Assembly: GCF_030908405.1 (NCBI RefSeq) | Contig: NZ_CP133089.1 | Coordinates: forward strand, 2,108,001-2,172,000 | Length of the DNA: 64,000 bases | Direction of reading: 5' to 3' | From: Aminobacterium sp. MB27-C1 | GTDB lineage: Bacteria > Synergistota > Synergistia > Synergistales > Aminobacteriaceae | In this document: in pieces, positions 1-64,000 of the stretch | Layout: each line of letters begins with the position of its first letter | Position numbering within the stretch: position 1 is the stretch's first letter | Position numbers and translations under genes: made by a program | The notes under the pieces: model-generated | What the model saw: the letters and a program-made list of their open reading frames with translations, nothing else | The model's database searches: none | Told to the model about the DNA's origin: nothing

Positions 1-290
1 CATTAGTAGTAGGAGAAATTAAAAAAAGTAGTCGTTCCATTGATGCCGCACGATTACAACTAGCACACTACCTTTATGAACTCCAAAAAAATGGAGTCGA
101 AGCTAGAGGGGAATTATTATTCCCAAAAGAGAAAAAACGCGAAGAGGTGCTACTCTCTGAAGAACTAAAAACGCATCTTGACCAAGTTTATCAAGAGATT
201 ATTGCAATAACATCTCTTGAATCCCCTCCTTGTGCGAAAAAATGTAAGTACTGTAGAAACTGCGCTTACAATGAATTGTGTTGGAGCTGA
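1..290 (+). CDS. cas4: Cas4 exonuclease, C-terminal part (gene starts before the window)
   Basis: The open frame begins at base 3 with no start codon, so the gene enters from the left edge and stops at TGA 288-290. The visible part begins VVGEIKKSSR, the RecB-nuclease-type E-x-K motif, and ends in a cysteine cluster (CAKKCKYCRNC, then NELCW) that in Cas4 proteins helps hold a [4Fe-4S] cluster. Cas4 trims prespacers and helps select PAM and orientation with Cas1-Cas2. It lies 5 bp upstream of cas1, the usual cas4-cas1-cas2 order. Base composition is AT-rich, unlike the effector cassette after the array. The family call is firm; subtype cannot be read from this fragment. Confidence 0.88.
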   Translation, partial: LVVGEIKKSSRSIDAARLQLAHYLYELQKNGVEARGELLFPKEKKREEVLLSEELKTHLDQVYQEIIAITSLESPPCAKKCKYCRNCAYNELCWS

Positions 291-295
291 TAAAA

Positions 296-1294
296 ATGGG
301 AAAAACACTCTATGTACTTTCGTCAGGAGAACTTAAACGAAAAGAAAATACCATTATTATAGAAGGTTTAGAGGGTAGAAAATTTATTCCTGTAGAAACA
401 ACAGACGAAATGCTTATTTTCGGAGAAGTAGATTTAAACAAGCGTTTTTTAGAATTTTGTACTGCCAATAAAGTAATGCTGCACTTCTTTAATCACTATG
501 GATATTATCAAGGAACATTTTACCCTCGTGAACACATGAATTCAGGAGCTGTAATTCTTGCACAAGCTAAACATTGTCTTGATGACTGTAGAAGGCTTCT
601 TATAGCTAAAAAGTTTGTAACAGGTGCTATAGAAAACATGAAGAAAGCATTACAATATTATTCTCGACGTGGAAATATTGAGCTCGACTCCATAATTGAA
701 AAACTTACTGTTTTTAGTAATTATGCAAAAGAACAAATTGGGATATCAGAACTTATGGGGATAGAAGGCAATGCACGAGATTGTTATTACACAGCGTTTG
801 ATCTAATAACGGGTGGAGGTTCCTTCTCTATGAAAAAAAGAAGTAGAAGACCCCCTCAAAATCGTATAAATGCTCTTATAAGTTTCTTAAATTCTATGTG
901 CTATGTCACAACTTTAGCACAAATTTACAAAACACATATTGACCCCCGCATAGGTTTTCTTCACGAAACTAACTTCCGCCGTTTCAGCTTAAACTTAGAT
1001 ATAGCAGAAATATTTAAACCAATAATTGTAGACAGACTCATTTTTTCTCTTTTAAACAAGAAAGAAATTCAAGCGAAGCACTTCGGAGCTCAGTCTGGGG
1101 GAGGAATATTCCTCTCAGAAAAAGGGCGGCCTATAGTTTTAAAAGCATGGGAAGAACGTTTAAATTCTACTATTGAACATCCTCGTCTTAAAAGAAATGT
1201 AAGTTATCGAAGCCTTATTAGAATGGAAGCGTACAAAATTGAAAAGCATATACTCCACGATGAGGAGTATCAACCTTTTGCCATGAGGTGGTAA
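296..1294 (+). CDS. cas1: Cas1 integrase
   Basis: A 332-residue Cas1, the metal-dependent integrase that inserts prespacers at the leader end of an array together with Cas2. Visible signatures are the catalytic glutamate segment GIEGNARDCYY (about residues 155-165) and the HETNFRRFSLNLDIAEIFKP block (about 222-241), which holds the conserved histidine and acidic ligand. Length is normal. The ATG at 296 is chosen over an in-frame ATG at 278 because GGAG (282-285) is well placed for it and cas4 ends at 290. cas2 follows within a few bases. Since only one cas1 is present, it may serve both arrays; that is inference. Confidence 0.95.
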   Translation: MGKTLYVLSSGELKRKENTIIIEGLEGRKFIPVETTDEMLIFGEVDLNKRFLEFCTANKVMLHFFNHYGYYQGTFYPREHMNSGAVILAQAKHCLDDCRRLLIAKKFVTGAIENMKKALQYYSRRGNIELDSIIEKLTVFSNYAKEQIGISELMGIEGNARDCYYTAFDLITGGGSFSMKKRSRRPPQNRINALISFLNSMCYVTTLAQIYKTHIDPRIGFLHETNFRRFSLNLDIAEIFKPIIVDRLIFSLLNKKEIQAKHFGAQSGGGIFLSEKGRPIVLKAWEERLNSTIEHPRLKRNVSYRSLIRMEAYKIEKHILHDEEYQPFAMRW

Positions 1295-1297
1295 GCC

Positions 1298-1561
1298 ATT
1301 TTTGTCTTAATGATTTATGATGTAGGTGTAAAACGAGTCAATAAAGTTTTAAAAATAGGTCGAAAATATTTAAGCTGGGTACAAAACTCTGTCTTAGAGG
1401 GAGAGCTTACTCCGGCAACTTTTACTGCTCTTAAAATTGAAGTAAACAAAATCATTAAAGACGATTACGATAGCGTAATCTTTTATGTATGGAGAACAGA
1501 ACGATATACTTCAAGAGAAATTATGGGCAAAGAAAAAGGTGGCGCGAGTATCTTTGTATGA
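1298..1561 (+). CDS. cas2: Cas2, probably initiated at a rare ATT codon
   Basis: Cas2 bridges the two Cas1 dimers in the integration complex. From the first ATG (1310) the product would start MIYDVGVKRVNK and lose most of the first beta strand. Starting at ATT 1298 gives (M)FVLMIYDVGVKRV, the usual Cas2 N-terminus with its catalytic-type aspartate, 87 residues in all. A ribosome site, GAGGTGG at 1285-1291, sits 6 bp before that ATT. cas1 stops at 1294 in the same frame, so no start lies further upstream. The C-terminal part (YDSVIFYVWRTERYTSREI) matches the fossil cas2 after cas3. Function is certain; the start is inferred from the ribosome site and family N-terminus. Confidence 0.9.
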   Translation: MFVLMIYDVGVKRVNKVLKIGRKYLSWVQNSVLEGELTPATFTALKIEVNKIIKDDYDSVIFYVWRTERYTSREIMGKEKGGASIFV

Positions 1562-1616
1562 TTGTGTCGACCCCCAATAGCGCTAAAATCACGGGAGATC
1601 GACACAATCTTTTTTC
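1560..1616 (+). promoter_or_regulatory. Conserved stem-loop between cas2 and leader, copy 1
   Basis: An 11-bp perfect inverted repeat (1560-1570 with 1599-1609) continues inward with CCC/GGG pairing around a loop containing AATAGCGCTAAAA, and is followed by a run of T (1610-1616). It overlaps the cas2 stop codon. A second copy lies at the same place before array 2 (14569-14612), with paired base changes that keep the helix. In this copy it could end cas transcription; the second copy lacks the T run, so termination is not the shared role. Confidence 0.75.
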
Positions 1617-1730
1617 TAGCAGCAAATCCAGTACTCATCAATATAAAGACTATATACATGCACCTTGAAAACATAATATTGATTCCTTCGACAAAATACG
1701 CAAATATAGTAGAATGAAGGGGTTGAACGG
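1617..1730 (+). promoter_or_regulatory. Leader of CRISPR array 1
   Basis: AT-rich leader between the stem-loop and first repeat. From CCTTGA (1663) to the repeat it resembles the leader of array 2, including a shared block ATATAGTAGAAT then GAAGGGGTTG next to the repeat. TAGAAT with TCGACA 16 bp upstream is a plausible promoter for pre-crRNA. Confidence 0.6.
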
Positions 1731-4700
1731 ATTTCGATACTTCCTATAAGGGATGGAAACGCGTATACTATTTAGAATTTTACCGAATATACCATAATTT
1801 CGATACTTCCTATAAGGGATGGAAACTCATGAGGTACATTGCCTCTTTGTCCACGTGTGGATCATTTCGATACTTCCTATAAGGGATGGAAACTTGTTGG
1901 TGCATACGATACCTCTTCAACAAAATAAGATTTCGATACTTCCTATAAGGGATGGAAACACTGTACAGCATCTGCGATAACGCCTGTATCATTTGATTTC
2001 GATACTTCCTATAAGGGATGGAAACCTGGTTTTTCTGGGACTGATTACACGTTCGGAGCTAATTTCGATACTTCCTATAAGGGATGGAAACCAAAATCTG
2101 TTATAGCTGCAAATTTCGCCCTTAAGCATTTCGATACTTCCTATAAGGGATGGAAACATGAAATCCGTTCGGGCTTTGAGGATGGAACAGCAATTTCGAT
2201 ACTTCCTATAAGGGATGGAAACGTGACATAGGCGGCGAGGTTGAATCTGTGACAAGCAATTTCGATACTTCCTATAAGGGATGGAAACCAATGGATTGAG
2301 AGGAAAATATCCGCTCCGAAGGCATTTCGATACTTCCTATAAGGGATGGAAACCCGTTATTGTGGGGCAAAATTCAACAAGGAAGAGAGATTTCGATACT
2401 TCCTATAAGGGATGGAAACGCTCACTAAGAGCTTCATTTCTACTCCCCCTTTCATATTTCGATACTTCCTATAAGGGATGGAAACCATCCACAGGCGGGG
2501 CAATCCCACCCGTTCCGATATCATTTCGATACTTCCTATAAGGGATGGAAACACCCTCTCGCTCGCATTCTTTTCTCAGGGCTATGGTATTTCGATACTT
2601 CCTATAAGGGATGGAAACTGCTTTTTTATAACATTCGCCCGTAAAGGTGGTGGTAATTTCGATACTTCCTATAAGGGATGGAAACGGGCGTATTACGCCT
2701 CTAGCTCTTACGAGGCGACGCATTTCGATACTTCCTATAAGGGATGGAAACATTTCCCCGTCTATTCGTTCCACATCACCACAGACAAATTTCGATACTT
2801 CCTATAAGGGATGGAAACTTCAACCGAGAACAAATCCCGGCACCGTAGAAACCAGATTTCGATACTTCCTATAAGGGATGGAAACTTGAAGGTGGTAGTG
2901 CTGATGCTGAATTCTTTGGTTATTTCGATACTTCCTATAAGGGATGGAAACGGGTGTTAGCTATTAGAGAGGCTGGAGCATTTTTTAATTTCGATACTTC
3001 CTATAAGGGATGGAAACCGCGAATATGTGGAGGAATAAACAATGGAATATGAGGTATTTCGATACTTCCTATAAGGGATGGAAACAGGAAAATGTCATCG
3101 CTTCCTCTCCATTCATCCCGCATTTCGATACTTCCTATAAGGGATGGAAACTGAAAAGCAAGGGATGGAACATGTGCAAACCTCCAGTATTTCGATACTT
3201 CCTATAAGGGATGGAAACTCCAGAAAGAGGACTTTTTGTTTTTGTACGTGTTCATATTTCGATACTTCCTATAAGGGATGGAAACATAAACAGAAAAAAA
3301 CTGTAGACGACGAAGTCGTCAATTTCGATACTTCCTATAAGGGATGGAAACTAATATTAAAGCGCCAGCCCCTAATGCTGACCCAGCATTTCGATACTTC
3401 CTATAAGGGATGGAAACCATTTTGCCCTGCCTTGCCTACTGATCCAGAAATACATTTCGATACTTCCTATAAGGGATGGAAACTTCTAATCCGAACTCGG
3501 CCTTCAGGCCTTTTTCATGATTTCGATACTTCCTATAAGGGATGGAAACCCGCTACTGCGGCCTGCTGTGCCGCTGCCATCTGTATTTCGATACTTCCTA
3601 TAAGGGATGGAAACTAGTGAGAACGCCGATCTCGTTCTCGTCGTCGAGCAATTTCGATACTTCCTATAAGGGATGGAAACTCATAATTTCAATCTTTTTC
3701 CACAACTTACTCATTTATTTCGATACTTCCTATAAGGGATGGAAACCGATAGAGAGATAGAGCTATTTGATAAGGAATTGGCAATTTCGATACTTCCTAT
3801 AAGGGATGGAAACTACATCGCATATATAATAATGCAATGGGCACAAAGCATTTCGATACTTCCTATAAGGGATGGAAACAAAAAGTCAAGAGTTGTGAAA
3901 GCCTTGGTAAAATCAATTTCGATACTTCCTATAAGGGATGGAAACTTCCCATTCGTGCAATCTATGTGTCTGCCTTCGTCATTTCGATACTTCCTATAAG
4001 GGATGGAAACATAAAATAACGTTCCCGGAAGAGACGGTGTCTAGCCATTTCGATACTTCCTATAAGGGATGGAAACAAATGACAGAGATCAGGATAGTGG
4101 AATATTGCAGCGGATTTCGATACTTCCTATAAGGGATGGAAACCGATGATGTTGATACGAATAAAGACGTTGGCAAGGAATTTCGATACTTCCTATAAGG
4201 GATGGAAACTTGGTATTGTTAAGTCTACTGCCGATACTGCCGATAAATTTCGATACTTCCTATAAGGGATGGAAACACTCTTCTAGGTGGCAATGGTTTT
4301 GGTGATCCAGGATTTCGATACTTCCTATAAGGGATGGAAACTTGAAAATTTAGGATGGAAAAGGGAGGAAAATTAAAATTTCGATACTTCCTATAAGGGA
4401 TGGAAACTACGCTTCCACGAAAGCCCGCTGTTTTACTGTCAGTATTTCGATACTTCCTATAAGGGATGGAAACAAGCCATTTTTTCATTTCCAACCAGAT
4501 ATACGCTCTATTTCGATACTTCCTATAAGGGATGGAAACCCCCTCTAGATACCCCTGATGATGTGAGTGGGCCTCATTTCGATACTTCCTATAAGGGATG
4601 GAAACAAGCCATTTTTTCATTTCCAACCAGATATACGCTCTATTTCGATACTTCCTATAAGGGATGGAAACTCGCCATCGTATTTTTTTAAAAGTCCTGC

Positions 4701-7385
4701 CAAATAATTTCGATACTTCCTATAAGGGATGGAAACATAGGGAGGCGGGGTTGATAGGGCAGATCAAAAACGATTTCGATACTTCCTATAAGGGATGGAA
4801 ACCTGAGTTCTGCCCATGTTTTTGTTCGTAGCTGATTCATTTCGATACTTCCTATAAGGGATGGAAACGAGAAGCAACTTTCTCCGAATCGTAGGGAATA
4901 TGGTCATTTCGATACTTCCTATAAGGGATGGAAACGGTGGGTCCACTTTAATTTTTTCCTGCATTGGTAAAATTTCGATACTTCCTATAAGGGATGGAAA
5001 CGTCATGCTGGGCCAGAGTTAAGCCTATTGCTGCCAATTTCGATACTTCCTATAAGGGATGGAAACCTGCTTTATCTAGTTGCTTAGATATCTCTTGTTT
5101 CTATTTCGATACTTCCTATAAGGGATGGAAACCTCGTTGCGCTGTGAATACGCCATACCCGTACAGCAATTTCGATACTTCCTATAAGGGATGGAAACTC
5201 AACTACATTCATAGCTATGGGTACAAGTGCTGAAATTTCGATACTTCCTATAAGGGATGGAAACACTCTAACCACTGGCTGAGGCCCATAACAGAAAATC
5301 ATTTCGATACTTCCTATAAGGGATGGAAACACAAGCTTTCTGGCGGTCTCTTGTGGAAGATGTTTTATTTCGATACTTCCTATAAGGGATGGAAACCAAT
5401 TTTACCGCCCTTGCTTGGCGTTTCGACCTCTATTTCGATACTTCCTATAAGGGATGGAAACCCATGTATCATAGACAATGGTTCTGAAGGAAGGCATATT
5501 TCGATACTTCCTATAAGGGATGGAAACCACTTGTGAACGGCATAAGCGGCGTTGACAATACCTATTTCGATACTTCCTATAAGGGATGGAAACACAGAGC
5601 ATTTTGCCGGACGTTTTGTCTGGCACGCCATTTCGATACTTCCTATAAGGGATGGAAACTTTTTAGAGGTGATTCTATGAAAAAGATAGGGCCTGATTTC
5701 GATACTTCCTATAAGGGATGGAAACTCAACCGGATAATAATAGCGGATACGAGGAAGCACCATTTCGATACTTCCTATAAGGGATGGAAACAATTTATAT
5801 TCATCCACAATAGCGCTTAAATACTTTATTTCGATACTTCCTATAAGGGATGGAAACTTTTATCTTTTTCGTCTAGGGTCTCGTCGCTCTGTAATTTCGA
5901 TACTTCCTATAAGGGATGGAAACATTATTCAAGAAAATATAAGGTCCCAGTGTATACAGATTTCGATACTTCCTATAAGGGATGGAAACTTACAAAAGAG
6001 AATGATAGCGGTATGACTTTTGTAGATTTCGATACTTCCTATAAGGGATGGAAACGAGAGGTATGCCATCGCGTTTGAGAAGATAGGGTCTATTTCGATA
6101 CTTCCTATAAGGGATGGAAACCGTTTCGCTCTGCTCATACAGAGTCGAAGGCTCTTAAATTTCGATACTTCCTATAAGGGATGGAAACTTTCAGAGAAGC
6201 CTGTTTACGACATCAGGCCAGCAAAATTTCGATACTTCCTATAAGGGATGGAAACTACGACTGGGTAACTGTAATGGGACGAGTGCCATCAGATTTCGAT
6301 ACTTCCTATAAGGGATGGAAACAGTAGCAACGACCCCAACCTTGGTGCGGGCAATCTTATTTCGATACTTCCTATAAGGGATGGAAACAAGCTAGACTTC
6401 GTATCATCTGTACTCTGATACGCTGATTTCGATACTTCCTATAAGGGATGGAAACCCTTGTCACAAGATGCAACTTCTATTCCGTGCCGGGATTTCGATA
6501 CTTCCTATAAGGGATGGAAACGCAGCGGCTCGATGACAGGGATAGGCAGATGGCCGATTTCGATACTTCCTATAAGGGATGGAAACTAGCTGATACGCTC
6601 GCTATCTTCTTTTTAACGATCCCATTTCGATACTTCCTATAAGGGATGGAAACCTGGAGATACGCAGCCTATCGTTATTCCCTCTGGGTATTTCGATACT
6701 TCCTATAAGGGATGGAAACCAGGAAAATGAATTCCTGAAGGTGTGTACTCCCCGTTATTTCGATACTTCCTATAAGGGATGGAAACTGAGAATGGCCATA
6801 GCAATAAGGATTACATTCAACATTTCGATACTTCCTATAAGGGATGGAAACATGTTCGCGATCGACCAGTTGTTATAGAGAGGGAGCGATTTCGATACTT
6901 CCTATAAGGGATGGAAACAGTTCAGCTGCACGATGGATGACGTGCTCCCGACTTTGATTTCGATACTTCCTATAAGGGATGGAAACAAAGCGTTCTCGGT
7001 AGCTACTTCGTCGTCTACCGCTATTTCGATACTTCCTATAAGGGATGGAAACAGGATAGGAGAGCAAAAACATGCCTTGCATGAGAATATTTCGATACTT
7101 CCTATAAGGGATGGAAACTGGGATGGTGTGCAAAAAAAAGAAATTCGTAGATCCTATTTCGATACTTCCTATAAGGGATGGAAACTGGGATGGTGTGCAA
7201 AAAAAAGAAATTCGTAGATCCTATTTCGATACTTCCTATAAGGGATGGAAACAGTTCAGCTGCACGATGGATGACGTGCTCCCGACTTTGATTTCGATAC
7301 TTCCTATAAGGGATGGAAACAAAGCGTTCTCGGTAGCTACTTCGTCGTCTACCGCTATTTCGATACTTCCTATAAGGGATGAAAC
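1731..7385 (+). CRISPR. CRISPR array 1: 86 repeats, 85 spacers
   Basis: Counted by eye: 85 identical 30-bp repeats beginning ATTTCGATACTTCC and ending AGGGATGGAAAC, plus a last copy at 7357-7385 missing one G. Spacers are about 35-38 bp (period about 66). The leader side is left, next to cas2, so the newest spacers are near 1761. The 3' eight bases ATGGAAAC would give the crRNA 5' handle after Cas6 cleavage. Spacers 4474-4509 and 4606-4641 are identical, and the distal end holds further duplications (6919-7356). One spacer near 5661 contains what looks like a phage gene start (AGAGGTGATTCTATG). Translated frames across the array only read the repeat and are not genes. Confidence 0.98.
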
Positions 7386-7421
7386 CACGATCTCTCTTTA
7401 TCTCCTCATTTATGCTACAAT

Positions 7422-7514
7422 ATTTTTCTAACTTCCTATAAGGGATGGAAATATAGTTCATGGAGTTCTATTATTTTTTAACTTATTAAAATTCCTATAA
7501 GGGATGGAAGTATA
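7422..7514 (+). repeat. Two decayed CRISPR repeats at the distal end of array 1
   Basis: Beyond the last near-intact repeat, ACTTCCTATAAGGGATGGAAA (with the first bases changed) remains at 7431-7451 and ATTCCTATAAGGGATGGAAG at 7491-7510. Spacing is about 59-70 bp, as expected of eroding repeat-spacer units. The intervening 'spacers' are AT-rich and no longer informative. Confidence 0.85.
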
Positions 7515-7582
7515 TTTATTAAAGGCTGATAAGGAATATTTATACAGTGGTTTTAAATTCATAAGCGTCAGCCTTTAATAAA
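7515..7582. repeat. 15-bp perfect inverted repeat at the array trailer
   Basis: TTTATTAAAGGCTGA at 7515-7529 is exactly complementary to 7568-7582, with a 38-bp loop. It directly follows the last decayed repeat. It could be a hairpin that ends array transcription (no clear T run) or the ends of a tiny inserted element; no target-site duplication was identified. The remaining bases to cas6 are AT-rich and hold the promoter listed separately. Confidence 0.6.
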
Positions 7583-7695
7583 TTGTAATTTTGTTTGTAT
7601 GCTTTTATAATTAAAGACTGTTTAGTTACGCCCTATCAACTAAATAAAAATTCCCCTCTAAAAAACAACTGTTTATTTAAAAGATCGTTTCAAAT

Positions 7696-7723
7696 TTGAG
7701 TTTTGTTAAGTTTATGATATACT
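7696..7723 (+). promoter_or_regulatory. Candidate promoter of the cas6-cas3 operon
   Basis: TTGAGT (7696-7701), 16 bp, TATACT (7718-7723), about 80 bp upstream of cas6. It is the best sigma-70-like match between array 1 and the effector genes. Confidence 0.55.
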
Positions 7724-7802
7724 TAATAGTACATGGAGTTAAATAGACATCACACGCGTAATTACAATACAATTTTATCTAATTGCAAGAGGAGTGAAAA
7801 TA

Positions 7803-8579
7803 TTGCATATTTCATTAGTTTTTTCAGCAAAGAGCAATTTACACATTCGCCTTCCGTGCAACAACCACAATCTCCTTCAGGCAATGGTTTACGGCCTGCT
7901 GGAGGCCCCAGCGCTGGCGGCGTTTCTACATGACAGGGGCTACGTTCAGGGCAAGCGCCACTTTAAGCTCTTCTGCTTTTCCCGGATCTTCGGCGGAGGG
8001 GCAATCCGGCGCGAGCGGAACCACATACTGATTCCGCTTCCTCTCAGGCTAATGATCGCCTCGCCGGTGAGGGAGATTCTGGAGAATCTTGCCAACGGAT
8101 CGCTCACGAAGAGATGTATAAGGCTGGGTAATAATCTGCTGGAATGCACTGGAGTGACGATGCAGAATCCTGTGGTGGAAGGGAATGAGGTTCTCGTCCG
8201 TACGCTTTCGCCCATCCTCTGCTATTCGACGATGAGTAAGGCCGACGGAAGCCCTTTCACCGTTTACCACTCTCCCTGGGGCAGCGATTTCACCGAGCAG
8301 ATAGAGGGCAACCTGCGAAAGAAGTTTGCCCTCTCCCATCCCGGCGAGGTTGTGCCAGAGGGGGTCGTGACGCTGGAGCGTGTCTCAAAAGTGCGTCAGC
8401 GCATCGATTTTTTCCGCATGGACGACCGCTATCCCCTGAAGGGCTGGGATGGCGTTTTCCGCCTGAGGGGGCCAAAGGCTCTGCTTCAAACGGCCGTCGA
8501 TTGTGGCCTGGGAAGCAAGAACTCCGCAGGCTTCGGCTGTGTGGAGATAGCTGAGAAGAGGAAAAGAAAGGAGGAATAG
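7803..8579 (+). CDS. cas6: Cas6 pre-crRNA endoribonuclease
   Basis: About 258 residues. Cas6 cuts pre-crRNA inside each repeat and leaves an 8-base 5' handle. The protein begins (M)HISLVFSAKSNLHIRLP and ends with the glycine-rich loop GLGSKNSAGFGCVEI typical of the RAMP fold near the C-terminus. A TTG start at 7803 is preferred because AGAGGAG (7788-7794) lies 8 bp before it; a GTG at 7794 would overlap the ribosome site. It leads a compact, GC-rich operon. Both arrays end in ATGGAAAC, so one Cas6 could in principle process both, but repeat 5' halves differ. The likely catalytic histidine near the N-terminus was not assigned. Confidence 0.88.
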   Translation: MHISLVFSAKSNLHIRLPCNNHNLLQAMVYGLLEAPALAAFLHDRGYVQGKRHFKLFCFSRIFGGGAIRRERNHILIPLPLRLMIASPVREILENLANGSLTKRCIRLGNNLLECTGVTMQNPVVEGNEVLVRTLSPILCYSTMSKADGSPFTVYHSPWGSDFTEQIEGNLRKKFALSHPGEVVPEGVVTLERVSKVRQRIDFFRMDDRYPLKGWDGVFRLRGPKALLQTAVDCGLGSKNSAGFGCVEIAEKRKRKEE

Positions 8580-8582
8580 ATC

Positions 8583-10046
8583 TTGGGTTTTATCAGTGCG
8601 GTCAAGGATCTGGGGGAGCTTAAAGCGCGAAAGTCCGATGGCTCTGGTTGTAACGATTTGGATAGTTTTCTGCAGCTGCCCATGCCTCTAATGGAGGACG
8701 AGGAACGGCGCGGAAAGGTTATTCGTGTCTGGCTGAACGTGGATGATCCGGGGCTCAATCCGCTGAATGTCAGTGGAATTGGCAAAATAGATCTTGTCGA
8801 TTACATGGCGGGAGAGGGGGACGCCGAGGAGAACAAGCGACGCTATCTCTATCGCAAGCCCGTAAGTCCAGCTGCATCATGGCAATTTTCCCCAATTTGT
8901 AAACTTGGGAAGGGACAAAGCGATCCTCTGAAGCAGTTGATAGGAGAGGACAACTGGCGTTCCGACAATAAGAGCCGATTCTACAAGATCGAAAAGGTGA
9001 TTCTCTCCGATTACGAGAAATCGGGCATTCTGGAGGATGGCGCCACGGAGCGGATAATGGAGGAACTCGAAGGTAGGGCCGACAGAATAGCGGAACTATG
9101 GAGCGATAAAAAACGTTCCTACTTGCTGCTCTTCGGCATCGACAGCGATGGAACCTTCCTCTATCCGGGAGATGTCGAGGCATTCAGAAACTACTTCAGC
9201 GCAAAGCTGGAGAAGAATCTGGGCGGAGGTATTTCGGGAACCTGCGGTCTTTGCGGTTGCACCGCGGATTTGATGGTCAATATGGACAAGGTATTCAAGT
9301 TCGCCACCTTCGACAAGGTCAGTTTTCTGCCTGGCGCATCCGACGGCAAGGGTGTTAAGGAGAAGGTCTTCCCCATCTGTGATAATTGTTTCTCGGCCCT
9401 GTCCAGGGGGCGGGAGGTACTTGACGGGGCATTCCTCGACGGCCGTACCATACCCGGCGTGAAGATCTACATAGTACCCGAGCTTCTCCTGGGTCCCAGG
9501 GGATTACAGATAGCTTCCCGTCAAACTCAGGATTTCATCCATAGCGGTATAGGATTGGAGGGCAAGGTCTTTCGTAAGCTCGCCCGTCAGAACAACTCCC
9601 TGGTATTTCACTTTCTGTTCTGGGAGAAGAATCAGGCACAGGAGAGGCTTCATCTGATGATTGAGGATGTTCCCCCATCGCAGCTCAAGAGGCTTGAGGA
9701 TTTGTGGGTGGAATGTCACAGAGCCTTCCTCTGGAACAGCTACGAGGACCCTGTCTTTGATCCAAAAAACGTGACACTGGATCAGGGGATCAGGATGACA
9801 TTCCACGTTCTGGCCTCACTGGCCGGAAAAAGCGATCAGGATAAGGCAGTAATGAAGGAGCGGACGCTGGGAGTGCTGGGTAGGCTTCTGGGTGGCGAAC
9901 GTGTGGACATTCGGGGTGTGAAAGAGCTCATGATATCGCGTTTTACGGGGCTTTTCGCCAATTCCGAGTGGCTTCGTTTCGGCGGAGTCGAGCTTAGAAG
10001 AATGGCGGCTGTTATCGATTTTTTAACGAGATCTAACGGGAGGTGA
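8583..10046 (+). CDS. cas8b: Cas8b (Csh1-type) large subunit, N-terminal and middle part
   Basis: A 487-residue large subunit of the type I-B Cascade complex, the part that reads the PAM. A zinc-binding pair is visible: CGLCGC (about residue 221) and CDNC (about 261), as in the Csh1/TM1802 family. The TTG start at 8583 follows AAAGGAGG by about 7 bp. The family is usually longer, and its C-terminal portion appears as the next, separate gene in another frame; 487 plus about 145 residues matches a normal Csh1. Function is inferred from these motifs and from its place between cas6 and cas7, since Cas8 sequences diverge fast. Confidence 0.8.
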   Translation: MGFISAVKDLGELKARKSDGSGCNDLDSFLQLPMPLMEDEERRGKVIRVWLNVDDPGLNPLNVSGIGKIDLVDYMAGEGDAEENKRRYLYRKPVSPAASWQFSPICKLGKGQSDPLKQLIGEDNWRSDNKSRFYKIEKVILSDYEKSGILEDGATERIMEELEGRADRIAELWSDKKRSYLLLFGIDSDGTFLYPGDVEAFRNYFSAKLEKNLGGGISGTCGLCGCTADLMVNMDKVFKFATFDKVSFLPGASDGKGVKEKVFPICDNCFSALSRGREVLDGAFLDGRTIPGVKIYIVPELLLGPRGLQIASRQTQDFIHSGIGLEGKVFRKLARQNNSLVFHFLFWEKNQAQERLHLMIEDVPPSQLKRLEDLWVECHRAFLWNSYEDPVFDPKNVTLDQGIRMTFHVLASLAGKSDQDKAVMKERTLGVLGRLLGGERVDIRGVKELMISRFTGLFANSEWLRFGGVELRRMAAVIDFLTRSNGR

Positions 10047-10054
10047 AGTGTTAC

Positions 10055-10492
10055 ATGCATTTTGAGTTTTTTGAGGAATTTGCGGATCCCTACATGAAGA
10101 CGGAAAGCGGCAGAGGAATCTTTGAGGCCGGTATAGTTCTGGGTATGGTGGCACTTGGAGAGGCAGGCAGTAGTGCCCAAATTGACAGCGCTCCCATATT
10201 CAAACAGATGAACTTTGGCAGGATGAAGAAGAGGGATATCTCGCGCCATCTGGCACGGATTCCCGAGCTTACGCGGGCCTATCATCTGGATTACGCCGGA
10301 ATGATAGAGTCTCTCGCCGCACATGCCGGGGAGTTGCTTTTGATGGGCAGTGAGCGCGAGTTGGGCGTAGACGGCAACTTTGCCTTTTCCGTGGCCTTTC
10401 TGAATGCGAAAAAGTATTTCTGGACCATCTTTAAAAGCGATAAGAAGGTCGAGGATAAAACGGAATCCGAGAATGCAAAGGAGGAATTGTGA
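10055..10492 (+). CDS. Separate C-terminal Cas8b piece, probable Cas11b small subunit
   Basis: A 145-residue, probably helical protein that looks like the C-terminal portion of Csh1 (glycine-flanked IFEAGIVLGMV, then PIFKQMNFGRM). It lies in a different frame from cas8b and has its own ribosome site (GGGAGG, 10038-10043) with ATG at 10055; a GTG at 10043 overlapping the cas8b stop is possible. In several type I systems a small subunit (Cas11) is made by internal translation from the end of cas8. Here the segment is an independent gene, so a dedicated small subunit is the likely role. The alternative is a frameshift in a once-continuous cas8b; the ribosome site argues against it. Confidence 0.65.
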   Translation: MHFEFFEEFADPYMKTESGRGIFEAGIVLGMVALGEAGSSAQIDSAPIFKQMNFGRMKKRDISRHLARIPELTRAYHLDYAGMIESLAAHAGELLLMGSERELGVDGNFAFSVAFLNAKKYFWTIFKSDKKVEDKTESENAKEEL

Positions 10493-10493
10493 T

Positions 10494-11402
10494 ATGGCGT
10501 TCAATAATCGAAGGGAATATCTTTTTGTCTACAGCGTGAAGGATGCGAACCCCAATGGCGATCCGCTTGACGCAAACCATCCGAGGCACGATGAGGAGAC
10601 CGGACAGATGCTCGTCTCCGACGTACGGATCAAGCGTACGGTGCGCGATCAGTGGCTGATGGAGAAGAAGGACGTCTTCGTCGATAGCGAGCCCAAGACG
10701 CTGAAAGAGCGGGTTGAAGAGCTGAAGGCGAAGCTGAGCGTGGATAAGGGGTGTGATGCTCTCTCCAGATGTATCGACACGCGTCTCTTCGGCGCGACCT
10801 TTGCTCTGGGCAAGGAGTCTTTTTCTTGGGCCGGCCCCGTCCAGTTCAAGTGGGGACGTTCCCTTCACCGTGCGGAGGCGAAGCTGATCCAGGGGACTGC
10901 CGCCTTCGCCACCAAGGCTGGCAGTGAACAGCGTTCCTTCAGAAATGAATATATCGTTCCATTTTCGCTGATAGCCGCATACGGCATCGCCAACCAGTAC
11001 GCATCGAAGGAAACTGGCGCCACCGATGAAGATCTGGACGACCTGACGTCGGCGCTCTGGAAGGGCACAACCAACCTGATCACCCGCAGCAAGGTGGGGC
11101 ATGCTCCCCGTATGCTCATGGAGGTGACCTATATCGATGGCTACGACGGTGCCGTAGGCTCTCTGGATGAGAAGGTCGCACTCAGATCACCAGATGGAGG
11201 GGAACTCTCCGACGACGAGCAGCTTGCCCTGCGCTCCGTTAACGATTTCAGGCTAGACATGAGTCATCTCGTCGATAAACTTGCTGCCCGTGAGGGTAAA
11301 ATCGAGAAAATTCGACTCTTTATCGACGGAGATCTGGAGACAGACGGCATGGACGAACTTGAAGAGGAGTTCAGAGGGAAGCTCGAAGTCGAAACGAGGT
11401 GA
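10494..11402 (+). CDS. cas7: Cas7 (Csh2-type) crRNA backbone protein
   Basis: A 302-residue Cas7, the subunit that polymerises along crRNA in Cascade. The N-terminal block YSVKDANPNGDPLDANHPR followed by ETGQMLVSDVRIKRTVRD is the hallmark of the Csh2 group of type I-B. ATG 10494 is preceded by GAGGAA and lies one base after the stop of the small-subunit gene; longer upstream starts overlap that gene without a ribosome site. Length is normal for the family. Confidence 0.93.
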   Translation: MAFNNRREYLFVYSVKDANPNGDPLDANHPRHDEETGQMLVSDVRIKRTVRDQWLMEKKDVFVDSEPKTLKERVEELKAKLSVDKGCDALSRCIDTRLFGATFALGKESFSWAGPVQFKWGRSLHRAEAKLIQGTAAFATKAGSEQRSFRNEYIVPFSLIAAYGIANQYASKETGATDEDLDDLTSALWKGTTNLITRSKVGHAPRMLMEVTYIDGYDGAVGSLDEKVALRSPDGGELSDDEQLALRSVNDFRLDMSHLVDKLAAREGKIEKIRLFIDGDLETDGMDELEEEFRGKLEVETR

Positions 11403-11410
11403 GGCACAAT

Positions 11411-12121
11411 ATGGCCGTAGTATTTGAGATATCCGGTCGTATGGCCATGTTCCGAAAACCCTATACGACCACTTCGTCCATATCCTACGCCTTTCCGACT
11501 CCCACGGCGCTGGCCGGACTGATCGCTGGTATTGCAGGCATCTCCCATGAGAGCGATCGTGACGCCTGTCTTGCCGCCTACTGGAGGAAGATGGAGGGCA
11601 CCAGAGTTTCCGTATCCATACGCAATCCAATATCCTGGTTACGTCAGACCGTAAACTACTGGAACTCGAAGAACCCCAAGAAGAGCCGGCATATTCAGGT
11701 CAAACATCAGTTCGTGGCCAATCCCCGCTATCGTATCTACGTCTCCGGAGGACTGGAGGAAAGGCTGAGGACATATCTGGAACGGAATGCCTTTATCTAC
11801 ACTCCCTGTCTCGGAGTTGCCTACGCCCTAGCTGATATCGACTATATCGGCAACTTCGATCTTTTTCCTGTGGAAGCGGGGCCTGTCGTTGTCGATAGTG
11901 TGGTTCCGTGGAGTGACGACATTTCGATGGATGTGCTGAAATCGGGGGGAGCCTTCAAGGAACTGATGCCCTACAGGATGGACGATACGCGCAGATTGAT
12001 TGAGAGTGTCTCGGTGATATATGCAACGTCGCCGGAAAAGAAGATTGCATTAAGAGAAAGGGGGAATGTGGATGTCTCGCAATGCGGAGATGATGTGGTC
12101 GCCTGGTTTCCTACCTGGTGA
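11411..12121 (+). CDS. cas5: Cas5 (type I-B) crRNA 5'-handle-binding protein
   Basis: A 236-residue RAMP-fold Cas5 that caps the crRNA 5' end in Cascade. The N-terminus MAVVFEISGRMAMFRKPYT followed by the SYAFPTPTALAGLIAGI block is typical of Cas5h/Cas5b. GAGGTGAGG (11396-11404) precedes the ATG at 11411. Its end overlaps cas3 by about 50 bp, which suggests translational coupling. Confidence 0.92.
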   Translation: MAVVFEISGRMAMFRKPYTTTSSISYAFPTPTALAGLIAGIAGISHESDRDACLAAYWRKMEGTRVSVSIRNPISWLRQTVNYWNSKNPKKSRHIQVKHQFVANPRYRIYVSGGLEERLRTYLERNAFIYTPCLGVAYALADIDYIGNFDLFPVEAGPVVVDSVVPWSDDISMDVLKSGGAFKELMPYRMDDTRRLIESVSVIYATSPEKKIALRERGNVDVSQCGDDVVAWFPTW

Positions 12122-14360
12122 TATCCACAGCCATCCCGATAGACTGCTTAGGGATCACCTGGAGGGAACTGCCCGGCTCGCGTTGGACCTGGCGCGGCAG
12201 CATGGCCTGCCCATTGACACACGGCTGCTTCGTAAGATCGCCGTCACTCATGATCTTGAGAAGGCCCATCCCCTCTTTCAGGATTATCTCCTTAAGAAAA
12301 GGGGGAAAGGCGTCAAGCACGCCTTTCCCTCATCCTGCTTCACTCTGGATGCTACTAAAAATCTCTGGGCCGCCGAGGCCGTGAGGCATCACCATACCCA
12401 TCTAGACGATGCCGATACGTCATGCAAATTCTGGATCAATAGGGAGCTGGCGGAGTTGCAGTCTCACATGAGAGAGATAGTTCCGTCGTGGAAGTGCCTG
12501 GCAACGGAAGAGGAATGGGAGGATTTTATCGACGATCTCTGGGAAGTTAAGATAGGTAAAGAAGACTGGCTTGCGCTTCGAAGTCTCTACTCGCTTCTTG
12601 TGACCGCCGACCGGATGGACGCCATCGGAGTATTTTCGCTCAACTTCAATCCCCTTCCTAAATTCAGTCCCATGGATTTTGGAAGAAAGGAAACCACCCC
12701 CCTCGATGGATGGAGGCAAAGCGTACACGACGATTGCATGAAAAACGCAGGCAAGATTGACAGTCCGGGCCTGTACACGCTAACACTTCCCACCGGTGCC
12801 GGAAAGACGACGATTGGGCTGGAAATAGCTCATCGTCTGGCGACGAAATGGGGATACGGCACTATCGTCTACGCACTGCCCTTTATAAGCATCATTGAGC
12901 AGAACGCCTCTGTGGCAAAAGTTCTTTTCGGTAAGGACAGTGTGCAGGAGGATCACAGCCGAGCCTACGGCAAGCTCACCGATGAGAATAGGTCAAAGGG
13001 AAATTCATGGGCTCGCATGTCAGCCCTCTTCCGCTATTGGAGAACTCCCGTTGTGCTGACGACAATGGTCCAGCTCTGGGATGCCATATTCGATCCGAAA
13101 GCCAATGCCTCCATGGACTTTCACCGTATCAGTCGGGCTGTAGTGGTGCTGGATGAGCCTCAGGGCATCGATCCCAGGCTGTGGAACGGCTTTGGCAAGA
13201 TGCTCTCCTTCCTCAGCGAAAAGTGGGGTACAACCTTCATTCTCATGACAGCCACCCAACCGCACATAGGGAAGGGGCGTGAGATAGCGCCTCCCGATCT
13301 AAACTTTCCCTACAATAGGCATATATACAGCGTACTTCCCGGCAAACATGATCTAAAGGAATTGCCCGAGCTGCTTTGCAATAATCTTCCCGTCGACGAC
13401 GGCTCCGGCCTGATCGTGCTGAATACCAAAAAGTCAGCACTCAAAATATATCAATTGATGAAGGAACGACTCGATGGCCCGGTGCTCTTTCTCTCCGCCT
13501 GGATGGCTCCGCAACATCGCCAGCGCATAATGCGCTATCTCCGATATCTAGAAAAGAAAAGCATTCGGCACTATCTCGGATGTCTGGGAAAGAAAGGCAT
13601 TCCGCGAAGCAAGTGCGTACGACATTACCTCATATCCACTCAAGTTGTAGAGGCGGGGGTTGACCTAGATTTCGACTGGGTCTTTCGTGACATGGGGCCG
13701 CTGGACAGCGTTATCCAAGTTGCCGGGCGCTGCAACCGCCATCTGAATCGAGATGATCCGGGCAATGTACTCGTCGCCGAGCTGATGAGTGCTAACGGCA
13801 GATCCTTCTGCGGCATGGTATATGACGATATCCTGCTCGCCAATTCGAGGGATATTCTCACAGAGGAAAAGAATTTTGGCGAAAAAGAGGTGCCTTCGCT
13901 GGTGAAGCGGTACTACGATCGGATATTGGAAGGCCTTTCTTACAAGCCAGTCTGGCGCAACATAGAGGAAGGCAAGTGGGGACAGAAAGAAGAATTGATT
14001 AAGAAGGAGGACGAGCGTAGGAATGAGATGGTATTCGTGGAACTGGACCGTCACATTCGCCCCATCCTGGAATGTCTGCGAAACACCAGATGGACTTTGG
14101 AAGAACTTGATGAAAAGAAGCGGCTCGTGCGTCAGGCACAACAGTATGCCATTGAGGTGCCACTTAAGGAACTGATGCGATGGCAAGAGAAAGTGGCGAC
14201 CGTCTCCACCAATGACAACATCCCCCTGATCAGCAGGTGCGGGGAGGAAGAATACTGGTTTATCGCCAGAGCCGCAATGGGCATTATCTATGACAGAGTC
14301 ACCGGCTTCGTCCCAGCGAACATGTATAACGGGAGTGATCTGAATAATCCGTTTGTCTAA
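12072..14360 (+). CDS. cas3: Cas3 helicase-nuclease
   Basis: A 762-residue protein with an N-terminal HD nuclease and a superfamily-2 helicase, recruited by Cascade to unwind and cut target DNA. HD residues are seen in DHLEG, VTHDLEKAHPLF and RHHHTHL. Helicase motifs follow: LPTGAGKTT (motif I), VVLDEPQ (II), MTATQP (III), STQVVEAGVDLDFDW (V) and VIQVAGRCNRH (VI). The ATG at 12072 sits about 7 bp after AAAGGGGG. Complete and apparently active. It closes the effector operon; instead of cas4-cas1-cas2, only a cas2 fossil follows. Confidence 0.95.
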   Translation: MSRNAEMMWSPGFLPGDIHSHPDRLLRDHLEGTARLALDLARQHGLPIDTRLLRKIAVTHDLEKAHPLFQDYLLKKRGKGVKHAFPSSCFTLDATKNLWAAEAVRHHHTHLDDADTSCKFWINRELAELQSHMREIVPSWKCLATEEEWEDFIDDLWEVKIGKEDWLALRSLYSLLVTADRMDAIGVFSLNFNPLPKFSPMDFGRKETTPLDGWRQSVHDDCMKNAGKIDSPGLYTLTLPTGAGKTTIGLEIAHRLATKWGYGTIVYALPFISIIEQNASVAKVLFGKDSVQEDHSRAYGKLTDENRSKGNSWARMSALFRYWRTPVVLTTMVQLWDAIFDPKANASMDFHRISRAVVVLDEPQGIDPRLWNGFGKMLSFLSEKWGTTFILMTATQPHIGKGREIAPPDLNFPYNRHIYSVLPGKHDLKELPELLCNNLPVDDGSGLIVLNTKKSALKIYQLMKERLDGPVLFLSAWMAPQHRQRIMRYLRYLEKKSIRHYLGCLGKKGIPRSKCVRHYLISTQVVEAGVDLDFDWVFRDMGPLDSVIQVAGRCNRHLNRDDPGNVLVAELMSANGRSFCGMVYDDILLANSRDILTEEKNFGEKEVPSLVKRYYDRILEGLSYKPVWRNIEEGKWGQKEELIKKEDERRNEMVFVELDRHIRPILECLRNTRWTLEELDEKKRLVRQAQQYAIEVPLKELMRWQEKVATVSTNDNIPLISRCGEEEYWFIARAAMGIIYDRVTGFVPANMYNGSDLNNPFV

Positions 14361-14403
14361 ATCGTCCTGCATCGGCGACACGCCCCCAGCTCAAGATGGA
14401 TGT

Positions 14404-14519
14404 GAGCAAAAAATAGACCCGAATTACGATAGCGTGATATTCTATACGTAGCGTGGCACATCGAGCGCTACACCAGACGCGAGATCATGGGGGTAGAGCG
14501 TGGCAACTCCAATTTTCTG
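14404..14519 (+). pseudogene. Fossil of a second cas2 (C-terminal part, frameshifted)
   Basis: Reading from 14404 gives EQKIDPNYDSVIFYT then a stop; shifting frame at about 14450 continues WHIERYTRREIMGVERGNSNFL to 14519. The intact cas2 at 1298-1561 has DDYDSVIFYVWRTERYTSREIMG at the same place, so homology is clear. A roughly 2-base insertion breaks the frame, the N-terminal half is absent, and the stop codon is lost. It lies 44 bp after cas3 and just before the stem-loop and leader of array 2, exactly where cas2 ends in a complete locus. The effector cassette therefore once carried its own adaptation module. Confidence 0.85.
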
Positions 14520-14568
14520 ATCCGAATTCGCATGTGTCCAGGAGAAGTAGACTTGAGAAGTGAGATTC

Positions 14569-14612
14569 TGTGTCAACCTCCAATAGCGTAAAAAACCAGG
14601 GGGATTGACACA
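14569..14612 (+). promoter_or_regulatory. Conserved stem-loop before leader, copy 2
   Basis: TGTGTCAA (14569-14576) pairs with TTGACACA (14605-14612), extended by CCTCC with GGGGG; the loop begins AATAGCGTAAAAAA. Compared with copy 1 (1560-1609), a G-C pair has become A-U on both strands, so pairing is conserved although sequence changed. No T run follows. Confidence 0.75.
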
Positions 14613-14734
14613 AGCGTCAAAATCCTGAAAAGTCATTGTTTGCAGCTGTTTAGATAATTTTGCCGAACCTTGACAGCAAAATATGTCGAATAGGGCAAAA
14701 TGGAGAAATGTAGTAAAATACAGGGGTGCAGCGC
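14613..14734 (+). promoter_or_regulatory. Leader of CRISPR array 2
   Basis: Starts after the stem-loop. CCTTGA lies 67 bp before the first repeat (68 bp in array 1), and ATGTAGTAAAATACAGGGGT next to the repeat matches the array 1 leader. TTGACA occurs at 14670 and TAAAAT near the repeat, so a pre-crRNA promoter is likely, though spacing is not ideal. Confidence 0.55.
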
Positions 14735-15607
14735 CTTTTTACGCTTCCTATGAGGGATGGAAACGATAAAACACTTTTTTGGCAAGTAGCAGACGCTCCT
14801 TCTTTTTACGCTTCCTATGAGGGATGGAAACAACAAAAAGGGCAACCAAATGGTAGCCATAGTTCCTCTTTTTACGCTTCCTATGAGGGATGGAAACTTT
14901 ACATTCGCCTCAAGAACGTTAAGCAAGAAGAACTTTTTACGCTTCCTATGAGGGATGGAAACCCATCCGGATGAAAAGGAAAAAGCAGAAACACAACACT
15001 TTTTACGCTTCCTATGAGGGATGGAAACGAAAGCACAACCAATGTACCATCACCGGCTAGGGCCCTTTTTACGCTTCCTATGAGGGATGGAAACGTAGCT
15101 TGTGATGTGGAGGGTAACTATTTATATGGCCTTTTTACGCTTCCTATGAGGGATGGAAACTGGAAATAAACATTGAATCTCTTCCATTAATGCAGACTTT
15201 TTACGCTTCCTATGAGGGATGGAAACTCGTAGAGTGCGATGGATGTTGGAGCGAATGGTTAACTTTTTACGCTTCCTATGAGGGATGGAAACGGACAAAA
15301 GTCGCAGACATAATTGATGTCATCAGTGCTTTTTACGCTTCCTATGAGGGATGGAAACAAAACACTGACGCTGTATACACGCCGGTGACGTGGACTTTTT
15401 ACGCTTCCTATGAGGGATGGAAACTTCCTGTATCAGAACTATACGCCGCCGTTTGCCCAAACTTTTTACGCTTCCTATGAGGGATGGAAACGAGGTTCAG
15501 CTTTTGACGCAGCTAGAGAAGGCATAGCTTTTTACGCTTCCTATGAGGGATGGAAACCCGTGATAAGACTCTACACCGTATGCAAGACCCATCCTTTTTA
15601 CGCTTTG
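14735..15607 (+). CRISPR. CRISPR array 2: 13 intact repeats plus one truncated, 13 spacers
   Basis: Repeat is 30 bp, beginning CTTTTTACGCTTCC and ending GAGGGATGGAAAC. It shares CTTCCTAT and GGGATGGAAAC with the array 1 repeat but differs in its first nine bases. Starts were counted at 14735, 14802, 14868, 14933, 14999, 15065, 15131, 15197, 15263, 15329, 15395, 15462 and 15528; the last copy (15594) keeps only its first 12 bases. Leader side is left. All intact repeats are identical, so the array has been under maintenance despite the lost adaptation genes nearby. Confidence 0.97.
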
Positions 15608-15643
15608 TATCTCTTCCAAAAGAAAATCGCATTTCTTTCCCCG

Positions 15644-15678
15644 AACAAAAAGCCGGCCTCAAATTCAAGGCCGGCTTA
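15644..15678 (-). terminator. Terminator of the ABC importer operon
   Basis: Stem 15650-15659 with 15668-15677 (AAGCCGGCCT type), followed on the minus strand by a T run. It ends transcription from the permease gene and faces the end of array 2. Confidence 0.75.
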
Positions 15679-15754
15679 ACTATTTTTCTACTTACGCAAC
15701 AACGTGTTAGGCAGCAAAATCGCTGTAGCCCGTTACAGAGTTCAAACCATTTTC

Positions 15755-16429
15755 CTAATTCTGATAGGCCCGGTTAAGATGCTTTTCCCACTTGCCCTGA
15801 AACAAGGTAATGACCACTACTACAAGCCAATAAACAAGCATGGCTGCCGCATAACATTCAAAGTATCTATACGAGTTAGATGCTTCTATTTTTGCTTTTC
15901 CCATCACTTCGGTAACTCCAATGGTAAAGGCCACCGCCGTCCCCTTAAGGGTCATTATCAGATTATTGCTCAATGATGGCAGAGCAATTCGTCCTGCTTG
16001 AGGCAATATGATTCTCCGCGCTACCTGGAAATTAGTCATGCCTACCGATAATCCCGCCTCGAATTGGCCCTTCTCCACAGCGGAAATAGACGACCTTATA
16101 GTTTCAGACATGTAAGAAGAAATATTCAAGGCTATCGTCATAGAGGCTGCGGCAAAAGCGCCCATTCCTCTAAGTGGAGTAATGAAATGAGGCAATCCGA
16201 AATAAATAAAAAACATTTGAGCTATTACGGGGGTGCCTCTAAAAATAGAAACATAGAGTTGAGCAAGAGGGTAAAGAACCTTGATCTTAGAATTGTAGAT
16301 CAAAGCAATTAATACTCCCAAAATCAGGCCGCCTAAAAAGCTTAGTGCTGTCATTTTCATGGCAGCACTAAGTCCTTTTAATACGAGAGGTAAAATATCA
16401 ATAAAATAATTTAGATCAAAAACCTTCAT
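15755..16429 (-). CDS. Polar amino-acid ABC transporter permease
   Basis: A 224-residue inner-membrane permease of the HisM/GlnP family with about five membrane segments. The EAA loop that docks the ATPase reads QFEAGLSVGMTNFQVARRII (about residues 142-161). It follows the binding-protein gene by 24 bp in the same operon. No ATPase gene is present here: a strong terminator follows and then array 2. The ATPase must be encoded elsewhere, or the importer is incomplete. Substrate is unknown; the neighbouring amidohydrolase suggests an N-acylated amino acid or small peptide. Confidence 0.88.
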   Translation of the reverse strand: MKVFDLNYFIDILPLVLKGLSAAMKMTALSFLGGLILGVLIALIYNSKIKVLYPLAQLYVSIFRGTPVIAQMFFIYFGLPHFITPLRGMGAFAAASMTIALNISSYMSETIRSSISAVEKGQFEAGLSVGMTNFQVARRIILPQAGRIALPSLSNNLIMTLKGTAVAFTIGVTEVMGKAKIEASNSYRYFECYAAAMLVYWLVVVVITLFQGKWEKHLNRAYQN

Positions 16430-16453
16430 CGCATGTCATTTCTATTCTATGTT

Positions 16454-17260
16454 CTATTTCATTCCGCTGAACGAAGTAATATCTAATCCAAACCACTCCA
16501 TAGAGATTTTGGAAATAGTGCCATCTTTACGAAGTTCTTCTAATACTGGATTCACTCTATCCATTATTCTCTGACTATTCTCGTTTCCACGAACGTAGGG
16601 ATATCCAACAGGGGTCGCCAACAATACCAAGGGATCTATTTTGCAATCGATACCCATTTTACGAATATCTCCCATCATAGTTATAGGGTTGCCAAAGTAA
16701 GCATAAATCCGCCCCATATCTACGTCTTGAGGAATATGTCTGAACTCTTCATATGGAACCACTTTGATTTTTTCATCGGGATCAAAGGTTTTGATTACTC
16801 CTGCTGCGGCAGATCCTAATGCAACGCCAACCTTCTTGCCGTACAAGCCTTCAATAGAAGTAACCTCTGGGGTTCCCTTTTTTGTCATAAACTGCAACGC
16901 TCCGCTACCATAGCTATCGGAAAAATCATATTTCTTTTTGCGCTGAGGGGTAATGCCAAGAAAATGAGTTATAGTATCAATTTCGCCATTGTCCAAAAGG
17001 CCAAAAAGACCGGATATGCTGTTATATTTATATTCAAGTTTCAAGTTAGCTCTCTTAGCAATTTCTTTCCAAAGATCGGCTTCAAACCCCTTAACTTCTC
17101 CGTTCTCTTTAAATATATAAGGCTGCCCGTCCTCTTTAGCTCCAATACGAACCAATAAAGTTTCAGAAGGAACCTCAGCCGCTAAAGCGGAACCAACCCC
17201 CATTAACATAAAGGCCATAATCACTGCTGCAAATAAAGAACTACGAATTCTACAGATCAT
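16454..17260 (-). CDS. Amino-acid ABC transporter substrate-binding protein
   Basis: A 268-residue periplasmic protein of the bacterial extracellular solute-binding family 3. A signal peptide is clear (hydrophobic core FAAVIMAFMLMGVG, cleavage probably after ALA-AE). The mature start resembles LVRIGAKEDGQPYIF... GEVKGFEADLWKEIA, the amino-acid lobe pattern, though the first strand is unusual. It lies between the M20 amidohydrolase and the permease, all on one transcript. Confidence 0.88.
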   Translation of the reverse strand: MICRIRSSLFAAVIMAFMLMGVGSALAAEVPSETLLVRIGAKEDGQPYIFKENGEVKGFEADLWKEIAKRANLKLEYKYNSISGLFGLLDNGEIDTITHFLGITPQRKKKYDFSDSYGSGALQFMTKKGTPEVTSIEGLYGKKVGVALGSAAAGVIKTFDPDEKIKVVPYEEFRHIPQDVDMGRIYAYFGNPITMMGDIRKMGIDCKIDPLVLLATPVGYPYVRGNENSQRIMDRVNPVLEELRKDGTISKISMEWFGLDITSFSGMK

Positions 17261-17289
17261 TCAATACTCTCCTTCGACGTTATATTTTG

Positions 17290-18348
17290 TTATATTTCAG
17301 GGTCATCAAAAAATGCCCTGATAAAACCCAAAGTAGCCTCGATTCCACTCTCCAAACAACGGGGATCCGCATCAAATTTAGGATTATGATGGGGTGCTCC
17401 GTACCCCAACTTTTGATTGGCGCATCCCAACAAAGCATAGAGACATGGGAAATGGGTCATATAGCGCCCCATAGTATCGGAAGCCATCCACGGCTCTATC
17501 TTTACTAAATCTTCTTTCGGGAAAATTTTTTGAAGAGCATTATCTGCAAGAGATACCAGGCAAGAATCATTCACCACTGCTGGATATGGCCCTAAATAAT
17601 TCATCTCACCTCGGCATGAAAAAGCTCTGGATATGTCTTCTACCATAGACGTTAACGCGTTTTTGGCTTTCTCTTCTTGTTCTGGGTCAAAAAAACGAAT
17701 CGTTCCTGAAAAAGAACACTCCTCGGGAATGAGATTACGAGCTGATCCGGCATGAACACTACCTATAGTAAGAACTAAAGGTTTTATAGGGTTAACTATC
17801 CGCGAAGATATTACATTGATACCACAAATAATCTGAGCGGCACATGTAATTGGGTCTGCTGTTTGATCGGGCCTCCCACCATGGCCCCCCTTACCCCTAA
17901 TTGTTATGTCAAATTTTGACGATCCAGCCATAATGCCACCAGATTGGAGAGCCAACTTTCCACAATCTAAGTGAGAGCAAAGGTGAATTCCCCAGCCGGC
18001 GGTAGGCCATCCAAGAGATTCTAAAGCTGAAACCATAGCGTCTACCCCTTCACCTGTCTCCTCTCCAGACTCAAAACAAAAGTATATGTTTCCTGGAAAA
18101 ACAACACTATCACTAGACAAGACCTTGGCTACGGCAAGAAGAATGGCTTGATGAAAATCATGACCACAAAGATGTGCTGCATCTTCCGTTAAAGAGCAAA
18201 CTTTTTTCGCGCCTAATAAATTCGACGGGGATTCAACACAAGGAAGAGCATCCATTTCCGCACGAAGCATTATAGATTTTGAAGCTCCACTGCCCTTAAG
18301 TGCCCCAAGTATGCCGTTCTCCACTACAGAAGAATAAACGCCACGCAT
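17290..18348 (-). CDS. M20-family amidohydrolase (N-acyl-amino-acid type), short N-terminus
   Basis: About 352 residues. The M20D family cleaves N-acylated amino acids or dipeptide-like amides with two metal ions. Seen are the metal-binding CGHDFH, ESGEETGEG, and the histidine segment GWGIHLC. The ATG at 18348 is chosen because GGAGG lies 7 bp upstream and the promoter's start point lies near 18389, which excludes longer frames. With this start the usual N-terminal helix containing an HPE motif (about 35 residues) is missing, so the gene may be truncated at its 5' end or belong to a short subgroup. First gene of the ABC importer operon; together they suggest import and deacylation of an acyl-amino acid. 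Confidence 0.82.
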   Translation of the reverse strand: MRGVYSSVVENGILGALKGSGASKSIMLRAEMDALPCVESPSNLLGAKKVCSLTEDAAHLCGHDFHQAILLAVAKVLSSDSVVFPGNIYFCFESGEETGEGVDAMVSALESLGWPTAGWGIHLCSHLDCGKLALQSGGIMAGSSKFDITIRGKGGHGGRPDQTADPITCAAQIICGINVISSRIVNPIKPLVLTIGSVHAGSARNLIPEECSFSGTIRFFDPEQEEKAKNALTSMVEDISRAFSCRGEMNYLGPYPAVVNDSCLVSLADNALQKIFPKEDLVKIEPWMASDTMGRYMTHFPCLYALLGCANQKLGYGAPHHNPKFDADPRCLESGIEATLGFIRAFFDDPEI

Positions 18349-18395
18349 ACGACATCCTCCATAGATATAACTCTTATTCTGCAAAGTTATGCCGT

Positions 18396-18425
18396 AGTAT
18401 AGTGTACAGTAAAACATTTTGTCAA
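18396..18425 (-). promoter_or_regulatory. Promoter of the M20-ABC operon
   Basis: On the minus strand TTGACA (18425-18420), 18 bp, TATACT (18401-18396), about 48 bp before the M20 start. Confidence 0.75.
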
Positions 18426-18443
18426 GATTAGTTATCATCAATA

Positions 18444-18476
18444 AAAAAAGCCGGCCTCAAGTTTGAGACCGGCTAA
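18444..18476 (-). terminator. Terminator of nrdJ
   Basis: AGCCGG / CCGGCT hairpin with TTGAGG/CTCAA extension and a following T run on the minus strand, 12 bp after the nrdJ stop. Nearly the same sequence forms the terminator at 15644-15678. Confidence 0.75.
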
Positions 18477-18487
18477 ATCTTTTATTT

Positions 18488-21061
18488 TTACTTACACGGT
18501 GAATAACCGCAGCTAAAACAGTAAGCACATCCAGAAATCATTTCCATGGGGCTGCCACATTCGGGACATTTCAAATCCCTATGTTCTTCTTCCTGCCCTT
18601 CTTTTTCTATCAATTTTTCAAGAAGCATGGCGATAGCATCGGGGATAGAGCGCGCAATATGTGTATCATCGTAGTCGAACACCCAATATTCCTTTCCAGA
18701 AAGGCCTTTCAACGTAGCTATAAAGTCTTCAAGTTTTCCACCACTTCGCAAGCCGATTGAAATAGCCCGTGAAAGAGCTTCTGTCATAGCGTTCAATTCT
18801 GAGCCACTTTTGCCTATTGTTGCAAAGACTTCAAAGGGGTCGGTTCCATCAAAATTAAGGGTTACATACATGCTGCCCCACGGAGTCTTCTGCTTAATTG
18901 TCTTTCCAAAAACAACAAGCCCTGGCCGTTTTTTAACTTTGCTTGTGTGAGGAACTTCTTCTTTCTTTTTAACTTCAATGGGTTGAGCGGAACGAGAGCC
19001 GTCTCTATAGATGGTGATTCCCTTAGCTCCCATTTCATAACACATTTCATATACTCTCTTCACGTCGTCTACTGTTGCCGAATGAGGCAAGTTCACTGTT
19101 TTACTAATGCCACTGTCAATGTATTGGGAGAAAATGCCTGTTACCGCAACGTGTTCATCAGTAGAAATATCATAAGCCGTTACATAGTTCGGGTTAGCGA
19201 TTTGCCCTGTCTGTTTCAGTTCTTGCAACTGTTCTTGGTCTATGAGCTTATGGCAAAATTCTCGCATTTCATGGCCTGAGCCGTCAGTTTTCATTATGCG
19301 ACGTGTCCACGACCATGCAAAGTTAGGCTCAATTCCAGAGCTTGTATCCATAAGCATGGAAATCGAACCTGTAGGAGCAATGCTTAGCCGCCGACTATTT
19401 CGAATCTGCCCCGTAGAGAGGGCTTTCAATACTTCTTTTACTTTTGAAAGACGTTCTTTGTCGTCTCCCAGTCTCTCGTTGTTTATAAGGCTTTCAATAG
19501 CATTAACCAATGTATAAGGAACCGTCTCTGTCTGCTTCATGAAGGCTAAAACGGCATTCATGTCATCAAGATCGGCCTCTTCAAACCACGTAGAGGTAAA
19601 GAGCTCTTCTTGTTGTATCTCTGCCTTGAAGGCATCAAAAAGCTTTTTAACCAAGTGGCTTTCATCGAAAGGAGTTTTGCCCATAACTGAAACAAGCTCT
19701 TCAGTTGCAGAGAGAGCGGCAGCTGACATGCTTTCTCCGAGAGCCGTACAATACTCATTGAAAGAGTCAGAGCCATAACGCATTCCAAGCATAATAGCAG
19801 CATCAGCAAGCCCCATAACACCAAGACCCACCGGACGAATTTTCTTCGTTCGTTCCTCAATGCGAGGCAAAGGATACGAGCAGGCATCAATAACAAGGTC
19901 AAGGTAGTATATTGAACGATAGACCTGATCGATAAAGCCCTCAGCATCAAAAGCAGAAACACCGTCTTGTGTCGTAACAAAGGCTTCAACGTTGATCGAA
20001 CCAAGGTTGCAACTCGTATAGTTAGGCAACGGCTGTTCGCCACAGGGATTCGTCGATTCAATGCACCAGTCTTTATCAAGTTTTAGAAGGTTGTCGGCAT
20101 TCGCTCTGTCAATAAAGAAAACTCCGGGATCTCCCCGTCTCCACGCACTTTCACACAGTTTGTTCCAAAGCTCTTCAGCTTTAACTGTACGTGCTTCTGT
20201 GCCATTAATACGGGACATGAGCGAAAAATCGCCGCCGGTATTCACAGCTTCAATCAAGGCATCTGAAACGCATACAGATATATTGAAGTACGAAAGTTTT
20301 CCTTCTTCGACTTTGGCATCAATAAAATCCATAATATCGGGATGATTGTCGAAAAGCATTCCCATGAGAGCAGCACGACGACGTCCTCCCTGAACAACAA
20401 CAGAGCCCATGGTATTCCATGTCTCCATAAAGGAGATTGGGCCACTAGCCTGTCCACCTGTTCCACCGTTAATTCCTGCCCCTTTTTCTCTTAGCCATCC
20501 AAAATTGCCACCAACGCCGCCGCCGAATTTACTGATGATGCTGGCGTCTTTGACGGAATCGAAAATTCCTTCTATGCTGTCGGGAATGTCAATAACAAAA
20601 CACGCAAAAAGCTGCTGGTTTTTTGTTTTCGATGCAAGTAGCTTTTCGTAGTCATCGAAGGTCATGTCGTCAGGTGATTTATAGATCATCGACGCAAGTT
20701 CTGGCTCGATGGTCATTCCCGCTCCGGCCCCGAAAAGGCATGGGGAATTAAACAAAAACCTCCGGTTTAGAATATCGTTAAAGATGTTCTTTTCTAGGGT
20801 TTGAAGCCAAGAAAGAGCGTGAGAATCATTTTTGTCGAGATAGAGGGTCTCGGCACTGGCGATAATACGCGCCACACGGCGTGCAAATTCCTCAAAAGAA
20901 CGCTCCTGACGTACCGCACCTATTTCCTCATCGTAACGATCAATAAAATAACGCTGGGTAAGAAGCCACATGGCATTTTCTGACAAACGAGGAGTTGAAG
21001 GGTGCTCAAGCACGCTCAGGTCGATCTGTCTATTAAAGCGTTCTTGAAAATGTTTCATCAT
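18488..21061 (-). CDS. nrdJ: Adenosylcobalamin-dependent (class II) ribonucleotide reductase
   Basis: An 857-residue class II enzyme that reduces ribonucleotides to deoxyribonucleotides with B12, independent of oxygen. Active-site motifs are NPCGEQPLPNYTSCNLG (about residues 338-354, with the radical cysteine and the N-x-C-x-E pattern) and PTGSISMLMDTSSGIEPNF. Near the C-terminus a TSCPD-type domain is followed by a zinc-ribbon-like tail CPECGSP...CAYCFSCGYSPC, which likely carries the redox-active cysteines. GAGAGG lies 7 bp before the ATG; a second ATG follows directly. A candidate NrdR box lies upstream. No cobalamin riboswitch was recognised. Confidence 0.96.
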   Translation of the reverse strand: MMKHFQERFNRQIDLSVLEHPSTPRLSENAMWLLTQRYFIDRYDEEIGAVRQERSFEEFARRVARIIASAETLYLDKNDSHALSWLQTLEKNIFNDILNRRFLFNSPCLFGAGAGMTIEPELASMIYKSPDDMTFDDYEKLLASKTKNQQLFACFVIDIPDSIEGIFDSVKDASIISKFGGGVGGNFGWLREKGAGINGGTGGQASGPISFMETWNTMGSVVVQGGRRRAALMGMLFDNHPDIMDFIDAKVEEGKLSYFNISVCVSDALIEAVNTGGDFSLMSRINGTEARTVKAEELWNKLCESAWRRGDPGVFFIDRANADNLLKLDKDWCIESTNPCGEQPLPNYTSCNLGSINVEAFVTTQDGVSAFDAEGFIDQVYRSIYYLDLVIDACSYPLPRIEERTKKIRPVGLGVMGLADAAIMLGMRYGSDSFNEYCTALGESMSAAALSATEELVSVMGKTPFDESHLVKKLFDAFKAEIQQEELFTSTWFEEADLDDMNAVLAFMKQTETVPYTLVNAIESLINNERLGDDKERLSKVKEVLKALSTGQIRNSRRLSIAPTGSISMLMDTSSGIEPNFAWSWTRRIMKTDGSGHEMREFCHKLIDQEQLQELKQTGQIANPNYVTAYDISTDEHVAVTGIFSQYIDSGISKTVNLPHSATVDDVKRVYEMCYEMGAKGITIYRDGSRSAQPIEVKKKEEVPHTSKVKKRPGLVVFGKTIKQKTPWGSMYVTLNFDGTDPFEVFATIGKSGSELNAMTEALSRAISIGLRSGGKLEDFIATLKGLSGKEYWVFDYDDTHIARSIPDAIAMLLEKLIEKEGQEEEHRDLKCPECGSPMEMISGCAYCFSCGYSPCK

Positions 21062-21087
21062 ATCTCTCGACCTCTCTTTATAAAATT

Positions 21088-21103
21088 GCCCTATATATGG
21101 GGC
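21088..21103. promoter_or_regulatory. Candidate NrdR box upstream of nrdJ
   Basis: GCCCTATATATGGGGC is a palindrome whose core CTATATATGG fits the known NrdR-box core (C-w-ATATAT-w-G) at nearly every position. It lies 27 bp before the nrdJ start. A weaker match (CATTATATGG, 21153) lies 62 bp further, about six helical turns away. Confidence 0.5.
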
Positions 21104-21275
21104 TTATGAAAAGTAAAAACGCTAATTATAAATTTAGCACAAAATTTTTTCTCATTATATGGTCGTAAATACTCTTTTTTTCTTGGGACATTTATTACAA
21201 TACTACCCAGGGTGTAACATGATATCATAATGCTGCATGTAAAAAAGCATAAACTTCTGCGGAGGAGGAAAAGTA

Positions 21276-22457
21276 GTGAGTACATATAATTTCGATACTA
21301 TTATTGATCGACATCATACTTCGTGTGAAAAATGGGATTTTCTAAAACAAAAATTTGGGCGTGACGACTTGCTTGCCATGTGGGTTGCTGATATGGATTT
21401 TACAGCCCCTCCAGAAGTTATTGAAGTGCTTAAAGAACGAGTTGACCACGGGATTTTTGGCTACACAGGAAAAACAGAAAGCTATTTCGAGTCAATTGTA
21501 CAGTGGGTTGACAAGAGACATGACTGGAAAATTAAGCCTGAGTGGATATGCCATTCCCCTGGTGTAGTTCCTGCGCTCTCCATGGCTGTTCTCGCTTTAA
21601 CTCAGCCTGGCGATGGTATTATTTTACAAACACCTGTATACCCTCCCTTTTATAGTTCAGCAAGCGGTCAGGGACGTCATATTGTAGAGAACCCTCTTGT
21701 GCTTCGTGATGGCCATTTTGAAATTGATTTTGATGACCTTGAGAAGAAAATAGATCCGTCGGTAAAAATGCTCTTCCTTTGCAATCCTCATAATCCGACT
21801 GGTAGGGTCTGGACAGAAGAAGAATTGCGAAAGATTGGCGAAATTTGTGTTCGTCACAACCTTATTATTGTGTCTGATGAGATTCACTCAGATATTATCT
21901 ATAAGGGATTCCGCCATATTCCAATTGCATCTCTTTCTGATGAAATAGCAGCGAGAACTATTACGTGTATTGCTCCAAGCAAAACTTTCAATATTGCAGG
22001 GCTCTCAACGTCTGCCATTATTATTCCTGATGAAGATCTTCGAGCTCAGTACACTTCAATCCTAAAATTTCTTCATATCGACAGTGGAAACATCTTCGGA
22101 ACATTTGCATTGGAAGCTGCATATCGAAAGGGAGAACCTTGGCTTGAAGAGTTAATTGAATACCTTGAAGGAAACGTAAATTTTATCGAGGAATTCCTGA
22201 AAGAGAACATTTCCTCAATAAAGCTGATTCGACCGGAAGGAACATATGTTCCTTTCATTGACTGCCGTGAACTCGGCCTTTCTGGCGACGAACTTCTTGA
22301 TCTGTTCGTCAATAAGGCTCGTGTAGCTATGAACAACGGAGCCTGGTTCGGTAAGGGCGGCGAGGGCTTTATGCGTATTAATATTGCTGCACCTCGAACC
22401 GTTATCAAAGAGGGGCTCGAAAGAATTGCACGCGCTGTTGCGTGTATTGAAAAATAA
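21276..22457 (+). CDS. PatB/MalY-type PLP aminotransferase / C-S beta-lyase
   Basis: A 393-residue fold-type I PLP enzyme. The N-terminus WDFLKQKFGRDDLLAMWVADMDF is characteristic of the PatB/MalY branch, which cleaves cystathionine and related cysteine conjugates to a thiol, pyruvate and ammonia. The PLP lysine lies in APSKTFNIAGL (about residue 233) and CNPHNPTGRVW is the usual loop. GTG start at 21276 after GGAGGAGG (21261-21268). Transcribed away from nrdJ and toward the cysteine desulfidase operon; a sulfur-amino-acid role is plausible. The true substrate is not readable. Confidence 0.87.
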   Translation: MSTYNFDTIIDRHHTSCEKWDFLKQKFGRDDLLAMWVADMDFTAPPEVIEVLKERVDHGIFGYTGKTESYFESIVQWVDKRHDWKIKPEWICHSPGVVPALSMAVLALTQPGDGIILQTPVYPPFYSSASGQGRHIVENPLVLRDGHFEIDFDDLEKKIDPSVKMLFLCNPHNPTGRVWTEEELRKIGEICVRHNLIIVSDEIHSDIIYKGFRHIPIASLSDEIAARTITCIAPSKTFNIAGLSTSAIIIPDEDLRAQYTSILKFLHIDSGNIFGTFALEAAYRKGEPWLEELIEYLEGNVNFIEEFLKENISSIKLIRPEGTYVPFIDCRELGLSGDELLDLFVNKARVAMNNGAWFGKGGEGFMRINIAAPRTVIKEGLERIARAVACIEK

Positions 22458-22465
22458 CGATAGAT

Positions 22466-22508
22466 AAAAAGAGCGGAACCTCTGTTTATGAAGGTTCCGC
22501 TCCTTTTT
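22466..22508. terminator. Bidirectional terminator
   Basis: GAGCGGAACCT (22471-22481) pairs with AGGTTCCGCTC (22492-22502), flanked by A and T runs on both sides, between two convergent genes. Confidence 0.85.
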
Positions 22509-22514
22509 ACTCTT

Positions 22515-23102
22515 TTATTCCGTTCTCTCTTTTAAGGGCTTGCCCAAGTTTTTTCTAATGTATGGACAATAAAGAGCTGCTACAGGATTATGTCCAAGTT
22601 TCCGATCTTTTACAACTAATGTCGTCACTGGTGCTTTCGAGTGACGGTAGAAAACAGAATCATGACCTACGCATAAGCCTAAAAGGATATTGAACTCACA
22701 TCCCGCCTCGTTTAAAACTCTGGCCTGCTCGGCAGGATTGCATGAGGCACTTCCCAGCCAGGGGCGTCTTTCCATTCCAAGGCTTTCTTTTGTCATGCCG
22801 CCAACTTTGCAACAGACAGAATTGAGTTCAAACTCCTTGGAGATGATATCCCCCAAAATGGCAGCTTCTTCGGCAAAACCAACACAAAAAGCGAGCCCCA
22901 ACTTTTTAAATCCCATTCGCCGCGCAAATTCCAGTGTTTCATCAACTCGACAGGCTTCTCCATAAAAGAGAGCTTCGATCTCTGCTGAAACGGTAACAAG
23001 CCGTCTATCGAGAGAATTTTCCTCATAGAGAGCCAAGCTGTCTTTAGTAACACATGGATTTCCCTCTCTACAAGGGTGGGCTTTACACTTATGACACTGC
23101 AT
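22515..23102 (-). CDS. DUF1847 cysteine-rich metal-binding protein
   Basis: About 195 residues, beginning MQCHKCKAHPCREG, the signature I associate with DUF1847 (a putative metal-binding family of unknown function). Further conserved cysteines occur in CVGFAEEA, VCCKVGG, SCNPAEQA, CEFNILLGLCVGHD. GAGGAGG lies 12 bp before the chosen ATG (23102), and the start overlaps the end of the cysteine desulfidase gene by 14 bp, so the two are translationally coupled. Last gene of the eleven-gene operon. A role in sulfur or metal handling next to cysteine breakdown is an inference only. Confidence 0.75.
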   Translation of the reverse strand: MQCHKCKAHPCREGNPCVTKDSLALYEENSLDRRLVTVSAEIEALFYGEACRVDETLEFARRMGFKKLGLAFCVGFAEEAAILGDIISKEFELNSVCCKVGGMTKESLGMERRPWLGSASCNPAEQARVLNEAGCEFNILLGLCVGHDSVFYRHSKAPVTTLVVKDRKLGHNPVAALYCPYIRKNLGKPLKERTE

Positions 23103-24420
23103 GCTCAGATGGGTCCTCCTCTGCATATCGTCGAGAGACGAAATCAATAATGATATTATCTACGTTTGTCATACCTTCGATATTAATTGCTGCAGCATTG
23201 GCAACAGTTTTTTCTATCGTTTCATCAACAACGCCTTGAGGCCCATCGAGTTCGTTTCCATCAAGCACAATCATAGCTGCACAATAAGCCTCGTATGCTC
23301 CCGTTCCAACCTTGAGAGCACATGTATCTTTTGCTCCATCACAAAGCATACCAACGAGGTTACTGACAAGAATCTCAACAGCCTTTTCTACTTTATGCAA
23401 ATCTTTTGAAAGAAGGAATGTTATACCAGCTGCTGCACCAGCTCCAGCGGCAACGCTGCACCCACATACAGGGCTTAACCGTCCCATTCTGCTTTTAAGA
23501 AAGCTCGTGGTAAGGTGGCTGAGTGTAATAGCTTTTGCCATTTCTTCTTTATTTTTATGATAATGCTCTGCCACAATATATACGGGCAAAATCGCTGTTA
23601 TTCCGTGATTTCCGCTTCCAGCACTGCTCATAACAGGAAGGGGAGCTCCGCCCATTCGTGCATCTGAAGCAGCGGCAGAAATAGCTTTTATTTTATTACC
23701 AAGGGTTCGGGTATCCCCATCTTCAACATATTTCATCATGGATTTACCTACACCGAGCCCTAATTTTCTCTTAGGATCAAGCCCAAGTTCGGCAATTTCC
23801 ATATTCATTCGTACGCCTTCCATAACATAATCAATATCCTCTTCGTCCATATTATCCATGATGCTTACGAGGTCACGATAGGACATTGCTTTGATCTGGT
23901 CAGGAATACTTTTTTCATCGTTTTTATTTGCATTCTGAGAAATTCCTTGAAGGGCATATGTTGATTTGCCATCAAGAGTAACTTTAACAATATTAGTGTG
24001 GCTTCCTTCAATGACACATTCAGCGGTGTGATGTTCTGTCGTCACTATAGCCCGCACATATACACCATGTTTATTCATGTCGGGTAAAACTTTAACGCAA
24101 TTCTGTTCTATGAGGCTCTCTGCCTGCGTTACAGCGTTATCAGTACAATCTCGCAATACTTCAAGGCCGTAATCAGCATGACCACAAATGACCGCCAGAG
24201 CGGCAGCGATAACATTTCCTTTTAAGCCATTTGTGCCTGGGATGCCGACTGCAATTCCATTCTTATAGATACTGCTGCTAACCGTTGCTTCTACATTTCT
24301 AACTTTCTCACGGCCGGCCTCTTCCCACGCCCGGGCGACAGCCAACGCTACCGCACCGGGCTCAGTACACCCAAGTGCGGGTTTTACTTCAGAGTGCAAA
24401 AACTCTTTCACTGTAAACAT
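23089..24420 (-). CDS. cyuA: L-cysteine desulfidase (CyuA/YhaM, UPF0597 family)
   Basis: A 443-residue [4Fe-4S] enzyme family that breaks L-cysteine into pyruvate, sulfide and ammonia (some members act on serine). The N-terminal motif ALGCTEPGAVALAVA, the central CGCSVAAGAGAAAGI and GMLCDGAKDTCALKVGTGA provide the cluster and active-site cysteines of the family. It lies 23 bp after the lyase gene and overlaps the DUF1847 gene. In this operon it would consume cysteine released by the lyase, if the substrate is a cysteine adduct. Substrate assignment within the family remains uncertain. Confidence 0.87.
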   Translation of the reverse strand: MFTVKEFLHSEVKPALGCTEPGAVALAVARAWEEAGREKVRNVEATVSSSIYKNGIAVGIPGTNGLKGNVIAAALAVICGHADYGLEVLRDCTDNAVTQAESLIEQNCVKVLPDMNKHGVYVRAIVTTEHHTAECVIEGSHTNIVKVTLDGKSTYALQGISQNANKNDEKSIPDQIKAMSYRDLVSIMDNMDEEDIDYVMEGVRMNMEIAELGLDPKRKLGLGVGKSMMKYVEDGDTRTLGNKIKAISAAASDARMGGAPLPVMSSAGSGNHGITAILPVYIVAEHYHKNKEEMAKAITLSHLTTSFLKSRMGRLSPVCGCSVAAGAGAAAGITFLLSKDLHKVEKAVEILVSNLVGMLCDGAKDTCALKVGTGAYEAYCAAMIVLDGNELDGPQGVVDETIEKTVANAAAINIEGMTNVDNIIIDFVSRRYAEEDPSEHAVS

Positions 24421-24443
24421 ATTTCTTCCCCCTTTATATTGTG

Positions 24444-25820
24444 CTAGGCTAAATATTCTTTATCTGAAGCAGACAACTCTTTTGAACGAGCAATAACTTG
24501 CTCTGTTAATTCAACAGATTTTCCTATGTGTTTTGAATAATCCATAACAGCATCAAGCTCAGCTGATGACACATGTTTCTTTATTTCAGGGTCATTCATC
24601 AAAATGTCTCGGAACTTCATATTGTTGTTTTGTGCTTGCATTACGGCATCACGAATGAGATGGTGGGCTGTTTGTTTTCCTACTTTTTTACCTATATAGA
24701 ACATGAGAGCTTCAGAGAAAAGCATTCCATGGAGCATATCTAAATTTTGGGAAATTCTTTTTTCATTGATATCCAAACCAGCTAAGACAGCGTTACACGC
24801 CTCAAGCATCTTCGCTGTCATAATACTGCTTTCCGGCATAGAATGCCAGTCTAGACGCCAGCTTCTTGTATCTCGCTCGTGTTCAGAAATCATACCCTGA
24901 AGTCCAAGATTTGCATTAGAAATAACGATTCGAGCCATTGCAACAACAAATTCAGATGTTTCGGCATTTCTCTTATGAGGCATAGTGCTGCTACCAACAT
25001 AATGTTCTCCCAGAGGCTCTTGAAGTTCGAGAATTTCTGTTCGGCTTAACTGGAATATCTCGTTTGCGATTCTTCCTATGGTTCCTGCAATCATTCCCAG
25101 TACGGAAAGATATTCTGCGAATGTATCACGAGAGCTTCCCCAGCCTGTTGCGGGAACTCCCAAGTCTAATTCTTTCATTACACCATCTATTGTTTCAAGA
25201 GCCTTTTCACCAAGGCCAGCCATAGTACCTGTGCCGCCATGAAGCATTCCTACGAAAAGAGTCTCTTTCATATGTTTCATTCGCTCAATATCTCTACGAA
25301 CTTCAGCAATCCACCCTGCAAATTTCAAGCCTAATGTAATAGGAAGTCCCTGTTGGTTGTGAGTACGGCCTGCCATGGGGAAATCTTTATATTTTTCAGC
25401 AAGTGGAATCAATATCTCTTCCATACGGCAAAGATCTCTGAAAATGATGTGATATGCATCGCGGATTTCCATAACCATTCCAGTGTCTTCAATATCTTGC
25501 GTTGTGGGGCCATAATGGATGTATTCTCCAGCATTACCCTCGCAGATATTCTGAACAGCTTTAATAAGAGGAACAAAGGAATGTCCAGTTTCAGCTATAC
25601 CTTTTTTGATAGCGTCTATATCAAGAAGCTCCATATGAGCTTTTTTCTGAATTTCCTCAGCTGCTTCTTCAGGAATAACTCCAAGTTTCCCTTGAACTTT
25701 AGCTAAAGCAGATTCGATATCCAACCATCTCTGGTATCTTTTTCTATCATCAAAAACAGCTCGTGCTTCTTCTGTTCCCCAACCATTTTTATAAAATTCA
25801 GAATCAATAATATGAGACAT
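24444..25820 (-). CDS. Adenylosuccinate-lyase-like C-N/C-S lyase releasing fumarate
   Basis: A 458-residue member of the aspartase/fumarase superfamily. The signature loop GSSTMPHKRN is present (about residue 275), with HYGPTTQDIEDT and GRTHNQQGLPITLG supplying active-site residues. Superfamily members eliminate fumarate from succinyl adducts. It is unlikely to be the housekeeping PurB: it sits in a transport/catabolic operon with fumarase, malic enzyme and an MmgE/PrpD protein. Characterised relatives acting in catabolism include iminodisuccinate C-N lyase and EDDS lyase. I infer it splits a succinylated amino acid. A carboxymuconate-cycloisomerase-type role is the main alternative. Confidence 0.8.
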   Translation of the reverse strand: MSHIIDSEFYKNGWGTEEARAVFDDRKRYQRWLDIESALAKVQGKLGVIPEEAAEEIQKKAHMELLDIDAIKKGIAETGHSFVPLIKAVQNICEGNAGEYIHYGPTTQDIEDTGMVMEIRDAYHIIFRDLCRMEEILIPLAEKYKDFPMAGRTHNQQGLPITLGLKFAGWIAEVRRDIERMKHMKETLFVGMLHGGTGTMAGLGEKALETIDGVMKELDLGVPATGWGSSRDTFAEYLSVLGMIAGTIGRIANEIFQLSRTEILELQEPLGEHYVGSSTMPHKRNAETSEFVVAMARIVISNANLGLQGMISEHERDTRSWRLDWHSMPESSIMTAKMLEACNAVLAGLDINEKRISQNLDMLHGMLFSEALMFYIGKKVGKQTAHHLIRDAVMQAQNNNMKFRDILMNDPEIKKHVSSAELDAVMDYSKHIGKSVELTEQVIARSKELSASDKEYLA

Positions 25821-25836
25821 CTCTTAAGCCCTCCGC

Positions 25837-27186
25837 TTATAGTAAGGATTCAAAATCAAATGCATTAATTTTATCCATGTCATATGTCCAACGAACAATA
25901 CTTTCTCGTTTTTGCTCTGAAAATCGATACGATGTCAGTTGGTTAAACTTATCAATCATTTCTTCACGACTCATTGGTGTTTCTGGATCCCCACGTCGGT
26001 ATAAGTTCTCTTCCGTAAGAATTGTTCCATCAACGAGCTCTATAGAAACTTTACATGGACGACATTTAGGAAATTTCTTATTTACATCTTCATCAAAAAC
26101 TAGTTCAACTTTCTTCATTACGTTCTGGATAGTTGAATCTTTTAAGGTCTCTTCGGTCATATTGACAAAAGTAATCTCTTTTTTCGTTATCAAGAAGGCC
26201 AAACAGAACGGTATGCTAAATTTTGCTTCTTCCAATGTCCGTGGATTAAGAATGCCAGCAACATCGATGGCTTTTTGATAAACTCGAGCTTCAATCCGCT
26301 TGATTTTCTCTGGGTCAAGTGGAGTTTTCTTTAAAATTTTTTGAGTTGCGTCGATCATGGAGTGGGTCTGTCCACAAGTGGGATACCCCTTAAAGTTAAC
26401 CTCACTCACTTTATATAGAGTTCCTAATCTATCGTTTAATTTTGCATAATTACTCGATGGGGAAACCGCTTTACAAAAGCCTTTTTCCCCTTCGAAAATA
26501 TGCTCAGGACCAGGAATATTCTGTTGAGCAAGACGAGCAGCGATAATTCCTGAAAGAACAGCTTTCCCTGGATGGAATGGTTTTGCTTCTACCTGTCCAT
26601 CAAGAAGGAATTGCCATAATCCGGATGCCTGAGCCCCAGCATGAGCAAGTGCCCAAACAATTTGTTCTTCAGATAGATCTAAAATTTTCGCCGCCGCAGC
26701 CGTAGCACCGAAAGTTCCTGCTGTTGCAGTCGTGTGCCAAATAGTGTAGTGATCTTGCCCAAGACACTCTCCTACACGGATAGCCAAATCGTATCCAGCA
26801 ACAGCTGCTTCAATAGCCTTGTGACCAGTTATGCCTTTTTCTGCCCCGAGAGCCCAAATTACCGGAAAGACAACTGTTCCGATATGCATAATCGATTCAC
26901 GGTGCCCATCATCCACTTCAGAAATATGCCCCAACGCTCCATTGGCAAAAGCAGCCCATAGAGGATTCGTTTTCTGATCGCTTCCTAATATAGAAAGATT
27001 TCCAACCCCACCCATTTCAAGAGCGAAGTTTATATATTTTTGAGTTATGTTAGGATGCTCATAGGCGTTCAGCACCGCCCCTAACCAATCCAAAACACAA
27101 TCTTTTGTTTTAGCTACAACTTCTTCTGGAAGTTTTTCATAGGCAACGCCATGAATAAAAGAAGCTAATTCTCTGGAATAACTCAA
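25837..27186 (-). CDS. MmgE/PrpD family protein, possible epimerase
   Basis: A 449-residue MmgE/PrpD protein. The family includes 2-methylcitrate dehydratase, aconitate decarboxylase and iminodisuccinate epimerase. Recognisable blocks are LDWLGAVLNAYEHP, SEVDDGHRESIMHIGTVVFP (about residues 92-111) and FKGYPTCGQTHSMIDA (about 266-281). No methylcitrate synthase or lyase is nearby, so propionate catabolism is not supported. It lies 16 bp before the lyase gene, the pairing expected if it epimerises a succinyl adduct so that one stereospecific lyase can use all forms. Function is inferred from context. Confidence 0.82.
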   Translation of the reverse strand: MSYSRELASFIHGVAYEKLPEEVVAKTKDCVLDWLGAVLNAYEHPNITQKYINFALEMGGVGNLSILGSDQKTNPLWAAFANGALGHISEVDDGHRESIMHIGTVVFPVIWALGAEKGITGHKAIEAAVAGYDLAIRVGECLGQDHYTIWHTTATAGTFGATAAAAKILDLSEEQIVWALAHAGAQASGLWQFLLDGQVEAKPFHPGKAVLSGIIAARLAQQNIPGPEHIFEGEKGFCKAVSPSSNYAKLNDRLGTLYKVSEVNFKGYPTCGQTHSMIDATQKILKKTPLDPEKIKRIEARVYQKAIDVAGILNPRTLEEAKFSIPFCLAFLITKKEITFVNMTEETLKDSTIQNVMKKVELVFDEDVNKKFPKCRPCKVSIELVDGTILTEENLYRRGDPETPMSREEMIDKFNQLTSYRFSEQKRESIVRWTYDMDKINAFDFESLL

Positions 27187-27198
27187 TGTTTTTCCTCC

Positions 27199-28575
27199 TT
27201 ATGCGTGGGGTCCTACCATGTTTTTAGGCTGCACCCACATAGAAAACTCTTCCTCTGTAACGTACTGAAGAGCAAGAGCCGCTTCTTTCAATGATGTTCC
27301 GTTTTTATGAGCTGTTTTAGCTATTTCAGCTGCTTTGTCATAACCAATGTGAGGAGACAAAGCTGTAACAAGCATGAGAGAATTATTGAGATTATGCTCA
27401 ATTTTTTCGTTATTAGGAGTAATTCCAGCAACGCAATTCTTCTCGAAAGAAATCATTACATCAGCCAATAAACGGCAAGATTGCAAGAAGTTATAGATAA
27501 GCACCGGCATATACACATTAAGCTCAAAGTTGCCCTGACTTGCAGCAATACCAACAGCAGTGTCATTCCCCATAACCTGAACGGCAACCATAGTTACAGC
27601 TTCACACTGCGTAGGATTAACTTTACCTGGCATAATAGAACTTCCCGGCTCATTGGCAGGGATGATAAGTTCACCTAAGCCACAACGAGGACCTGATGCG
27701 AGCCAACGAACATCGTTAGCTATCTTCATAAGATCAGCAGCCAAGGCTTTGAGAGCACCATGTGCGTACACTAATTCATCTTTACTCGTTAAAGAATGGA
27801 ATTTATTCGGTGCGGTTTTAAAAGGAAAACCTGTCAAAGTCGCTATTTCCTCAGCCACAAGGCGAGCAAAATCGGGATGTGCATTTAACCCCGTACCGAC
27901 AGCCGTTCCCCCTAACGCAAGTTCTTTGAGACTGTCACTTCCTTGCTTAATCATCATTTCACAGCGATCAAGCATGTTCACCCAGCCACTAAATTCCTGT
28001 CCAAGGGTAAGTGGCGTTGCGTCTTGCAGGTGAGTCCGGCCAATTTTTACTATATCCATAAAAGCTTCAGACTTCTTTTGAAGAGAGGCCCGCAATGTTT
28101 TTAACGCAGGCAAAACACTTTCTTCCAAAGCAAGAACTGCCGCTATATGCATAGCTGTCGGGAAAGTATCATTGGAACTTTGCGACATATTGACATGGTC
28201 GTTGGGATGAACAGAAGCTTTTTCGTTTATTTGATTAGCTCTATGCGCAAGCACTTCATTCACGTTCATATTTGATTGGGTGCCACTTCCCGTTTGCCAA
28301 ACAACAAGCGGGAAATTTTCTGAAAGTTTATTATCTAGAGCTTCATCAGCGGCCTGTATAATCGCTTCGGCCTTATCTTTATTCAATTTATTAAGTTTAA
28401 CGTTAGCAAGAGCTGCGGCCTTCTTCAAAATAAAAAAGGCATGAAGTACTTCTGCAGGCATCTTTTCCGTTCCAATTTCGAAATTCTGGAAGCTTCTTTG
28501 AGTTTGGGCACCCCACAACTTATCGCTGGGGACACGCACCTCTCCCAAAGAATCTTTTTCTATTCTAAAATCCAT
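27199..28575 (-). CDS. fumC: Class II fumarate hydratase
   Basis: A 458-residue class II fumarase converting fumarate to malate. The signature [15 protein letters not shown] (about residue 316) and [28 protein letters not shown] are all intact. ATG at 28575. It follows malic enzyme by 19 bp and precedes the MmgE/PrpD gene by 12 bp. Its place directly between a fumarate-releasing lyase and malic enzyme suggests a catabolic link fumarate to malate to pyruvate. Confidence 0.95.
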
Positions 28576-28594
28576 GGTCAGCCTCCTAAGAGTT

Positions 28595-29779
28595 TTATAC
28601 TCGAGCTACACCTGTTTTTCTGGCTGCCTCTGCGACAGCTTTGGCAACAGCCGGAGCAACGCGAGGATCGAGAGCTTCGGGAATAATTCTTTCAGCTGTG
28701 AGTTCATCCTCAGAAATAAGCTCAGCGATAGCCTTACTGGCAGCAAGTTTCATCTCTTCGTTGATTGTGCTTGCGCGAACATCAAGAGCGCCTCTGAAAA
28801 TGCCAGGGAAACCAAGACAGTTGTTGATCTGGTTCGGGAAATCGCTTCTCCCTGTAGCAATAACAGCAGCACCGCCAGCCTGAGCTTCATCAGGATAAAT
28901 TTCAGGCGTAGGATTGGCCATAGCAAAGATAATGGCATCTTTGCCCATTGTCTTTACCATGTCAGTGGTGAGAACTCCAGGCGCGGATATGCCGAGAAAT
29001 ACGTCGGCTCCTTTCAAAACATCTGCAAGAGAACCTTTCTCTTTGTTGGGGTTGGTCTCTTTGGCGATCTCTTCCTTGGCCCAGTTCATATGCTCCGGAC
29101 GGCCATCATAAATGGCGCCGCTACGGTCACACAAAATAACATTCACAGCCCCGGCAGAAAGAAGGAAACGACAAATAGCCATTCCCGCCGCTCCGGCACC
29201 ACTCATAACAATTTTCACATCTTCTATCTTTTTCTTCACCAATCTGAAGGCATTGAGGAGACCGGCGAGAACGATAACGGCTGTTCCATGCTGATCATCG
29301 TGAAAAACAGGGATATCGCAAATCTCTTTTAAGCGTCGCTCAATCTCGAAACACCGAGGAGCAGAGATATCTTCAAGGTTGATGCCACCGAATGCTGGTG
29401 TAATAAGAGCTGTAGTCCGAACAATTTCGTCAGGGTCCTGTGATTTGATGCAGATAGGAAAGGCATCGACTCCGGCAAAACGTTTGAAAAGAACAGCTTT
29501 CCCCTCCATAACGGGCAATGCTGCTTCAGGTCCTATATCGCCGAGTCCGAGAACGGCAGAACCATCGGTAACGACGGCAACCATATTCCCTTTTGACGTA
29601 ACGTCATAGACGGCTTCAGGATTCCTTTCTATTTCACGGCAAGGTTCGGCAACTCCTGGAGTATAGGCAATAGCCAGATCGGCCATGCTCTCTACGGGAA
29701 GCTTGCTCGTAATGGCAACTTTCCCTTTGGATTCCTGATGGGCAGATAGTGCTTTAGCGTAAATTTCCTCTTTGCGCAT
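28595..29779 (-). CDS. Malic enzyme, short bacterial NAD(P)-dependent type
   Basis: A 394-residue enzyme that decarboxylates malate to pyruvate with reduction of NAD(P). Conserved segments are [38 protein letters not shown] cut to its core GLGDIGP, the HDDQHGT metal/substrate block (about residue 155) and the nucleotide-binding [15 protein letters not shown]. Length fits the small bacterial class without the phosphotransacetylase-like domain. Co-transcribed with fumC and tctA; it would finish conversion of released fumarate to pyruvate. Confidence 0.93.
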
Positions 29780-29824
29780 AATTTAAGAAACCTCTTTCCT
29801 TATAAATATTTTCTTAAAATTTCA

Positions 29825-31327
29825 TTAATTTATTGAAGCACTCTTCATCTGTTTAATCTTTTTAAGAATAGGAGCAATAGCAAAAAGCGTTGCAACAATC
29901 AACATGACAAGACTGATAGGCCGCTGTAAAAAGATCATGTATGACCCTTTTGAAAGAACGAGACTCTGATAGAGCCCTCTTTCCATCATGGCGCCTAAAA
30001 TCACGGCTAAAATTAACGGTGAATGTGGCAACTTAAGTTTGTTAAAAACAAATCCTAAAATTCCGAAGAAAAGCATTACCCAAATATTAAAGACGCTATT
30101 TCCCACAGCAAAAGCACCGGTAATGCATAACATCGCAATAACACTCGCGAGAACTTCTTTAGGAATTTTGAAAATAACTCCTGATAAAAATTTCCCCAGC
30201 ATAATTCCCAGTGGCCCCATAAGGATATTTGCTACAAAGAAACCAACAATGATAAGGTAAGCCACTTCTGGGAAATCTTGGAATAGAGAAGGACCAGGTC
30301 GAAGTCCTTGTATCATCAATGCGCCTAAGAAAAGAGCTGATGTGGAATTTCCAGGAACTCCGAGAGCCATCAAAGGAACCATTGAACTTGCAACTACAGC
30401 GTTGTTGGCTGCTTCTGGCGCAGCTACTCCTTCAGGAACACCAGTTCCAAACTCTTTATCTTTATTACTTCGAATAGCTTGGTCGTATGCTAAATAAATG
30501 GCCATTAACATTCCTGCTCCTGGAATAACTCCAATTACGTTTCCAATAGCGGAAGAGGTAAGCCATGTAGGTAAAAGGCGCTTTACCATCTTCTTATCAG
30601 GCAATACTTTTCCAATTTTAGGAATATCCAAAGAGACATTCCCCTTGCTCCTTTGTCCAATTTCTTCAGCTACTTCCAATACTGACGTTACTCCAAAAAG
30701 ACCGATCAACATTGGGACAAATGGAATCCCCTCTAGTAAATATGGGTTTCCGAAGTCAAAACGGGGAAAACCTGTTTGTGGGCTCATGCCAATAGTAGCG
30801 ATAAGCAGTCCTATTGCACACACGATAAGGCTTTTAAGAACATTCTTTCCTGACATACCTGCAACTGTACTTAAGCCTAAAATTGCAAGAGCAAAGTATT
30901 CAGGAGGGCCAAAACGCAAGGCATATTTTGCAAGAACCGGCGCTAAAAACATAAGAACAAGGGAACTGACTAATCCGCCAAAAACTGAACTTGTTGTTGA
31001 AATACCAAGAGCTTGGCCAGCCTTTCCCTTTAAAGTCATCTGATATCCGTCAAGAGACGTCACCACAGAAGAAGCTGTTCCTGGAATTTTTAAAAGGATC
31101 GCCGGAATAGAGCCACCATAGCAAGCCGACGTATAAACACCGACAAGAAGCATAAACGCGTAACTTGGATCCATAGAGAACGTAACAGGAACAAGTACTG
31201 CTAACGTAATAGTGTCATTCAGGCCTGGCAAAGAGCCAACGACAAGACCTATACAAACACCAATGAAAAGGAAAAGAAATACGCCTGGCGTAAAAATTTC
31301 AACAAATGCAGACAAAATATGTTCCAT
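29825..31327 (-). CDS. tctA: Tripartite tricarboxylate transporter, large membrane subunit
   Basis: A 500-residue membrane protein with about 10-12 hydrophobic segments, of the TctA family. The signature segments GSLPGLNDTITLAVLVPVTF, YGGSIPAILLKIPGT and GVIPGAGMLMAIYLAYDQA are present. With TctB and the periplasmic TctC it drives secondary, Na+- or H+-coupled uptake of carboxylates. Gene order TctC, TctB, TctA along the transcript. Substrate is set mainly by TctC and cannot be read here. Confidence 0.95.
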   Translation of the reverse strand: MEHILSAFVEIFTPGVFLFLFIGVCIGLVVGSLPGLNDTITLAVLVPVTFSMDPSYAFMLLVGVYTSACYGGSIPAILLKIPGTASSVVTSLDGYQMTLKGKAGQALGISTTSSVFGGLVSSLVLMFLAPVLAKYALRFGPPEYFALAILGLSTVAGMSGKNVLKSLIVCAIGLLIATIGMSPQTGFPRFDFGNPYLLEGIPFVPMLIGLFGVTSVLEVAEEIGQRSKGNVSLDIPKIGKVLPDKKMVKRLLPTWLTSSAIGNVIGVIPGAGMLMAIYLAYDQAIRSNKDKEFGTGVPEGVAAPEAANNAVVASSMVPLMALGVPGNSTSALFLGALMIQGLRPGPSLFQDFPEVAYLIIVGFFVANILMGPLGIMLGKFLSGVIFKIPKEVLASVIAMLCITGAFAVGNSVFNIWVMLFFGILGFVFNKLKLPHSPLILAVILGAMMERGLYQSLVLSKGSYMIFLQRPISLVMLIVATLFAIAPILKKIKQMKSASIN

Positions 31328-31361
31328 TTATATCGATAGACCTCCTTAACCTCTGGTTTAT

Positions 31362-31805
31362 TTATCCTTCTACAAAAACGCCAAGAGGTAAGGGAACCCC
31401 TAAAAGGAACCTAAACACGGCAAAAATCACAAATACTGATAAAATAGCCGTTATAAGGGCTCTCTTTTTATTGGCATAACCAAGGTTGCACATTATAAAG
31501 AGCATTAAAGCTAATGAAGAAACAAGGTAACCTGCTTTAGGAAGAATAAGAATATATACAGCAATGGAGATAATAACGGAATAAACGCTCTTATACCGTT
31601 TTTTTTCGCTCTCGGATTCTACTTCTTTCTTGCGTTCATTAAGGCTACGTCCAAGCAAAGGTGCTGCTAATAGAAAAATGACAACAGCAACGCGCTTGGG
31701 AAAATGTGCAGCAATATCAGGAAAATTTCCAGCTTCGATAAATACAAATACGCTTATAACCAAGAGAACTATTGCCAATAAGAAATCTTTTTTCCAATTT
31801 TTCAT
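31362..31805 (-). CDS. tctB: Tripartite tricarboxylate transporter, small membrane subunit
   Basis: A 147-residue TctB-type protein with four hydrophobic segments and the typical N-terminal stretch VISVFVFIEAGNFPD. A charged linker (RSLNERKKEVESESEKKRYK) separates helix pairs. It lies 34 bp before tctA. Short and poorly conserved as usual for TctB; its place between tctC and tctA settles the call. Confidence 0.88.
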   Translation of the reverse strand: MKNWKKDFLLAIVLLVISVFVFIEAGNFPDIAAHFPKRVAVVIFLLAAPLLGRSLNERKKEVESESEKKRYKSVYSVIISIAVYILILPKAGYLVSSLALMLFIMCNLGYANKKRALITAILSVFVIFAVFRFLLGVPLPLGVFVEG

Positions 31806-31821
31806 GGGCCCACCTCATATG

Positions 31822-31863
31822 ATTCGGGGGCAAAATTTCGTTTGCCAGACGATGCCCCCGAAT
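31822..31863 (-). promoter_or_regulatory. Intercistronic hairpin between tctC and tctB
   Basis: Perfect 11-bp stem ATTCGGGGGCA (31822-31832) with its complement (31853-31863). There is no long T run, so it more likely protects tctC mRNA from 3' decay or partly lowers downstream expression, as is common after binding-protein genes. Confidence 0.65.
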
Positions 31864-31885
31864 TTTAATCGTTAAAATAAAATTA

Positions 31886-32839
31886 CTATTGATTCAAAGT
31901 TGGAACTATTTTTTCGAGCTCAGTTGCAACTTCCTCTACATAAGATCCGAAATCAGGTGCATTTCTATAAACCAGTGGGTAACCAGCTTTAGCCATACGA
32001 GCTGCAAAATCCTCATCGTTTATTATTTTTCCGAAGAGTTCATCAAGTGCTTTGACGGTTTCATCTGAAGTTCCTTCTGGAACAGCTAATCCTCTAAAAG
32101 CACCCCATACAAGGTCAGTTCCTTCCTCTTTGAAGGTAGGAATAAAAGAAAAATCTTTTGGTCTCTCGTTTGTCATAACACCGAGGGCACGCATTGTTCC
32201 ATCTTTAATGAAGCCGGATGCTTCTCCAAGAGCCATCATTCCCGCTTCTACGTGACCGCCCAAAAGCTGCTGTACTTGCATAGCTGCGCTTTCATTATGT
32301 ACATATCCAAATTTAACGCCCAAACGATTTTCGAGAATAAGGCAAGCAATATGGTGAGAGGTAGAGTAGCCGGGAGTAGCAAGGCTAATTTCTTTTGTTT
32401 TAGCAGCTCCGATAAATTCTTTTAAAGTCTTATACGGAGAATTTTCTGGAACCATGACAATTTCAGGGTCAAAACAATACATTGCTATTGGTTTAAATGA
32501 CTTATGTGTATATGTAGTTTTTTTAGTCATTGGATTGGTAACAACAGAGGATGTATAAGCCAAAATTGTGTATCCATCAGCTTTAGCCTTTGATACAAAA
32601 GTCTGGCCGATAACAGCACCGCCACCTGGCATATTTTCGACAACAATTTTTTTCCCATTCATATATTTGGGAGCAACTTCAGCCATTAAACGGCATGTAA
32701 CATCTACTCCGCCGCCTGGAGCAAAAGGAACAATAATTTTAATGTTTTTCTGTGGAAATGTTTCTGCGGCAAAAGCAAAGGAACCAAAACAAAGAGTCAC
32801 AAGTGCAACTAAAGCTAAACATGACATAAACTTTTTCAT
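31886..32839 (-). CDS. tctC: Tripartite tricarboxylate transporter substrate-binding protein
   Basis: A 317-residue periplasmic binding protein of the TctC/Bug family. Signal peptide: KKFMSCLALVALVTLCFG with cleavage near AFA-AE. The mature start KNIKIIVPFAPGGGVDVTCR carries the usual PF-x-PGG-x-D-x-x-R carboxylate loop, followed by VVENMPGGGAVIGQ. First transporter gene of the operon, 61 bp after ridA. A hairpin follows. Bug proteins bind diverse dicarboxylates and amino acids, so a succinyl-amino acid ligand would be compatible. Confidence 0.93.
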   Translation of the reverse strand: MKKFMSCLALVALVTLCFGSFAFAAETFPQKNIKIIVPFAPGGGVDVTCRLMAEVAPKYMNGKKIVVENMPGGGAVIGQTFVSKAKADGYTILAYTSSVVTNPMTKKTTYTHKSFKPIAMYCFDPEIVMVPENSPYKTLKEFIGAAKTKEISLATPGYSTSHHIACLILENRLGVKFGYVHNESAAMQVQQLLGGHVEAGMMALGEASGFIKDGTMRALGVMTNERPKDFSFIPTFKEEGTDLVWGAFRGLAVPEGTSDETVKALDELFGKIINDEDFAARMAKAGYPLVYRNAPDFGSYVEEVATELEKIVPTLNQ

Positions 32840-32900
32840 TGTACGTCCTCCCCTAATTTCCCTATTTATTTTTTTACATTATCAACAAAACTGAAAAATC

Positions 32901-33284
32901 TTATTTCCCGCAAAAAGCAATGAGCTCCATTTCTACTTGACCGCCCAAAGGCAACGCGGCAACCTGAACACAAGATCGTGCTGGCTTATCGTTCGGGAAA
33001 TACTCTGCGTACACCGCATTTATAGCAGCGAAATCAGCCATATCGGTTACGAAAACAGTAGTTTTAACTACATCATTGAAAGAGAGGCCCGCTTCCTGAA
33101 GCACAGCGTTCAAATTTTTCATAATCTGATGGAATTGAGCTTGAATATCTCCTTCGATGATTTTCCCCACTGCAGGGTCAACTGGAAGTTGCCCTGAAGC
33201 AAAAAGATAATCTCCTGCTTGAATAGCTTGCGAATATGGTCCTACCGCCTTAGGAGCAGCTGATGATGCTATTACTTTCTTCAT
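32901..33284 (-). CDS. ridA: RidA-family enamine/imine deaminase
   Basis: A 127-residue RidA protein, which hydrolyses reactive enamines and imines such as 2-aminoacrylate, the intermediate of PLP- or Fe-S-dependent cysteine and serine breakdown. AVGPYSQAIQAGDYLFASGQLPVDP at the start (cut here to family features), the arginine in KPARSCVQVAALPLGG (about residue 105) and the C-terminal glutamate in VEMELIAF are present. It follows the regulator by 19 bp. Its presence fits an operon in which cysteine is degraded through aminoacrylate. Confidence 0.93.
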   Translation of the reverse strand: MKKVIASSAAPKAVGPYSQAIQAGDYLFASGQLPVDPAVGKIIEGDIQAQFHQIMKNLNAVLQEAGLSFNDVVKTTVFVTDMADFAAINAVYAEYFPNDKPARSCVQVAALPLGGQVEMELIAFCGK

Positions 33285-33303
33285 TCTTCTACATCTTCCT
33301 TCC

Positions 33304-33981
33304 TTATGATTTAGATTCTTCAGTTTGTCTTACATCTCGTAGATACGAATAAATCGTGTATTTAGTGTTACCCATTTCTTCCGCCAAAGTTTCTATTGAA
33401 CCTTTGAGTAAGAAAAAACCTTCATCGTCAAGATATTTAATGACCTCAACTTTTTCTGTGCGACTCATTAAATAGCAAGGTTTAGAAAACCTTTGCCGGA
33501 CTCTCTGCAAACTTTCTTCAATTAGTTCTTCTATATGACTTGGGAATATTTCTGATTTTGATTCGAAAGCACCACGTAACTCGTGGACCTTGAGAAGGGG
33601 AGCAATTATATCATTCATAATTAAAGCTTTTGACATATTAAAATTTAAACAAAGGAATCCAATAATGTCTTGATTTTCATCTCGGATAAAAATTGTTGTT
33701 GAGCGGAGTTTTTCACCACTTTGTGTTTTCGTTAAATAATTCGCAACGTAGTTGAAATCTCTTGAAATGGCTTTTTTTAAAATATATAGAGCAAAATCCG
33801 TTAAGGGAGCACCCTCTTTTCGTCCAGTTACATATCCATTCTCGATAGCTACAACCGAGTTTTCTGGATCTTTAGTACTTTGCAACACTACCTCATAATC
33901 AGGACCTAGCGTTTCTGCAAGAGCCTTTACTAAAGGGATATAAGAACGAAGGATTGGATGAATATCTTTTTCTTCAGGCAT
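33304..33981 (-). CDS. YheO-like PAS / DauR-like HTH transcriptional regulator
   Basis: A 225-residue regulator with an N-terminal YheO-type PAS domain (about residues 8-115, GPDYEVVLQSTKDPENSVVAI region) and a C-terminal helix-turn-helix (about 165-215, with GSIETLAEEMGNTKYTIYSY). DauR, a relative, represses D-amino-acid catabolism. First gene of the operon, 19 bp before ridA, so autoregulation is likely. It probably senses the imported substrate or a breakdown product through its PAS domain; ligand unknown. Confidence 0.85.
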   Translation of the reverse strand: MPEEKDIHPILRSYIPLVKALAETLGPDYEVVLQSTKDPENSVVAIENGYVTGRKEGAPLTDFALYILKKAISRDFNYVANYLTKTQSGEKLRSTTIFIRDENQDIIGFLCLNFNMSKALIMNDIIAPLLKVHELRGAFESKSEIFPSHIEELIEESLQRVRQRFSKPCYLMSRTEKVEVIKYLDDEGFFLLKGSIETLAEEMGNTKYTIYSYLRDVRQTEESKS

Positions 33982-34038
33982 AAGATTTCATTCCTTCCGC
34001 AATATTTTCAATAGCTTTTTTCTTCCTGGATGTTTATA

Positions 34039-34067
34039 AGTATATGGATGTTTTTTCAATTCGTCAA
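34039..34067 (-). promoter_or_regulatory. Promoter of the eleven-gene catabolic operon
   Basis: Minus-strand TTGACG (34067-34062), 17 bp, TATACT (34044-34039), about 58 bp before the regulator start. No other convincing promoter was seen between here and 22515. Confidence 0.7.
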
Positions 34068-34111
34068 TATTTTGATGTTAATTAAACTTTTTGATATATA
34101 GTTAGTATGTA

Positions 34112-34154
34112 AAAAGCAAGGGGGGTAGCGTTGAACGCTACCCCCCTTGCTTTT
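34112..34154. terminator. Strong terminator after trmO
   Basis: A 19-bp perfect stem (34112-34130 with 34136-34154, containing GGGGGGTAGCG) and a five-base loop, flanked by A/T runs, 33 bp after the trmO stop. It insulates the catabolic operon promoter. Confidence 0.9.
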
Positions 34155-34186
34155 AGTAACTCTTTTTTATAAAAAACTACATTATT

Positions 34187-34681
34187 CTATCCGCTAAAAC
34201 GTTCGTCCGCCTTCACATTTTCTGGACTTACTGCCTGTTTTTCTAGCCAACCAGCACGGAATTGCCGGCCGAAAATATCAAACTCAGGCACAAAGGGTTT
34301 AATATCTAAAAGAGGCGTTCCATCAAGGATATCAATGTCTTCAACAGTCAACTTATTCCCTTTTATTGCCACTAACCGAACAACTGACAGGCCAATTTGG
34401 TTAGGCCTTCGCGGCGCGCGGGTTGCAAAAACGCCATGATATTCCGAATCCATAAAAGGCTTTACGGTTAAATCGAAACCTTCTGAAAGATGAAACCAAT
34501 ATAAAAGATAGATATGGGAGAAACCTTCAAGATCTTGAAGACCTTTTTCAAATTCAGGCAAGACTTCGACAGTGCCACGAATGCCCCTCGCCCCTACAGG
34601 CTGAATGGGCATTCCCTTTCTTTCTCGAAATGGCGACCGGATAGTACCGATACTCTGGAGTTTCAACTCCCCCACCATCAT
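34187..34681 (-). CDS. trmO: TrmO/TsaA tRNA methyltransferase
   Basis: A 164-residue TsaA/TrmO-family protein, which N-methylates threonylcarbamoyl-adenosine-37 of tRNA using S-adenosylmethionine. Seen are SIGTIRSPF at the start, the SAM-site block ATRAPRRPNQIGLSVVRL (about residues 86-103) and DILDGTPLLDIKPFVPEFD. Two adjacent ATGs (34681, 34678) follow GGAGGGAG; either may be used. Monocistronic, divergent from the UPF0182 gene. Confidence 0.9.
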   Translation of the reverse strand: MMVGELKLQSIGTIRSPFRERKGMPIQPVGARGIRGTVEVLPEFEKGLQDLEGFSHIYLLYWFHLSEGFDLTVKPFMDSEYHGVFATRAPRRPNQIGLSVVRLVAIKGNKLTVEDIDILDGTPLLDIKPFVPEFDIFGRQFRAGWLEKQAVSPENVKADERFSG

Positions 34682-34739
34682 GCGCTCCCTCCAGTACCTT
34701 TTTAATATATTATAACGTACTCTTTACATAAAAACTTTT

Positions 34740-34767
34740 TTGACGGCGTGAAAAAGTCCGTTAAAAT
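34740..34767 (+). promoter_or_regulatory. Promoter very close to the UPF0182 start codon
   Basis: TTGACG (34740-34745), 16 bp, TAAAAT (34762-34767). The expected start point falls within a base or two of the ATG at 34774, so the mRNA would be leaderless; no ribosome site is visible. Confidence 0.5.
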
Positions 34768-34773
34768 AGATTC

Positions 34774-37602
34774 ATGACTAAATTCTATAAATTTCCAGAA
34801 GAAAAATGGTTTGGTAACAATGGAGAAAATGAAGAACCAACATCTCGCCGCGAGATAAAATTTCCAGTCTTTCCCAAAGGAAAGAAATTCCTCTGGATAC
34901 TTGTAGCGTGTGTTGTTCTCGTTTTTTTGGCGTTTCCTTCTCTTGCTAACTTTTATATTGATTACCTTTGGTTTGATGCCCAAAACCAAACAGCTGTTTT
35001 TTGGACTATGCTCATTCCAAAGTGGATTTTATTTGGAGTTGCAACGCTTTTATCTTTCGTGTTGCTTTTCTTCAACTTCCGCATCGCCCGGCATAATACG
35101 CTGAAACTTCTTCCACCAGATTCACCATTTGGAAATATTCCACAAAAACTGACTTCAACGGCTGTCTTAATTGGCGCCGGAGCTTTTGCTCTGATAAATG
35201 GCGCGTCAACACAAAAACATTGGGATATGATTTTACGATTTCTCAATAGCGCCCCCTTTGGAAACATCGACCCTATCTTCGGCAAAGATATCTCTTTTTA
35301 TATATATCGTTTGCCCTTCTGGTCTTTTGCACAAGAGTGGGGATTGGGGATTCTTATTTTAAGTCTCATAGGTTCAGCAGCGCTCTATGCTTTTGTCATT
35401 GCACCTCTAGTGGCCGAACATCGCGGAGCTGTTCCAAAGGCTGTCTTTAAACATCTCTCTTTGCTTGTAGCAGCCATTGCGCTTCTATGGGCTGTTGGAT
35501 TTTGGCTCGACCGTTTTAACCTTCTTTACTCTCCCCGGGGAGTTGCATTTGGAGCCAGTTACACTGATATTCATGCCGATTTGCTTGCTCTTAATTTAAT
35601 GACGGGACTCACTCTTCTCGTCTCTGTGCTTCTTATTGTGGGAATATATAAAAGCACATGGAAATTTTCAGCTATAACCCTTGGTTTTTTAGTTTTAGCT
35701 TCAGTTATCTTACGAGGAATTTACCCCGGGATTATTCAAAAATATGTTGTAGAGCCCAATGAATTCGATAAAGAGCGTCCGTATATCGAACATAACATTG
35801 AAGCTACCTTGCAAGCCTATGATTTGAAGAAAGTTAAGACTGTCTCTATGCTTCCGGAATCTGAGGTTACGTGGGAAAAGTTAGAAATGAACAAGGGAAC
35901 GATGCAGAATGTTCGTTTATGGGATTCCAGACCCCTTCTCAGAAGTTTTAAGCAGTTGCAAGAAATCCGCTCATACTACGATTTCATCGACGTAGACATA
36001 GACCGCTATCGCTTTAATGGGCAGTATCGCCAAGTAATGATAGCTGCTCGTGAACTCGACCTCAAACGGCTACAAAATCCAACGTGGGTCAACCAACACG
36101 TAGAATTTACTCATGGATACGGGCTCGTTATGAATCCCGTTAATGAAGTAAGCTCCAGCGGACTTCCTATTCTGTGGATTGAGAACCTTCCTCCTCGAAT
36201 TCATATTCCTGTAGAACTTGAGAGACCGCAAATTTACTATGGAGAAAAACCAGATTCCTACGTTTTCGTTAACACAACGGAGAAGGAATTCGATTATCCC
36301 ATGGGTAATTCCAACGCACGAACAACATATGAAGGAACTGGTGGTGTTTCAATCGGTTCTTTCTTCAGAAGAATGCTTTTTGCAATGAAGTACGGCGACT
36401 CGAAAATTTTATTTACAACATTTTTCACCCCTGAAAGTCGCATTCTTCTGTACCGAAATGTTCAGCAACGATTACACAGGCTCGCTCCGTTCTTACTCTA
36501 CGATTCAGATCCATATCTCGTTATTCATAATGGACGCCTTGTGTGGATTCAAGATGCCTATACAATTTCTGATCGGTATCCTTATTCCGAGCCTATTTCA
36601 GTCTCTGCCGGTAGCAGAAAGGGATACTTCAGAATTAATTACATTAGAAACAGCGTAAAAGCAACGGTAGATGCCTATGATGGAACTGTGCAGTTCTTCA
36701 TTGCAGATAAAGCAGATCCGCTTATTCAGACATGGGATAAGATATTTCCGTCTCTTTTCAAGCCTATGGAAGAAATGTCTCCGAATTTAAGAGAGCATAT
36801 CCGCTATCCGAAGGATATTTTTTCAGTACAAAGCGAGATTCTTAAAACCTACCATATGCTTGATCCTAATACTTTCTACAATAAGGAAGACGTATGGCAA
36901 ACCTATAGGGGAAGCGAAGGCACAGAGCAATTAGCTGCCCACTACATGATAATGAAACTTGAGGATACTCATCCTGCAGAATTTGCACTCATTACGCCCT
37001 TTATGCCTATTGGACGAGATAATATGATCGCCTGGATGGCAGGACGGTGTGATGGCGATTCTTATGGAGAAGTTCTTGTCTACACCTTCCCCAAACAAAA
37101 GTTAATCTACGGTCCAGCTCAGGTGGAAGCTCTGACAAACCAGCATCCTGAAATTTCCGCGCAGCTTTCACTCTGGAGTCAAAGGGGTTCTGACGTAATC
37201 AAAGGTAATATTATGGTTATCCCCATAGAAGATGCTGTTTTATACGTGCAGCCTCTTTACTTAAAGGCTGAAAATAGTGATCTTCCAGAGTTAAAGAGAG
37301 TTATCGTATCCACAGGAGGTCGGGTTGTTTGGGATGAACGACTCGACAATGCTCTGGAAAAGCTGCTGGGGAAACCAACAACACTGCCTTCGCTGCGAGT
37401 ACCAACAACGCCTGAAGGGGAAAAAGAAGAAAAAAGCGTTATTCCATCTTATGATGGGAACATAAAAGAATTGGTACAACAAGCACAAGACGCGTGGAGC
37501 AAAGCACAAGAAGCTCTTCGTGAAGGGAATTGGAACCAGTACGGAGAGATGATGCAACGCGTAGAATCAATACTTCAGCATTTAGGAAATGTAACTCAAT
37601 AA
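34774..37602 (+). CDS. UPF0182 family large membrane protein
   Basis: A 942-residue UPF0182 protein of unknown function. The N-terminal third carries about seven hydrophobic helices (from FLWILVACVVLVFLAF near residue 42 to about residue 310), followed by a long soluble domain with the conserved GRDNMIAWMAGRCDGDSYG segment and a short C-terminal helical, glutamine-rich tail with VQQAQDAWSKAQEAL. Length is normal. The ATG has no ribosome site; N-terminal KFPEEKWF would be lost with any later start, and no better start was found. Transcribed alone, ending in a strong terminator. Confidence 0.9.
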   Translation: MTKFYKFPEEKWFGNNGENEEPTSRREIKFPVFPKGKKFLWILVACVVLVFLAFPSLANFYIDYLWFDAQNQTAVFWTMLIPKWILFGVATLLSFVLLFFNFRIARHNTLKLLPPDSPFGNIPQKLTSTAVLIGAGAFALINGASTQKHWDMILRFLNSAPFGNIDPIFGKDISFYIYRLPFWSFAQEWGLGILILSLIGSAALYAFVIAPLVAEHRGAVPKAVFKHLSLLVAAIALLWAVGFWLDRFNLLYSPRGVAFGASYTDIHADLLALNLMTGLTLLVSVLLIVGIYKSTWKFSAITLGFLVLASVILRGIYPGIIQKYVVEPNEFDKERPYIEHNIEATLQAYDLKKVKTVSMLPESEVTWEKLEMNKGTMQNVRLWDSRPLLRSFKQLQEIRSYYDFIDVDIDRYRFNGQYRQVMIAARELDLKRLQNPTWVNQHVEFTHGYGLVMNPVNEVSSSGLPILWIENLPPRIHIPVELERPQIYYGEKPDSYVFVNTTEKEFDYPMGNSNARTTYEGTGGVSIGSFFRRMLFAMKYGDSKILFTTFFTPESRILLYRNVQQRLHRLAPFLLYDSDPYLVIHNGRLVWIQDAYTISDRYPYSEPISVSAGSRKGYFRINYIRNSVKATVDAYDGTVQFFIADKADPLIQTWDKIFPSLFKPMEEMSPNLREHIRYPKDIFSVQSEILKTYHMLDPNTFYNKEDVWQTYRGSEGTEQLAAHYMIMKLEDTHPAEFALITPFMPIGRDNMIAWMAGRCDGDSYGEVLVYTFPKQKLIYGPAQVEALTNQHPEISAQLSLWSQRGSDVIKGNIMVIPIEDAVLYVQPLYLKAENSDLPELKRVIVSTGGRVVWDERLDNALEKLLGKPTTLPSLRVPTTPEGEKEEKSVIPSYDGNIKELVQQAQDAWSKAQEALREGNWNQYGEMMQRVESILQHLGNVTQ

Positions 37603-37616
37603 CGCAATTAATGAGG

Positions 37617-37648
37617 AACGGGGCGGTTTAAAAACCGCCCCGTTTTTT
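37617..37648. terminator. Bidirectional terminator
   Basis: AACGGGGCGGTTT paired with AAACCGCCCCGTT followed by T6, between the convergent UPF0182 and symporter genes. Confidence 0.9.
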
Positions 37649-37672
37649 GTGGGAAAGGGGAACTGATTGGCC

Positions 37673-39031
37673 CTACTTACTACTCTTCAGCATTCCGTCG
37701 TTATCATAGTCATCGAGAGCTTTCGATACGACTTTAGCCAGACCAAGAACAGCAATAAGGTTGGGGATAACCATTAAGCCGTTAAAGGTATCAGCAAGCT
37801 CCCAGACAAGATCTACTTTCATAGTTGATCCGATAACAATGAAAATCATGACGAGAATTCGGTAAGGAGTTAATCCCTTGATTCCAAACAAGTAACGGAT
37901 ATTCGCTTCTCCGAAGAAGTACCAACCGATGATAGTTGAGAAGGCAAAGAAAAGTAAGCAAATAGCTACAAAAGCATTTCCAAATCCTCCGAAGGCTTGA
38001 GTAAAACCAGCCTGAGTTAAAGCTATACCTGTCGTCTTCCCGTCAAGAACACCTGTAGTAAGAATGACAAAAGCAGTAATGTTAAGAACGATAAATGTAT
38101 CGATAAACACGCCCATAATGGCAACTAATCCCTGTTGTGCAGGGTGATTTACCTTAGCAACAGCGTGAGCATGAGGCGTAGATCCCATACCAGCTTCATT
38201 GGAGAAGAGCCCACGCGCAACACCGTAACGAACTGCCTCTTTTACACCGACACCAATAATGCCCCCTGTTGCAGCTTTCGGGTTAAAAGCTCCATAAAAA
38301 ATCATCTTTATGGCTGGAAGGATAGCATCGGCATTCATTACAAGAACAATAACACCGCCAATAAGATACATAAGAGCCATAATAGGAACAGCCTTCTCTG
38401 TAAAAGAAGCAATACGGCTGATTCCGCCAAAAAATATGAGTCCCGCTAAAATTGCAATTGCAATCCCTACATAGAGAGCAGGAAGGTTAAAAGCCGTCTG
38501 GAAAGCATCGCTTATAGAGTTTGACTGAACCATATTTCCGATAAAACCAAGAGCAATAATAATTGCAATAGCGAAGAAAACAGCTAATCCCTTACTTCCA
38601 AAACCTCGGCTAATGTAATAGGCAGGACCTCCAACAATCTGACCGTCAACATCTTTCTCTTTATATGTTTGAGCAAGAACAGCCTCTGAGAAGATAGTGC
38701 TCATGCCAAAGAAGGCACTAATCCACATCCAGAATATAGCCCCTGGTCCTCCAGAAGCAATGGCTGTGGCAGCTCCAGCAAGATTTCCCGTTCCAACTTG
38801 TGCAGCAATAGCTGTCGCCAAAGATTGAAAAGAGGACATTCCCTCTTTTCCAGCTCTTTCTCCGAAAAGAGTTAAACCACCAAAAGCATTTCTGCAAACA
38901 GCTCCAAATTTGCGTATCTGAACAAAATTAAGGCGAAAAGTAAAATAAATACCAGTTCCGCAAAGAAGGAAAATAAGAACGTAACTCCACAGAATATTAT
39001 TGATACCTCTTACAACATCAATTACTTCCAC
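37673..39031 (-). CDS. Sodium/alanine symporter (AGCS family)
   Basis: A 452-residue transporter with about 10-11 membrane helices, importing alanine or glycine with Na+ (or H+). Family motifs are seen in ATAIAAQVGTGNLAGAATAIA and GPGAIFWMWISAFFGMST, and ARGLFSNEAGMGSTPHAHA. Starts at GTG 39031, with GGGAGGT about 7 bp upstream. It has its own promoter. It would tie into the Na+ gradient that an Rnf complex can build, consistent with amino-acid fermentation. Confidence 0.93.
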   Translation of the reverse strand: MEVIDVVRGINNILWSYVLIFLLCGTGIYFTFRLNFVQIRKFGAVCRNAFGGLTLFGERAGKEGMSSFQSLATAIAAQVGTGNLAGAATAIASGGPGAIFWMWISAFFGMSTIFSEAVLAQTYKEKDVDGQIVGGPAYYISRGFGSKGLAVFFAIAIIIALGFIGNMVQSNSISDAFQTAFNLPALYVGIAIAILAGLIFFGGISRIASFTEKAVPIMALMYLIGGVIVLVMNADAILPAIKMIFYGAFNPKAATGGIIGVGVKEAVRYGVARGLFSNEAGMGSTPHAHAVAKVNHPAQQGLVAIMGVFIDTFIVLNITAFVILTTGVLDGKTTGIALTQAGFTQAFGGFGNAFVAICLLFFAFSTIIGWYFFGEANIRYLFGIKGLTPYRILVMIFIVIGSTMKVDLVWELADTFNGLMVIPNLIAVLGLAKVVSKALDDYDNDGMLKSSK

Positions 39032-39087
39032 GGCAACTACCTCCCTATGCGTATATTGTATAAAGAATGTAAACCTTTTCTAGACTT

Positions 39088-39116
39088 AGTGTATGCTATC
39101 ACAATAACAAAGTCAA
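39088..39116 (-). promoter_or_regulatory. Promoter of the alanine symporter gene
   Basis: Minus-strand TTGACT (39116-39111), 17 bp, TACACT (39093-39088), about 57 bp before the GTG start. Confidence 0.65.
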
Positions 39117-39401
39117 CGAGAAAGGGAAAAGTTTAAATATAAAAATATGTTTATTTACATACAATTATATATAAATCAGTATGATTACTATTTATAATAT
39201 AAATAATTACTAAAAGTAAGCTCTATAATGCCTTTTAATTAATTATTTTTCGAAAGAGATAACATTTATTTTAAAAAGTTATGTTTTGCTAGGAAGGTGA
39301 TAGAGGGGCTTTTAGAAGTTTTTTGTTATGTGGTAGCCATATTCTTCTGATCCACGTACAATAAAGAGCACAAGAAATCAGAGACAATAGAGGTGCAGAT
39401 T
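39117..39401. other. AT-rich intergenic stretch between divergent genes
   Basis: Very AT-rich up to about 39290. It should hold the apbE promoter, but only a weak TACAAT (39357-39362) without a good -35 was seen. No ORF or structured RNA was recognised. Confidence 0.5.
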
Positions 39402-40439
39402 TTGAAAAAAGTTTTTTGGACAATCACTCTTGGCATAATGTTTTTACTTGCCATCTTTTTTACGAGGTCAGCCAATACTCCACGTTCTTTAGAACAAACA
39501 AGCTACGCTCTAGGTACCATTCTTCACTTTCAAATATGGGGAAAAGAAGCAAATCAAGCTCTCGAAAAGAGCTTGTCACGCATTCACGATATTGAAGGTC
39601 ATATGTCGACACACGACACTAATTCAGATATTTATAATGTTAATATCTCCTCTGACTCACCATTTATATCTGTTCACGAAGATACGTTCTATGTTGTCGA
39701 AAAGGCCATTGATTATGCTTATAGAAGTTCTGGCACCTTCGATCCAACTATTGGTGGGTTAGTTGATCTTTGGGGTATTGGAACGCCGGAAGAGCGTCTT
39801 CCTTCAGAAGAGGAGATTGCTCACGCTGTTTCCCTTATAAACTATAAAGAGGTTCAGCTAGATAAAAAAAATATGAGCATTCGTCTTCCACGTTCCGGGC
39901 AACACCTTGATTTAGGAGGAATCGCCAAGGGGTATGCAGCAGACGAGGTTGTTGCTATTCTTAAAAAAGAAGGCATAAAAAGCGCTTTGATCGATTTAGG
40001 AGGAAATATTTTTGTTTTGGGAAGAAAACCTGATGGTTCTCTATGGAATGTAGGGGTACAAAATCCTTTGGAACCTCGGGGATCATATTTGGGAATTTTA
40101 CATGTTTCTGACCTCTCAGTGGTAACATCTGGAAATTACGAGCGTTTTTTTGAAAAGGATGGGAAGCGATATCACCACATTTTCGATCCGCGAAAGGGGT
40201 ACCCGGCAGAAACAGATTTGCTTAGCGTTACAGTTATTTCTAAAAAATCTATAGATGGAGATGCTCTCTCTACTGCCCTCTTTGTATTAGGCAGGGAAAA
40301 GGGTTTGAAGTTAGTTCAATCTTTTGAAGACATTGAAGCCATTATTGTGACCAAAGAGAAAAAAGTATACGGGACACCTGGCATAGAGAAAATTTTTACA
40401 CTTACGAATAAGGATTTTACTTATGAAAAAGGGCAATAA
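39402..40439 (+). CDS. apbE: ApbE, FAD:protein FMN transferase
   Basis: About 345 residues. ApbE attaches FMN covalently to threonine in target proteins, including RnfG and RnfD, whose genes lie close by. An N-terminal membrane anchor (ITLGIMFLLAIFF) is followed by TSYALGTILHFQIWG, FDPTIGGLVDLWGIG, the FAD-binding HLDLGGIAKGYAADEVV, and DGDALSTALFVLG with the Mg-binding aspartate and threonine. TTG 39402 is preferred (AGGTG 6 bp upstream); GTG 39393 is an in-frame alternative. The gene overlaps the next by 17 bp. Confidence 0.92.
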   Translation: MKKVFWTITLGIMFLLAIFFTRSANTPRSLEQTSYALGTILHFQIWGKEANQALEKSLSRIHDIEGHMSTHDTNSDIYNVNISSDSPFISVHEDTFYVVEKAIDYAYRSSGTFDPTIGGLVDLWGIGTPEERLPSEEEIAHAVSLINYKEVQLDKKNMSIRLPRSGQHLDLGGIAKGYAADEVVAILKKEGIKSALIDLGGNIFVLGRKPDGSLWNVGVQNPLEPRGSYLGILHVSDLSVVTSGNYERFFEKDGKRYHHIFDPRKGYPAETDLLSVTVISKKSIDGDALSTALFVLGREKGLKLVQSFEDIEAIIVTKEKKVYGTPGIEKIFTLTNKDFTYEKGQ

Positions 40440-40800
40440 AATTATCTTAGGAACTGTCTTTCTTCTTACAATTCTAAGTTTTCTAGGGTCCCTACTCTAT
40501 AAAAACCACATGGAGAAAAGGGATGTACATGCTGTTATAGAGCGTAACGGGCATATTCTTCGCGAAATAGATCTTAAGAACGCTTCTTCAGAAGAATGGG
40601 ATGTCGAAAACGGAACGCAACGAAGCGTTATACAAATCGAGCCCGGAAAGATTCGATTTAAGGAAGCCAACTGCCCTCATCAACAATGTGTCAAAACGGG
40701 ATGGATATCGACACCTGGGGAGACAGCGGTCTGCTTGCCTTTTAAATTAAGCATCACTATAACAGGCCAAAGCAATGGGCCTGATGCAGTGTCTCAATAA
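40423..40800 (+). CDS. NusG-domain-II membrane-anchored protein
   Basis: A 125-residue protein with one N-terminal membrane helix (IILGTVFLLTILSFLGSLL) and an exported NusG-domain-II-like part. The CPHQQCVKTGW motif near residue 86 is characteristic of this small family, which tends to occur beside ApbE, Gx-transporter and Rnf genes. Function is not known; the two cysteines suggest a redox or cofactor role. It overlaps apbE and precedes the Gx gene by 15 bp. Confidence 0.82.
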   Translation: MKKGNKIILGTVFLLTILSFLGSLLYKNHMEKRDVHAVIERNGHILREIDLKNASSEEWDVENGTQRSVIQIEPGKIRFKEANCPHQQCVKTGWISTPGETAVCLPFKLSITITGQSNGPDAVSQ

Positions 40801-40815
40801 ATCGAGGAGGTTTTT

Positions 40816-41325
40816 ATGCAAAAAGCGAAATTAAAAACCATGATTGTTATAGGGCTTCTTGTTGGCCTCGCTCTTTCCATTCATGTTGCAGAGGCACAGA
40901 TTCCCATGATTTTTCCGGGAGTCAAGCTGGGGCTTGCCAATATAATTACTCTTATTGCCTTGCAGCTGTATGGATGGAAAGAAGCATTAATGGTTACGCT
41001 GCTCCGCATAGGGTTGGGAGCCTTTTTCAGCGGGAATGCCATCTCTTTTCTTTGTAGCTTTACTGGAGGTCTTCTGAGTTGCTTGCTCATGATTGAGCTA
41101 GATCGTCATTTTAGAGAATCTCTTACATTACCATATATCAGCATTGCAGGTGCTGTTACCCATAACATCGGGCAAATTATTGTCATAATGTTTATTATTC
41201 AAAATGTGCATATTCTTCTTTACTTGCCCGTTCTTCTTGTTTCAGGAACAATTACGGGTTACTGCACGGGATTTATTGCTTTGCTCCTTACAAACCGAAT
41301 AAAAAAAATCCCGGGAATTTTTTAA
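40816..41325 (+). CDS. Gx transporter family membrane protein
   Basis: A 169-residue protein with about five hydrophobic segments, of the Gx transporter (sometimes annotated heptaprenyl diphosphate synthase component I) family. Motifs PMIFPGVKLGLANIITLIAL and GLGAFFSGN, plus GAVTHNIGQI are seen. It is the third gene of the apbE set. ECF-type flavin or cofactor transport linked to flavinylation is a possibility but not established. AGGAGG precedes the ATG. Confidence 0.83.
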   Translation: MQKAKLKTMIVIGLLVGLALSIHVAEAQIPMIFPGVKLGLANIITLIALQLYGWKEALMVTLLRIGLGAFFSGNAISFLCSFTGGLLSCLLMIELDRHFRESLTLPYISIAGAVTHNIGQIIVIMFIIQNVHILLYLPVLLVSGTITGYCTGFIALLLTNRIKKIPGIF

Positions 41326-41347
41326 CACCCCCGGGATTTATTTTTTT
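41306..41347. terminator. Bidirectional terminator between the Gx gene and rnfB
   Basis: AAATCCCGGG (41306-41315) pairs with CCCGGGATTT (41330-41339), with A and T runs on both sides; the left arm overlaps the end of the Gx gene. Confidence 0.8.
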
Positions 41348-41362
41348 ATATAGATAAAATGC

Positions 41363-42193
41363 TTAGCCTGCCATCTGTTTCGCTTTCTCATTAACAGGAA
41401 CACTAATTGCTCCTACCGGGCACTTCATGGCACAAACCTGACATCCTGTGCATAGATCCGGATTTATTACTGGCAAATTGTCTTTCATTGTAATGGCCTG
41501 AGAAGGGCACATCTTGGCACAAAGTCCACAACCGATACACCCTGCCTCGCAGACGTTTTTAACGCCAACACCTTTCTGTGTCGAATTACACATAACGCGA
41601 ATGTCCTGGGTAGCCGGAATCAAAGTAATGACATTTCTGGGACAAACCGATGCGCACGCGCCACATCCTGTGCAAAGTCTTTCATCGACTTTAGCGACTC
41701 CATTTTCCATGTATATGGCATCAAAAGCACAAGCAGCAACACAACTTCCAAAACCTAAACAACCATTCTTACACGCCTTTGTTCCTCCACCGGGAACAAT
41801 TGTTGCTTTTCTACAATCCAATACTCCTTCGTAAAGAGAGATTTCTTTCGCCTTTTCCTTAGATCCTGCACACTTTACAAAGGCAACCTTCCGTACAAAA
41901 TGCCCTACTTCAACACCAAGAATAGCAGCTATTTTCTGAGCAACTTCAGCCCCTCCAGCAGTACACTTTGCAGGACTCGCTTCTCCGGAAACAACGGCTG
42001 ATGCATATGCGTCACATCCGGCGTAACCGCAACCACCACAGTTAGCCCCTGGCAGAGCCTCTCGAATCTTCGCTACTCGCGGGTCAATTTTCACGGCAAA
42101 TTTTTTAGCTGCAAACCCCAAAAGCAAGCCGAAGAACAAACCTAAACCACCGAGGCTTAACGCAGGATAGACAAGTGATTCAACCATTTCCAT
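41363..42193 (-). CDS. rnfB: Rnf complex subunit B (ferredoxin-type)
   Basis: A 276-residue iron-sulfur subunit that takes electrons from reduced ferredoxin. One N-terminal helix (PALSLGGLGLFFGLLLGFAA) is followed by the CGGCGYAGCD cluster-binding motif and three or more ferredoxin-type motifs: CLGFGSCVAACAFDAI, CTGCGACASVCPRN, CIGCGLCAKMCPSQ and CTGCQVCAMKCPVG. Last gene of rnfCDGEAB, 6 bp after rnfA. Length and motif set are normal for anaerobe-type RnfB. Confidence 0.96.
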   Translation of the reverse strand: MEMVESLVYPALSLGGLGLFFGLLLGFAAKKFAVKIDPRVAKIREALPGANCGGCGYAGCDAYASAVVSGEASPAKCTAGGAEVAQKIAAILGVEVGHFVRKVAFVKCAGSKEKAKEISLYEGVLDCRKATIVPGGGTKACKNGCLGFGSCVAACAFDAIYMENGVAKVDERLCTGCGACASVCPRNVITLIPATQDIRVMCNSTQKGVGVKNVCEAGCIGCGLCAKMCPSQAITMKDNLPVINPDLCTGCQVCAMKCPVGAISVPVNEKAKQMAG

Positions 42194-42199
42194 TCCCTC

Positions 42200-42781
42200 C
42201 TACGAAATCAATCCACTAAAGCCTAAAAACGCTATCGACATTAAGGCTGCTGTAATAAGACTGATGGGCAATCCCTGCAGCGCTTTTGGCATATTTGTAT
42301 TCTCCTGAAGCCTTTCTCGCAATCCCGCCATAAGAACGATAGCAAGCAAAAAGCCCAAAGAAGCGCCAAGAGAGTGAACTATCGCCTGAAGCAGGGTGTA
42401 ATTTTCATTCATATTGATAACGGCAACACCTAAAACAGCACAGTTTGTCGTAATGAGAGGAAGGTAAATACCAAGGGCCCAATAGAGAGATTCCCACTTC
42501 TTTCGAACCACCATCTCTACGAACTGAACTAAAGCTGCAATAACCAAAATAAAGGCCAGTGTAGAAAGATATGTTATGTCAAGTGGAACAAGCACCAAGT
42601 TATATACCAGCCATGTCATAATAGAAGAAAGAAATATAACAAAGACTACGGCAAGTCCCATTCCTACAGCTGTGCCGACTTTGCTCGAAACTCCAAGGAA
42701 AGGACAGATACCCAAAAACCTTGAGAGAACGATATTATGCACTAAAAGAGCATCAATAAATATGGCAAAAAAGCTCATCAC
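42200..42781 (-). CDS. rnfA: Rnf complex subunit A
   Basis: A 193-residue membrane protein with six helices. The start FFAIFIDALLVHNIVLSRFL and GICPFLGVSSKV distinguish RnfA from RnfE; TTNCAVLGVAVI is the pseudo-symmetric cysteine segment that helps hold the membrane iron-sulfur cluster. Part of the ion-pumping core of ferredoxin:NAD+ oxidoreductase. Confidence 0.95.
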   Translation of the reverse strand: MMSFFAIFIDALLVHNIVLSRFLGICPFLGVSSKVGTAVGMGLAVVFVIFLSSIMTWLVYNLVLVPLDITYLSTLAFILVIAALVQFVEMVVRKKWESLYWALGIYLPLITTNCAVLGVAVINMNENYTLLQAIVHSLGASLGFLLAIVLMAGLRERLQENTNMPKALQGLPISLITAALMSIAFLGFSGLIS

Positions 42782-42802
42782 AAGTCTCCTTTTTAAAACA
42801 CT

Positions 42803-43435
42803 TTATGCATCGGCATAACGGCTTATTCTCTCGTTTTCTTTCTTTCTTTTCATGTTAATGAAATTAATAAGAGCCATAAGCATACCGAGAGTCAAAAAGC
42901 CGCCAGGAGCCAATATCATGATGAGGGCTGGATTATAGGTTGCAGGAAGAAGAGACATGCCAAAAACAGTTCCTGTACCCAAGAGCTCTCTAATAGACCC
43001 CAAAACTACCAACGCAAGGGTAAAACCCAAGCCCATACCAATTGCATCGAAAAGAGAAGGTAGAACGCTGTTTTTAGAAGCATAGGCCTCTGCACGACCC
43101 AATATAATGCAATTAACGACGATCAAAGGAATAAATATTCCCAACGCCTTGTTGAGGGCAGGAAGAAAGGCCTGCATAAAAAATTGAATTAAAGTCACAA
43201 AAGTGGCGATGATAATGATGAACGCCGGTATTCTGATTTCATCGGGAATAAGTCGCTTCAATGCTGAAATAACAACATTCGACCCCATCAGAACTACTGT
43301 GGCAGCGAGCCCCATGCCCAGACCGTTTTCAGCACTTGTCGTTACGGCAAGAGTAGGGCACATACCAATAACTTGCACAAAAGTAGGGTTGTTTTTTATA
43401 ATTCCATTTTTGAGTCTCTCTATGATCATACCCAC
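42803..43435 (-). CDS. rnfE: Rnf complex subunit E
   Basis: A 210-residue membrane protein homologous to RnfA. NNPTFVQVIGMCPTLAVTTS and VVNCIILGRAEAYA carry the cysteines thought to hold the [2Fe-2S] cluster with RnfA. The start overlaps the rnfG stop by one base; 21 bp precede rnfA. Confidence 0.95.
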   Translation of the reverse strand: MGMIIERLKNGIIKNNPTFVQVIGMCPTLAVTTSAENGLGMGLAATVVLMGSNVVISALKRLIPDEIRIPAFIIIIATFVTLIQFFMQAFLPALNKALGIFIPLIVVNCIILGRAEAYASKNSVLPSLFDAIGMGLGFTLALVVLGSIRELLGTGTVFGMSLLPATYNPALIMILAPGGFLTLGMLMALINFINMKRKKENERISRYADA

Positions 43436-44004
43436 TATGCTCCTTCTCCTTTCAGACTGGAGTGGAAAAAGCGCAAGGCCTGATTGACTCCATCTGTTAC
43501 GGCCCTGGATGTAATAGTGGCACCAGTCATTGCCTGTATTTCATTTTCATTTGAAGTCTCTCCCTTTACAACAGAGAGAGCATCAACATGGCGATCGGAA
43601 AACTGATTTGAAAAGGCAGGTTTCCCCGCTTCTGCACCCAAACCCGGAGTTTCGCTATGAGAAAGAATCTGAATACCCCGTAACGTTCCATCTATTGAGA
43701 TACCCACCATCATTTCAATAACTCCGCCATATCCTTTAGGGGCAACTTTGATATTGTATCCAACAATGTTTCCATTGTTATATCCTTCGTTAACTTCGCG
43801 AATAATGCCGCTGGAAGTAAGATCCGCATTCAACAATTTAAATTCCTGCGCTACAGGAAGAGTTGCTTTCATAGCTTCAATCTTCTCTTTTTCAAGAAGA
43901 CGGGCAATAGGTTCCTCGGTAACAGCATGAACCCAGCCAAGAAGAAGTCCCGCTACCGCCGTTATGAGAAAGAGAGTGGCTCCAAGCTTGTAAATTTTCT
44001 TCAC
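43435..44004 (-). CDS. rnfG: Rnf complex subunit G (covalent FMN)
   Basis: A 189-residue protein with one N-terminal helix (ATLFLITAVAGLLLGWVHAV) and an exported FMN-binding domain. The flavinylation motif appears as TGATITSRAV near residue 167, where ApbE would link FMN to a threonine. Directly abuts rnfD. Normal length. Confidence 0.94.
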   Translation of the reverse strand: MKKIYKLGATLFLITAVAGLLLGWVHAVTEEPIARLLEKEKIEAMKATLPVAQEFKLLNADLTSSGIIREVNEGYNNGNIVGYNIKVAPKGYGGVIEMMVGISIDGTLRGIQILSHSETPGLGAEAGKPAFSNQFSDRHVDALSVVKGETSNENEIQAMTGATITSRAVTDGVNQALRFFHSSLKGEGA

Positions 44005-44940
44005 CTATCTCACCTCTCCGAAAATCCGCGGAACTGTTACTCTATCAATAAGCGGAACAAAAAGATTCATAATAAGAATGGAGTACGATACGCCTTCCGC
44101 GTACCCTCCATATAAACGTATCAATGTTGTTAAAACCCCACACCCTAAAGCAAAGATGACTTGTCCCTGTTTAGTCATAGGTGACGTCGTATAATCGGTA
44201 GCCATAAAAAAGGCACCCAACATAAGTCCGCCAAGAAAAATTTCGTACAATGGATTTGCAGACATAAAACCATCGCGTCCCAAAATGGCTGTAAGAACAA
44301 ATACAGTAGCAATATAGACTACGGGAATATGCCAGCTTATTACCTTTCTGAAGAGAAGATAGGCGCCTCCCAAAAGCAGGGCCAAAGCCGATGTTTCCCC
44401 TATGCATCCTCCAACATGGCCGATAAAAACATCGGTCAAAGAGGGAAGAGATGACAGCGTCCCCTCTTTTAGAAGAGCAAGAGGCGTAGCCGTAGAAACC
44501 CCATCAATGGTCCACGTTGTCATAGAAACTGGCCATGACGCCAAAAGAACAGCCCGAGCAGCAAGAGCTGGGTTCACTATATTCTGTCCAATTCCTCCAA
44601 AAAACTGCTTCACCACTATTATGGCAAAGACTCCCCCAACAGCCGCAAGCCAAAGGGGCACTGTAGGAGGAAGGTTAAAAGCTAAAAGCAAGCCGGTAAC
44701 AACTGCACTAAGATCTTTTATCGTCGACGTACGGTTCATAGCTTTTTGGCAAAGAGCCTCAGAAAGAACACAAGAAAGAACGCATACAGCAACAACCATT
44801 ACCGCCTGAAGACCAAAAAAATAAAAGGCCGCTATCATAGCAGGCACAAGAGCGATAAGCACATCTCCCATAACTGTCTGTACAGTTGTGTGCGAGCGGA
44901 GATGGGGAGATGATGATACAATCAATTTCTTTTCAGACAT
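44005..44940 (-). CDS. rnfD: Rnf complex subunit D (covalent FMN)
   Basis: A 311-residue membrane protein with about nine helices. SSSPHLRSHTTVQTVMGDV opens the family; the flavinylation site is within DGVSTATPLALLK (about residue 163). Other conserved blocks are KQFFGGIGQNIVNPA and MATDYTTSPMT. Eight bp after rnfC. Confidence 0.95.
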   Translation of the reverse strand: MSEKKLIVSSSPHLRSHTTVQTVMGDVLIALVPAMIAAFYFFGLQAVMVVAVCVLSCVLSEALCQKAMNRTSTIKDLSAVVTGLLLAFNLPPTVPLWLAAVGGVFAIIVVKQFFGGIGQNIVNPALAARAVLLASWPVSMTTWTIDGVSTATPLALLKEGTLSSLPSLTDVFIGHVGGCIGETSALALLLGGAYLLFRKVISWHIPVVYIATVFVLTAILGRDGFMSANPLYEIFLGGLMLGAFFMATDYTTSPMTKQGQVIFALGCGVLTTLIRLYGGYAEGVSYSILIMNLFVPLIDRVTVPRIFGEVR

Positions 44941-44948
44941 CCTTTACG

Positions 44949-46271
44949 TTACCCCTTTCTCTTCATCGCTGCGATGACGGATCGTTTCGCCTCTCGGCAC
45001 GATTGCACCAAATGCCTCTTAGAGGGGCACATAAAAGAGCATGATCCACACTCTATACAGTTCATTCCGCCATTTTCCTTAAATCCCATGTAATCATTCT
45101 TGAGAGAGAGAGCATTGAGTTTAAAGGGAAGAAGCCCCATGGGACAAGCTTCTACACATCGTCCACAACGAATACATGGATATTCATCATACAGATGAAC
45201 AGCTTTATCAGAGAGAGCAATAATGCCAGACGTACCCTTAATAACTGGAACATCAAGGCTATTTACCGACATGCCCATCATAGGGCCACCGGCTAAGACC
45301 TTAACGGGCGGAGTTACAAAACCACCTGCAGCCTCTATAAGTTCACGGAAAGATGTTCCTAAACGTACTTTCATATTTTTAGGTGTAGCAACTGCATCTC
45401 CTGAAACCGTTACGATTCGAGAAAGAGAGGTTCTCCCTGTTACAACGGCATTACGGATCTCGTAGACAGTGTACGCATTGCTGACCACACACCCCGCATC
45501 AGCAGGAAGTTTCCCAGAGGGAACTTCTCGCCCTGTAACCGCAAATATGAGCTGTTTCTCTCCACCTTGGGGATATTTGGTCTTCAGAACATTCACCGTT
45601 ACATTTTCTATGCCCTGAACAGCCTTTTTCATCTTCTCTATAGCCAGTGGTTTGTTATCTTCTATTGCTATATGAAGATGAGCTTTCGGGAAAATCTGAA
45701 GTAAGATCTTGGCTCCCTCTGCAATAGCCTCTGCTTCCTCAAGCATAAGACGATAGTCAGAAGTGAGATATGGTTCACACTCGGCTGCATTCACAATAAC
45801 ATGATCAATAACACATTCGGCAGGCGGTGTAAGCTTAATACAGGCAGGGAAACAAGCGCCTCCCATACCGACAATACCAGCATCACGTATGATATCTCGC
45901 AACTCCGAAGCCGTTAAATTCTCAAAAGACCGACAGTTCAACGGCTCTATCTCTTCGTAAAGACCGTCATTCTCAACAATAACTGAGAGCATATCAATTC
46001 CAGAAGGAGTAGGCATAGCCGTTACGTTTTTAACAGTTCCAGAAACACTGGCGTAAATAGCTGCTGATACGGGCCCCTGCGGCTCTCCTATTTTTTGCCC
46101 AACGAGAACTCTGTCTCCTTTTTTCACAGCAGGAACACACGGAGCTCCTATATGTTGCCCCATAGGGTAGACAAGGTCTCCCTTTGGTAATACTATTTCT
46201 ACCGGTTGATCCGATGTCCAATGTTTGTTATCGGGAGGATGGACCCCACCTCTAAATGTTAAAAGCTTCAT
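44949..46271 (-). CDS. rnfC: Rnf complex subunit C (NADH site)
   Basis: A 440-residue soluble subunit that reduces NAD+. It has GMGGACFPACIKL (nucleotide/FMN region), VNAAECEPYLTSDYRLM, and two [4Fe-4S] motifs near the C-terminus, CIRCGRCVEACP and CIECGSCSFMCP. First gene of the operon in the order rnfCDGEAB, as in many anaerobes. Rnf couples ferredoxin oxidation to Na+ or H+ export. Confidence 0.96.
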   Translation of the reverse strand: MKLLTFRGGVHPPDNKHWTSDQPVEIVLPKGDLVYPMGQHIGAPCVPAVKKGDRVLVGQKIGEPQGPVSAAIYASVSGTVKNVTAMPTPSGIDMLSVIVENDGLYEEIEPLNCRSFENLTASELRDIIRDAGIVGMGGACFPACIKLTPPAECVIDHVIVNAAECEPYLTSDYRLMLEEAEAIAEGAKILLQIFPKAHLHIAIEDNKPLAIEKMKKAVQGIENVTVNVLKTKYPQGGEKQLIFAVTGREVPSGKLPADAGCVVSNAYTVYEIRNAVVTGRTSLSRIVTVSGDAVATPKNMKVRLGTSFRELIEAAGGFVTPPVKVLAGGPMMGMSVNSLDVPVIKGTSGIIALSDKAVHLYDEYPCIRCGRCVEACPMGLLPFKLNALSLKNDYMGFKENGGMNCIECGSCSFMCPSKRHLVQSCREAKRSVIAAMKRKG

Positions 46272-46641
46272 TGTAAGTACTGCCTCCTAATACCCTTTCA
46301 TCTGCAAAATGCTACGTGCTCGCACAAAGTGTATAAATTATACTACATACGTTATACTTTTATAATTTGTACTTTTTTTCTTTAAAGTCTGGTTTTCCCC
46401 TCTAGACTTTGTTCTTTTTTTCTCTATATATTTTACACCATTTGACCGTTTTTTTCAGACTAATTTTAGTATTCTCCCAAAACAAAACTCTTTATTTTTA
46501 CGATAATCTATTTTCTTTTCTTAATAAAGCGCTACAAAAGTTGCACATCTCTTCCCTATCGATATAATTTCTTATTGCCTTTCATAGCTAGTCTGTGAAA
46601 GGCTTTTAATTTTTTCTGCACTTTGAAAGGAGGGAAACAGT
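46272..46641. other. Divergent intergenic region, rnf promoter side and a hairpin before slt
   Basis: AT-rich. A minus-strand TATAAT (46342-46337) with no clear -35 may serve rnfC. On the plus side GCCTTTCA (46577-46584) pairs with TGAAAGGC (46596-46603) followed by TTTT, a terminator-like hairpin 38 bp before the transglycosylase start that could attenuate it. No small ORF with a good ribosome site was found. Confidence 0.45.
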
Positions 46642-47367
46642 ATGAGGAAAGGTATTCGACGTAGTATCCTCACTGTTTTACTACTCTCCATGGCCGGGCT
46701 ATTAGCCTTTACTGCAGGAAGTCGCTATATTCATGCCTCTCCACGAAACAGGAGAGGAACGATACAGTCTCAGAAAATTCAACTTCACGATTGGAGTTCA
46801 GAGCCTGCTGTCGCTTCGTTTTACCAGATAGGTCGTTTTGTAACGAATCGTTTTTCAGATGTTACATTAACGTATACAAATCCACTTTTTACCCTTTCAG
46901 AAACCATTCAGGATTCTGTAGAAACAATGAGCATGCTTACCCGTTTCATTCAGAAACAAAATCCGGCCATTTCGAGAGATATTGCAGCACGACAAGCCGC
47001 TGCCTTTTTGAGGTATTCCATCAAATATGGAGCTCCTCTTGATCTTGTAGTAGCGGTAGCAAATACGGAAAGTCATTTCAATCCCAACGCGCGAAGTTCC
47101 CACGGTGCTGCTGGTGTTATGCAAGTCACATGGAGAGTTCATGAGAATTTATTGCGGGCCAATGGCATTCGCAGTGAAGAGGAACTCTACACGCCTGAAA
47201 AGGGGATCGCTGCTGGCTGTCTTTTGATTTCAAGATATCTGAGAGCCTATGGATCACCAGAAAAAGCTTTGGGACGTTATTATGGCGGCCCGTCTTCTGT
47301 TTATTGGGCAAGAGTTTCTAGAAATTTATCGAAACTTCAACGGTATCGCCCAGGAAATCGTCTATAA
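46642..47367 (+). CDS. Lytic transglycosylase (SLT domain)
   Basis: A 241-residue exported protein. The N-terminus RRSILTVLLLSMAGLLAFTA is a signal peptide or anchor. The SLT domain (about residues 120-235) has AVANTESHFNPNARS with the catalytic glutamate, SHGAAGVMQVTW, and GRYYGG near the end. It cleaves peptidoglycan glycan strands. AGGAGGG precedes the ATG. Monocistronic, with a terminator after it. Confidence 0.92.
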   Translation: MRKGIRRSILTVLLLSMAGLLAFTAGSRYIHASPRNRRGTIQSQKIQLHDWSSEPAVASFYQIGRFVTNRFSDVTLTYTNPLFTLSETIQDSVETMSMLTRFIQKQNPAISRDIAARQAAAFLRYSIKYGAPLDLVVAVANTESHFNPNARSSHGAAGVMQVTWRVHENLLRANGIRSEEELYTPEKGIAAGCLLISRYLRAYGSPEKALGRYYGGPSSVYWARVSRNLSKLQRYRPGNRL

Positions 47368-47394
47368 TTTAAAATGTAAAAAACGTAAAGATTT

Positions 47395-47423
47395 AGCGGG
47401 GGTTATCATCTGATACCCCCGCT
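47395..47423 (+). terminator. Hairpin after the transglycosylase gene
   Basis: AGCGGGGGTTATCA (47395-47408) pairs with TGATACCCCCGCT (47411-47423); the T run is poor, so termination may be partial, with readthrough into the methyltransferase gene 18 bp on. Confidence 0.6.
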
Positions 47424-47440
47424 TAAGTTGGTGAATATGT

Positions 47441-48634
47441 ATGAGTAAAATTAAAGGCGCTATTCTTAATCGCAAAGGCCTTGACCGTCTGCACAAAAGG
47501 CACCCATGGATTTTTAAAGGTCATCTTGCAACTTTTCCACAAGCCGAACCTGGCGATTTTATTTCTCTTTATAATAACCGCGGGAAAATTGAAGGATGGG
47601 GGTTCTGGGGGGCTGGAGCACTTTGTATTCGCGTTCTTTCTTTTGACACAGAGAAACCAGAACTTCACGCATTGCTTCGAGAACGCTTGGTCACGAGTCT
47701 CGCATCTAGAAAACGCTGGCTTCCTCAAGCTAGTGCTTTCCGTCTTGTTCACAGTGAATCTGATGGTTTACCGGGCTTAATTATAGATATATACGGTTCG
47801 GTAGCCTGCATGCAACTTCTATCTGCAGGATGGTATAGAAATCGAGAGATGATCATCGGCACGCTTCTTGAACTTCTTCCCCTTAACGCTATTGTGCTTC
47901 GCAATGATGTTCGTTATCTGGAACAAGAAGGTATTCCACGCGAAAATCGGCTTCTATGGGGAACTTTACCTGAAGGGGATAGCGTTGATATTCCTTTTTA
48001 TGAAATGCAAGAACGCGTCTACCCCCTTGCTGGCCAAAAGACAGGAATATATCTTGATGTTCGAAACCTGCCTAACCTTTTTAAAGAAGTTTGCCCTCGT
48101 GCTGATGTTCTTGATTGCTTTTCCTTTCAGGGGCACTTTGGGCTACACGCTCTCCACTGGGGAGCCCGCTCCATAACAGCTATTGAGCAATCGCAAGAAG
48201 CTTTATCTGTTTACGAAGAAAATATCTCTTTAAACGGACTTTCTTCTGAAAACGTTCATTTCCATCATGGAAACGCTTTCGATGAACTGCGAGCGCTGGA
48301 AGCGGAAAAAAAGACGTTTGACATAATTATTATGGATCCGCCGCCCTTTTCTCCAGGGAAAGCACAGATAGAATCTGCCAGACGAGGCTATAAAGAGTTA
48401 GCCCTTCGGGCCTATCGGCTTCTCCGTTCTGAAGGAATTCTTTTGTATCTTTGCTGTAGTCATGCTTTTAGTCGGCAAATGCTTATAGATGTGCTTAGTG
48501 ATGCCGCTTTTGACACTAAAAGTACTTTTCGGATTGTTCGTGAAGGGCATCAACCTGAAGATCATCCTATCGCTCTTGAAATTCCCGAAACTAACTATCT
48601 CAAGGGGCTTCTTATACAAAAGACAAGTAAATAA
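47441..48634 (+). CDS. RlmI-like 23S rRNA methyltransferase
   Basis: A 397-residue class I SAM-dependent methyltransferase of the RlmI/RlmK group: N-terminal PUA-like domain (GLDRLHKRHPWIFKGHL at the start), a middle domain, and a C-terminal Rossmann domain with DCFSFQGHFGLHA (SAM binding) and IIMDPPPF (the DPP-x catalytic loop). CCSHAF provides the cysteine expected of a C5-cytosine enzyme. It most likely methylates a cytosine in 23S rRNA; the exact base is not inferable. Confidence 0.88.
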   Translation: MSKIKGAILNRKGLDRLHKRHPWIFKGHLATFPQAEPGDFISLYNNRGKIEGWGFWGAGALCIRVLSFDTEKPELHALLRERLVTSLASRKRWLPQASAFRLVHSESDGLPGLIIDIYGSVACMQLLSAGWYRNREMIIGTLLELLPLNAIVLRNDVRYLEQEGIPRENRLLWGTLPEGDSVDIPFYEMQERVYPLAGQKTGIYLDVRNLPNLFKEVCPRADVLDCFSFQGHFGLHALHWGARSITAIEQSQEALSVYEENISLNGLSSENVHFHHGNAFDELRALEAEKKTFDIIIMDPPPFSPGKAQIESARRGYKELALRAYRLLRSEGILLYLCCSHAFSRQMLIDVLSDAAFDTKSTFRIVREGHQPEDHPIALEIPETNYLKGLLIQKTSK

Positions 48635-48668
48635 ACTCGAAAGAATTTGGAAATTCTGAATTCGTATA

Positions 48669-48698
48669 TTGACAAGACGGGGTAGTTATTCATAAAAT
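48669..48698 (+). promoter_or_regulatory. Promoter of the leu operon
   Basis: TTGACA (48669-48674), 18 bp, TAAAAT (48693-48698). An imperfect palindrome GGGGTAGTTATT...AATAACCCC overlaps the -10 and could be an operator. Confidence 0.7.
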
Positions 48699-48746
48699 AA
48701 CCCCATTCTTATTTTGAACGAAATTAAAAAAGGAGGAGACTTTACC

Positions 48747-48845
48747 GTGAAAATAGGTTACATGAATAACTTAACTGCCATTTCTTCTTTGTCTCTCCTC
48801 CTCCTCGGTTGCTGGTTCCTGTCTGGAACGCCAGCAGCCTTGTAG
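48747..48845 (+). CDS. leuL: Leucine-rich leader peptide of the leu operon
   Basis: A 32-codon ORF from GTG 48747 (AGGAGG 10 bp upstream) to TAG 48843-48845. The product begins MKIGYMNNLTA and includes LSLLLLGCW, with four consecutive CTC leucine codons at 48795-48806 and eight Leu codons overall. It ends 21 bp before a terminator, upstream of leuA. This is the layout of a ribosome-mediated attenuator that senses charged tRNA-Leu. Not detectable by length alone; support is the ribosome site, codon run and terminator. Confidence 0.88.
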   Translation: MKIGYMNNLTAISSLSLLLLGCWFLSGTPAAL

Positions 48846-48902
48846 CTGTTTTCTGGCAAACTCAGGCCGGGACCTCTGAAAAAGGGGTCCCGGCTTTTTT
48901 TT
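48807..48902 (+). promoter_or_regulatory. Leucine attenuator: pause hairpin and terminator
   Basis: Just after the CTC run, GGTTGCTGG (48807-48815) pairs with CCAGCAGCC (48831-48839). That second arm can instead pair with GCTG (48845) and CTGG (48853). The terminator is GCCGGGACCTC (48866-48876) with 48884-48894 and T8. GGTTCC (48814-48819) can pair with GGGACC in the terminator arm. The exact antiterminator could not be settled by eye. Confidence 0.75.
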
Positions 48903-48944
48903 ATGCTTTTTTACTTCTACAGAAAAAAGAAGGGAGAGAGAACA

Positions 48945-50114
48945 ATGGACACCAATGAAACGATTCGCATTTTCGACACTACTCTCAGAGATGGAGAACA
49001 GGCAGCTGGAATCAATCTCAATAAAGAAGAAAAACTTCAGATAGCAACTCAACTTGCAAAAATGAAGGTTGATATTATTGAAGCTGGATTTCCTGCAGCC
49101 TCTCACGGAGATTTTGAAGCTGTAAAACGTATCGCTGATAACGTTTCCGGAACAACGATAGCTGGCCTTGCCAGAACAAAACGTCACGATATCGGTACCG
49201 CTTATGAAGCTTTAAAAAGCGCAGCCCATCCGATGATTCACACGTTTATTGCAACAAGTCCTATTCATATGGAGTACAAGCTCAAAATGACTCCCCAGGA
49301 GGTACTTGCTGAAGTAGAAAAAGGAGTAACCTTTGCAAGAAGTCTCGTGGAGAGTGTCGAATTTTCTGCAGAAGATGCAAGTCGTTCAGATCCATCCTTC
49401 TTAGCTGAAGTCTTTCGTACCGCTGCTCGGTGCGGAGCAACCACTTTAAACATTCCAGATACAGTAGGATACGCTGTACCCCATGAATTTGCAGGGTTCA
49501 TTAAAACTGTTATCAAGGCATCAGGGCTAAACAATGTAACGTGGTCTGTTCATTGTCACAACGATCTTGGATTGGCAGTAGCAAATTCTCTCTCAGCTAT
49601 ACGTGCCGGTGCCAGACAGGTTGAATGCACAATAAACGGTATTGGAGAACGAGCTGGCAATACGTCTCTTGAAGAAGTTGTTATGGCCCTCAAAACGAGA
49701 AAAGACTGCTTTCAATACGAAACAAATCTCGATACGACTTGTCTTTATACGTTGAGTTCACTTGTCTCTCGAATGACGGGGTTTGCGGTTCCTCCCAATA
49801 AAGCCATTGTAGGCGCTAACGCCTTTGCCCATGAAGCGGGAATTCATCAACATGGCGTTCTTTGTAATAAAGCCACCTATGAAATTATGAACCCCGAGGA
49901 TGTAGGAGCCCCTGGAAGCCGACTTGTTTTGGGGAAACACTCTGGGAAGCATGCTTTCAGAAAACAAATAGAAGAGCTGGGTTTCTCTATTTCAGAAGAC
50001 CGCCTTACCGAAACAATGACCCTTTTCAAAGAACTCTGCGATCGTAAAGAAATTGTAACGTCAGACGATCTGGAGGCAATGATTACGAGCAATCTTTTGG
50101 CAAGGGCCCAGTAG
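48945..50114 (+). CDS. leuA: 2-isopropylmalate synthase, short form without regulatory domain
   Basis: A 389-residue enzyme condensing 2-oxoisovalerate with acetyl-CoA, the first step to leucine. Seen are FDTTLRDGEQAAG at the start, VHCHNDLGLAVANS (metal histidines) and NGIGERAGNTSLEE, then EAGIHQHGV and GKHSGKHAF. Usual LeuA proteins are near 510 residues with a C-terminal allosteric LeuA dimer domain; this one stops after the catalytic parts. Homocitrate or citramalate synthase are alternatives on sequence alone, but the leucine leader and leuCDB neighbours favour leucine. ATG 48945 follows GGGAGAGAG; an upstream ATG at 48903 falls inside the terminator T run. Confidence 0.88.
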   Translation: MDTNETIRIFDTTLRDGEQAAGINLNKEEKLQIATQLAKMKVDIIEAGFPAASHGDFEAVKRIADNVSGTTIAGLARTKRHDIGTAYEALKSAAHPMIHTFIATSPIHMEYKLKMTPQEVLAEVEKGVTFARSLVESVEFSAEDASRSDPSFLAEVFRTAARCGATTLNIPDTVGYAVPHEFAGFIKTVIKASGLNNVTWSVHCHNDLGLAVANSLSAIRAGARQVECTINGIGERAGNTSLEEVVMALKTRKDCFQYETNLDTTCLYTLSSLVSRMTGFAVPPNKAIVGANAFAHEAGIHQHGVLCNKATYEIMNPEDVGAPGSRLVLGKHSGKHAFRKQIEELGFSISEDRLTETMTLFKELCDRKEIVTSDDLEAMITSNLLARAQ

Positions 50115-50159
50115 ACGCTTCATATCTGGTTACCCCAAAAATTAAAGGAGTGTGTCTCT

Positions 50160-51449
50160 ATGGCAAGAACGTTGGTTAGCTCTATTATCGCAGCACATAG
50201 TAAGGAATCCGCCAGGGAAGGAGAGATCTGCAAGGTTCGCGTAGACTTTGCTTTTGCTAATGATATTACTACGCCTCCTGCCGTAAACTCTTTTCGCAAA
50301 ATGGGAGCACGGCACGTCTTTGATCCTCAAAGATGTGCCGTGTTACCCGATCACTTTACACCAAATCGCGACATTGCATCAGCAGAACAGACCAAAAGGG
50401 GAAAAGAATTTGCAAAATCACAGAATATGCTCTACTGGGAAGTAGGACGAGTAGGAATAGAACACGCATTTCTTCCTGAACAAGGATATATTCTCCCTGG
50501 AGATATTGTAACTGGCGCGGATAGTCATACGTGCACCGGTGGAGCTTTGGGAGCCCTTTCAACCGGAATGGGAAGTTCGGATCTTGCAGCCGTATGGGCG
50601 TTGGGCGAAACATGGTTGAAAGTTCCTCAGACATTAAGAGTTGACTTTGTAGGGGAAAGACCGGGCTGGATCACCGGGAAAGATATGATTCTCTCTCTCT
50701 TAGGCCAAATAGGCGTTCAGGGAGCCCGTTACATGGCACTTGAATTCGGAGGGGAAGCCGTTGAAAATCTTCCCATGGACGATCGTTTCACCATCTCAAA
50801 TATGGCTGTTGAGGCAGGAGCAAAGGTCGGCATCTTTGTTCCTGATGAAATGACACTTGAATACGCCTCGAAACGGGCCAAGCGAACCTTTATTCCCATA
50901 TATCCCGATATAAACGCCGCCTATACTCGCAGAGAAACTATTGATGTAACTCACATGGAGCCAGTCGTTGCCCTTCCCCACTCTCCTGATAATGTAACCT
51001 CGGTTTCATCGTGCCATCCTCTCGATATTCATCAGGTTTTCATTGGATCTTGCACAAATGGGAGGTTCAGAGATATAGAGATGGCAGCTCTTCTCATGAA
51101 GGGGAAAAAGGTAGCAGAGAATCTTCGATGCATTGTCATCCCCGCATCATATGAAGTTTATAATCGCGCTCTTGAAAAGGGATACATTCAAATTTTCGCC
51201 AATGCGGGAGCCGTTGTCTGTACGCCTACATGCGGACCATGCCTTGGGGGCCATATGGGAATTCTGGCAGCGGGAGAACGGTGCGTTTCTACAAGCAATC
51301 GAAACTTTGTAGGTCGAATGGGGCATTCCCAAAGTGAGCTTATACTGGCCAGTCCGTTAGTGGCTGCTGCAAGTGCCATTACGGGAAAACTTACAGATCC
51401 GAGAAACGTAGCGTCTCATGAATTTTTCACAACACTGGAGGGGAAATAG
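50160..51449 (+). CDS. leuC: 3-isopropylmalate dehydratase large subunit
   Basis: A 429-residue aconitase-family large subunit that isomerises 2- to 3-isopropylmalate with LeuD. [4Fe-4S] cysteines appear in GSCTNGRFRDIEMAA and CTPTCGPCLGGHMGIL; GADSHTCTGGALGALSTGMG is the active-site block. Length fits the archaeal/anaerobe-type LeuC rather than the longer enterobacterial form. AAAGGAG precedes the ATG; the stop is one base before leuD's ATG. Confidence 0.93.
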   Translation: MARTLVSSIIAAHSKESAREGEICKVRVDFAFANDITTPPAVNSFRKMGARHVFDPQRCAVLPDHFTPNRDIASAEQTKRGKEFAKSQNMLYWEVGRVGIEHAFLPEQGYILPGDIVTGADSHTCTGGALGALSTGMGSSDLAAVWALGETWLKVPQTLRVDFVGERPGWITGKDMILSLLGQIGVQGARYMALEFGGEAVENLPMDDRFTISNMAVEAGAKVGIFVPDEMTLEYASKRAKRTFIPIYPDINAAYTRRETIDVTHMEPVVALPHSPDNVTSVSSCHPLDIHQVFIGSCTNGRFRDIEMAALLMKGKKVAENLRCIVIPASYEVYNRALEKGYIQIFANAGAVVCTPTCGPCLGGHMGILAAGERCVSTSNRNFVGRMGHSQSELILASPLVAAASAITGKLTDPRNVASHEFFTTLEGK

Positions 51450-51450
51450 T

Positions 51451-51960
51451 ATGGCACAAAATCTTCAGGGAAAAGCCTGGACATTTTCAGATAATATTGA
51501 TACCGACGTCATCATTCCGGCCCGATATCTCACTTCAAGTAATGAAACAGAACTCGGATCCCATTGTATGGAAGATATCGATGCCGAATTTTCTAAAAAG
51601 GTAGCAAGTGGAGACATTATTGTGGCAGGTGAAAACTTTGGATGCGGCTCGTCTCGTGAGCATGCTCCACTCGCAATAAAAGGTGCTGGTTGTAGTTGCG
51701 TTATTACTGCGTCTTTCGCTCGAATATTTTTCAGAAATGCCATTAATGTGGGGCTTCCCATTTTTGAATGTCCGGAAGCTGTTGCCGCTATCGAAAACGG
51801 TGACGAACTTATAATCAAACCAGAAGAAGGAACGATAGAAAATATTTCTCAGGGAAAGGTCTTTTCTGTTGTTCCCTTTTCTCCATTTTTGCAAGAGCTT
51901 ATAGAACAAGGTGGTCTCATACCTTATGTACAAAAACAACTTTCAGTCAGGGGGGAATAA
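51451..51960 (+). CDS. leuD: 3-isopropylmalate dehydratase small subunit
   Basis: A 169-residue small subunit with the swivel domain. Motifs FSDNIDTDVIIPARYL near the start and GENFGCGSSREHAPLAIKGAG (here cut to GCGSSREHAP) with the YLRG-equivalent substrate loop. ATG 51451 with GGAGGGG upstream is preferred over an in-frame ATG at 51418 inside leuC. One base separates it from leuB. Confidence 0.93.
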   Translation: MAQNLQGKAWTFSDNIDTDVIIPARYLTSSNETELGSHCMEDIDAEFSKKVASGDIIVAGENFGCGSSREHAPLAIKGAGCSCVITASFARIFFRNAINVGLPIFECPEAVAAIENGDELIIKPEEGTIENISQGKVFSVVPFSPFLQELIEQGGLIPYVQKQLSVRGE

Positions 51961-51961
51961 G

Positions 51962-53095
51962 ATGAACTCTAAAAAATATACATTGGCGCGAATCCCTGGA
52001 GATGGAATAGGGCCTGAAGTTATTTATGAAGCATCAAAAGTTCTTGAAGCAGCAGCATCTAAATCGAATTTTGCCATTGAATGGATCGACTATCCCTTTG
52101 GGGCTGATTACTATCTTCGCACCAACGAGATACTTCCGGATTCCGCATTGAAAGAAATGGCTTCATGTGATGCTCTTTTCTTAGGTGCTGTGGGGGACCC
52201 GCGGGTAAAGCCGGGAATTCTCGAACGGGGTATTTTGCTTACACTTCGCTTCTATTTTGATCAATATGTCAATCTTCGCCCGGCAAAAAGATATCCTAAA
52301 GTTCCTCTTCCCATCCAAATAGAGGCAGGAAAAGAATTTAACACCTTAGTCGTTCGGGAAAATACTGAAGACTTTTATGTCGGGATTGGAGGAATAACAG
52401 AAACAGGATACATAAAAGAAAAACTTGAATTGCAACGAAATCTTTACTCATTTAAAGGTCAAATCTCGGGCAATTTCAATACAAAAACACGAGGGGCTTT
52501 CCAGATGGGGATAGCCTCTGAACCTGGCATTCGTCGAGTTACAACCTATGCGTGCAAAGAAGCAGAAAGAAGAGGAGACTCAAGCATAACTCTTGTTTCA
52601 AAATCAAATGCCCTTCCTCAAATGTACGGATTTTGGGAAGAAGTGACGAGAGATGAAGCTTCTATACACAATATGAAGGTATCGATAATGAATGTCGACG
52701 CCATGTGTTATCACCTTGTTCGAAACCCTTCTGCCTTTAACGTTATTGTTGCTCCCAATATGTTCGGAGATATAGTCAGCGACCTTCTGGCTGGGTTGTC
52801 AGGCGGCCTTGGCGTAGCCGCAGGTGCAGATATAGGAGACAGCCTCTCCATGTTCGAGCCTATTCATGGATCTGCCCCAGATATTGCCGGAACGGGAAAA
52901 GCCAACCCCATAGCGGCCCTTCTTTCTGGTGCTCTTATGCTTGCACATCTTGGAGAGAGAGAAGCTGCACATTCTGTTGAAAGAGCTGTCTGCTCTTTCT
53001 TAGAAAAAGCAGACTCGCGAAATCTCCCTATGGAATTTGGAGGGAATGGAACAACTTTTTCAGTAATAGAAGCTATATGTAAACAAATCGACTAA
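51962..53095 (+). CDS. leuB: 3-isopropylmalate dehydrogenase
   Basis: A 377-residue NAD-dependent decarboxylating dehydrogenase. RIPGDGIGPEV at the start, the catalytic VVRENTEDFYVGIGG region, NMFGDIVSDLLAGLSGGLG (metal-binding aspartates) and FEPIHGSAPDIAGTGKANP are intact. CAGGGGGGAA precedes ATG 51962. Some members with an F-x-x-x-N/T-E-D-F pattern act on tartrate or related hydroxy acids, but the leu context favours LeuB. Confidence 0.9.
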   Translation: MNSKKYTLARIPGDGIGPEVIYEASKVLEAAASKSNFAIEWIDYPFGADYYLRTNEILPDSALKEMASCDALFLGAVGDPRVKPGILERGILLTLRFYFDQYVNLRPAKRYPKVPLPIQIEAGKEFNTLVVRENTEDFYVGIGGITETGYIKEKLELQRNLYSFKGQISGNFNTKTRGAFQMGIASEPGIRRVTTYACKEAERRGDSSITLVSKSNALPQMYGFWEEVTRDEASIHNMKVSIMNVDAMCYHLVRNPSAFNVIVAPNMFGDIVSDLLAGLSGGLGVAAGADIGDSLSMFEPIHGSAPDIAGTGKANPIAALLSGALMLAHLGEREAAHSVERAVCSFLEKADSRNLPMEFGGNGTTFSVIEAICKQID

Positions 53096-53102
53096 AAATT
53101 TC

Positions 53103-53131
53103 TTGACAGATACGCTAGGCTTTCGTATAGT
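53103..53131 (+). promoter_or_regulatory. Promoter of the cysE-cysK operon
   Basis: TTGACA (53103-53108), exactly 17 bp, TATAGT (53126-53131), just after leuB. The expected transcription start is near 53138. Confidence 0.85.
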
Positions 53132-53156
53132 AGGCTATCTGAAGGGAGCGATACTA

Positions 53157-53207
53157 TTGGTTTTTAATGCTACTTTTAATTTTTGTTGTTGTGGGAGAAG
53201 AAACTAA
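53157..53207 (+). CDS. Cysteine leader peptide (three consecutive Cys codons)
   Basis: A 16-residue ORF, MVFNATFNFCCCGRRN, read from TTG 53157 to TAA 53205-53207. AGGGAG (53143-53148) lies 8 bp upstream. Codons 10-12 are TGT TGT TGT, directly before a hairpin, and the next genes make cysteine. This is the layout of an amino-acid leader peptide sensing charged tRNA-Cys. An overlapping frame from ATG 53167 has no ribosome site at a usable distance. Unlike the leader of leu, no cysteine-sensing transcriptional attenuator of this kind is familiar to me. Confidence 0.78.
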   Translation: MVFNATFNFCCCGRRN

Positions 53208-53344
53208 CTGTCTCCCCGTAGCGTAAAACATCAGGCTGCGGTGGGTATATAGCCCGTTGTAGCCAAAATAAAGCGCTCTCTAATAATAAGAATAGAAAAT
53301 CGAGATCAGCGGGCTTGTCAAATATGACAAGCCCGCTTTTTTTT
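53193..53344 (+). promoter_or_regulatory. Cysteine attenuator with alternative helices
   Basis: Default fold: GGGAGA (53193-53198) with TCTCCC (53211-53216); GGCTGCGGTGGG (53234-53245) with CCCGTTGTAGCC (53253-53264, some G-U pairs); then terminator AGCGGGCTTGTCA (53308-53320) with 53325-53337 and T8. Alternative fold if the ribosome stalls at the Cys codons: CCCCGTAGC (53214-53222) with GCTGCGGTGGG, freeing AGCCCGT (53251-53257) to pair with GCGGGCT of the terminator arm. The two folds are mutually exclusive. Confidence 0.75.
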
Positions 53345-53426
53345 AAGAAAGGAAGTGATGCCAATGGAATCTGATTGTCCATATGCCTGTTTTCTAAATC
53401 AGATTATTTACCGGAGGTATCAAAAA

Positions 53427-54101
53427 ATGAGAAAATTTGTTTCATATGTAATAAACGCCTGGGAGACTCTCAAATCCGATGTTTTAGCTGTTCCAGGAAA
53501 TGACCCTGCATTTAAGGGGGGCGTTTCAGGATGGCTTGAGGTTATTTTTTGCTATCCTGGCCTTCATGCTATCGTAGTTCATAGAATCATCCATTTTCTA
53601 CATGCAACCCTTCATATTCCATTTCTTCCACGACTGCTCAGTCATATTATGCGATGGCTCACAGGCATAGAAATTCATCCTGGAGCAAAAATAGGGAAAG
53701 GATTTTTTATTGACCATGGTATGGGGATTGTCATTGGGGAAACGGCTGAAGTGGGAAATAACGTAAGACTCTATCATGGCGTAACGTTAGGCGGAACAGG
53801 AAAAGAACAGGGGAAACGCCATCCAACAGTGGAAGACAATGTAATGATTGGAGCCAGAGCCTGCCTTTTAGGTAATATCACCGTTGGAGAAGGAGCAAAA
53901 ATAGGTGCGGGGGCCGTCGTCGTCAAAGATGTGAAAGCAGGTGCCACTGTAGTTGGAATCCCGGCATCTCCATTGGTTCGCCATACAGAAACGGATAGTA
54001 ATGATACTCCTCTTTCAATAAAGATATTGCTTGATCGAATCAACAGATTGGAAAAAGAACTTGATGCACTGAAAAATTACAGAAATGAGGAGGTTGCTTA
54101 A
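53427..54101 (+). CDS. cysE: Serine O-acetyltransferase
   Basis: About 224 residues. CysE makes O-acetylserine from serine and acetyl-CoA. An N-terminal helical part (FCYPGLHAIVVHRIIHF) is followed by hexapeptide repeats of a left-handed beta helix: GAKIGKGFFIDHGMGIVIGE (catalytic DHG-x-G-x-VIGE), YHGVTLGGTGKEQGKRHP and the C-terminal coil. ATG 53427 is preferred (GGAGGT 8 bp upstream). An in-frame ATG at 53364 with AAGGAAG would add about 21 residues. Transcription is controlled by the cysteine attenuator upstream. Confidence 0.94.
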   Translation: MRKFVSYVINAWETLKSDVLAVPGNDPAFKGGVSGWLEVIFCYPGLHAIVVHRIIHFLHATLHIPFLPRLLSHIMRWLTGIEIHPGAKIGKGFFIDHGMGIVIGETAEVGNNVRLYHGVTLGGTGKEQGKRHPTVEDNVMIGARACLLGNITVGEGAKIGAGAVVVKDVKAGATVVGIPASPLVRHTETDSNDTPLSIKILLDRINRLEKELDALKNYRNEEVA

Positions 54102-54102
54102 C

Positions 54103-55029
54103 ATGATTTATAAAACAGATCAAATTGCCTTGAGACAACTTATTGGACATACGCCTCTTTTTATCCTTCGTCCTGACCCTCAAGCTGCATCTATTGCTAT
54201 AAAATTAGAAGGTACAAATATCGGTGGCTCGGTAAAAGACAGAGCTGCCTGGGGAATGCTTCGTTATGCAGAAGAGAGAGGACTTCTTCATGACAATACG
54301 GTTATTGTCGAACCCACATCAGGTAACACAGGTATCGCCTTAGCCATGCTTGGCCAGGCCCTCGGCCTCAAAGTTATTTTGACAATGCCCGAATCCATGT
54401 CACAGGAACGTCGTTCTGTTTTGGCTGCCTATGGAGCAAAACTTCATCTCTCTCCTGCTTCAGAAGGGATGAAAGGTGCCATCGCCCTGGCCCAACGCAT
54501 TCTCACTGAGACTCCGGGAGCGTACATGCCCGACCAATTCAGTAATCCTGGGAATCCATGGGCTCACAGTGTCACGACTGCACCAGAGATTCTTTCGGAA
54601 ATGAAGGGAAAGTCGATTGCGGCCTTCGTCGCCGGCATCGGTTCGGGAGGAACTATTACCGGAACAGGAACGATACTAAAAGCTGTTTACCCTGCACTGC
54701 AAATTATCGGAGTTGAACCTTCAGGGAGTCCTATTCTCAGCGGAGGAAAGGCCGGGGCACATAAAATTCAGGGGATAGGGGCAGGATTTATTCCCAAAAC
54801 ACTCAAAAAAGAGATACTAACGCACGTAACGACAGTAGAAGACCAAGCAGCATTGGAAACAACTCGCTGGCTTGCTCATCATGTTGGGCTTTTCTGCGGA
54901 ATTTCTACAGGAGCAAACGTCTGGGCTGCCATTCAGACTGCGAAAAAATTCGGTCCTGACGATATAGTCGTTACAATTGCCTGTGACCGGGGTGACAAGT
55001 ATCTTAGCACTGAAGCATATAAAGCGTAA
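54103..55029 (+). CDS. cysK: Cysteine synthase (O-acetylserine sulfhydrylase)
   Basis: A 308-residue fold-type II PLP enzyme that makes cysteine from O-acetylserine and sulfide. The PLP lysine is in GGSVKDRAAW, the substrate loop in PTSGNTGIALAM, and the phosphate-binding loop GIGSGGTITGTG. GAGGAGG precedes ATG 54103, one base after cysE. Together they form a two-gene cysteine operon. Confidence 0.95.
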   Translation: MIYKTDQIALRQLIGHTPLFILRPDPQAASIAIKLEGTNIGGSVKDRAAWGMLRYAEERGLLHDNTVIVEPTSGNTGIALAMLGQALGLKVILTMPESMSQERRSVLAAYGAKLHLSPASEGMKGAIALAQRILTETPGAYMPDQFSNPGNPWAHSVTTAPEILSEMKGKSIAAFVAGIGSGGTITGTGTILKAVYPALQIIGVEPSGSPILSGGKAGAHKIQGIGAGFIPKTLKKEILTHVTTVEDQAALETTRWLAHHVGLFCGISTGANVWAAIQTAKKFGPDDIVVTIACDRGDKYLSTEAYKA

Positions 55030-55035
55030 GCATGA

Positions 55036-55074
55036 AAGGGAGAGCTTGAAAATAGAGGCTCCCCCTTCTTTTTT
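55036..55074 (+). terminator. Terminator of the cys operon
   Basis: GGGAGAGC (55038-55045) pairs with GCTCCCCC (about 55058-55065, one mismatch), followed by a T-rich run. Confidence 0.65.
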
Positions 55075-55080
55075 ATCTTA

Positions 55081-56097
55081 TTAAATATCTGGACGAGCTA
55101 AAAATGGAGACTCGTTACGCATTAAAATATCAACGTACTGGGCCCGCTCCCATGAATATGGATCTTTCGCTCTCATCTTGCTTAATACCCCCCTGCACTC
55201 ATCCAAAACTCCATATCCATGTTTCCCCATCCAGCGTTCAACATCATTGACCATTGTATGTATTGATTCAATACCGTTCTTATAGAGAGCACTGACAACC
55301 TGCACACAATCAGCACCAGCAAGTAGCATTTTAGCTACATCTTCTCCTGTAAAAATCCCCCTATTTGCGCAAAGGCTGCCATTGACTGTTCCAAAAAGAA
55401 GGGCGATGAAACGAAGTGGCAAAAGAGAGTCTCTCTCATGACTCATAACAATAGTTCTCTCTTCTTTTTCTTCTTCAGGATTTATATCTGGATTGATAAA
55501 ATTATTGAAAAGTACATATCCCTTTGTTCCCATCTGATCAAGCATTGAAACAAAGTGAAGCGGATTGGTGTAGAAAGGGCTTAATTTTACAGACACAGGA
55601 ATAGATACCACCCGCAAAACTTCTTGAACAGTGGCTAGCTGCTCGTTTTCGATCTGTGAACCACTCATATTTTTATCTATAGGCATAGCGTAAAGGTTGA
55701 GTTCCAGCCCCTGGACTCCCGTCTTGCTTAATTTCTCTGCCCATTCAACCCAAACACTTTTCGTTCCTGCGTTCAAACTCGCAAAAACAGGGACATGGGC
55801 ATCTTTGATAATTTTATTTACCCACATAATATGTTCTTCTGGACCAGCATGTGCTATTCCGGGATGAAGAGCAATCATCTCTGCGTGTCGTTCGTCATCG
55901 TCAGTTAATTCATGTTCGAGAGCCAAAGATTCAAGAGCGATTTGCTCCTCAAAAAGCGATTTGATCACTATGCCTCCCGCGCCTGCTTCTTCAGCTTTAC
56001 GAATAGTTTCAAGGTTCGATGTAATGCCGCTGGCTCCTACGATAACCGGGTTCTTTAACTCCACTCCCATATACTCAGTTGAGAGATCAATTGCCAT
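55081..56097 (-). CDS. Dihydroorotate-dehydrogenase-like FMN enzyme
   Basis: A 338-residue TIM-barrel flavoprotein related to PyrD. Seen are the start YMGVELKNPVIVGASG, PVFASLNAGT, PVSVKLSPFYTNPLHF and the C-terminal GADCVQVVSALYKNGIE (phosphate-binding region). The catalytic base that defines true PyrD was not identified with confidence, and no pyrimidine genes are near, so the substrate is open. GGGGGAAG precedes ATG 56097; an upstream in-frame ATG (56136) lacks a ribosome site. Confidence 0.8.
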   Translation of the reverse strand: MAIDLSTEYMGVELKNPVIVGASGITSNLETIRKAEEAGAGGIVIKSLFEEQIALESLALEHELTDDDERHAEMIALHPGIAHAGPEEHIMWVNKIIKDAHVPVFASLNAGTKSVWVEWAEKLSKTGVQGLELNLYAMPIDKNMSGSQIENEQLATVQEVLRVVSIPVSVKLSPFYTNPLHFVSMLDQMGTKGYVLFNNFINPDINPEEEKEERTIVMSHERDSLLPLRFIALLFGTVNGSLCANRGIFTGEDVAKMLLAGADCVQVVSALYKNGIESIHTMVNDVERWMGKHGYGVLDECRGVLSKMRAKDPYSWERAQYVDILMRNESPFLARPDI

Positions 56098-56213
56098 GTT
56101 ACTTCCCCCTTTCTCGTTTGAGCACTTATTTGTCATTGTACCCTAATACACAAGTGAGAAATACTCTTAGTCTATAATATAAATTCCTACTAGCAATGAA
56201 AGGAGAGATGAAG

Positions 56214-56783
56214 ATGAACCTTGTACTCGAAACAATAAAAAATCGTCGAAGTATCAGGCATTTCTTGCCTTCCCAAGTAAGTAATGAGGAACTGTCTCAA
56301 ATACTTGATGCTGGGATATGGGCTCCAAGCGGACATAACGATCAGCCATGGCATTTTACAATTATTCAAAAGAAAGAAATAATCGATATGATCAGCGATA
56401 AAACAGTATCTCTTATGAAAAAATCGCCAGTTGATTGGGTTCGTAGAATGGGAGAAAAGGAAGGATTTCATATCTATTACAATGCTCCCACTATTATTAT
56501 CATTTCGGGTAAAAAAAATGAAGATTCGTTATTGAAACCGATTGCAGACTGCTCAGCAGCCATAGAGAACATGCTTCTTGCAGCTGAATCTTTGAATGTA
56601 GGAACATGCTGGATTGGGTTCTCTGGTTTCTTCTTCGCCGCAGCTACACCAGAAGAGCTTAAAATGATCGGAGTTCCAGAAGGATATGAACCTTTTTATA
56701 GTATCGCTATGGGATATAAAGATCCAGACCGCCACTACGGAGCACCACGTCGTAAAGAAAATACAATTACGTACATACGCTAA
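56214..56783 (+). CDS. Nitroreductase-family flavoprotein
   Basis: A 189-residue NADH- or NADPH-dependent FMN enzyme. NRRSIRHFLPSQVSNEEL at the start supplies FMN phosphate contacts; WAPSGHNDQPWHFTII and the late GTCWIGFSG, YKDPDRHYGAPRR are family blocks. AGGAGAG lies 6 bp before ATG 56214. Divergent from the dihydroorotate-dehydrogenase-like gene. Substrate unknown. Confidence 0.9.
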   Translation: MNLVLETIKNRRSIRHFLPSQVSNEELSQILDAGIWAPSGHNDQPWHFTIIQKKEIIDMISDKTVSLMKKSPVDWVRRMGEKEGFHIYYNAPTIIIISGKKNEDSLLKPIADCSAAIENMLLAAESLNVGTCWIGFSGFFFAAATPEELKMIGVPEGYEPFYSIAMGYKDPDRHYGAPRRKENTITYIR

Positions 56784-56811
56784 AGCGTAACCATAATATT
56801 ACAATATAAAG

Positions 56812-56853
56812 AATCTCCCCGCATCATAAGATAACGGGGAGATTTATTTTTAT
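56812..56853. terminator. Bidirectional terminator
   Basis: AATCTCCCCG (56812-56821) pairs with CGGGGAGATT (56835-56844), with a T run; its right end touches the stop of the convergent flavoprotein gene. Confidence 0.85.
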
Positions 56854-58232
56854 TTCTTGAAAATAATTGAACGTGCAGCAACAACACCACTTGAAGCAGC
56901 CTGAATAATTCCTCGACTGACTCCTGCGCCGTCTCCAGCCATATAGAGATTTTGAATTGTAGGAGTCTCAAGAGTATCTTTCAATTCAAGACGCAGAGAA
57001 TAAAGTTTGATTTCCACTCCGTACAGAAGCGTATCATTCATATTAATTCCCGGCATAATAATATTGAGAGCCTCTATAAACTCTACAATATCCGTTAGAA
57101 AGCGATGGGGTAAAACAAGACTCAAATCTCCGGGCTGAGCTTGGGCGGTAGGTTTTACCATTCCCCTCATGATGCGAGCTTCTGTTGAACGACGTCCATC
57201 TCGAAGATCTCCCAAACGTTGAACAAGAATTCCGCCGCCTGCCAACATATTTGCCAACTTGGCGATGTGAGTCGCGTAGCCTATGGGATCATTAAAAGGT
57301 TGCGTAAAATTCTTTGTTACGAGAATAGCAAAATTCGTATTTTTAGACTTTACATTCTTTAAACTGTGCCCATTTACCGTTACGAGATCATGAGCCTTAT
57401 TATATTCATGAACAACAAAGCCTGATGGGTTCATACAAAAGGTACGACAACGATCGTCAAAAGTCGGGGTATTGTAAAGACATTTAATTTCATAAAAGTG
57501 ATTGGTTAGATCCTGACAAATACTATCTGGTATTTCTACCCGCACCCCAATATCTACTGGCATGGAAGCGATGGGCAGGTTGTATTGATTTACAATGCCT
57601 TCAAGCCATGAACTTCCTTCACGGCCTGGAGCTAAAATAACATTATCTGCCTCGATTTCACGCCCATCCTTCAAGGCGATGCCTTCAATAACTCCGTTTC
57701 GAACTTTGACTTCCATTACTTCCGTATTCATGAGAATGTCACACTTTTCCTTTAACTCCTCATACATGTTATTAAGCACCATGCGAGAAGCATCTGTTCC
57801 TATGTGACGAATTCTAGCCGGTATGATTTTTATTCCGCGACTTGCTGCTCTTTGAATCGTATCTTTTACAATATCCCCTGTCGGTTCGTAATAATTCTTA
57901 TCTGCGCCAAAACTGACAAAAGCATCATCAACATACCGAATCATATTCTCAAGCGCATCTTCGCCTATGCACTCTTCGAGATTTCCGCCAAAGCCAGTGG
58001 TCAGCGTGAGCTTTCCGTCAGAGGCAGATCCGGCCCCACCCCATCCAGAAACGATATTACACGAGTTGCAATTGACACATACAGGGGAAAGTCCCTCAAG
58101 AATAGGACATTTTCTGTCTTTTATAACTTTTCCTTTGTCAACTATAAGAACTTTCTTATCATTCTTCACTAACTCCATGGCCGCAAAGATGCCTGCAGGC
58201 CCAGATCCCACTATAATAACGTCGTATTTCAC
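56850..58232 (-). CDS. FAD-dependent dehydrogenase (COG2509-type)
   Basis: A 460-residue flavoprotein. The N-terminal dinucleotide motif VIIVGSGPAGIFAA binds FAD. A cysteine-rich stretch CPILEGLSPVCVNCNSCNIVSG lies near residues 42-62 (shown here only as CPILEG and CVNCNSC) and could hold a cluster or metal. GWGGAGSASDGKLT and the C-terminal NLYMAGDGAGVSRGI complete the fold. Starts at GTG 58232 after AAGGAGAG. Function is not known in detail. Confidence 0.85.
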   Translation of the reverse strand: MKYDVIIVGSGPAGIFAAMELVKNDKKVLIVDKGKVIKDRKCPILEGLSPVCVNCNSCNIVSGWGGAGSASDGKLTLTTGFGGNLEECIGEDALENMIRYVDDAFVSFGADKNYYEPTGDIVKDTIQRAASRGIKIIPARIRHIGTDASRMVLNNMYEELKEKCDILMNTEVMEVKVRNGVIEGIALKDGREIEADNVILAPGREGSSWLEGIVNQYNLPIASMPVDIGVRVEIPDSICQDLTNHFYEIKCLYNTPTFDDRCRTFCMNPSGFVVHEYNKAHDLVTVNGHSLKNVKSKNTNFAILVTKNFTQPFNDPIGYATHIAKLANMLAGGGILVQRLGDLRDGRRSTEARIMRGMVKPTAQAQPGDLSLVLPHRFLTDIVEFIEALNIIMPGINMNDTLLYGVEIKLYSLRLELKDTLETPTIQNLYMAGDGAGVSRGIIQAASSGVVAARSIIFKK

Positions 58233-58324
58233 CGTTATTTCTCTCCTTCACTATCAAAATTTACTCGTTGGCCACATGGAAAGTATAGGGGTAGGTATCA
58301 ATAGGTGACCCTTGAGATGATACC

Positions 58325-58356
58325 ATAAAAAAGAGCCCTTCTCCATGAAGAGCTCT
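58325..58356 (-). terminator. Terminator after the 48-residue ORF
   Basis: Minus strand: AGAGCTCTTC, loop ATGGA, GAAGGGCTCT (one G-U pair) and then T6, 39 bp after the stop codon. Confidence 0.8.
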
Positions 58357-58394
58357 TCCGTCATAATGCAGGTGAGATTATTTATTCGAATGAT

Positions 58395-58541
58395 CTAACG
58401 ATAGCCTTCAAAAGGACCTCTCCATCGAACTTCGATAAGTCCCTCTGAATTGAACATCTCTATAGAATCCACGACTTCATAAAACGCAATAGCATTCTCT
58501 CTCTGTACTTTTCCCCTTTTCTTCGCTTTAACCACCCTCAT
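58395..58541 (-). CDS. Unknown 48-residue ORF under a Val/Ile attenuator
   Basis: ATG 58541 to TAG 58395-58397. The product begins MRVVKAKKRGKVQREN, is basic at the N-terminus and ends EVRWRGPFEGYR; I recognise no family. AAGGGGGG lies only about 2-5 bp before the ATG, so the ribosome site is crowded. It sits between an attenuator terminator (58598-58634) and its own terminator (58325-58356), the only ORF on that transcript. It may be a small functional protein, or the last piece of a lost branched-chain amino-acid gene. Confidence 0.5.
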   Translation of the reverse strand: MRVVKAKKRGKVQRENAIAFYEVVDSIEMFNSEGLIEVRWRGPFEGYR

Positions 58542-58597
58542 CTCCCCCCTTCTTTTCTTATTGGCGGCATTCTCCTTGGGATAGAGACCTTGACCAT

Positions 58598-58690
58598 AAA
58601 AAAAGCCGGAAACCGCTTAAAGCGGATCCCGGCTCTGGTGTTTGTGAGTAAGGGCAATTAAATGCCGATCACACCAGGAGGGGATCCGCT
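58598..58690 (-). promoter_or_regulatory. Branched-chain amino-acid attenuator
   Basis: Minus-strand terminator: AGCCGG...CCGGCT with an inner CCGCT/AGCGG stem (58604-58634) and T7. The terminator's 5' arm GGGATCCGCT (58630-58621) is the exact complement of AGCGGATCCC in the leader ORF (58690-58681), and CTGGTGT (58677-58671 as read) complements ACACCAG (58641-58635). That long antiterminator helix excludes the terminator. Confidence 0.85.
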
Positions 58691-58756
58691 GCTAATAATA
58701 ACGACTACAGGTAGAGAAATTAGAGACTGAAGAAACATACTTTTAACTAGCTGCAT
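58658..58756 (-). CDS. Val/Ile-rich leader peptide, ilv-type
   Basis: A 32-codon ORF from ATG 58756 to TAA. AGGAGGG lies 6 bp upstream. The product begins MQLVKSMFLQSLISL and continues PVVVIISSGSPPGVIGI. Codons 17-21 (58708-58694) are GTA GTC GTT ATT ATT, three valines then two isoleucines, just ahead of the antiterminator sequence. This is the pattern of leader peptides of ilv operons, which sense charged tRNA-Val/Ile/Leu. No ilv gene follows. Confidence 0.87.
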   Translation of the reverse strand: MQLVKSMFLQSLISLPVVVIISSGSPPGVIGI

Positions 58757-58801
58757 TTCGAACCCTCCTTCTGTGTCCAAATTATTTGAATATTTCCACA
58801 C

Positions 58802-58830
58802 ATTATATTGTCGATTATTTCGCCTGTCAA
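58802..58830 (-). promoter_or_regulatory. Consensus promoter of the orphan attenuator
   Basis: TTGACA (58830-58825), 17 bp, TATAAT (58807-58802) on the minus strand: a perfect sigma-70 consensus, about 45 bp before the leader peptide start. Confidence 0.9.
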
Positions 58831-58849
58831 CCCTTTTTGGGCATAAATA

Positions 58850-60130
58850 TTAATACAATCCAGTCAATTTTGGCAAAACCGTAGAGATCCAGGGAAGATA
58901 GGTTAAAAGCAAAACATCAACAACCATGATCAAAATAAATGGCCATACTGCTCGTGTAATATCCTCAAGCTTGATATCGGCAATGCTGCACCCAATGAAG
59001 AGGCATACACCCAATGGCGGAGTAACCATTCCTATTGCAAGGTTTACAACTAATACGATCCCAAAATGGAGAGGATCTACACCTATCTGAGTAATGACCG
59101 GCAATAAGACAGGCACCAAAATAATAATGGCCGCAACTGTTTCCATGAACGTTCCCAAGAAAAGGAGCAAGATGTTAATGAGGGTTAAGATAACAACAGG
59201 ATTTTTTGAAATCGATAAAATAACCTCTGCAACGGCCTGAGGAACTTGTTCAGCAGTAAGAATCCAGCTGAAAACAGATGAAGTGGCAATAATAAACATG
59301 ATCATCGACGTTCCCATAACTGTCGTAACAAGAATATTCTTCAGTTGAGAAAGATGAAGTTCCTTATAAATGAAAAAACCGACGATGAAGCCATAAACGA
59401 CAGCCACTACTGCCGCTTCTGTAGGGGTAAAGACACCACCATAGATTCCCCCCAGAATAATTACAGGCATCATGAGGGCGAGAATTGCCTGTTTAAAAGT
59501 TTGCCAAATTCGTCCTAAAGTCGGTTTTTCGTCGCCATGATACCCCTTTTTCCTGGATATTAGCCAGGCTACAAACATCAGAGAACAACCGACAAGAATG
59601 CCAGGGAGAATGCCACCCATAAAGAGAGCGCCTATAGAAACTCCGGTAAGAACTCCGTAAATTATCATAGGAATGCTTGGTGGAATCATAACGCCCAAAG
59701 TACCAGCAGTTGCTTGAACAGCTGTAGCAAAAGGCTTGTCGTATCCCCGCCGTACCATTGCCGGTATTAAAATAGTTCCAATAGCAGCAACTGTAGCTAC
59801 CGCTGCTCCTGAGATCGCTCCAAAAAACATACTCGCTATAATGGCAACAAAAGCTAATCCACCAGAAAAACGACCCACAATAGAGTTGGCAAATTCAACA
59901 AGACGTCTTGAAATACCCCCAAACTCCATTAACGAGCCCGCGAGAATAAAAAAAGGCACCGCCATGAGAGGAAAAGAATCTGCCGCCGTAAACATTTTTT
60001 GAACTATTACTATAGGAGGGATCGCCCCTGAAAAAAGAATAGCGGCAACAGAAGCCAGACCAATAGCTATAGCAATAGGCACGTTTATAACAAAAAACAA
60101 AATGAGACTAGCAAAAAGAACAGTGGTCAT
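58850..60130 (-). CDS. dctM: TRAP transporter large membrane subunit
   Basis: A 426-residue DctM-family protein with about 12 membrane helices. GVMIPPSIPMIIYGV, FTPTEAAVVAVVYG and VNLAIGMVTPPLGVCLFIGC are family signatures. It carries out Na+-coupled import of the ligand delivered by DctP. It overlaps dctQ by 4 bp (ATGA type). Last gene of the set from panB. Confidence 0.95.
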   Translation of the reverse strand: MTTVLFASLILFFVINVPIAIAIGLASVAAILFSGAIPPIVIVQKMFTAADSFPLMAVPFFILAGSLMEFGGISRRLVEFANSIVGRFSGGLAFVAIIASMFFGAISGAAVATVAAIGTILIPAMVRRGYDKPFATAVQATAGTLGVMIPPSIPMIIYGVLTGVSIGALFMGGILPGILVGCSLMFVAWLISRKKGYHGDEKPTLGRIWQTFKQAILALMMPVIILGGIYGGVFTPTEAAVVAVVYGFIVGFFIYKELHLSQLKNILVTTVMGTSMIMFIIATSSVFSWILTAEQVPQAVAEVILSISKNPVVILTLINILLLFLGTFMETVAAIIILVPVLLPVITQIGVDPLHFGIVLVVNLAIGMVTPPLGVCLFIGCSIADIKLEDITRAVWPFILIMVVDVLLLTYLPWISTVLPKLTGLY

Positions 60131-60615
60131 ATGGCTTCATCCCTTCTTCCTACAACAATAGATAAGGCCTGTTCGATGGAATAGATAAACATGAGGACAC
60201 CACTTACAAAAATGGCTGAATAAGGAATCCCCATGGATATTTCCATCGCCGGAGATCGCTGTCCTGAAACGATAAAAAGAATTCGACGTCCATAAATAAC
60301 CATGAGTGCGAAAAATACCGCCGCACAGAGAGTTGCCAGAAAAGCAACACCTTTTTTCATTTTTGGAGGCAACATATTTACAACCACTTCCACACCGATA
60401 TGTGCTCCCCTTTTAACGCCAATACTGGCCCCAAGAAAGGAAATCCAGACAAGAATATATCTGGAAAGTTCTTCTGACCATGGCAGAGAAGAGTGGAGAA
60501 CGAAGCGAAATATGACTTGTAAGAAAACAACAACAACCATAACAATCAATAAAAGACTGACGGCATATTCTACAATCCGGTTTAAACCGTTAAGCAATTT
60601 TTTCAAAAGAATCAC
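60127..60615 (-). CDS. dctQ: TRAP transporter small membrane subunit
   Basis: A 162-residue DctQ-type protein with four helices. The conserved LPWSEELSRYILVWISFLGASIGVKRGAHIGVE block is present (WSEELSRY core near residue 40). GTG start at 60615 after AAAGGGG. Lies between dctP and dctM. Confidence 0.93.
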   Translation of the reverse strand: MILLKKLLNGLNRIVEYAVSLLLIVMVVVVFLQVIFRFVLHSSLPWSEELSRYILVWISFLGASIGVKRGAHIGVEVVVNMLPPKMKKGVAFLATLCAAVFFALMVIYGRRILFIVSGQRSPAMEISMGIPYSAIFVSGVLMFIYSIEQALSIVVGRRDEAI

Positions 60616-60645
60616 ACTACCCCTTCTTTCTGCCGAAGAACACCT

Positions 60646-60684
60646 ACAAAAAGGGAGGGAGAAGGAAAAGCTCTCCCTCTCCCT
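60646..60684 (-). promoter_or_regulatory. Intercistronic hairpin after dctP
   Basis: AGGGAGGGAGA (60652-60662) pairs with TCTCCCTCTCCCT (60672-60684), followed on the minus strand by T5. It may partly terminate or stabilise dctP mRNA so that the binding protein exceeds the membrane subunits. Confidence 0.6.
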
Positions 60685-60701
60685 ATGACATACGAACGGC
60701 T

Positions 60702-61706
60702 CTAATTTCCTGCAAGAATCTGATCAAGAAGCTTTGCGTCTTCGCCAAGTTCCCCACGGAATTCGTCATAGACGGATTTCGTGGCCTTACGGAAGGCTTC
60801 TTTATCTGGTGTATTTATTTCCATTCCAAGTTCTTTCAGTTTTTCTACCTGTTCATTTTCCATTCTCGTAATCTGCTCGCGCTCATAAAGAGCCGATTCT
60901 TGAGCAGCTTTCATGAAAATTTCCTGATATTCTTTAGGAAGCTTATCAAATCTAAACTTACTCATTATCAACATCGAGGGAGAAAAAACATGTCCGGTAA
61001 GAGAAACATATTTCTGAACCTCGTATATTTTTTGAGTGTAAATAATAGGAATTGGGTTTTCCTGCCCATCAACTGTTCCCTGCTGGAGAGCAGTAAAGAC
61101 TTCTCCCCATGCCATAGGCGTAGGATCTGCTCCGAGGGCTCTCCAAATAGCCATCTGTACTTTATTTTCCATGGTTCTGAGCTTGAGTCCTTTGGCCTCT
61201 TCTGGAGTATTTACGGGATGCTTAGAATTTGTCAGATGGCGGAACCCGTTTTCATACCATGCTAAACCTTTAATGCCTTGTTTTTCGAGAAGGCCCATAA
61301 TATACTGTCCGATTTCTCCATCGAGAGTTGAATAAGCCTGAGCCTTGTCTTTAAAGAGAAATGGGAAGTCAAAAATCATAAACTTTTTCTCGAATCCACT
61401 CATAGGCCCTGTTGAAGAGACGACCAAATCGACAGTTCCTAACTGAAGCCCCTCAATAAGGTCTCTCTCTCCTGTCCCAAGCTGATTATTGGGGAAAAGA
61501 TTGACCTCTACATCTCCATTTGTTTCTTTCTCGACAATCTCTTTAAACCGTACAGCTCCAAGGTTATAAGGATGCTGATCACTCACAGAGTGCCCCAGCT
61601 TAAAGGAGTACTTAGCTGCCCAAGCAGGTTGTGTTACAGTCCCCAGCATAAAAGCACAAAACAAAAGCCCTACAAAAATTATGGTGCTTTTTTTCGTCCC
61701 TCTCAT
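60702..61706 (-). CDS. dctP: TRAP transporter substrate-binding protein
   Basis: About 334 residues. Signal peptide KSTIIFVGLLFCAFMLGTV with cleavage near AWA-AK. KLGHSVSDQHPYNLGAVRF is the usual N-terminal strand, and GLKLRTMENKVQMAIWRALG holds the arginine that binds the ligand carboxylate. ATG 61706 after AAAGGGGG. Sits 13 bp after panE, so the ligand may relate to that enzyme's pathway, perhaps a 2-oxo or hydroxy acid; unproven. Confidence 0.92.
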   Translation of the reverse strand: MRGTKKSTIIFVGLLFCAFMLGTVTQPAWAAKYSFKLGHSVSDQHPYNLGAVRFKEIVEKETNGDVEVNLFPNNQLGTGERDLIEGLQLGTVDLVVSSTGPMSGFEKKFMIFDFPFLFKDKAQAYSTLDGEIGQYIMGLLEKQGIKGLAWYENGFRHLTNSKHPVNTPEEAKGLKLRTMENKVQMAIWRALGADPTPMAWGEVFTALQQGTVDGQENPIPIIYTQKIYEVQKYVSLTGHVFSPSMLIMSKFRFDKLPKEYQEIFMKAAQESALYEREQITRMENEQVEKLKELGMEINTPDKEAFRKATKSVYDEFRGELGEDAKLLDQILAGN

Positions 61707-61719
61707 CACATGTCCCCCT

Positions 61720-62646
61720 TTAGACTTCTTCATAAGTTTTTTCTTTTACTGAAACAAGGTTATAAAGAACTTTATTAATAGGCGTCGCGATTCCCAGACG
61801 TCTACCTTCCTGAACAACGGCCCCATTTATAACCCCAATTTCTGTTTTACGTTTGTTCGAAACATCCTGAAGCATGGAAGACCTATTTGCTGCGGTAAGT
61901 TTGGCAACTTTTCTCGTATGTTCTACTGGATCGTCTATTTCAAGGGTAATTCCCTTTGCATTTGCCACAGCAACTGCCTCTTGTACAGCACAGGCAAGGA
62001 GTTCGTCTGTTTCAGAAAAATCTACTAAACGACCATTTTTTAACCCTGTAACAGCTGTTAAAGCATTAATGCCAATATTGACAATCAACTTGCCCCAAAT
62101 GAGTCCCATTACATTGGGCGATAATTTAACGTTAAAACCACCCTTTTTGAGTAAATCTCCTATCTTTTCAAGGCGCTCATCGATAAAACCAGAGAGCTCT
62201 CCGATTACTGTGTCTCCTTGACCTGCATGGCGTATTTTTCCTGGTCCAAGCAATGTGGAACCATGTCCTGTTACACCTGCAATAACTTTTTCTTCGCCAA
62301 CAACAGCACTTATTTTCTCTACATTACCAAGGCCGTTTTGAAGGGTTAAAACGCTTGTATGCGCCCCAATAATACCTTTCGCACTTTCCATCGCCTGAGA
62401 TGTAAGCGTGGCCTTAACAAAAACAATAAGGAGGTCGCACTCCCCCGCCTCTTCAGGAGACGTAACAGCTCGAATAGAACGAATCGTACGCTCTCCTCCA
62501 ATGCCCTCAATAAAGAGGCCGTGGGTATTAATGGCATCTACATGATCTTTCCAAACATCAATAAGCGTTACGTTAAAGCCTGCTTCAGCAAGCATTCCGC
62601 CATAAAGGCATCCCATAGCTCCTGAGCCAAGAACAGCTATTTTCAT
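61720..62646 (-). CDS. panE: Ketopantoate reductase family (PanE)
   Basis: A 308-residue NADPH-dependent 2-oxoacid reductase. KIAVLGSGAMGCLYGGMLAEAG binds the nucleotide; LTLQNGLGN and GKLIVNIGINALTAVTG (catalytic lysine near residue 186 region) are family motifs. ATG 62646 has GAGG 8 bp upstream; a GTG at 62655 is in frame. Follows panB by 16 bp, the natural partner that makes ketopantoate. Confidence 0.92.
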   Translation of the reverse strand: MKIAVLGSGAMGCLYGGMLAEAGFNVTLIDVWKDHVDAINTHGLFIEGIGGERTIRSIRAVTSPEEAGECDLLIVFVKATLTSQAMESAKGIIGAHTSVLTLQNGLGNVEKISAVVGEEKVIAGVTGHGSTLLGPGKIRHAGQGDTVIGELSGFIDERLEKIGDLLKKGGFNVKLSPNVMGLIWGKLIVNIGINALTAVTGLKNGRLVDFSETDELLACAVQEAVAVANAKGITLEIDDPVEHTRKVAKLTAANRSSMLQDVSNKRKTEIGVINGAVVQEGRRLGIATPINKVLYNLVSVKEKTYEEV

Positions 62647-62662
62647 ATTTTTCACCTCGGTC

Positions 62663-63493
62663 TTACTTGCGCAGATCTTTCAAATCGTCTCTGCTCAAAC
62701 CTCCAAAGGTGTGTTTATCTTCCGGGAAAGAGCCTGAACGGACTTCTTCTTTGTATTCACCAAGAGCCTTTACAATTTCGTCTCCGATTTGAGCATACTG
62801 TTTAACAAACTTGGGAAGGAATTTATCGAAGAGCCCCAACATATCGTGGAAAACCAAAACCTGACCGTCTGTATAACGTCCTGCTCCTATACCAATAATG
62901 GGAATTGATACAGCTTCTGTAATTGCACGTCCTAATTCTTCAGGAACACACTCTACAACGATGGAAAATGCTCCGGCATCTTCTAGGGCTTTTGCTTCGT
63001 CAACAATTTTCTGAGCTGCTTCCAAACTTTTCCCCTGCACCTTAAAGCCACCGAGCATAGACGCCGTTTGAGGCGTAAGGCCAATATGTCCCTGAACGGG
63101 AATTCCTGCTTCAACAATGGCAGAAACGACTTCTGGGCGCCCGCCCTCAAGCTTGATCACATCGCAACCGCCTTCTTTCATGAGACGATTTGCACTGCGA
63201 ATGGCTTGAGAAATGCTTTCGTTATATGAGCCGAAAACCATATCGCCAACAATCATAGGTGTGGGAGCACCCTTTACAACGGGTTTGATGTGAGCAACCA
63301 TTTCGTCTGTGGTAAGAGGCACTGTCCCATCATTGCCAAGCATTGTCATAGAAAGAGAATCACCAACAAGAATGATCTCGATACCTGACTTCTCAACTAA
63401 AACAGCCTGAGCATAATCATACGCTGTAACCATCGATATTTTTTCGCCTTTTTGCTTCATTTCTTTGAGCTTTTGAATCGTTACCTTTGCCAT
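62663..63493 (-). CDS. panB: Ketopantoate hydroxymethyltransferase
   Basis: A 276-residue PanB that makes ketopantoate from 2-oxoisovalerate and methylene-tetrahydrofolate. ISMVTAYDYAQAVLVEKSGI, VGDSLSMTMLG (metal-binding aspartate), KLEGG and IPIIGIGAG are intact. Fifty-five bp after the IclR gene, same strand. No panC or panD is seen in the window. Confidence 0.95.
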   Translation of the reverse strand: MAKVTIQKLKEMKQKGEKISMVTAYDYAQAVLVEKSGIEIILVGDSLSMTMLGNDGTVPLTTDEMVAHIKPVVKGAPTPMIVGDMVFGSYNESISQAIRSANRLMKEGGCDVIKLEGGRPEVVSAIVEAGIPVQGHIGLTPQTASMLGGFKVQGKSLEAAQKIVDEAKALEDAGAFSIVVECVPEELGRAITEAVSIPIIGIGAGRYTDGQVLVFHDMLGLFDKFLPKFVKQYAQIGDEIVKALGEYKEEVRSGSFPEDKHTFGGLSRDDLKDLRK

Positions 63494-63548
63494 TGCGAGA
63501 TTCCCCCTCTAGAGATATATAAAGTTTTTATACTTTTTCTTTGTCGAT

Positions 63549-64000
63549 TCAGGATTTGTACCCAAGGGTGGTCGAAAAACGTTTGGCCACATCTATAACC
63601 AAATCCCGAATGGCAATAAGACGTTCTGTATCTGCATAAAGGAATTTCGGCACTGCAACACTCAGAGCCGCGAACACTTCCCCAGAATGACCCCATACTG
63701 GAGCTGCTACACAAAAAAGGCCTTCAACGTACTCTTCGTTATCGATGCAATATCCTTGTTGGCGTATAGTCACAAGGTGCTCGAGTAATTCATCAAAATT
63801 GGTTACGGTATTTTCAGTAAAACGTATAAATGGTTCATCTTGAAGCAAGGCTCTAACTTGATGCTCAGGCATATAAGCCAACATGATCTTGCCAAGGCCA
63901 GTACAATAAGATGGCATTCGTTTTCCTATAGAAAGGTCTACTTTTATTGTTGATTGACTTTCGATTTTATCGATATAAATTACGTATTTTCCATCCATGA
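63549..64000 (-). CDS. IclR-family regulator, ligand-binding domain (N-terminus outside window)
   Basis: The frame runs off the right edge; about 150 C-terminal residues are visible. They match the IclR effector domain: KRMPSYCTGLGKIMLA, GYCIDNEEYVEGLFCVAAPVW and ALSVAVPKF. The HTH must lie beyond 64,000. It is followed by panB, panE and the TRAP genes on the same strand and probably controls them. IclR proteins usually regulate catabolic genes. Confidence 0.9.
   Translation of the reverse strand, partial: MDGKYVIYIDKIESQSTIKVDLSIGKRMPSYCTGLGKIMLAYMPEHQVRALLQDEPFIRFTENTVTNFDELLEHLVTIRQQGYCIDNEEYVEGLFCVAAPVWGHSGEVFAALSVAVPKFLYADTERLIAIRDLVIDVAKRFSTTLGYKS

Follow-up and report, generated by a model that had tools for sequence, protein, structure and literature searches.

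A putative his-type transcription attenuator sensing cysteinyl-tRNA upstream of cysE-cysK in Synergistota

The 64,000-nucleotide stretch of Aminobacterium sp. MB27-C1 DNA analyzed here (contig NZ_CP133089.1, positions 2,108,001 to 2,172,000; called the window, with coordinates counted from its first letter) contains cysE, coding for serine O-acetyltransferase (53427-54101; TIGR01172, 226.1 bits at a cut-off of 210.65), followed by cysK for cysteine synthase A (54085-55029, true start possibly further downstream; TIGR01139, 379.7 bits at a cut-off of 350.95), both on the plus strand like all features of the window described below. The region in front of these genes raises the question whether their transcription is controlled by a ribosome translating a short run of Cys codons. 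An earlier note on this DNA had proposed such a leader peptide and attenuator, and the elements on which this proposal was built were checked within the window and compared across the phylum.

The leu genes located upstream end at 53095, 8 nt before the -35 box of a sigma-70 type promoter (53103-53131), which consists of TTGACA (53103-53108) and TATAGT (53126-53131) separated by 17 nt. With 11 out of 12 consensus matches it bears out the consensus promoter proposed in the earlier note, and its hexamers are identical in the two congeners L002 and L003. A Shine-Dalgarno (SD) sequence, AAGGGAG (53142-53148), which has an SD-like counterpart at the equivalent site in both congeners, precedes a 16-codon ORF (53157-53207) encoding MVFNATFNFCCCGRRN. 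This ORF reads TTG GTT TTT AAT GCT ACT TTT AAT TTT TGT TGT TGT GGG AGA AGA AAC TAA, with the three consecutive Cys codons at 53184-53192. The corresponding leaders before cysE of the congeners are MVINAMNICCCGRTI, also with a TTG start (L002), and MSQHGVTLFCCCGRMI, with an ATG start (L003).

The leader RNA of the window is strongly folded (z = -5.67 in comparison to dinucleotide shuffles), and six segments, numbered 1 to 6, can be recognized 3′ of the Cys codons. Hairpin 1:2, the protector (53193-53216; 53193-53198 pairing with 53211-53216), had been described correctly except for its distance from the Cys codons, as the helix starts immediately after the last of these and not one base later. 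Hairpin 3:4 (53234-53264; 53234-53246/53252-53264), found in the minimum-energy fold, would sequester the antiterminator strand. The strong terminator claimed upstream of cysE is 5:6 with its U tract (53308-53344), which has a 13-bp stem (53308-53320/53325-53337) and is the sole terminator-like site in 53000-53450, where 0.2 would be expected from shuffled sequences. The alternative fold contains helix 2:3 (53214-53245; 53214-53222/53235-53245), which is present when segment 1 is masked, and the antiterminator helix 4:5 (53251-53315). The elements thus lie where they had been placed, but helix 4:5 turned out to be longer than described and comprises 9 bp (53251-53259/53307-53315).

A cysE profile search of 188 Synergistota genomes yielded 59 true orthologs (E < 1e-69), from which a group of distant paralogs stood apart. 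The upstream regions of all 59 orthologs and of 11 paralogs were examined and scanned for leader ORFs with a Cys run. A short ORF of this kind was present at the same position upstream of cysE in 56 of the 59 orthologs, the exceptions being two members of the outlying family f11 and genome G125, and at none of the 11 paralogs; nearly the whole order Synergistales carries the Cys leader and attenuator before cysE. The runs range from CC to CCCCC, except for two genomes belonging to a single family, which have C-I-C, and conservation of the 56 leader peptides is confined to the Cys run and its immediate neighbors. Recurrence before 56 of 59 orthologs implies that the element is more than a chance occurrence. 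A stricter scan, requiring CCC inside a short ORF within 400 nt upstream of cysE, gave 49/59 hits on the forward strand versus 1/59 on the reverse strand and 20/5900 in shuffled sequences, and no hit among 77 cysE genes from other phyla. Automatic detection placed an intrinsic terminator between leader and cysE in 54 of the 56 loci; in the remaining two, the terminator of L193 was identified by eye and L145 is without a proper U tract. Strong matches to covariance model R2 were confined to the sites upstream of cysE in these genomes. Weak matches to R1/R2 (L118, L121, G078, G079 and G175 C1:517315) were rejected, the matched stretches being without a Cys-run leader ORF.

The lone extra copy of the element (L243; G091 C4:169644-169715) consists of leader and attenuator before a truncated cysE (approximately 100 aa) in the vicinity of an integrase-like gene, and is a decaying duplicate. 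Near another cysE, a molybdenum cofactor riboswitch was detected (L186, 221-385, genome G168; RF01055, 57.2 bits). Outside the Synergistota, cysE of Thermosyntropha lipolytica (L087) has, close upstream, the very short ORF MGCSCLGDGCC, accompanied by an SD-like motif.

With regard to gene neighborhood, 30 loci were checked, and in 14 of them cysK lies directly 3′ of cysE. The gene upstream of the element differs in the congener L003 and is a translation factor gene in the more distant L119, which indicates that the element is part of the cysE locus rather than of the leu operon. These neighborhoods bear on two other readings of the locus. Since the leu operon ends so close to the -35 box, the terminator might be regarded as the end of that operon, with cysE being expressed by readthrough; however, it is located 3′ of the cysE promoter and leader, and it is kept before cysE in L003 and L119 despite their other upstream genes, so that this explanation is considered extremely improbable. 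The second reading is that a branched-chain amino acid is sensed, as a frame overlapping the leader, with an ATG at 53168 and located 3′ of the leu operon, reads MLLLIFVVVGEETNCLPVA and contains a run of Leu, Ile and Val codons (LLLIFVVV). This frame is interrupted in L002 (ATG CTA TGA) and L003 does not have it, which eliminates the branched-chain reading; the Cys frame, by contrast, has been retained by 56 genomes. Together with the upstream gene of L119, which is not a leu gene, this leaves sensing of a branched-chain amino acid with hardly any probability.

As the MAFFT core alignments (A2, A4) gave RNAalifold consensus structures whose register differed from family to family, the pairings were assessed by partner swaps, in which, for one genome per genus and 23 genera, the duplex energy of a leader's own segments was compared with that of segments exchanged between genera. 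Own partners performed better than swapped ones for 1:2 (z = -6.9), 2:3 (-3.1), 3:4 (-5.5), 4:5 (-5.8) and 5:6 (-14.3). For the same 23 genera, the pairings outside the model 1:5 (+0.2), 2:5 (-0.1), 1:4 (+0.2) and 3:6 (-0.7) gave no signal, and 4:6 gave a weak one (z = -2.5). When the data were divided into halves, 2:3 was the one helix with a weak signal in each of them (z about -1.7). The strands of 4:5 differ in sequence between families while their complementarity is kept, being AGCCCGUUG/CAGCGGGCU in the window, AGCCCGC/GCGGGCU in family f10 and AGCAGGU/GACCUGCU in family f8. Unmasked folds contain 1:2, 3:4 and 5:6. In most of the 23 leaders folded, masking of segment 1 in a transcript still without the terminator's 3′ arm gives 2:3 and 4:5. 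L149, L153 and L196 still prefer 3:4 despite the masked segment 1, so the switch in these leaders must rely on co-transcriptional order. Judged from these folds and swaps, the termination state is composed of 1:2, 3:4 and 5:6 and the predicted readthrough state of 2:3 and 4:5, the two sets being exclusive. The claim of two mutually exclusive folds is thereby upheld, in the form of a six-segment relay resembling the his attenuator. Likewise, the test set beforehand in the earlier note, conserved Cys codons and covarying helices in related Synergistota, was strongly passed, given the 56/59 cysE genes with a Cys run and the swaps over 23 genera. As a side observation, CATAG or a similar motif occurs in the 3:4 loop of most relatives (CATAG itself in 9 of 23 genera versus 1.0 expected), and it supplies the leader stop codon in several f8 leaders.

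The locus therefore combines a Cys-run leader ORF, an intrinsic terminator before the first gene, an exclusive antiterminator and target genes which make cysteine, features by which an attenuator of this class is recognized. We consider it very likely that the element is a his-type six-segment ribosome-mediated transcription attenuator, which senses Cys-tRNA(Cys) and controls cysE-cysK; the amino acid sensed would be the product of the controlled genes. From the parts and pairings, established by sequence and comparison, we infer how ribosome stalling, termination and the cysteine response would be connected. When Cys-tRNA is plentiful, the ribosome would pass the three Cys codons to the nearby stop and cover segments 1 and 2, whereupon 3:4 would pair, hide strand 4 and allow the terminator 5:6 to form upstream of cysE. 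The outcome would be the same when no translation takes place, as 1:2 and 3:4 would form. When Cys-tRNA is short, a ribosome stalled on the Cys codons would cover segment 1 only, leaving 2:3 free to pair and strand 4 available to capture strand 5 of the terminator, so that the polymerase would continue into cysE-cysK. A finishing ribosome that covers segment 2 and a stalled one that covers only segment 1 correspond to the geometry known from the his attenuator. Of the 56 leaders, 47 have a stop that ends 15-21 nt beyond the last Cys codon, among them that of the window (15 nt). In the other nine the stop is found 27-75 nt beyond the Cys run and in several cases close to segment 3; a ribosome at such a late stop should act differently, and a variant account is needed for these leaders.

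Instead of transcription, the leader might act on translation, as do the polycysteine uORFs of mycobacteria, with stalling or coupling altering the translation of cysE and the terminator being incidental. Such a mode of action is ascribed to the leaderless polycysteine short ORFs of mycobacteria in the accounts of Canestrari 2020 given elsewhere (PMC9031893, PMC13236596), and it would fit L145, which is without a U tract, as well as the presence of a second Cys-containing frame preceding cysE in the window. On the other hand, a U-tract terminator between leader and cysE is conserved (54/56), and strand 5 of the terminator itself takes part in the covariation of pairing 4:5. An action on translation is therefore considered unlikely compared to transcription attenuation. 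The second frame, MPMESDCPYAC..., is located between terminator and cysE (53358-53426), and its MPME.DC start is kept in L002 and L003. It has its own SD and shares the reading frame of cysE in the window and in L003, but not in L002; a similar frame, VESGCGCC, lies between terminator and cysE in two genomes of family f10 (L189, L191). The frame may extend CysE by a Cys-rich stretch or serve as a further Cys sensor, acting on translation.

In Firmicutes, cysE is controlled by a Cys-specific T-box, which senses the charging of Cys-tRNA and acts by transcription termination. A T-box or a metabolite riboswitch next to an incidental Cys ORF would thus have a precedent on this gene, the leader is strongly folded, and the motif GCGGTGG resembles part of a T-box. 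However, neither the window nor any of 20 cysE leaders gave an Rfam match, and the T-box covariance model found no match at gathering score in the same sequences. Moreover, the structure starts right after the Cys codons, and the segment sequences vary freely while their pairing is kept. This explanation appears very unlikely. What the proposed attenuator has in common with the T-box is the sensing of Cys-tRNA charging and the control of cysE by transcription termination; in the T-box, by contrast, the tRNA binds the RNA directly and no leader peptide is involved.

A promoter and start scan over the 56 leaders, in which transcription starts were inferred from the position relative to the -10 box, revealed two clearly separate versions of the element. 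In one half (28/56) the leader ATG lies just 6-7 nt past the -10 hexamer (9 nt in one case); this half comprises family f8 in full (26 members) and two genomes from the family to which the window belongs, examples being L160, L165 and L145. So short a distance from the -10 box (6-9 nt) predicts a leaderless mRNA. A longer 5′ leader is present in the remaining 28, among them the window; in those with an SD-like motif, the start probably lies about 25-56 nt 3′ of the -10 box. In this group, L196 is cut by a contig end. The window leader, with its SD and a start 25 nt past the -10 box, is not of the leaderless kind, whereas 28 of its relatives are so by position. In these 28 carriers, it is fairly probable that the attenuator is operated by ribosomes starting on leaderless mRNA, in which the AUG would occupy the first nucleotides of the transcript.

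The closest architectural counterpart is the his attenuator of E. coli and Salmonella (hisL), in which the pairings AB, CD and EF alternate with BC and DE (PMC10989985). Both systems have a leader peptide with a run of regulatory codons and six segments, which form either three hairpins ending in the terminator or two alternative helices. In contrast to the his attenuator, the Synergistota element would sense cysteine and control cysE-cysK, and half of its members are apparently leaderless; the likeness is one of architecture, and no sequence relation is claimed. As to cysteine itself, a transcriptional attenuator had been called unfamiliar in the earlier note, but uORFC-8-2, located before cysS of Rhodobacterales, was proposed in 2021 to be a ribosome-mediated transcription attenuator (PMC8632094). 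It shares with the present element a short ORF with tandem Cys codons, an intrinsic terminator and the proposed attenuation by Cys-tRNA, but it is found before cysS in alphaproteobacteria and has two Cys codons, which lie within the first of its two prominent stems (PMC8632094). Going by this published description, the element presented here is not a member of that group, as its Cys codons precede the first hairpin, the gene is cysE and the phylum is Synergistota.

Polycysteine leaders of actinobacteria were described in 2005, the mycobacterial regions being without conserved terminator hairpins (PMC1262725). The mycobacterial polycysteine ORFs are leaderless (PMC9031893) and, according to the citing articles, cysteine-responsive (Canestrari 2020, via PMC9031893, PMC13236596). 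Like the Synergistota leaders they place a run of Cys codons before genes of cysteine metabolism, and the leaderless arrangement of mycobacteria apparently recurs in 28 genomes here; they differ in the genes concerned, in having no conserved terminator hairpins and in being described as translational (PMC1262725; Canestrari 2020, the latter as represented in those articles).

In view of uORFC-8-2 and the actinobacterial precedents, a cysteine transcription attenuator is not new as an idea. A literature search, with most subscription papers outside its reach, returned no earlier his-type relay on a cysteine biosynthetic operon, no leaderless form of it and no attenuators in Synergistota. If the proposed mechanism applies, the operon for cysteine biosynthesis is governed by a his-type transcription attenuator responding to cysteine itself, and this across a phylum of anaerobes that ferment amino acids and have been little studied; on cysE, this attenuator would take the place of the T-box of Firmicutes. 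With 56 diverged copies, five testable pairings and two modes of initiation, the leaders constitute a natural set on the evolution of helix relays, which is also suited to asking whether transcription attenuation can be driven by leaderless leader peptides. If they do so here, a transcription attenuator would be run from a leaderless leader peptide, convergent with the leaderless polycysteine uORFs of mycobacteria, and a switch between SD-led and leaderless initiation would have occurred inside one family of regulatory elements.
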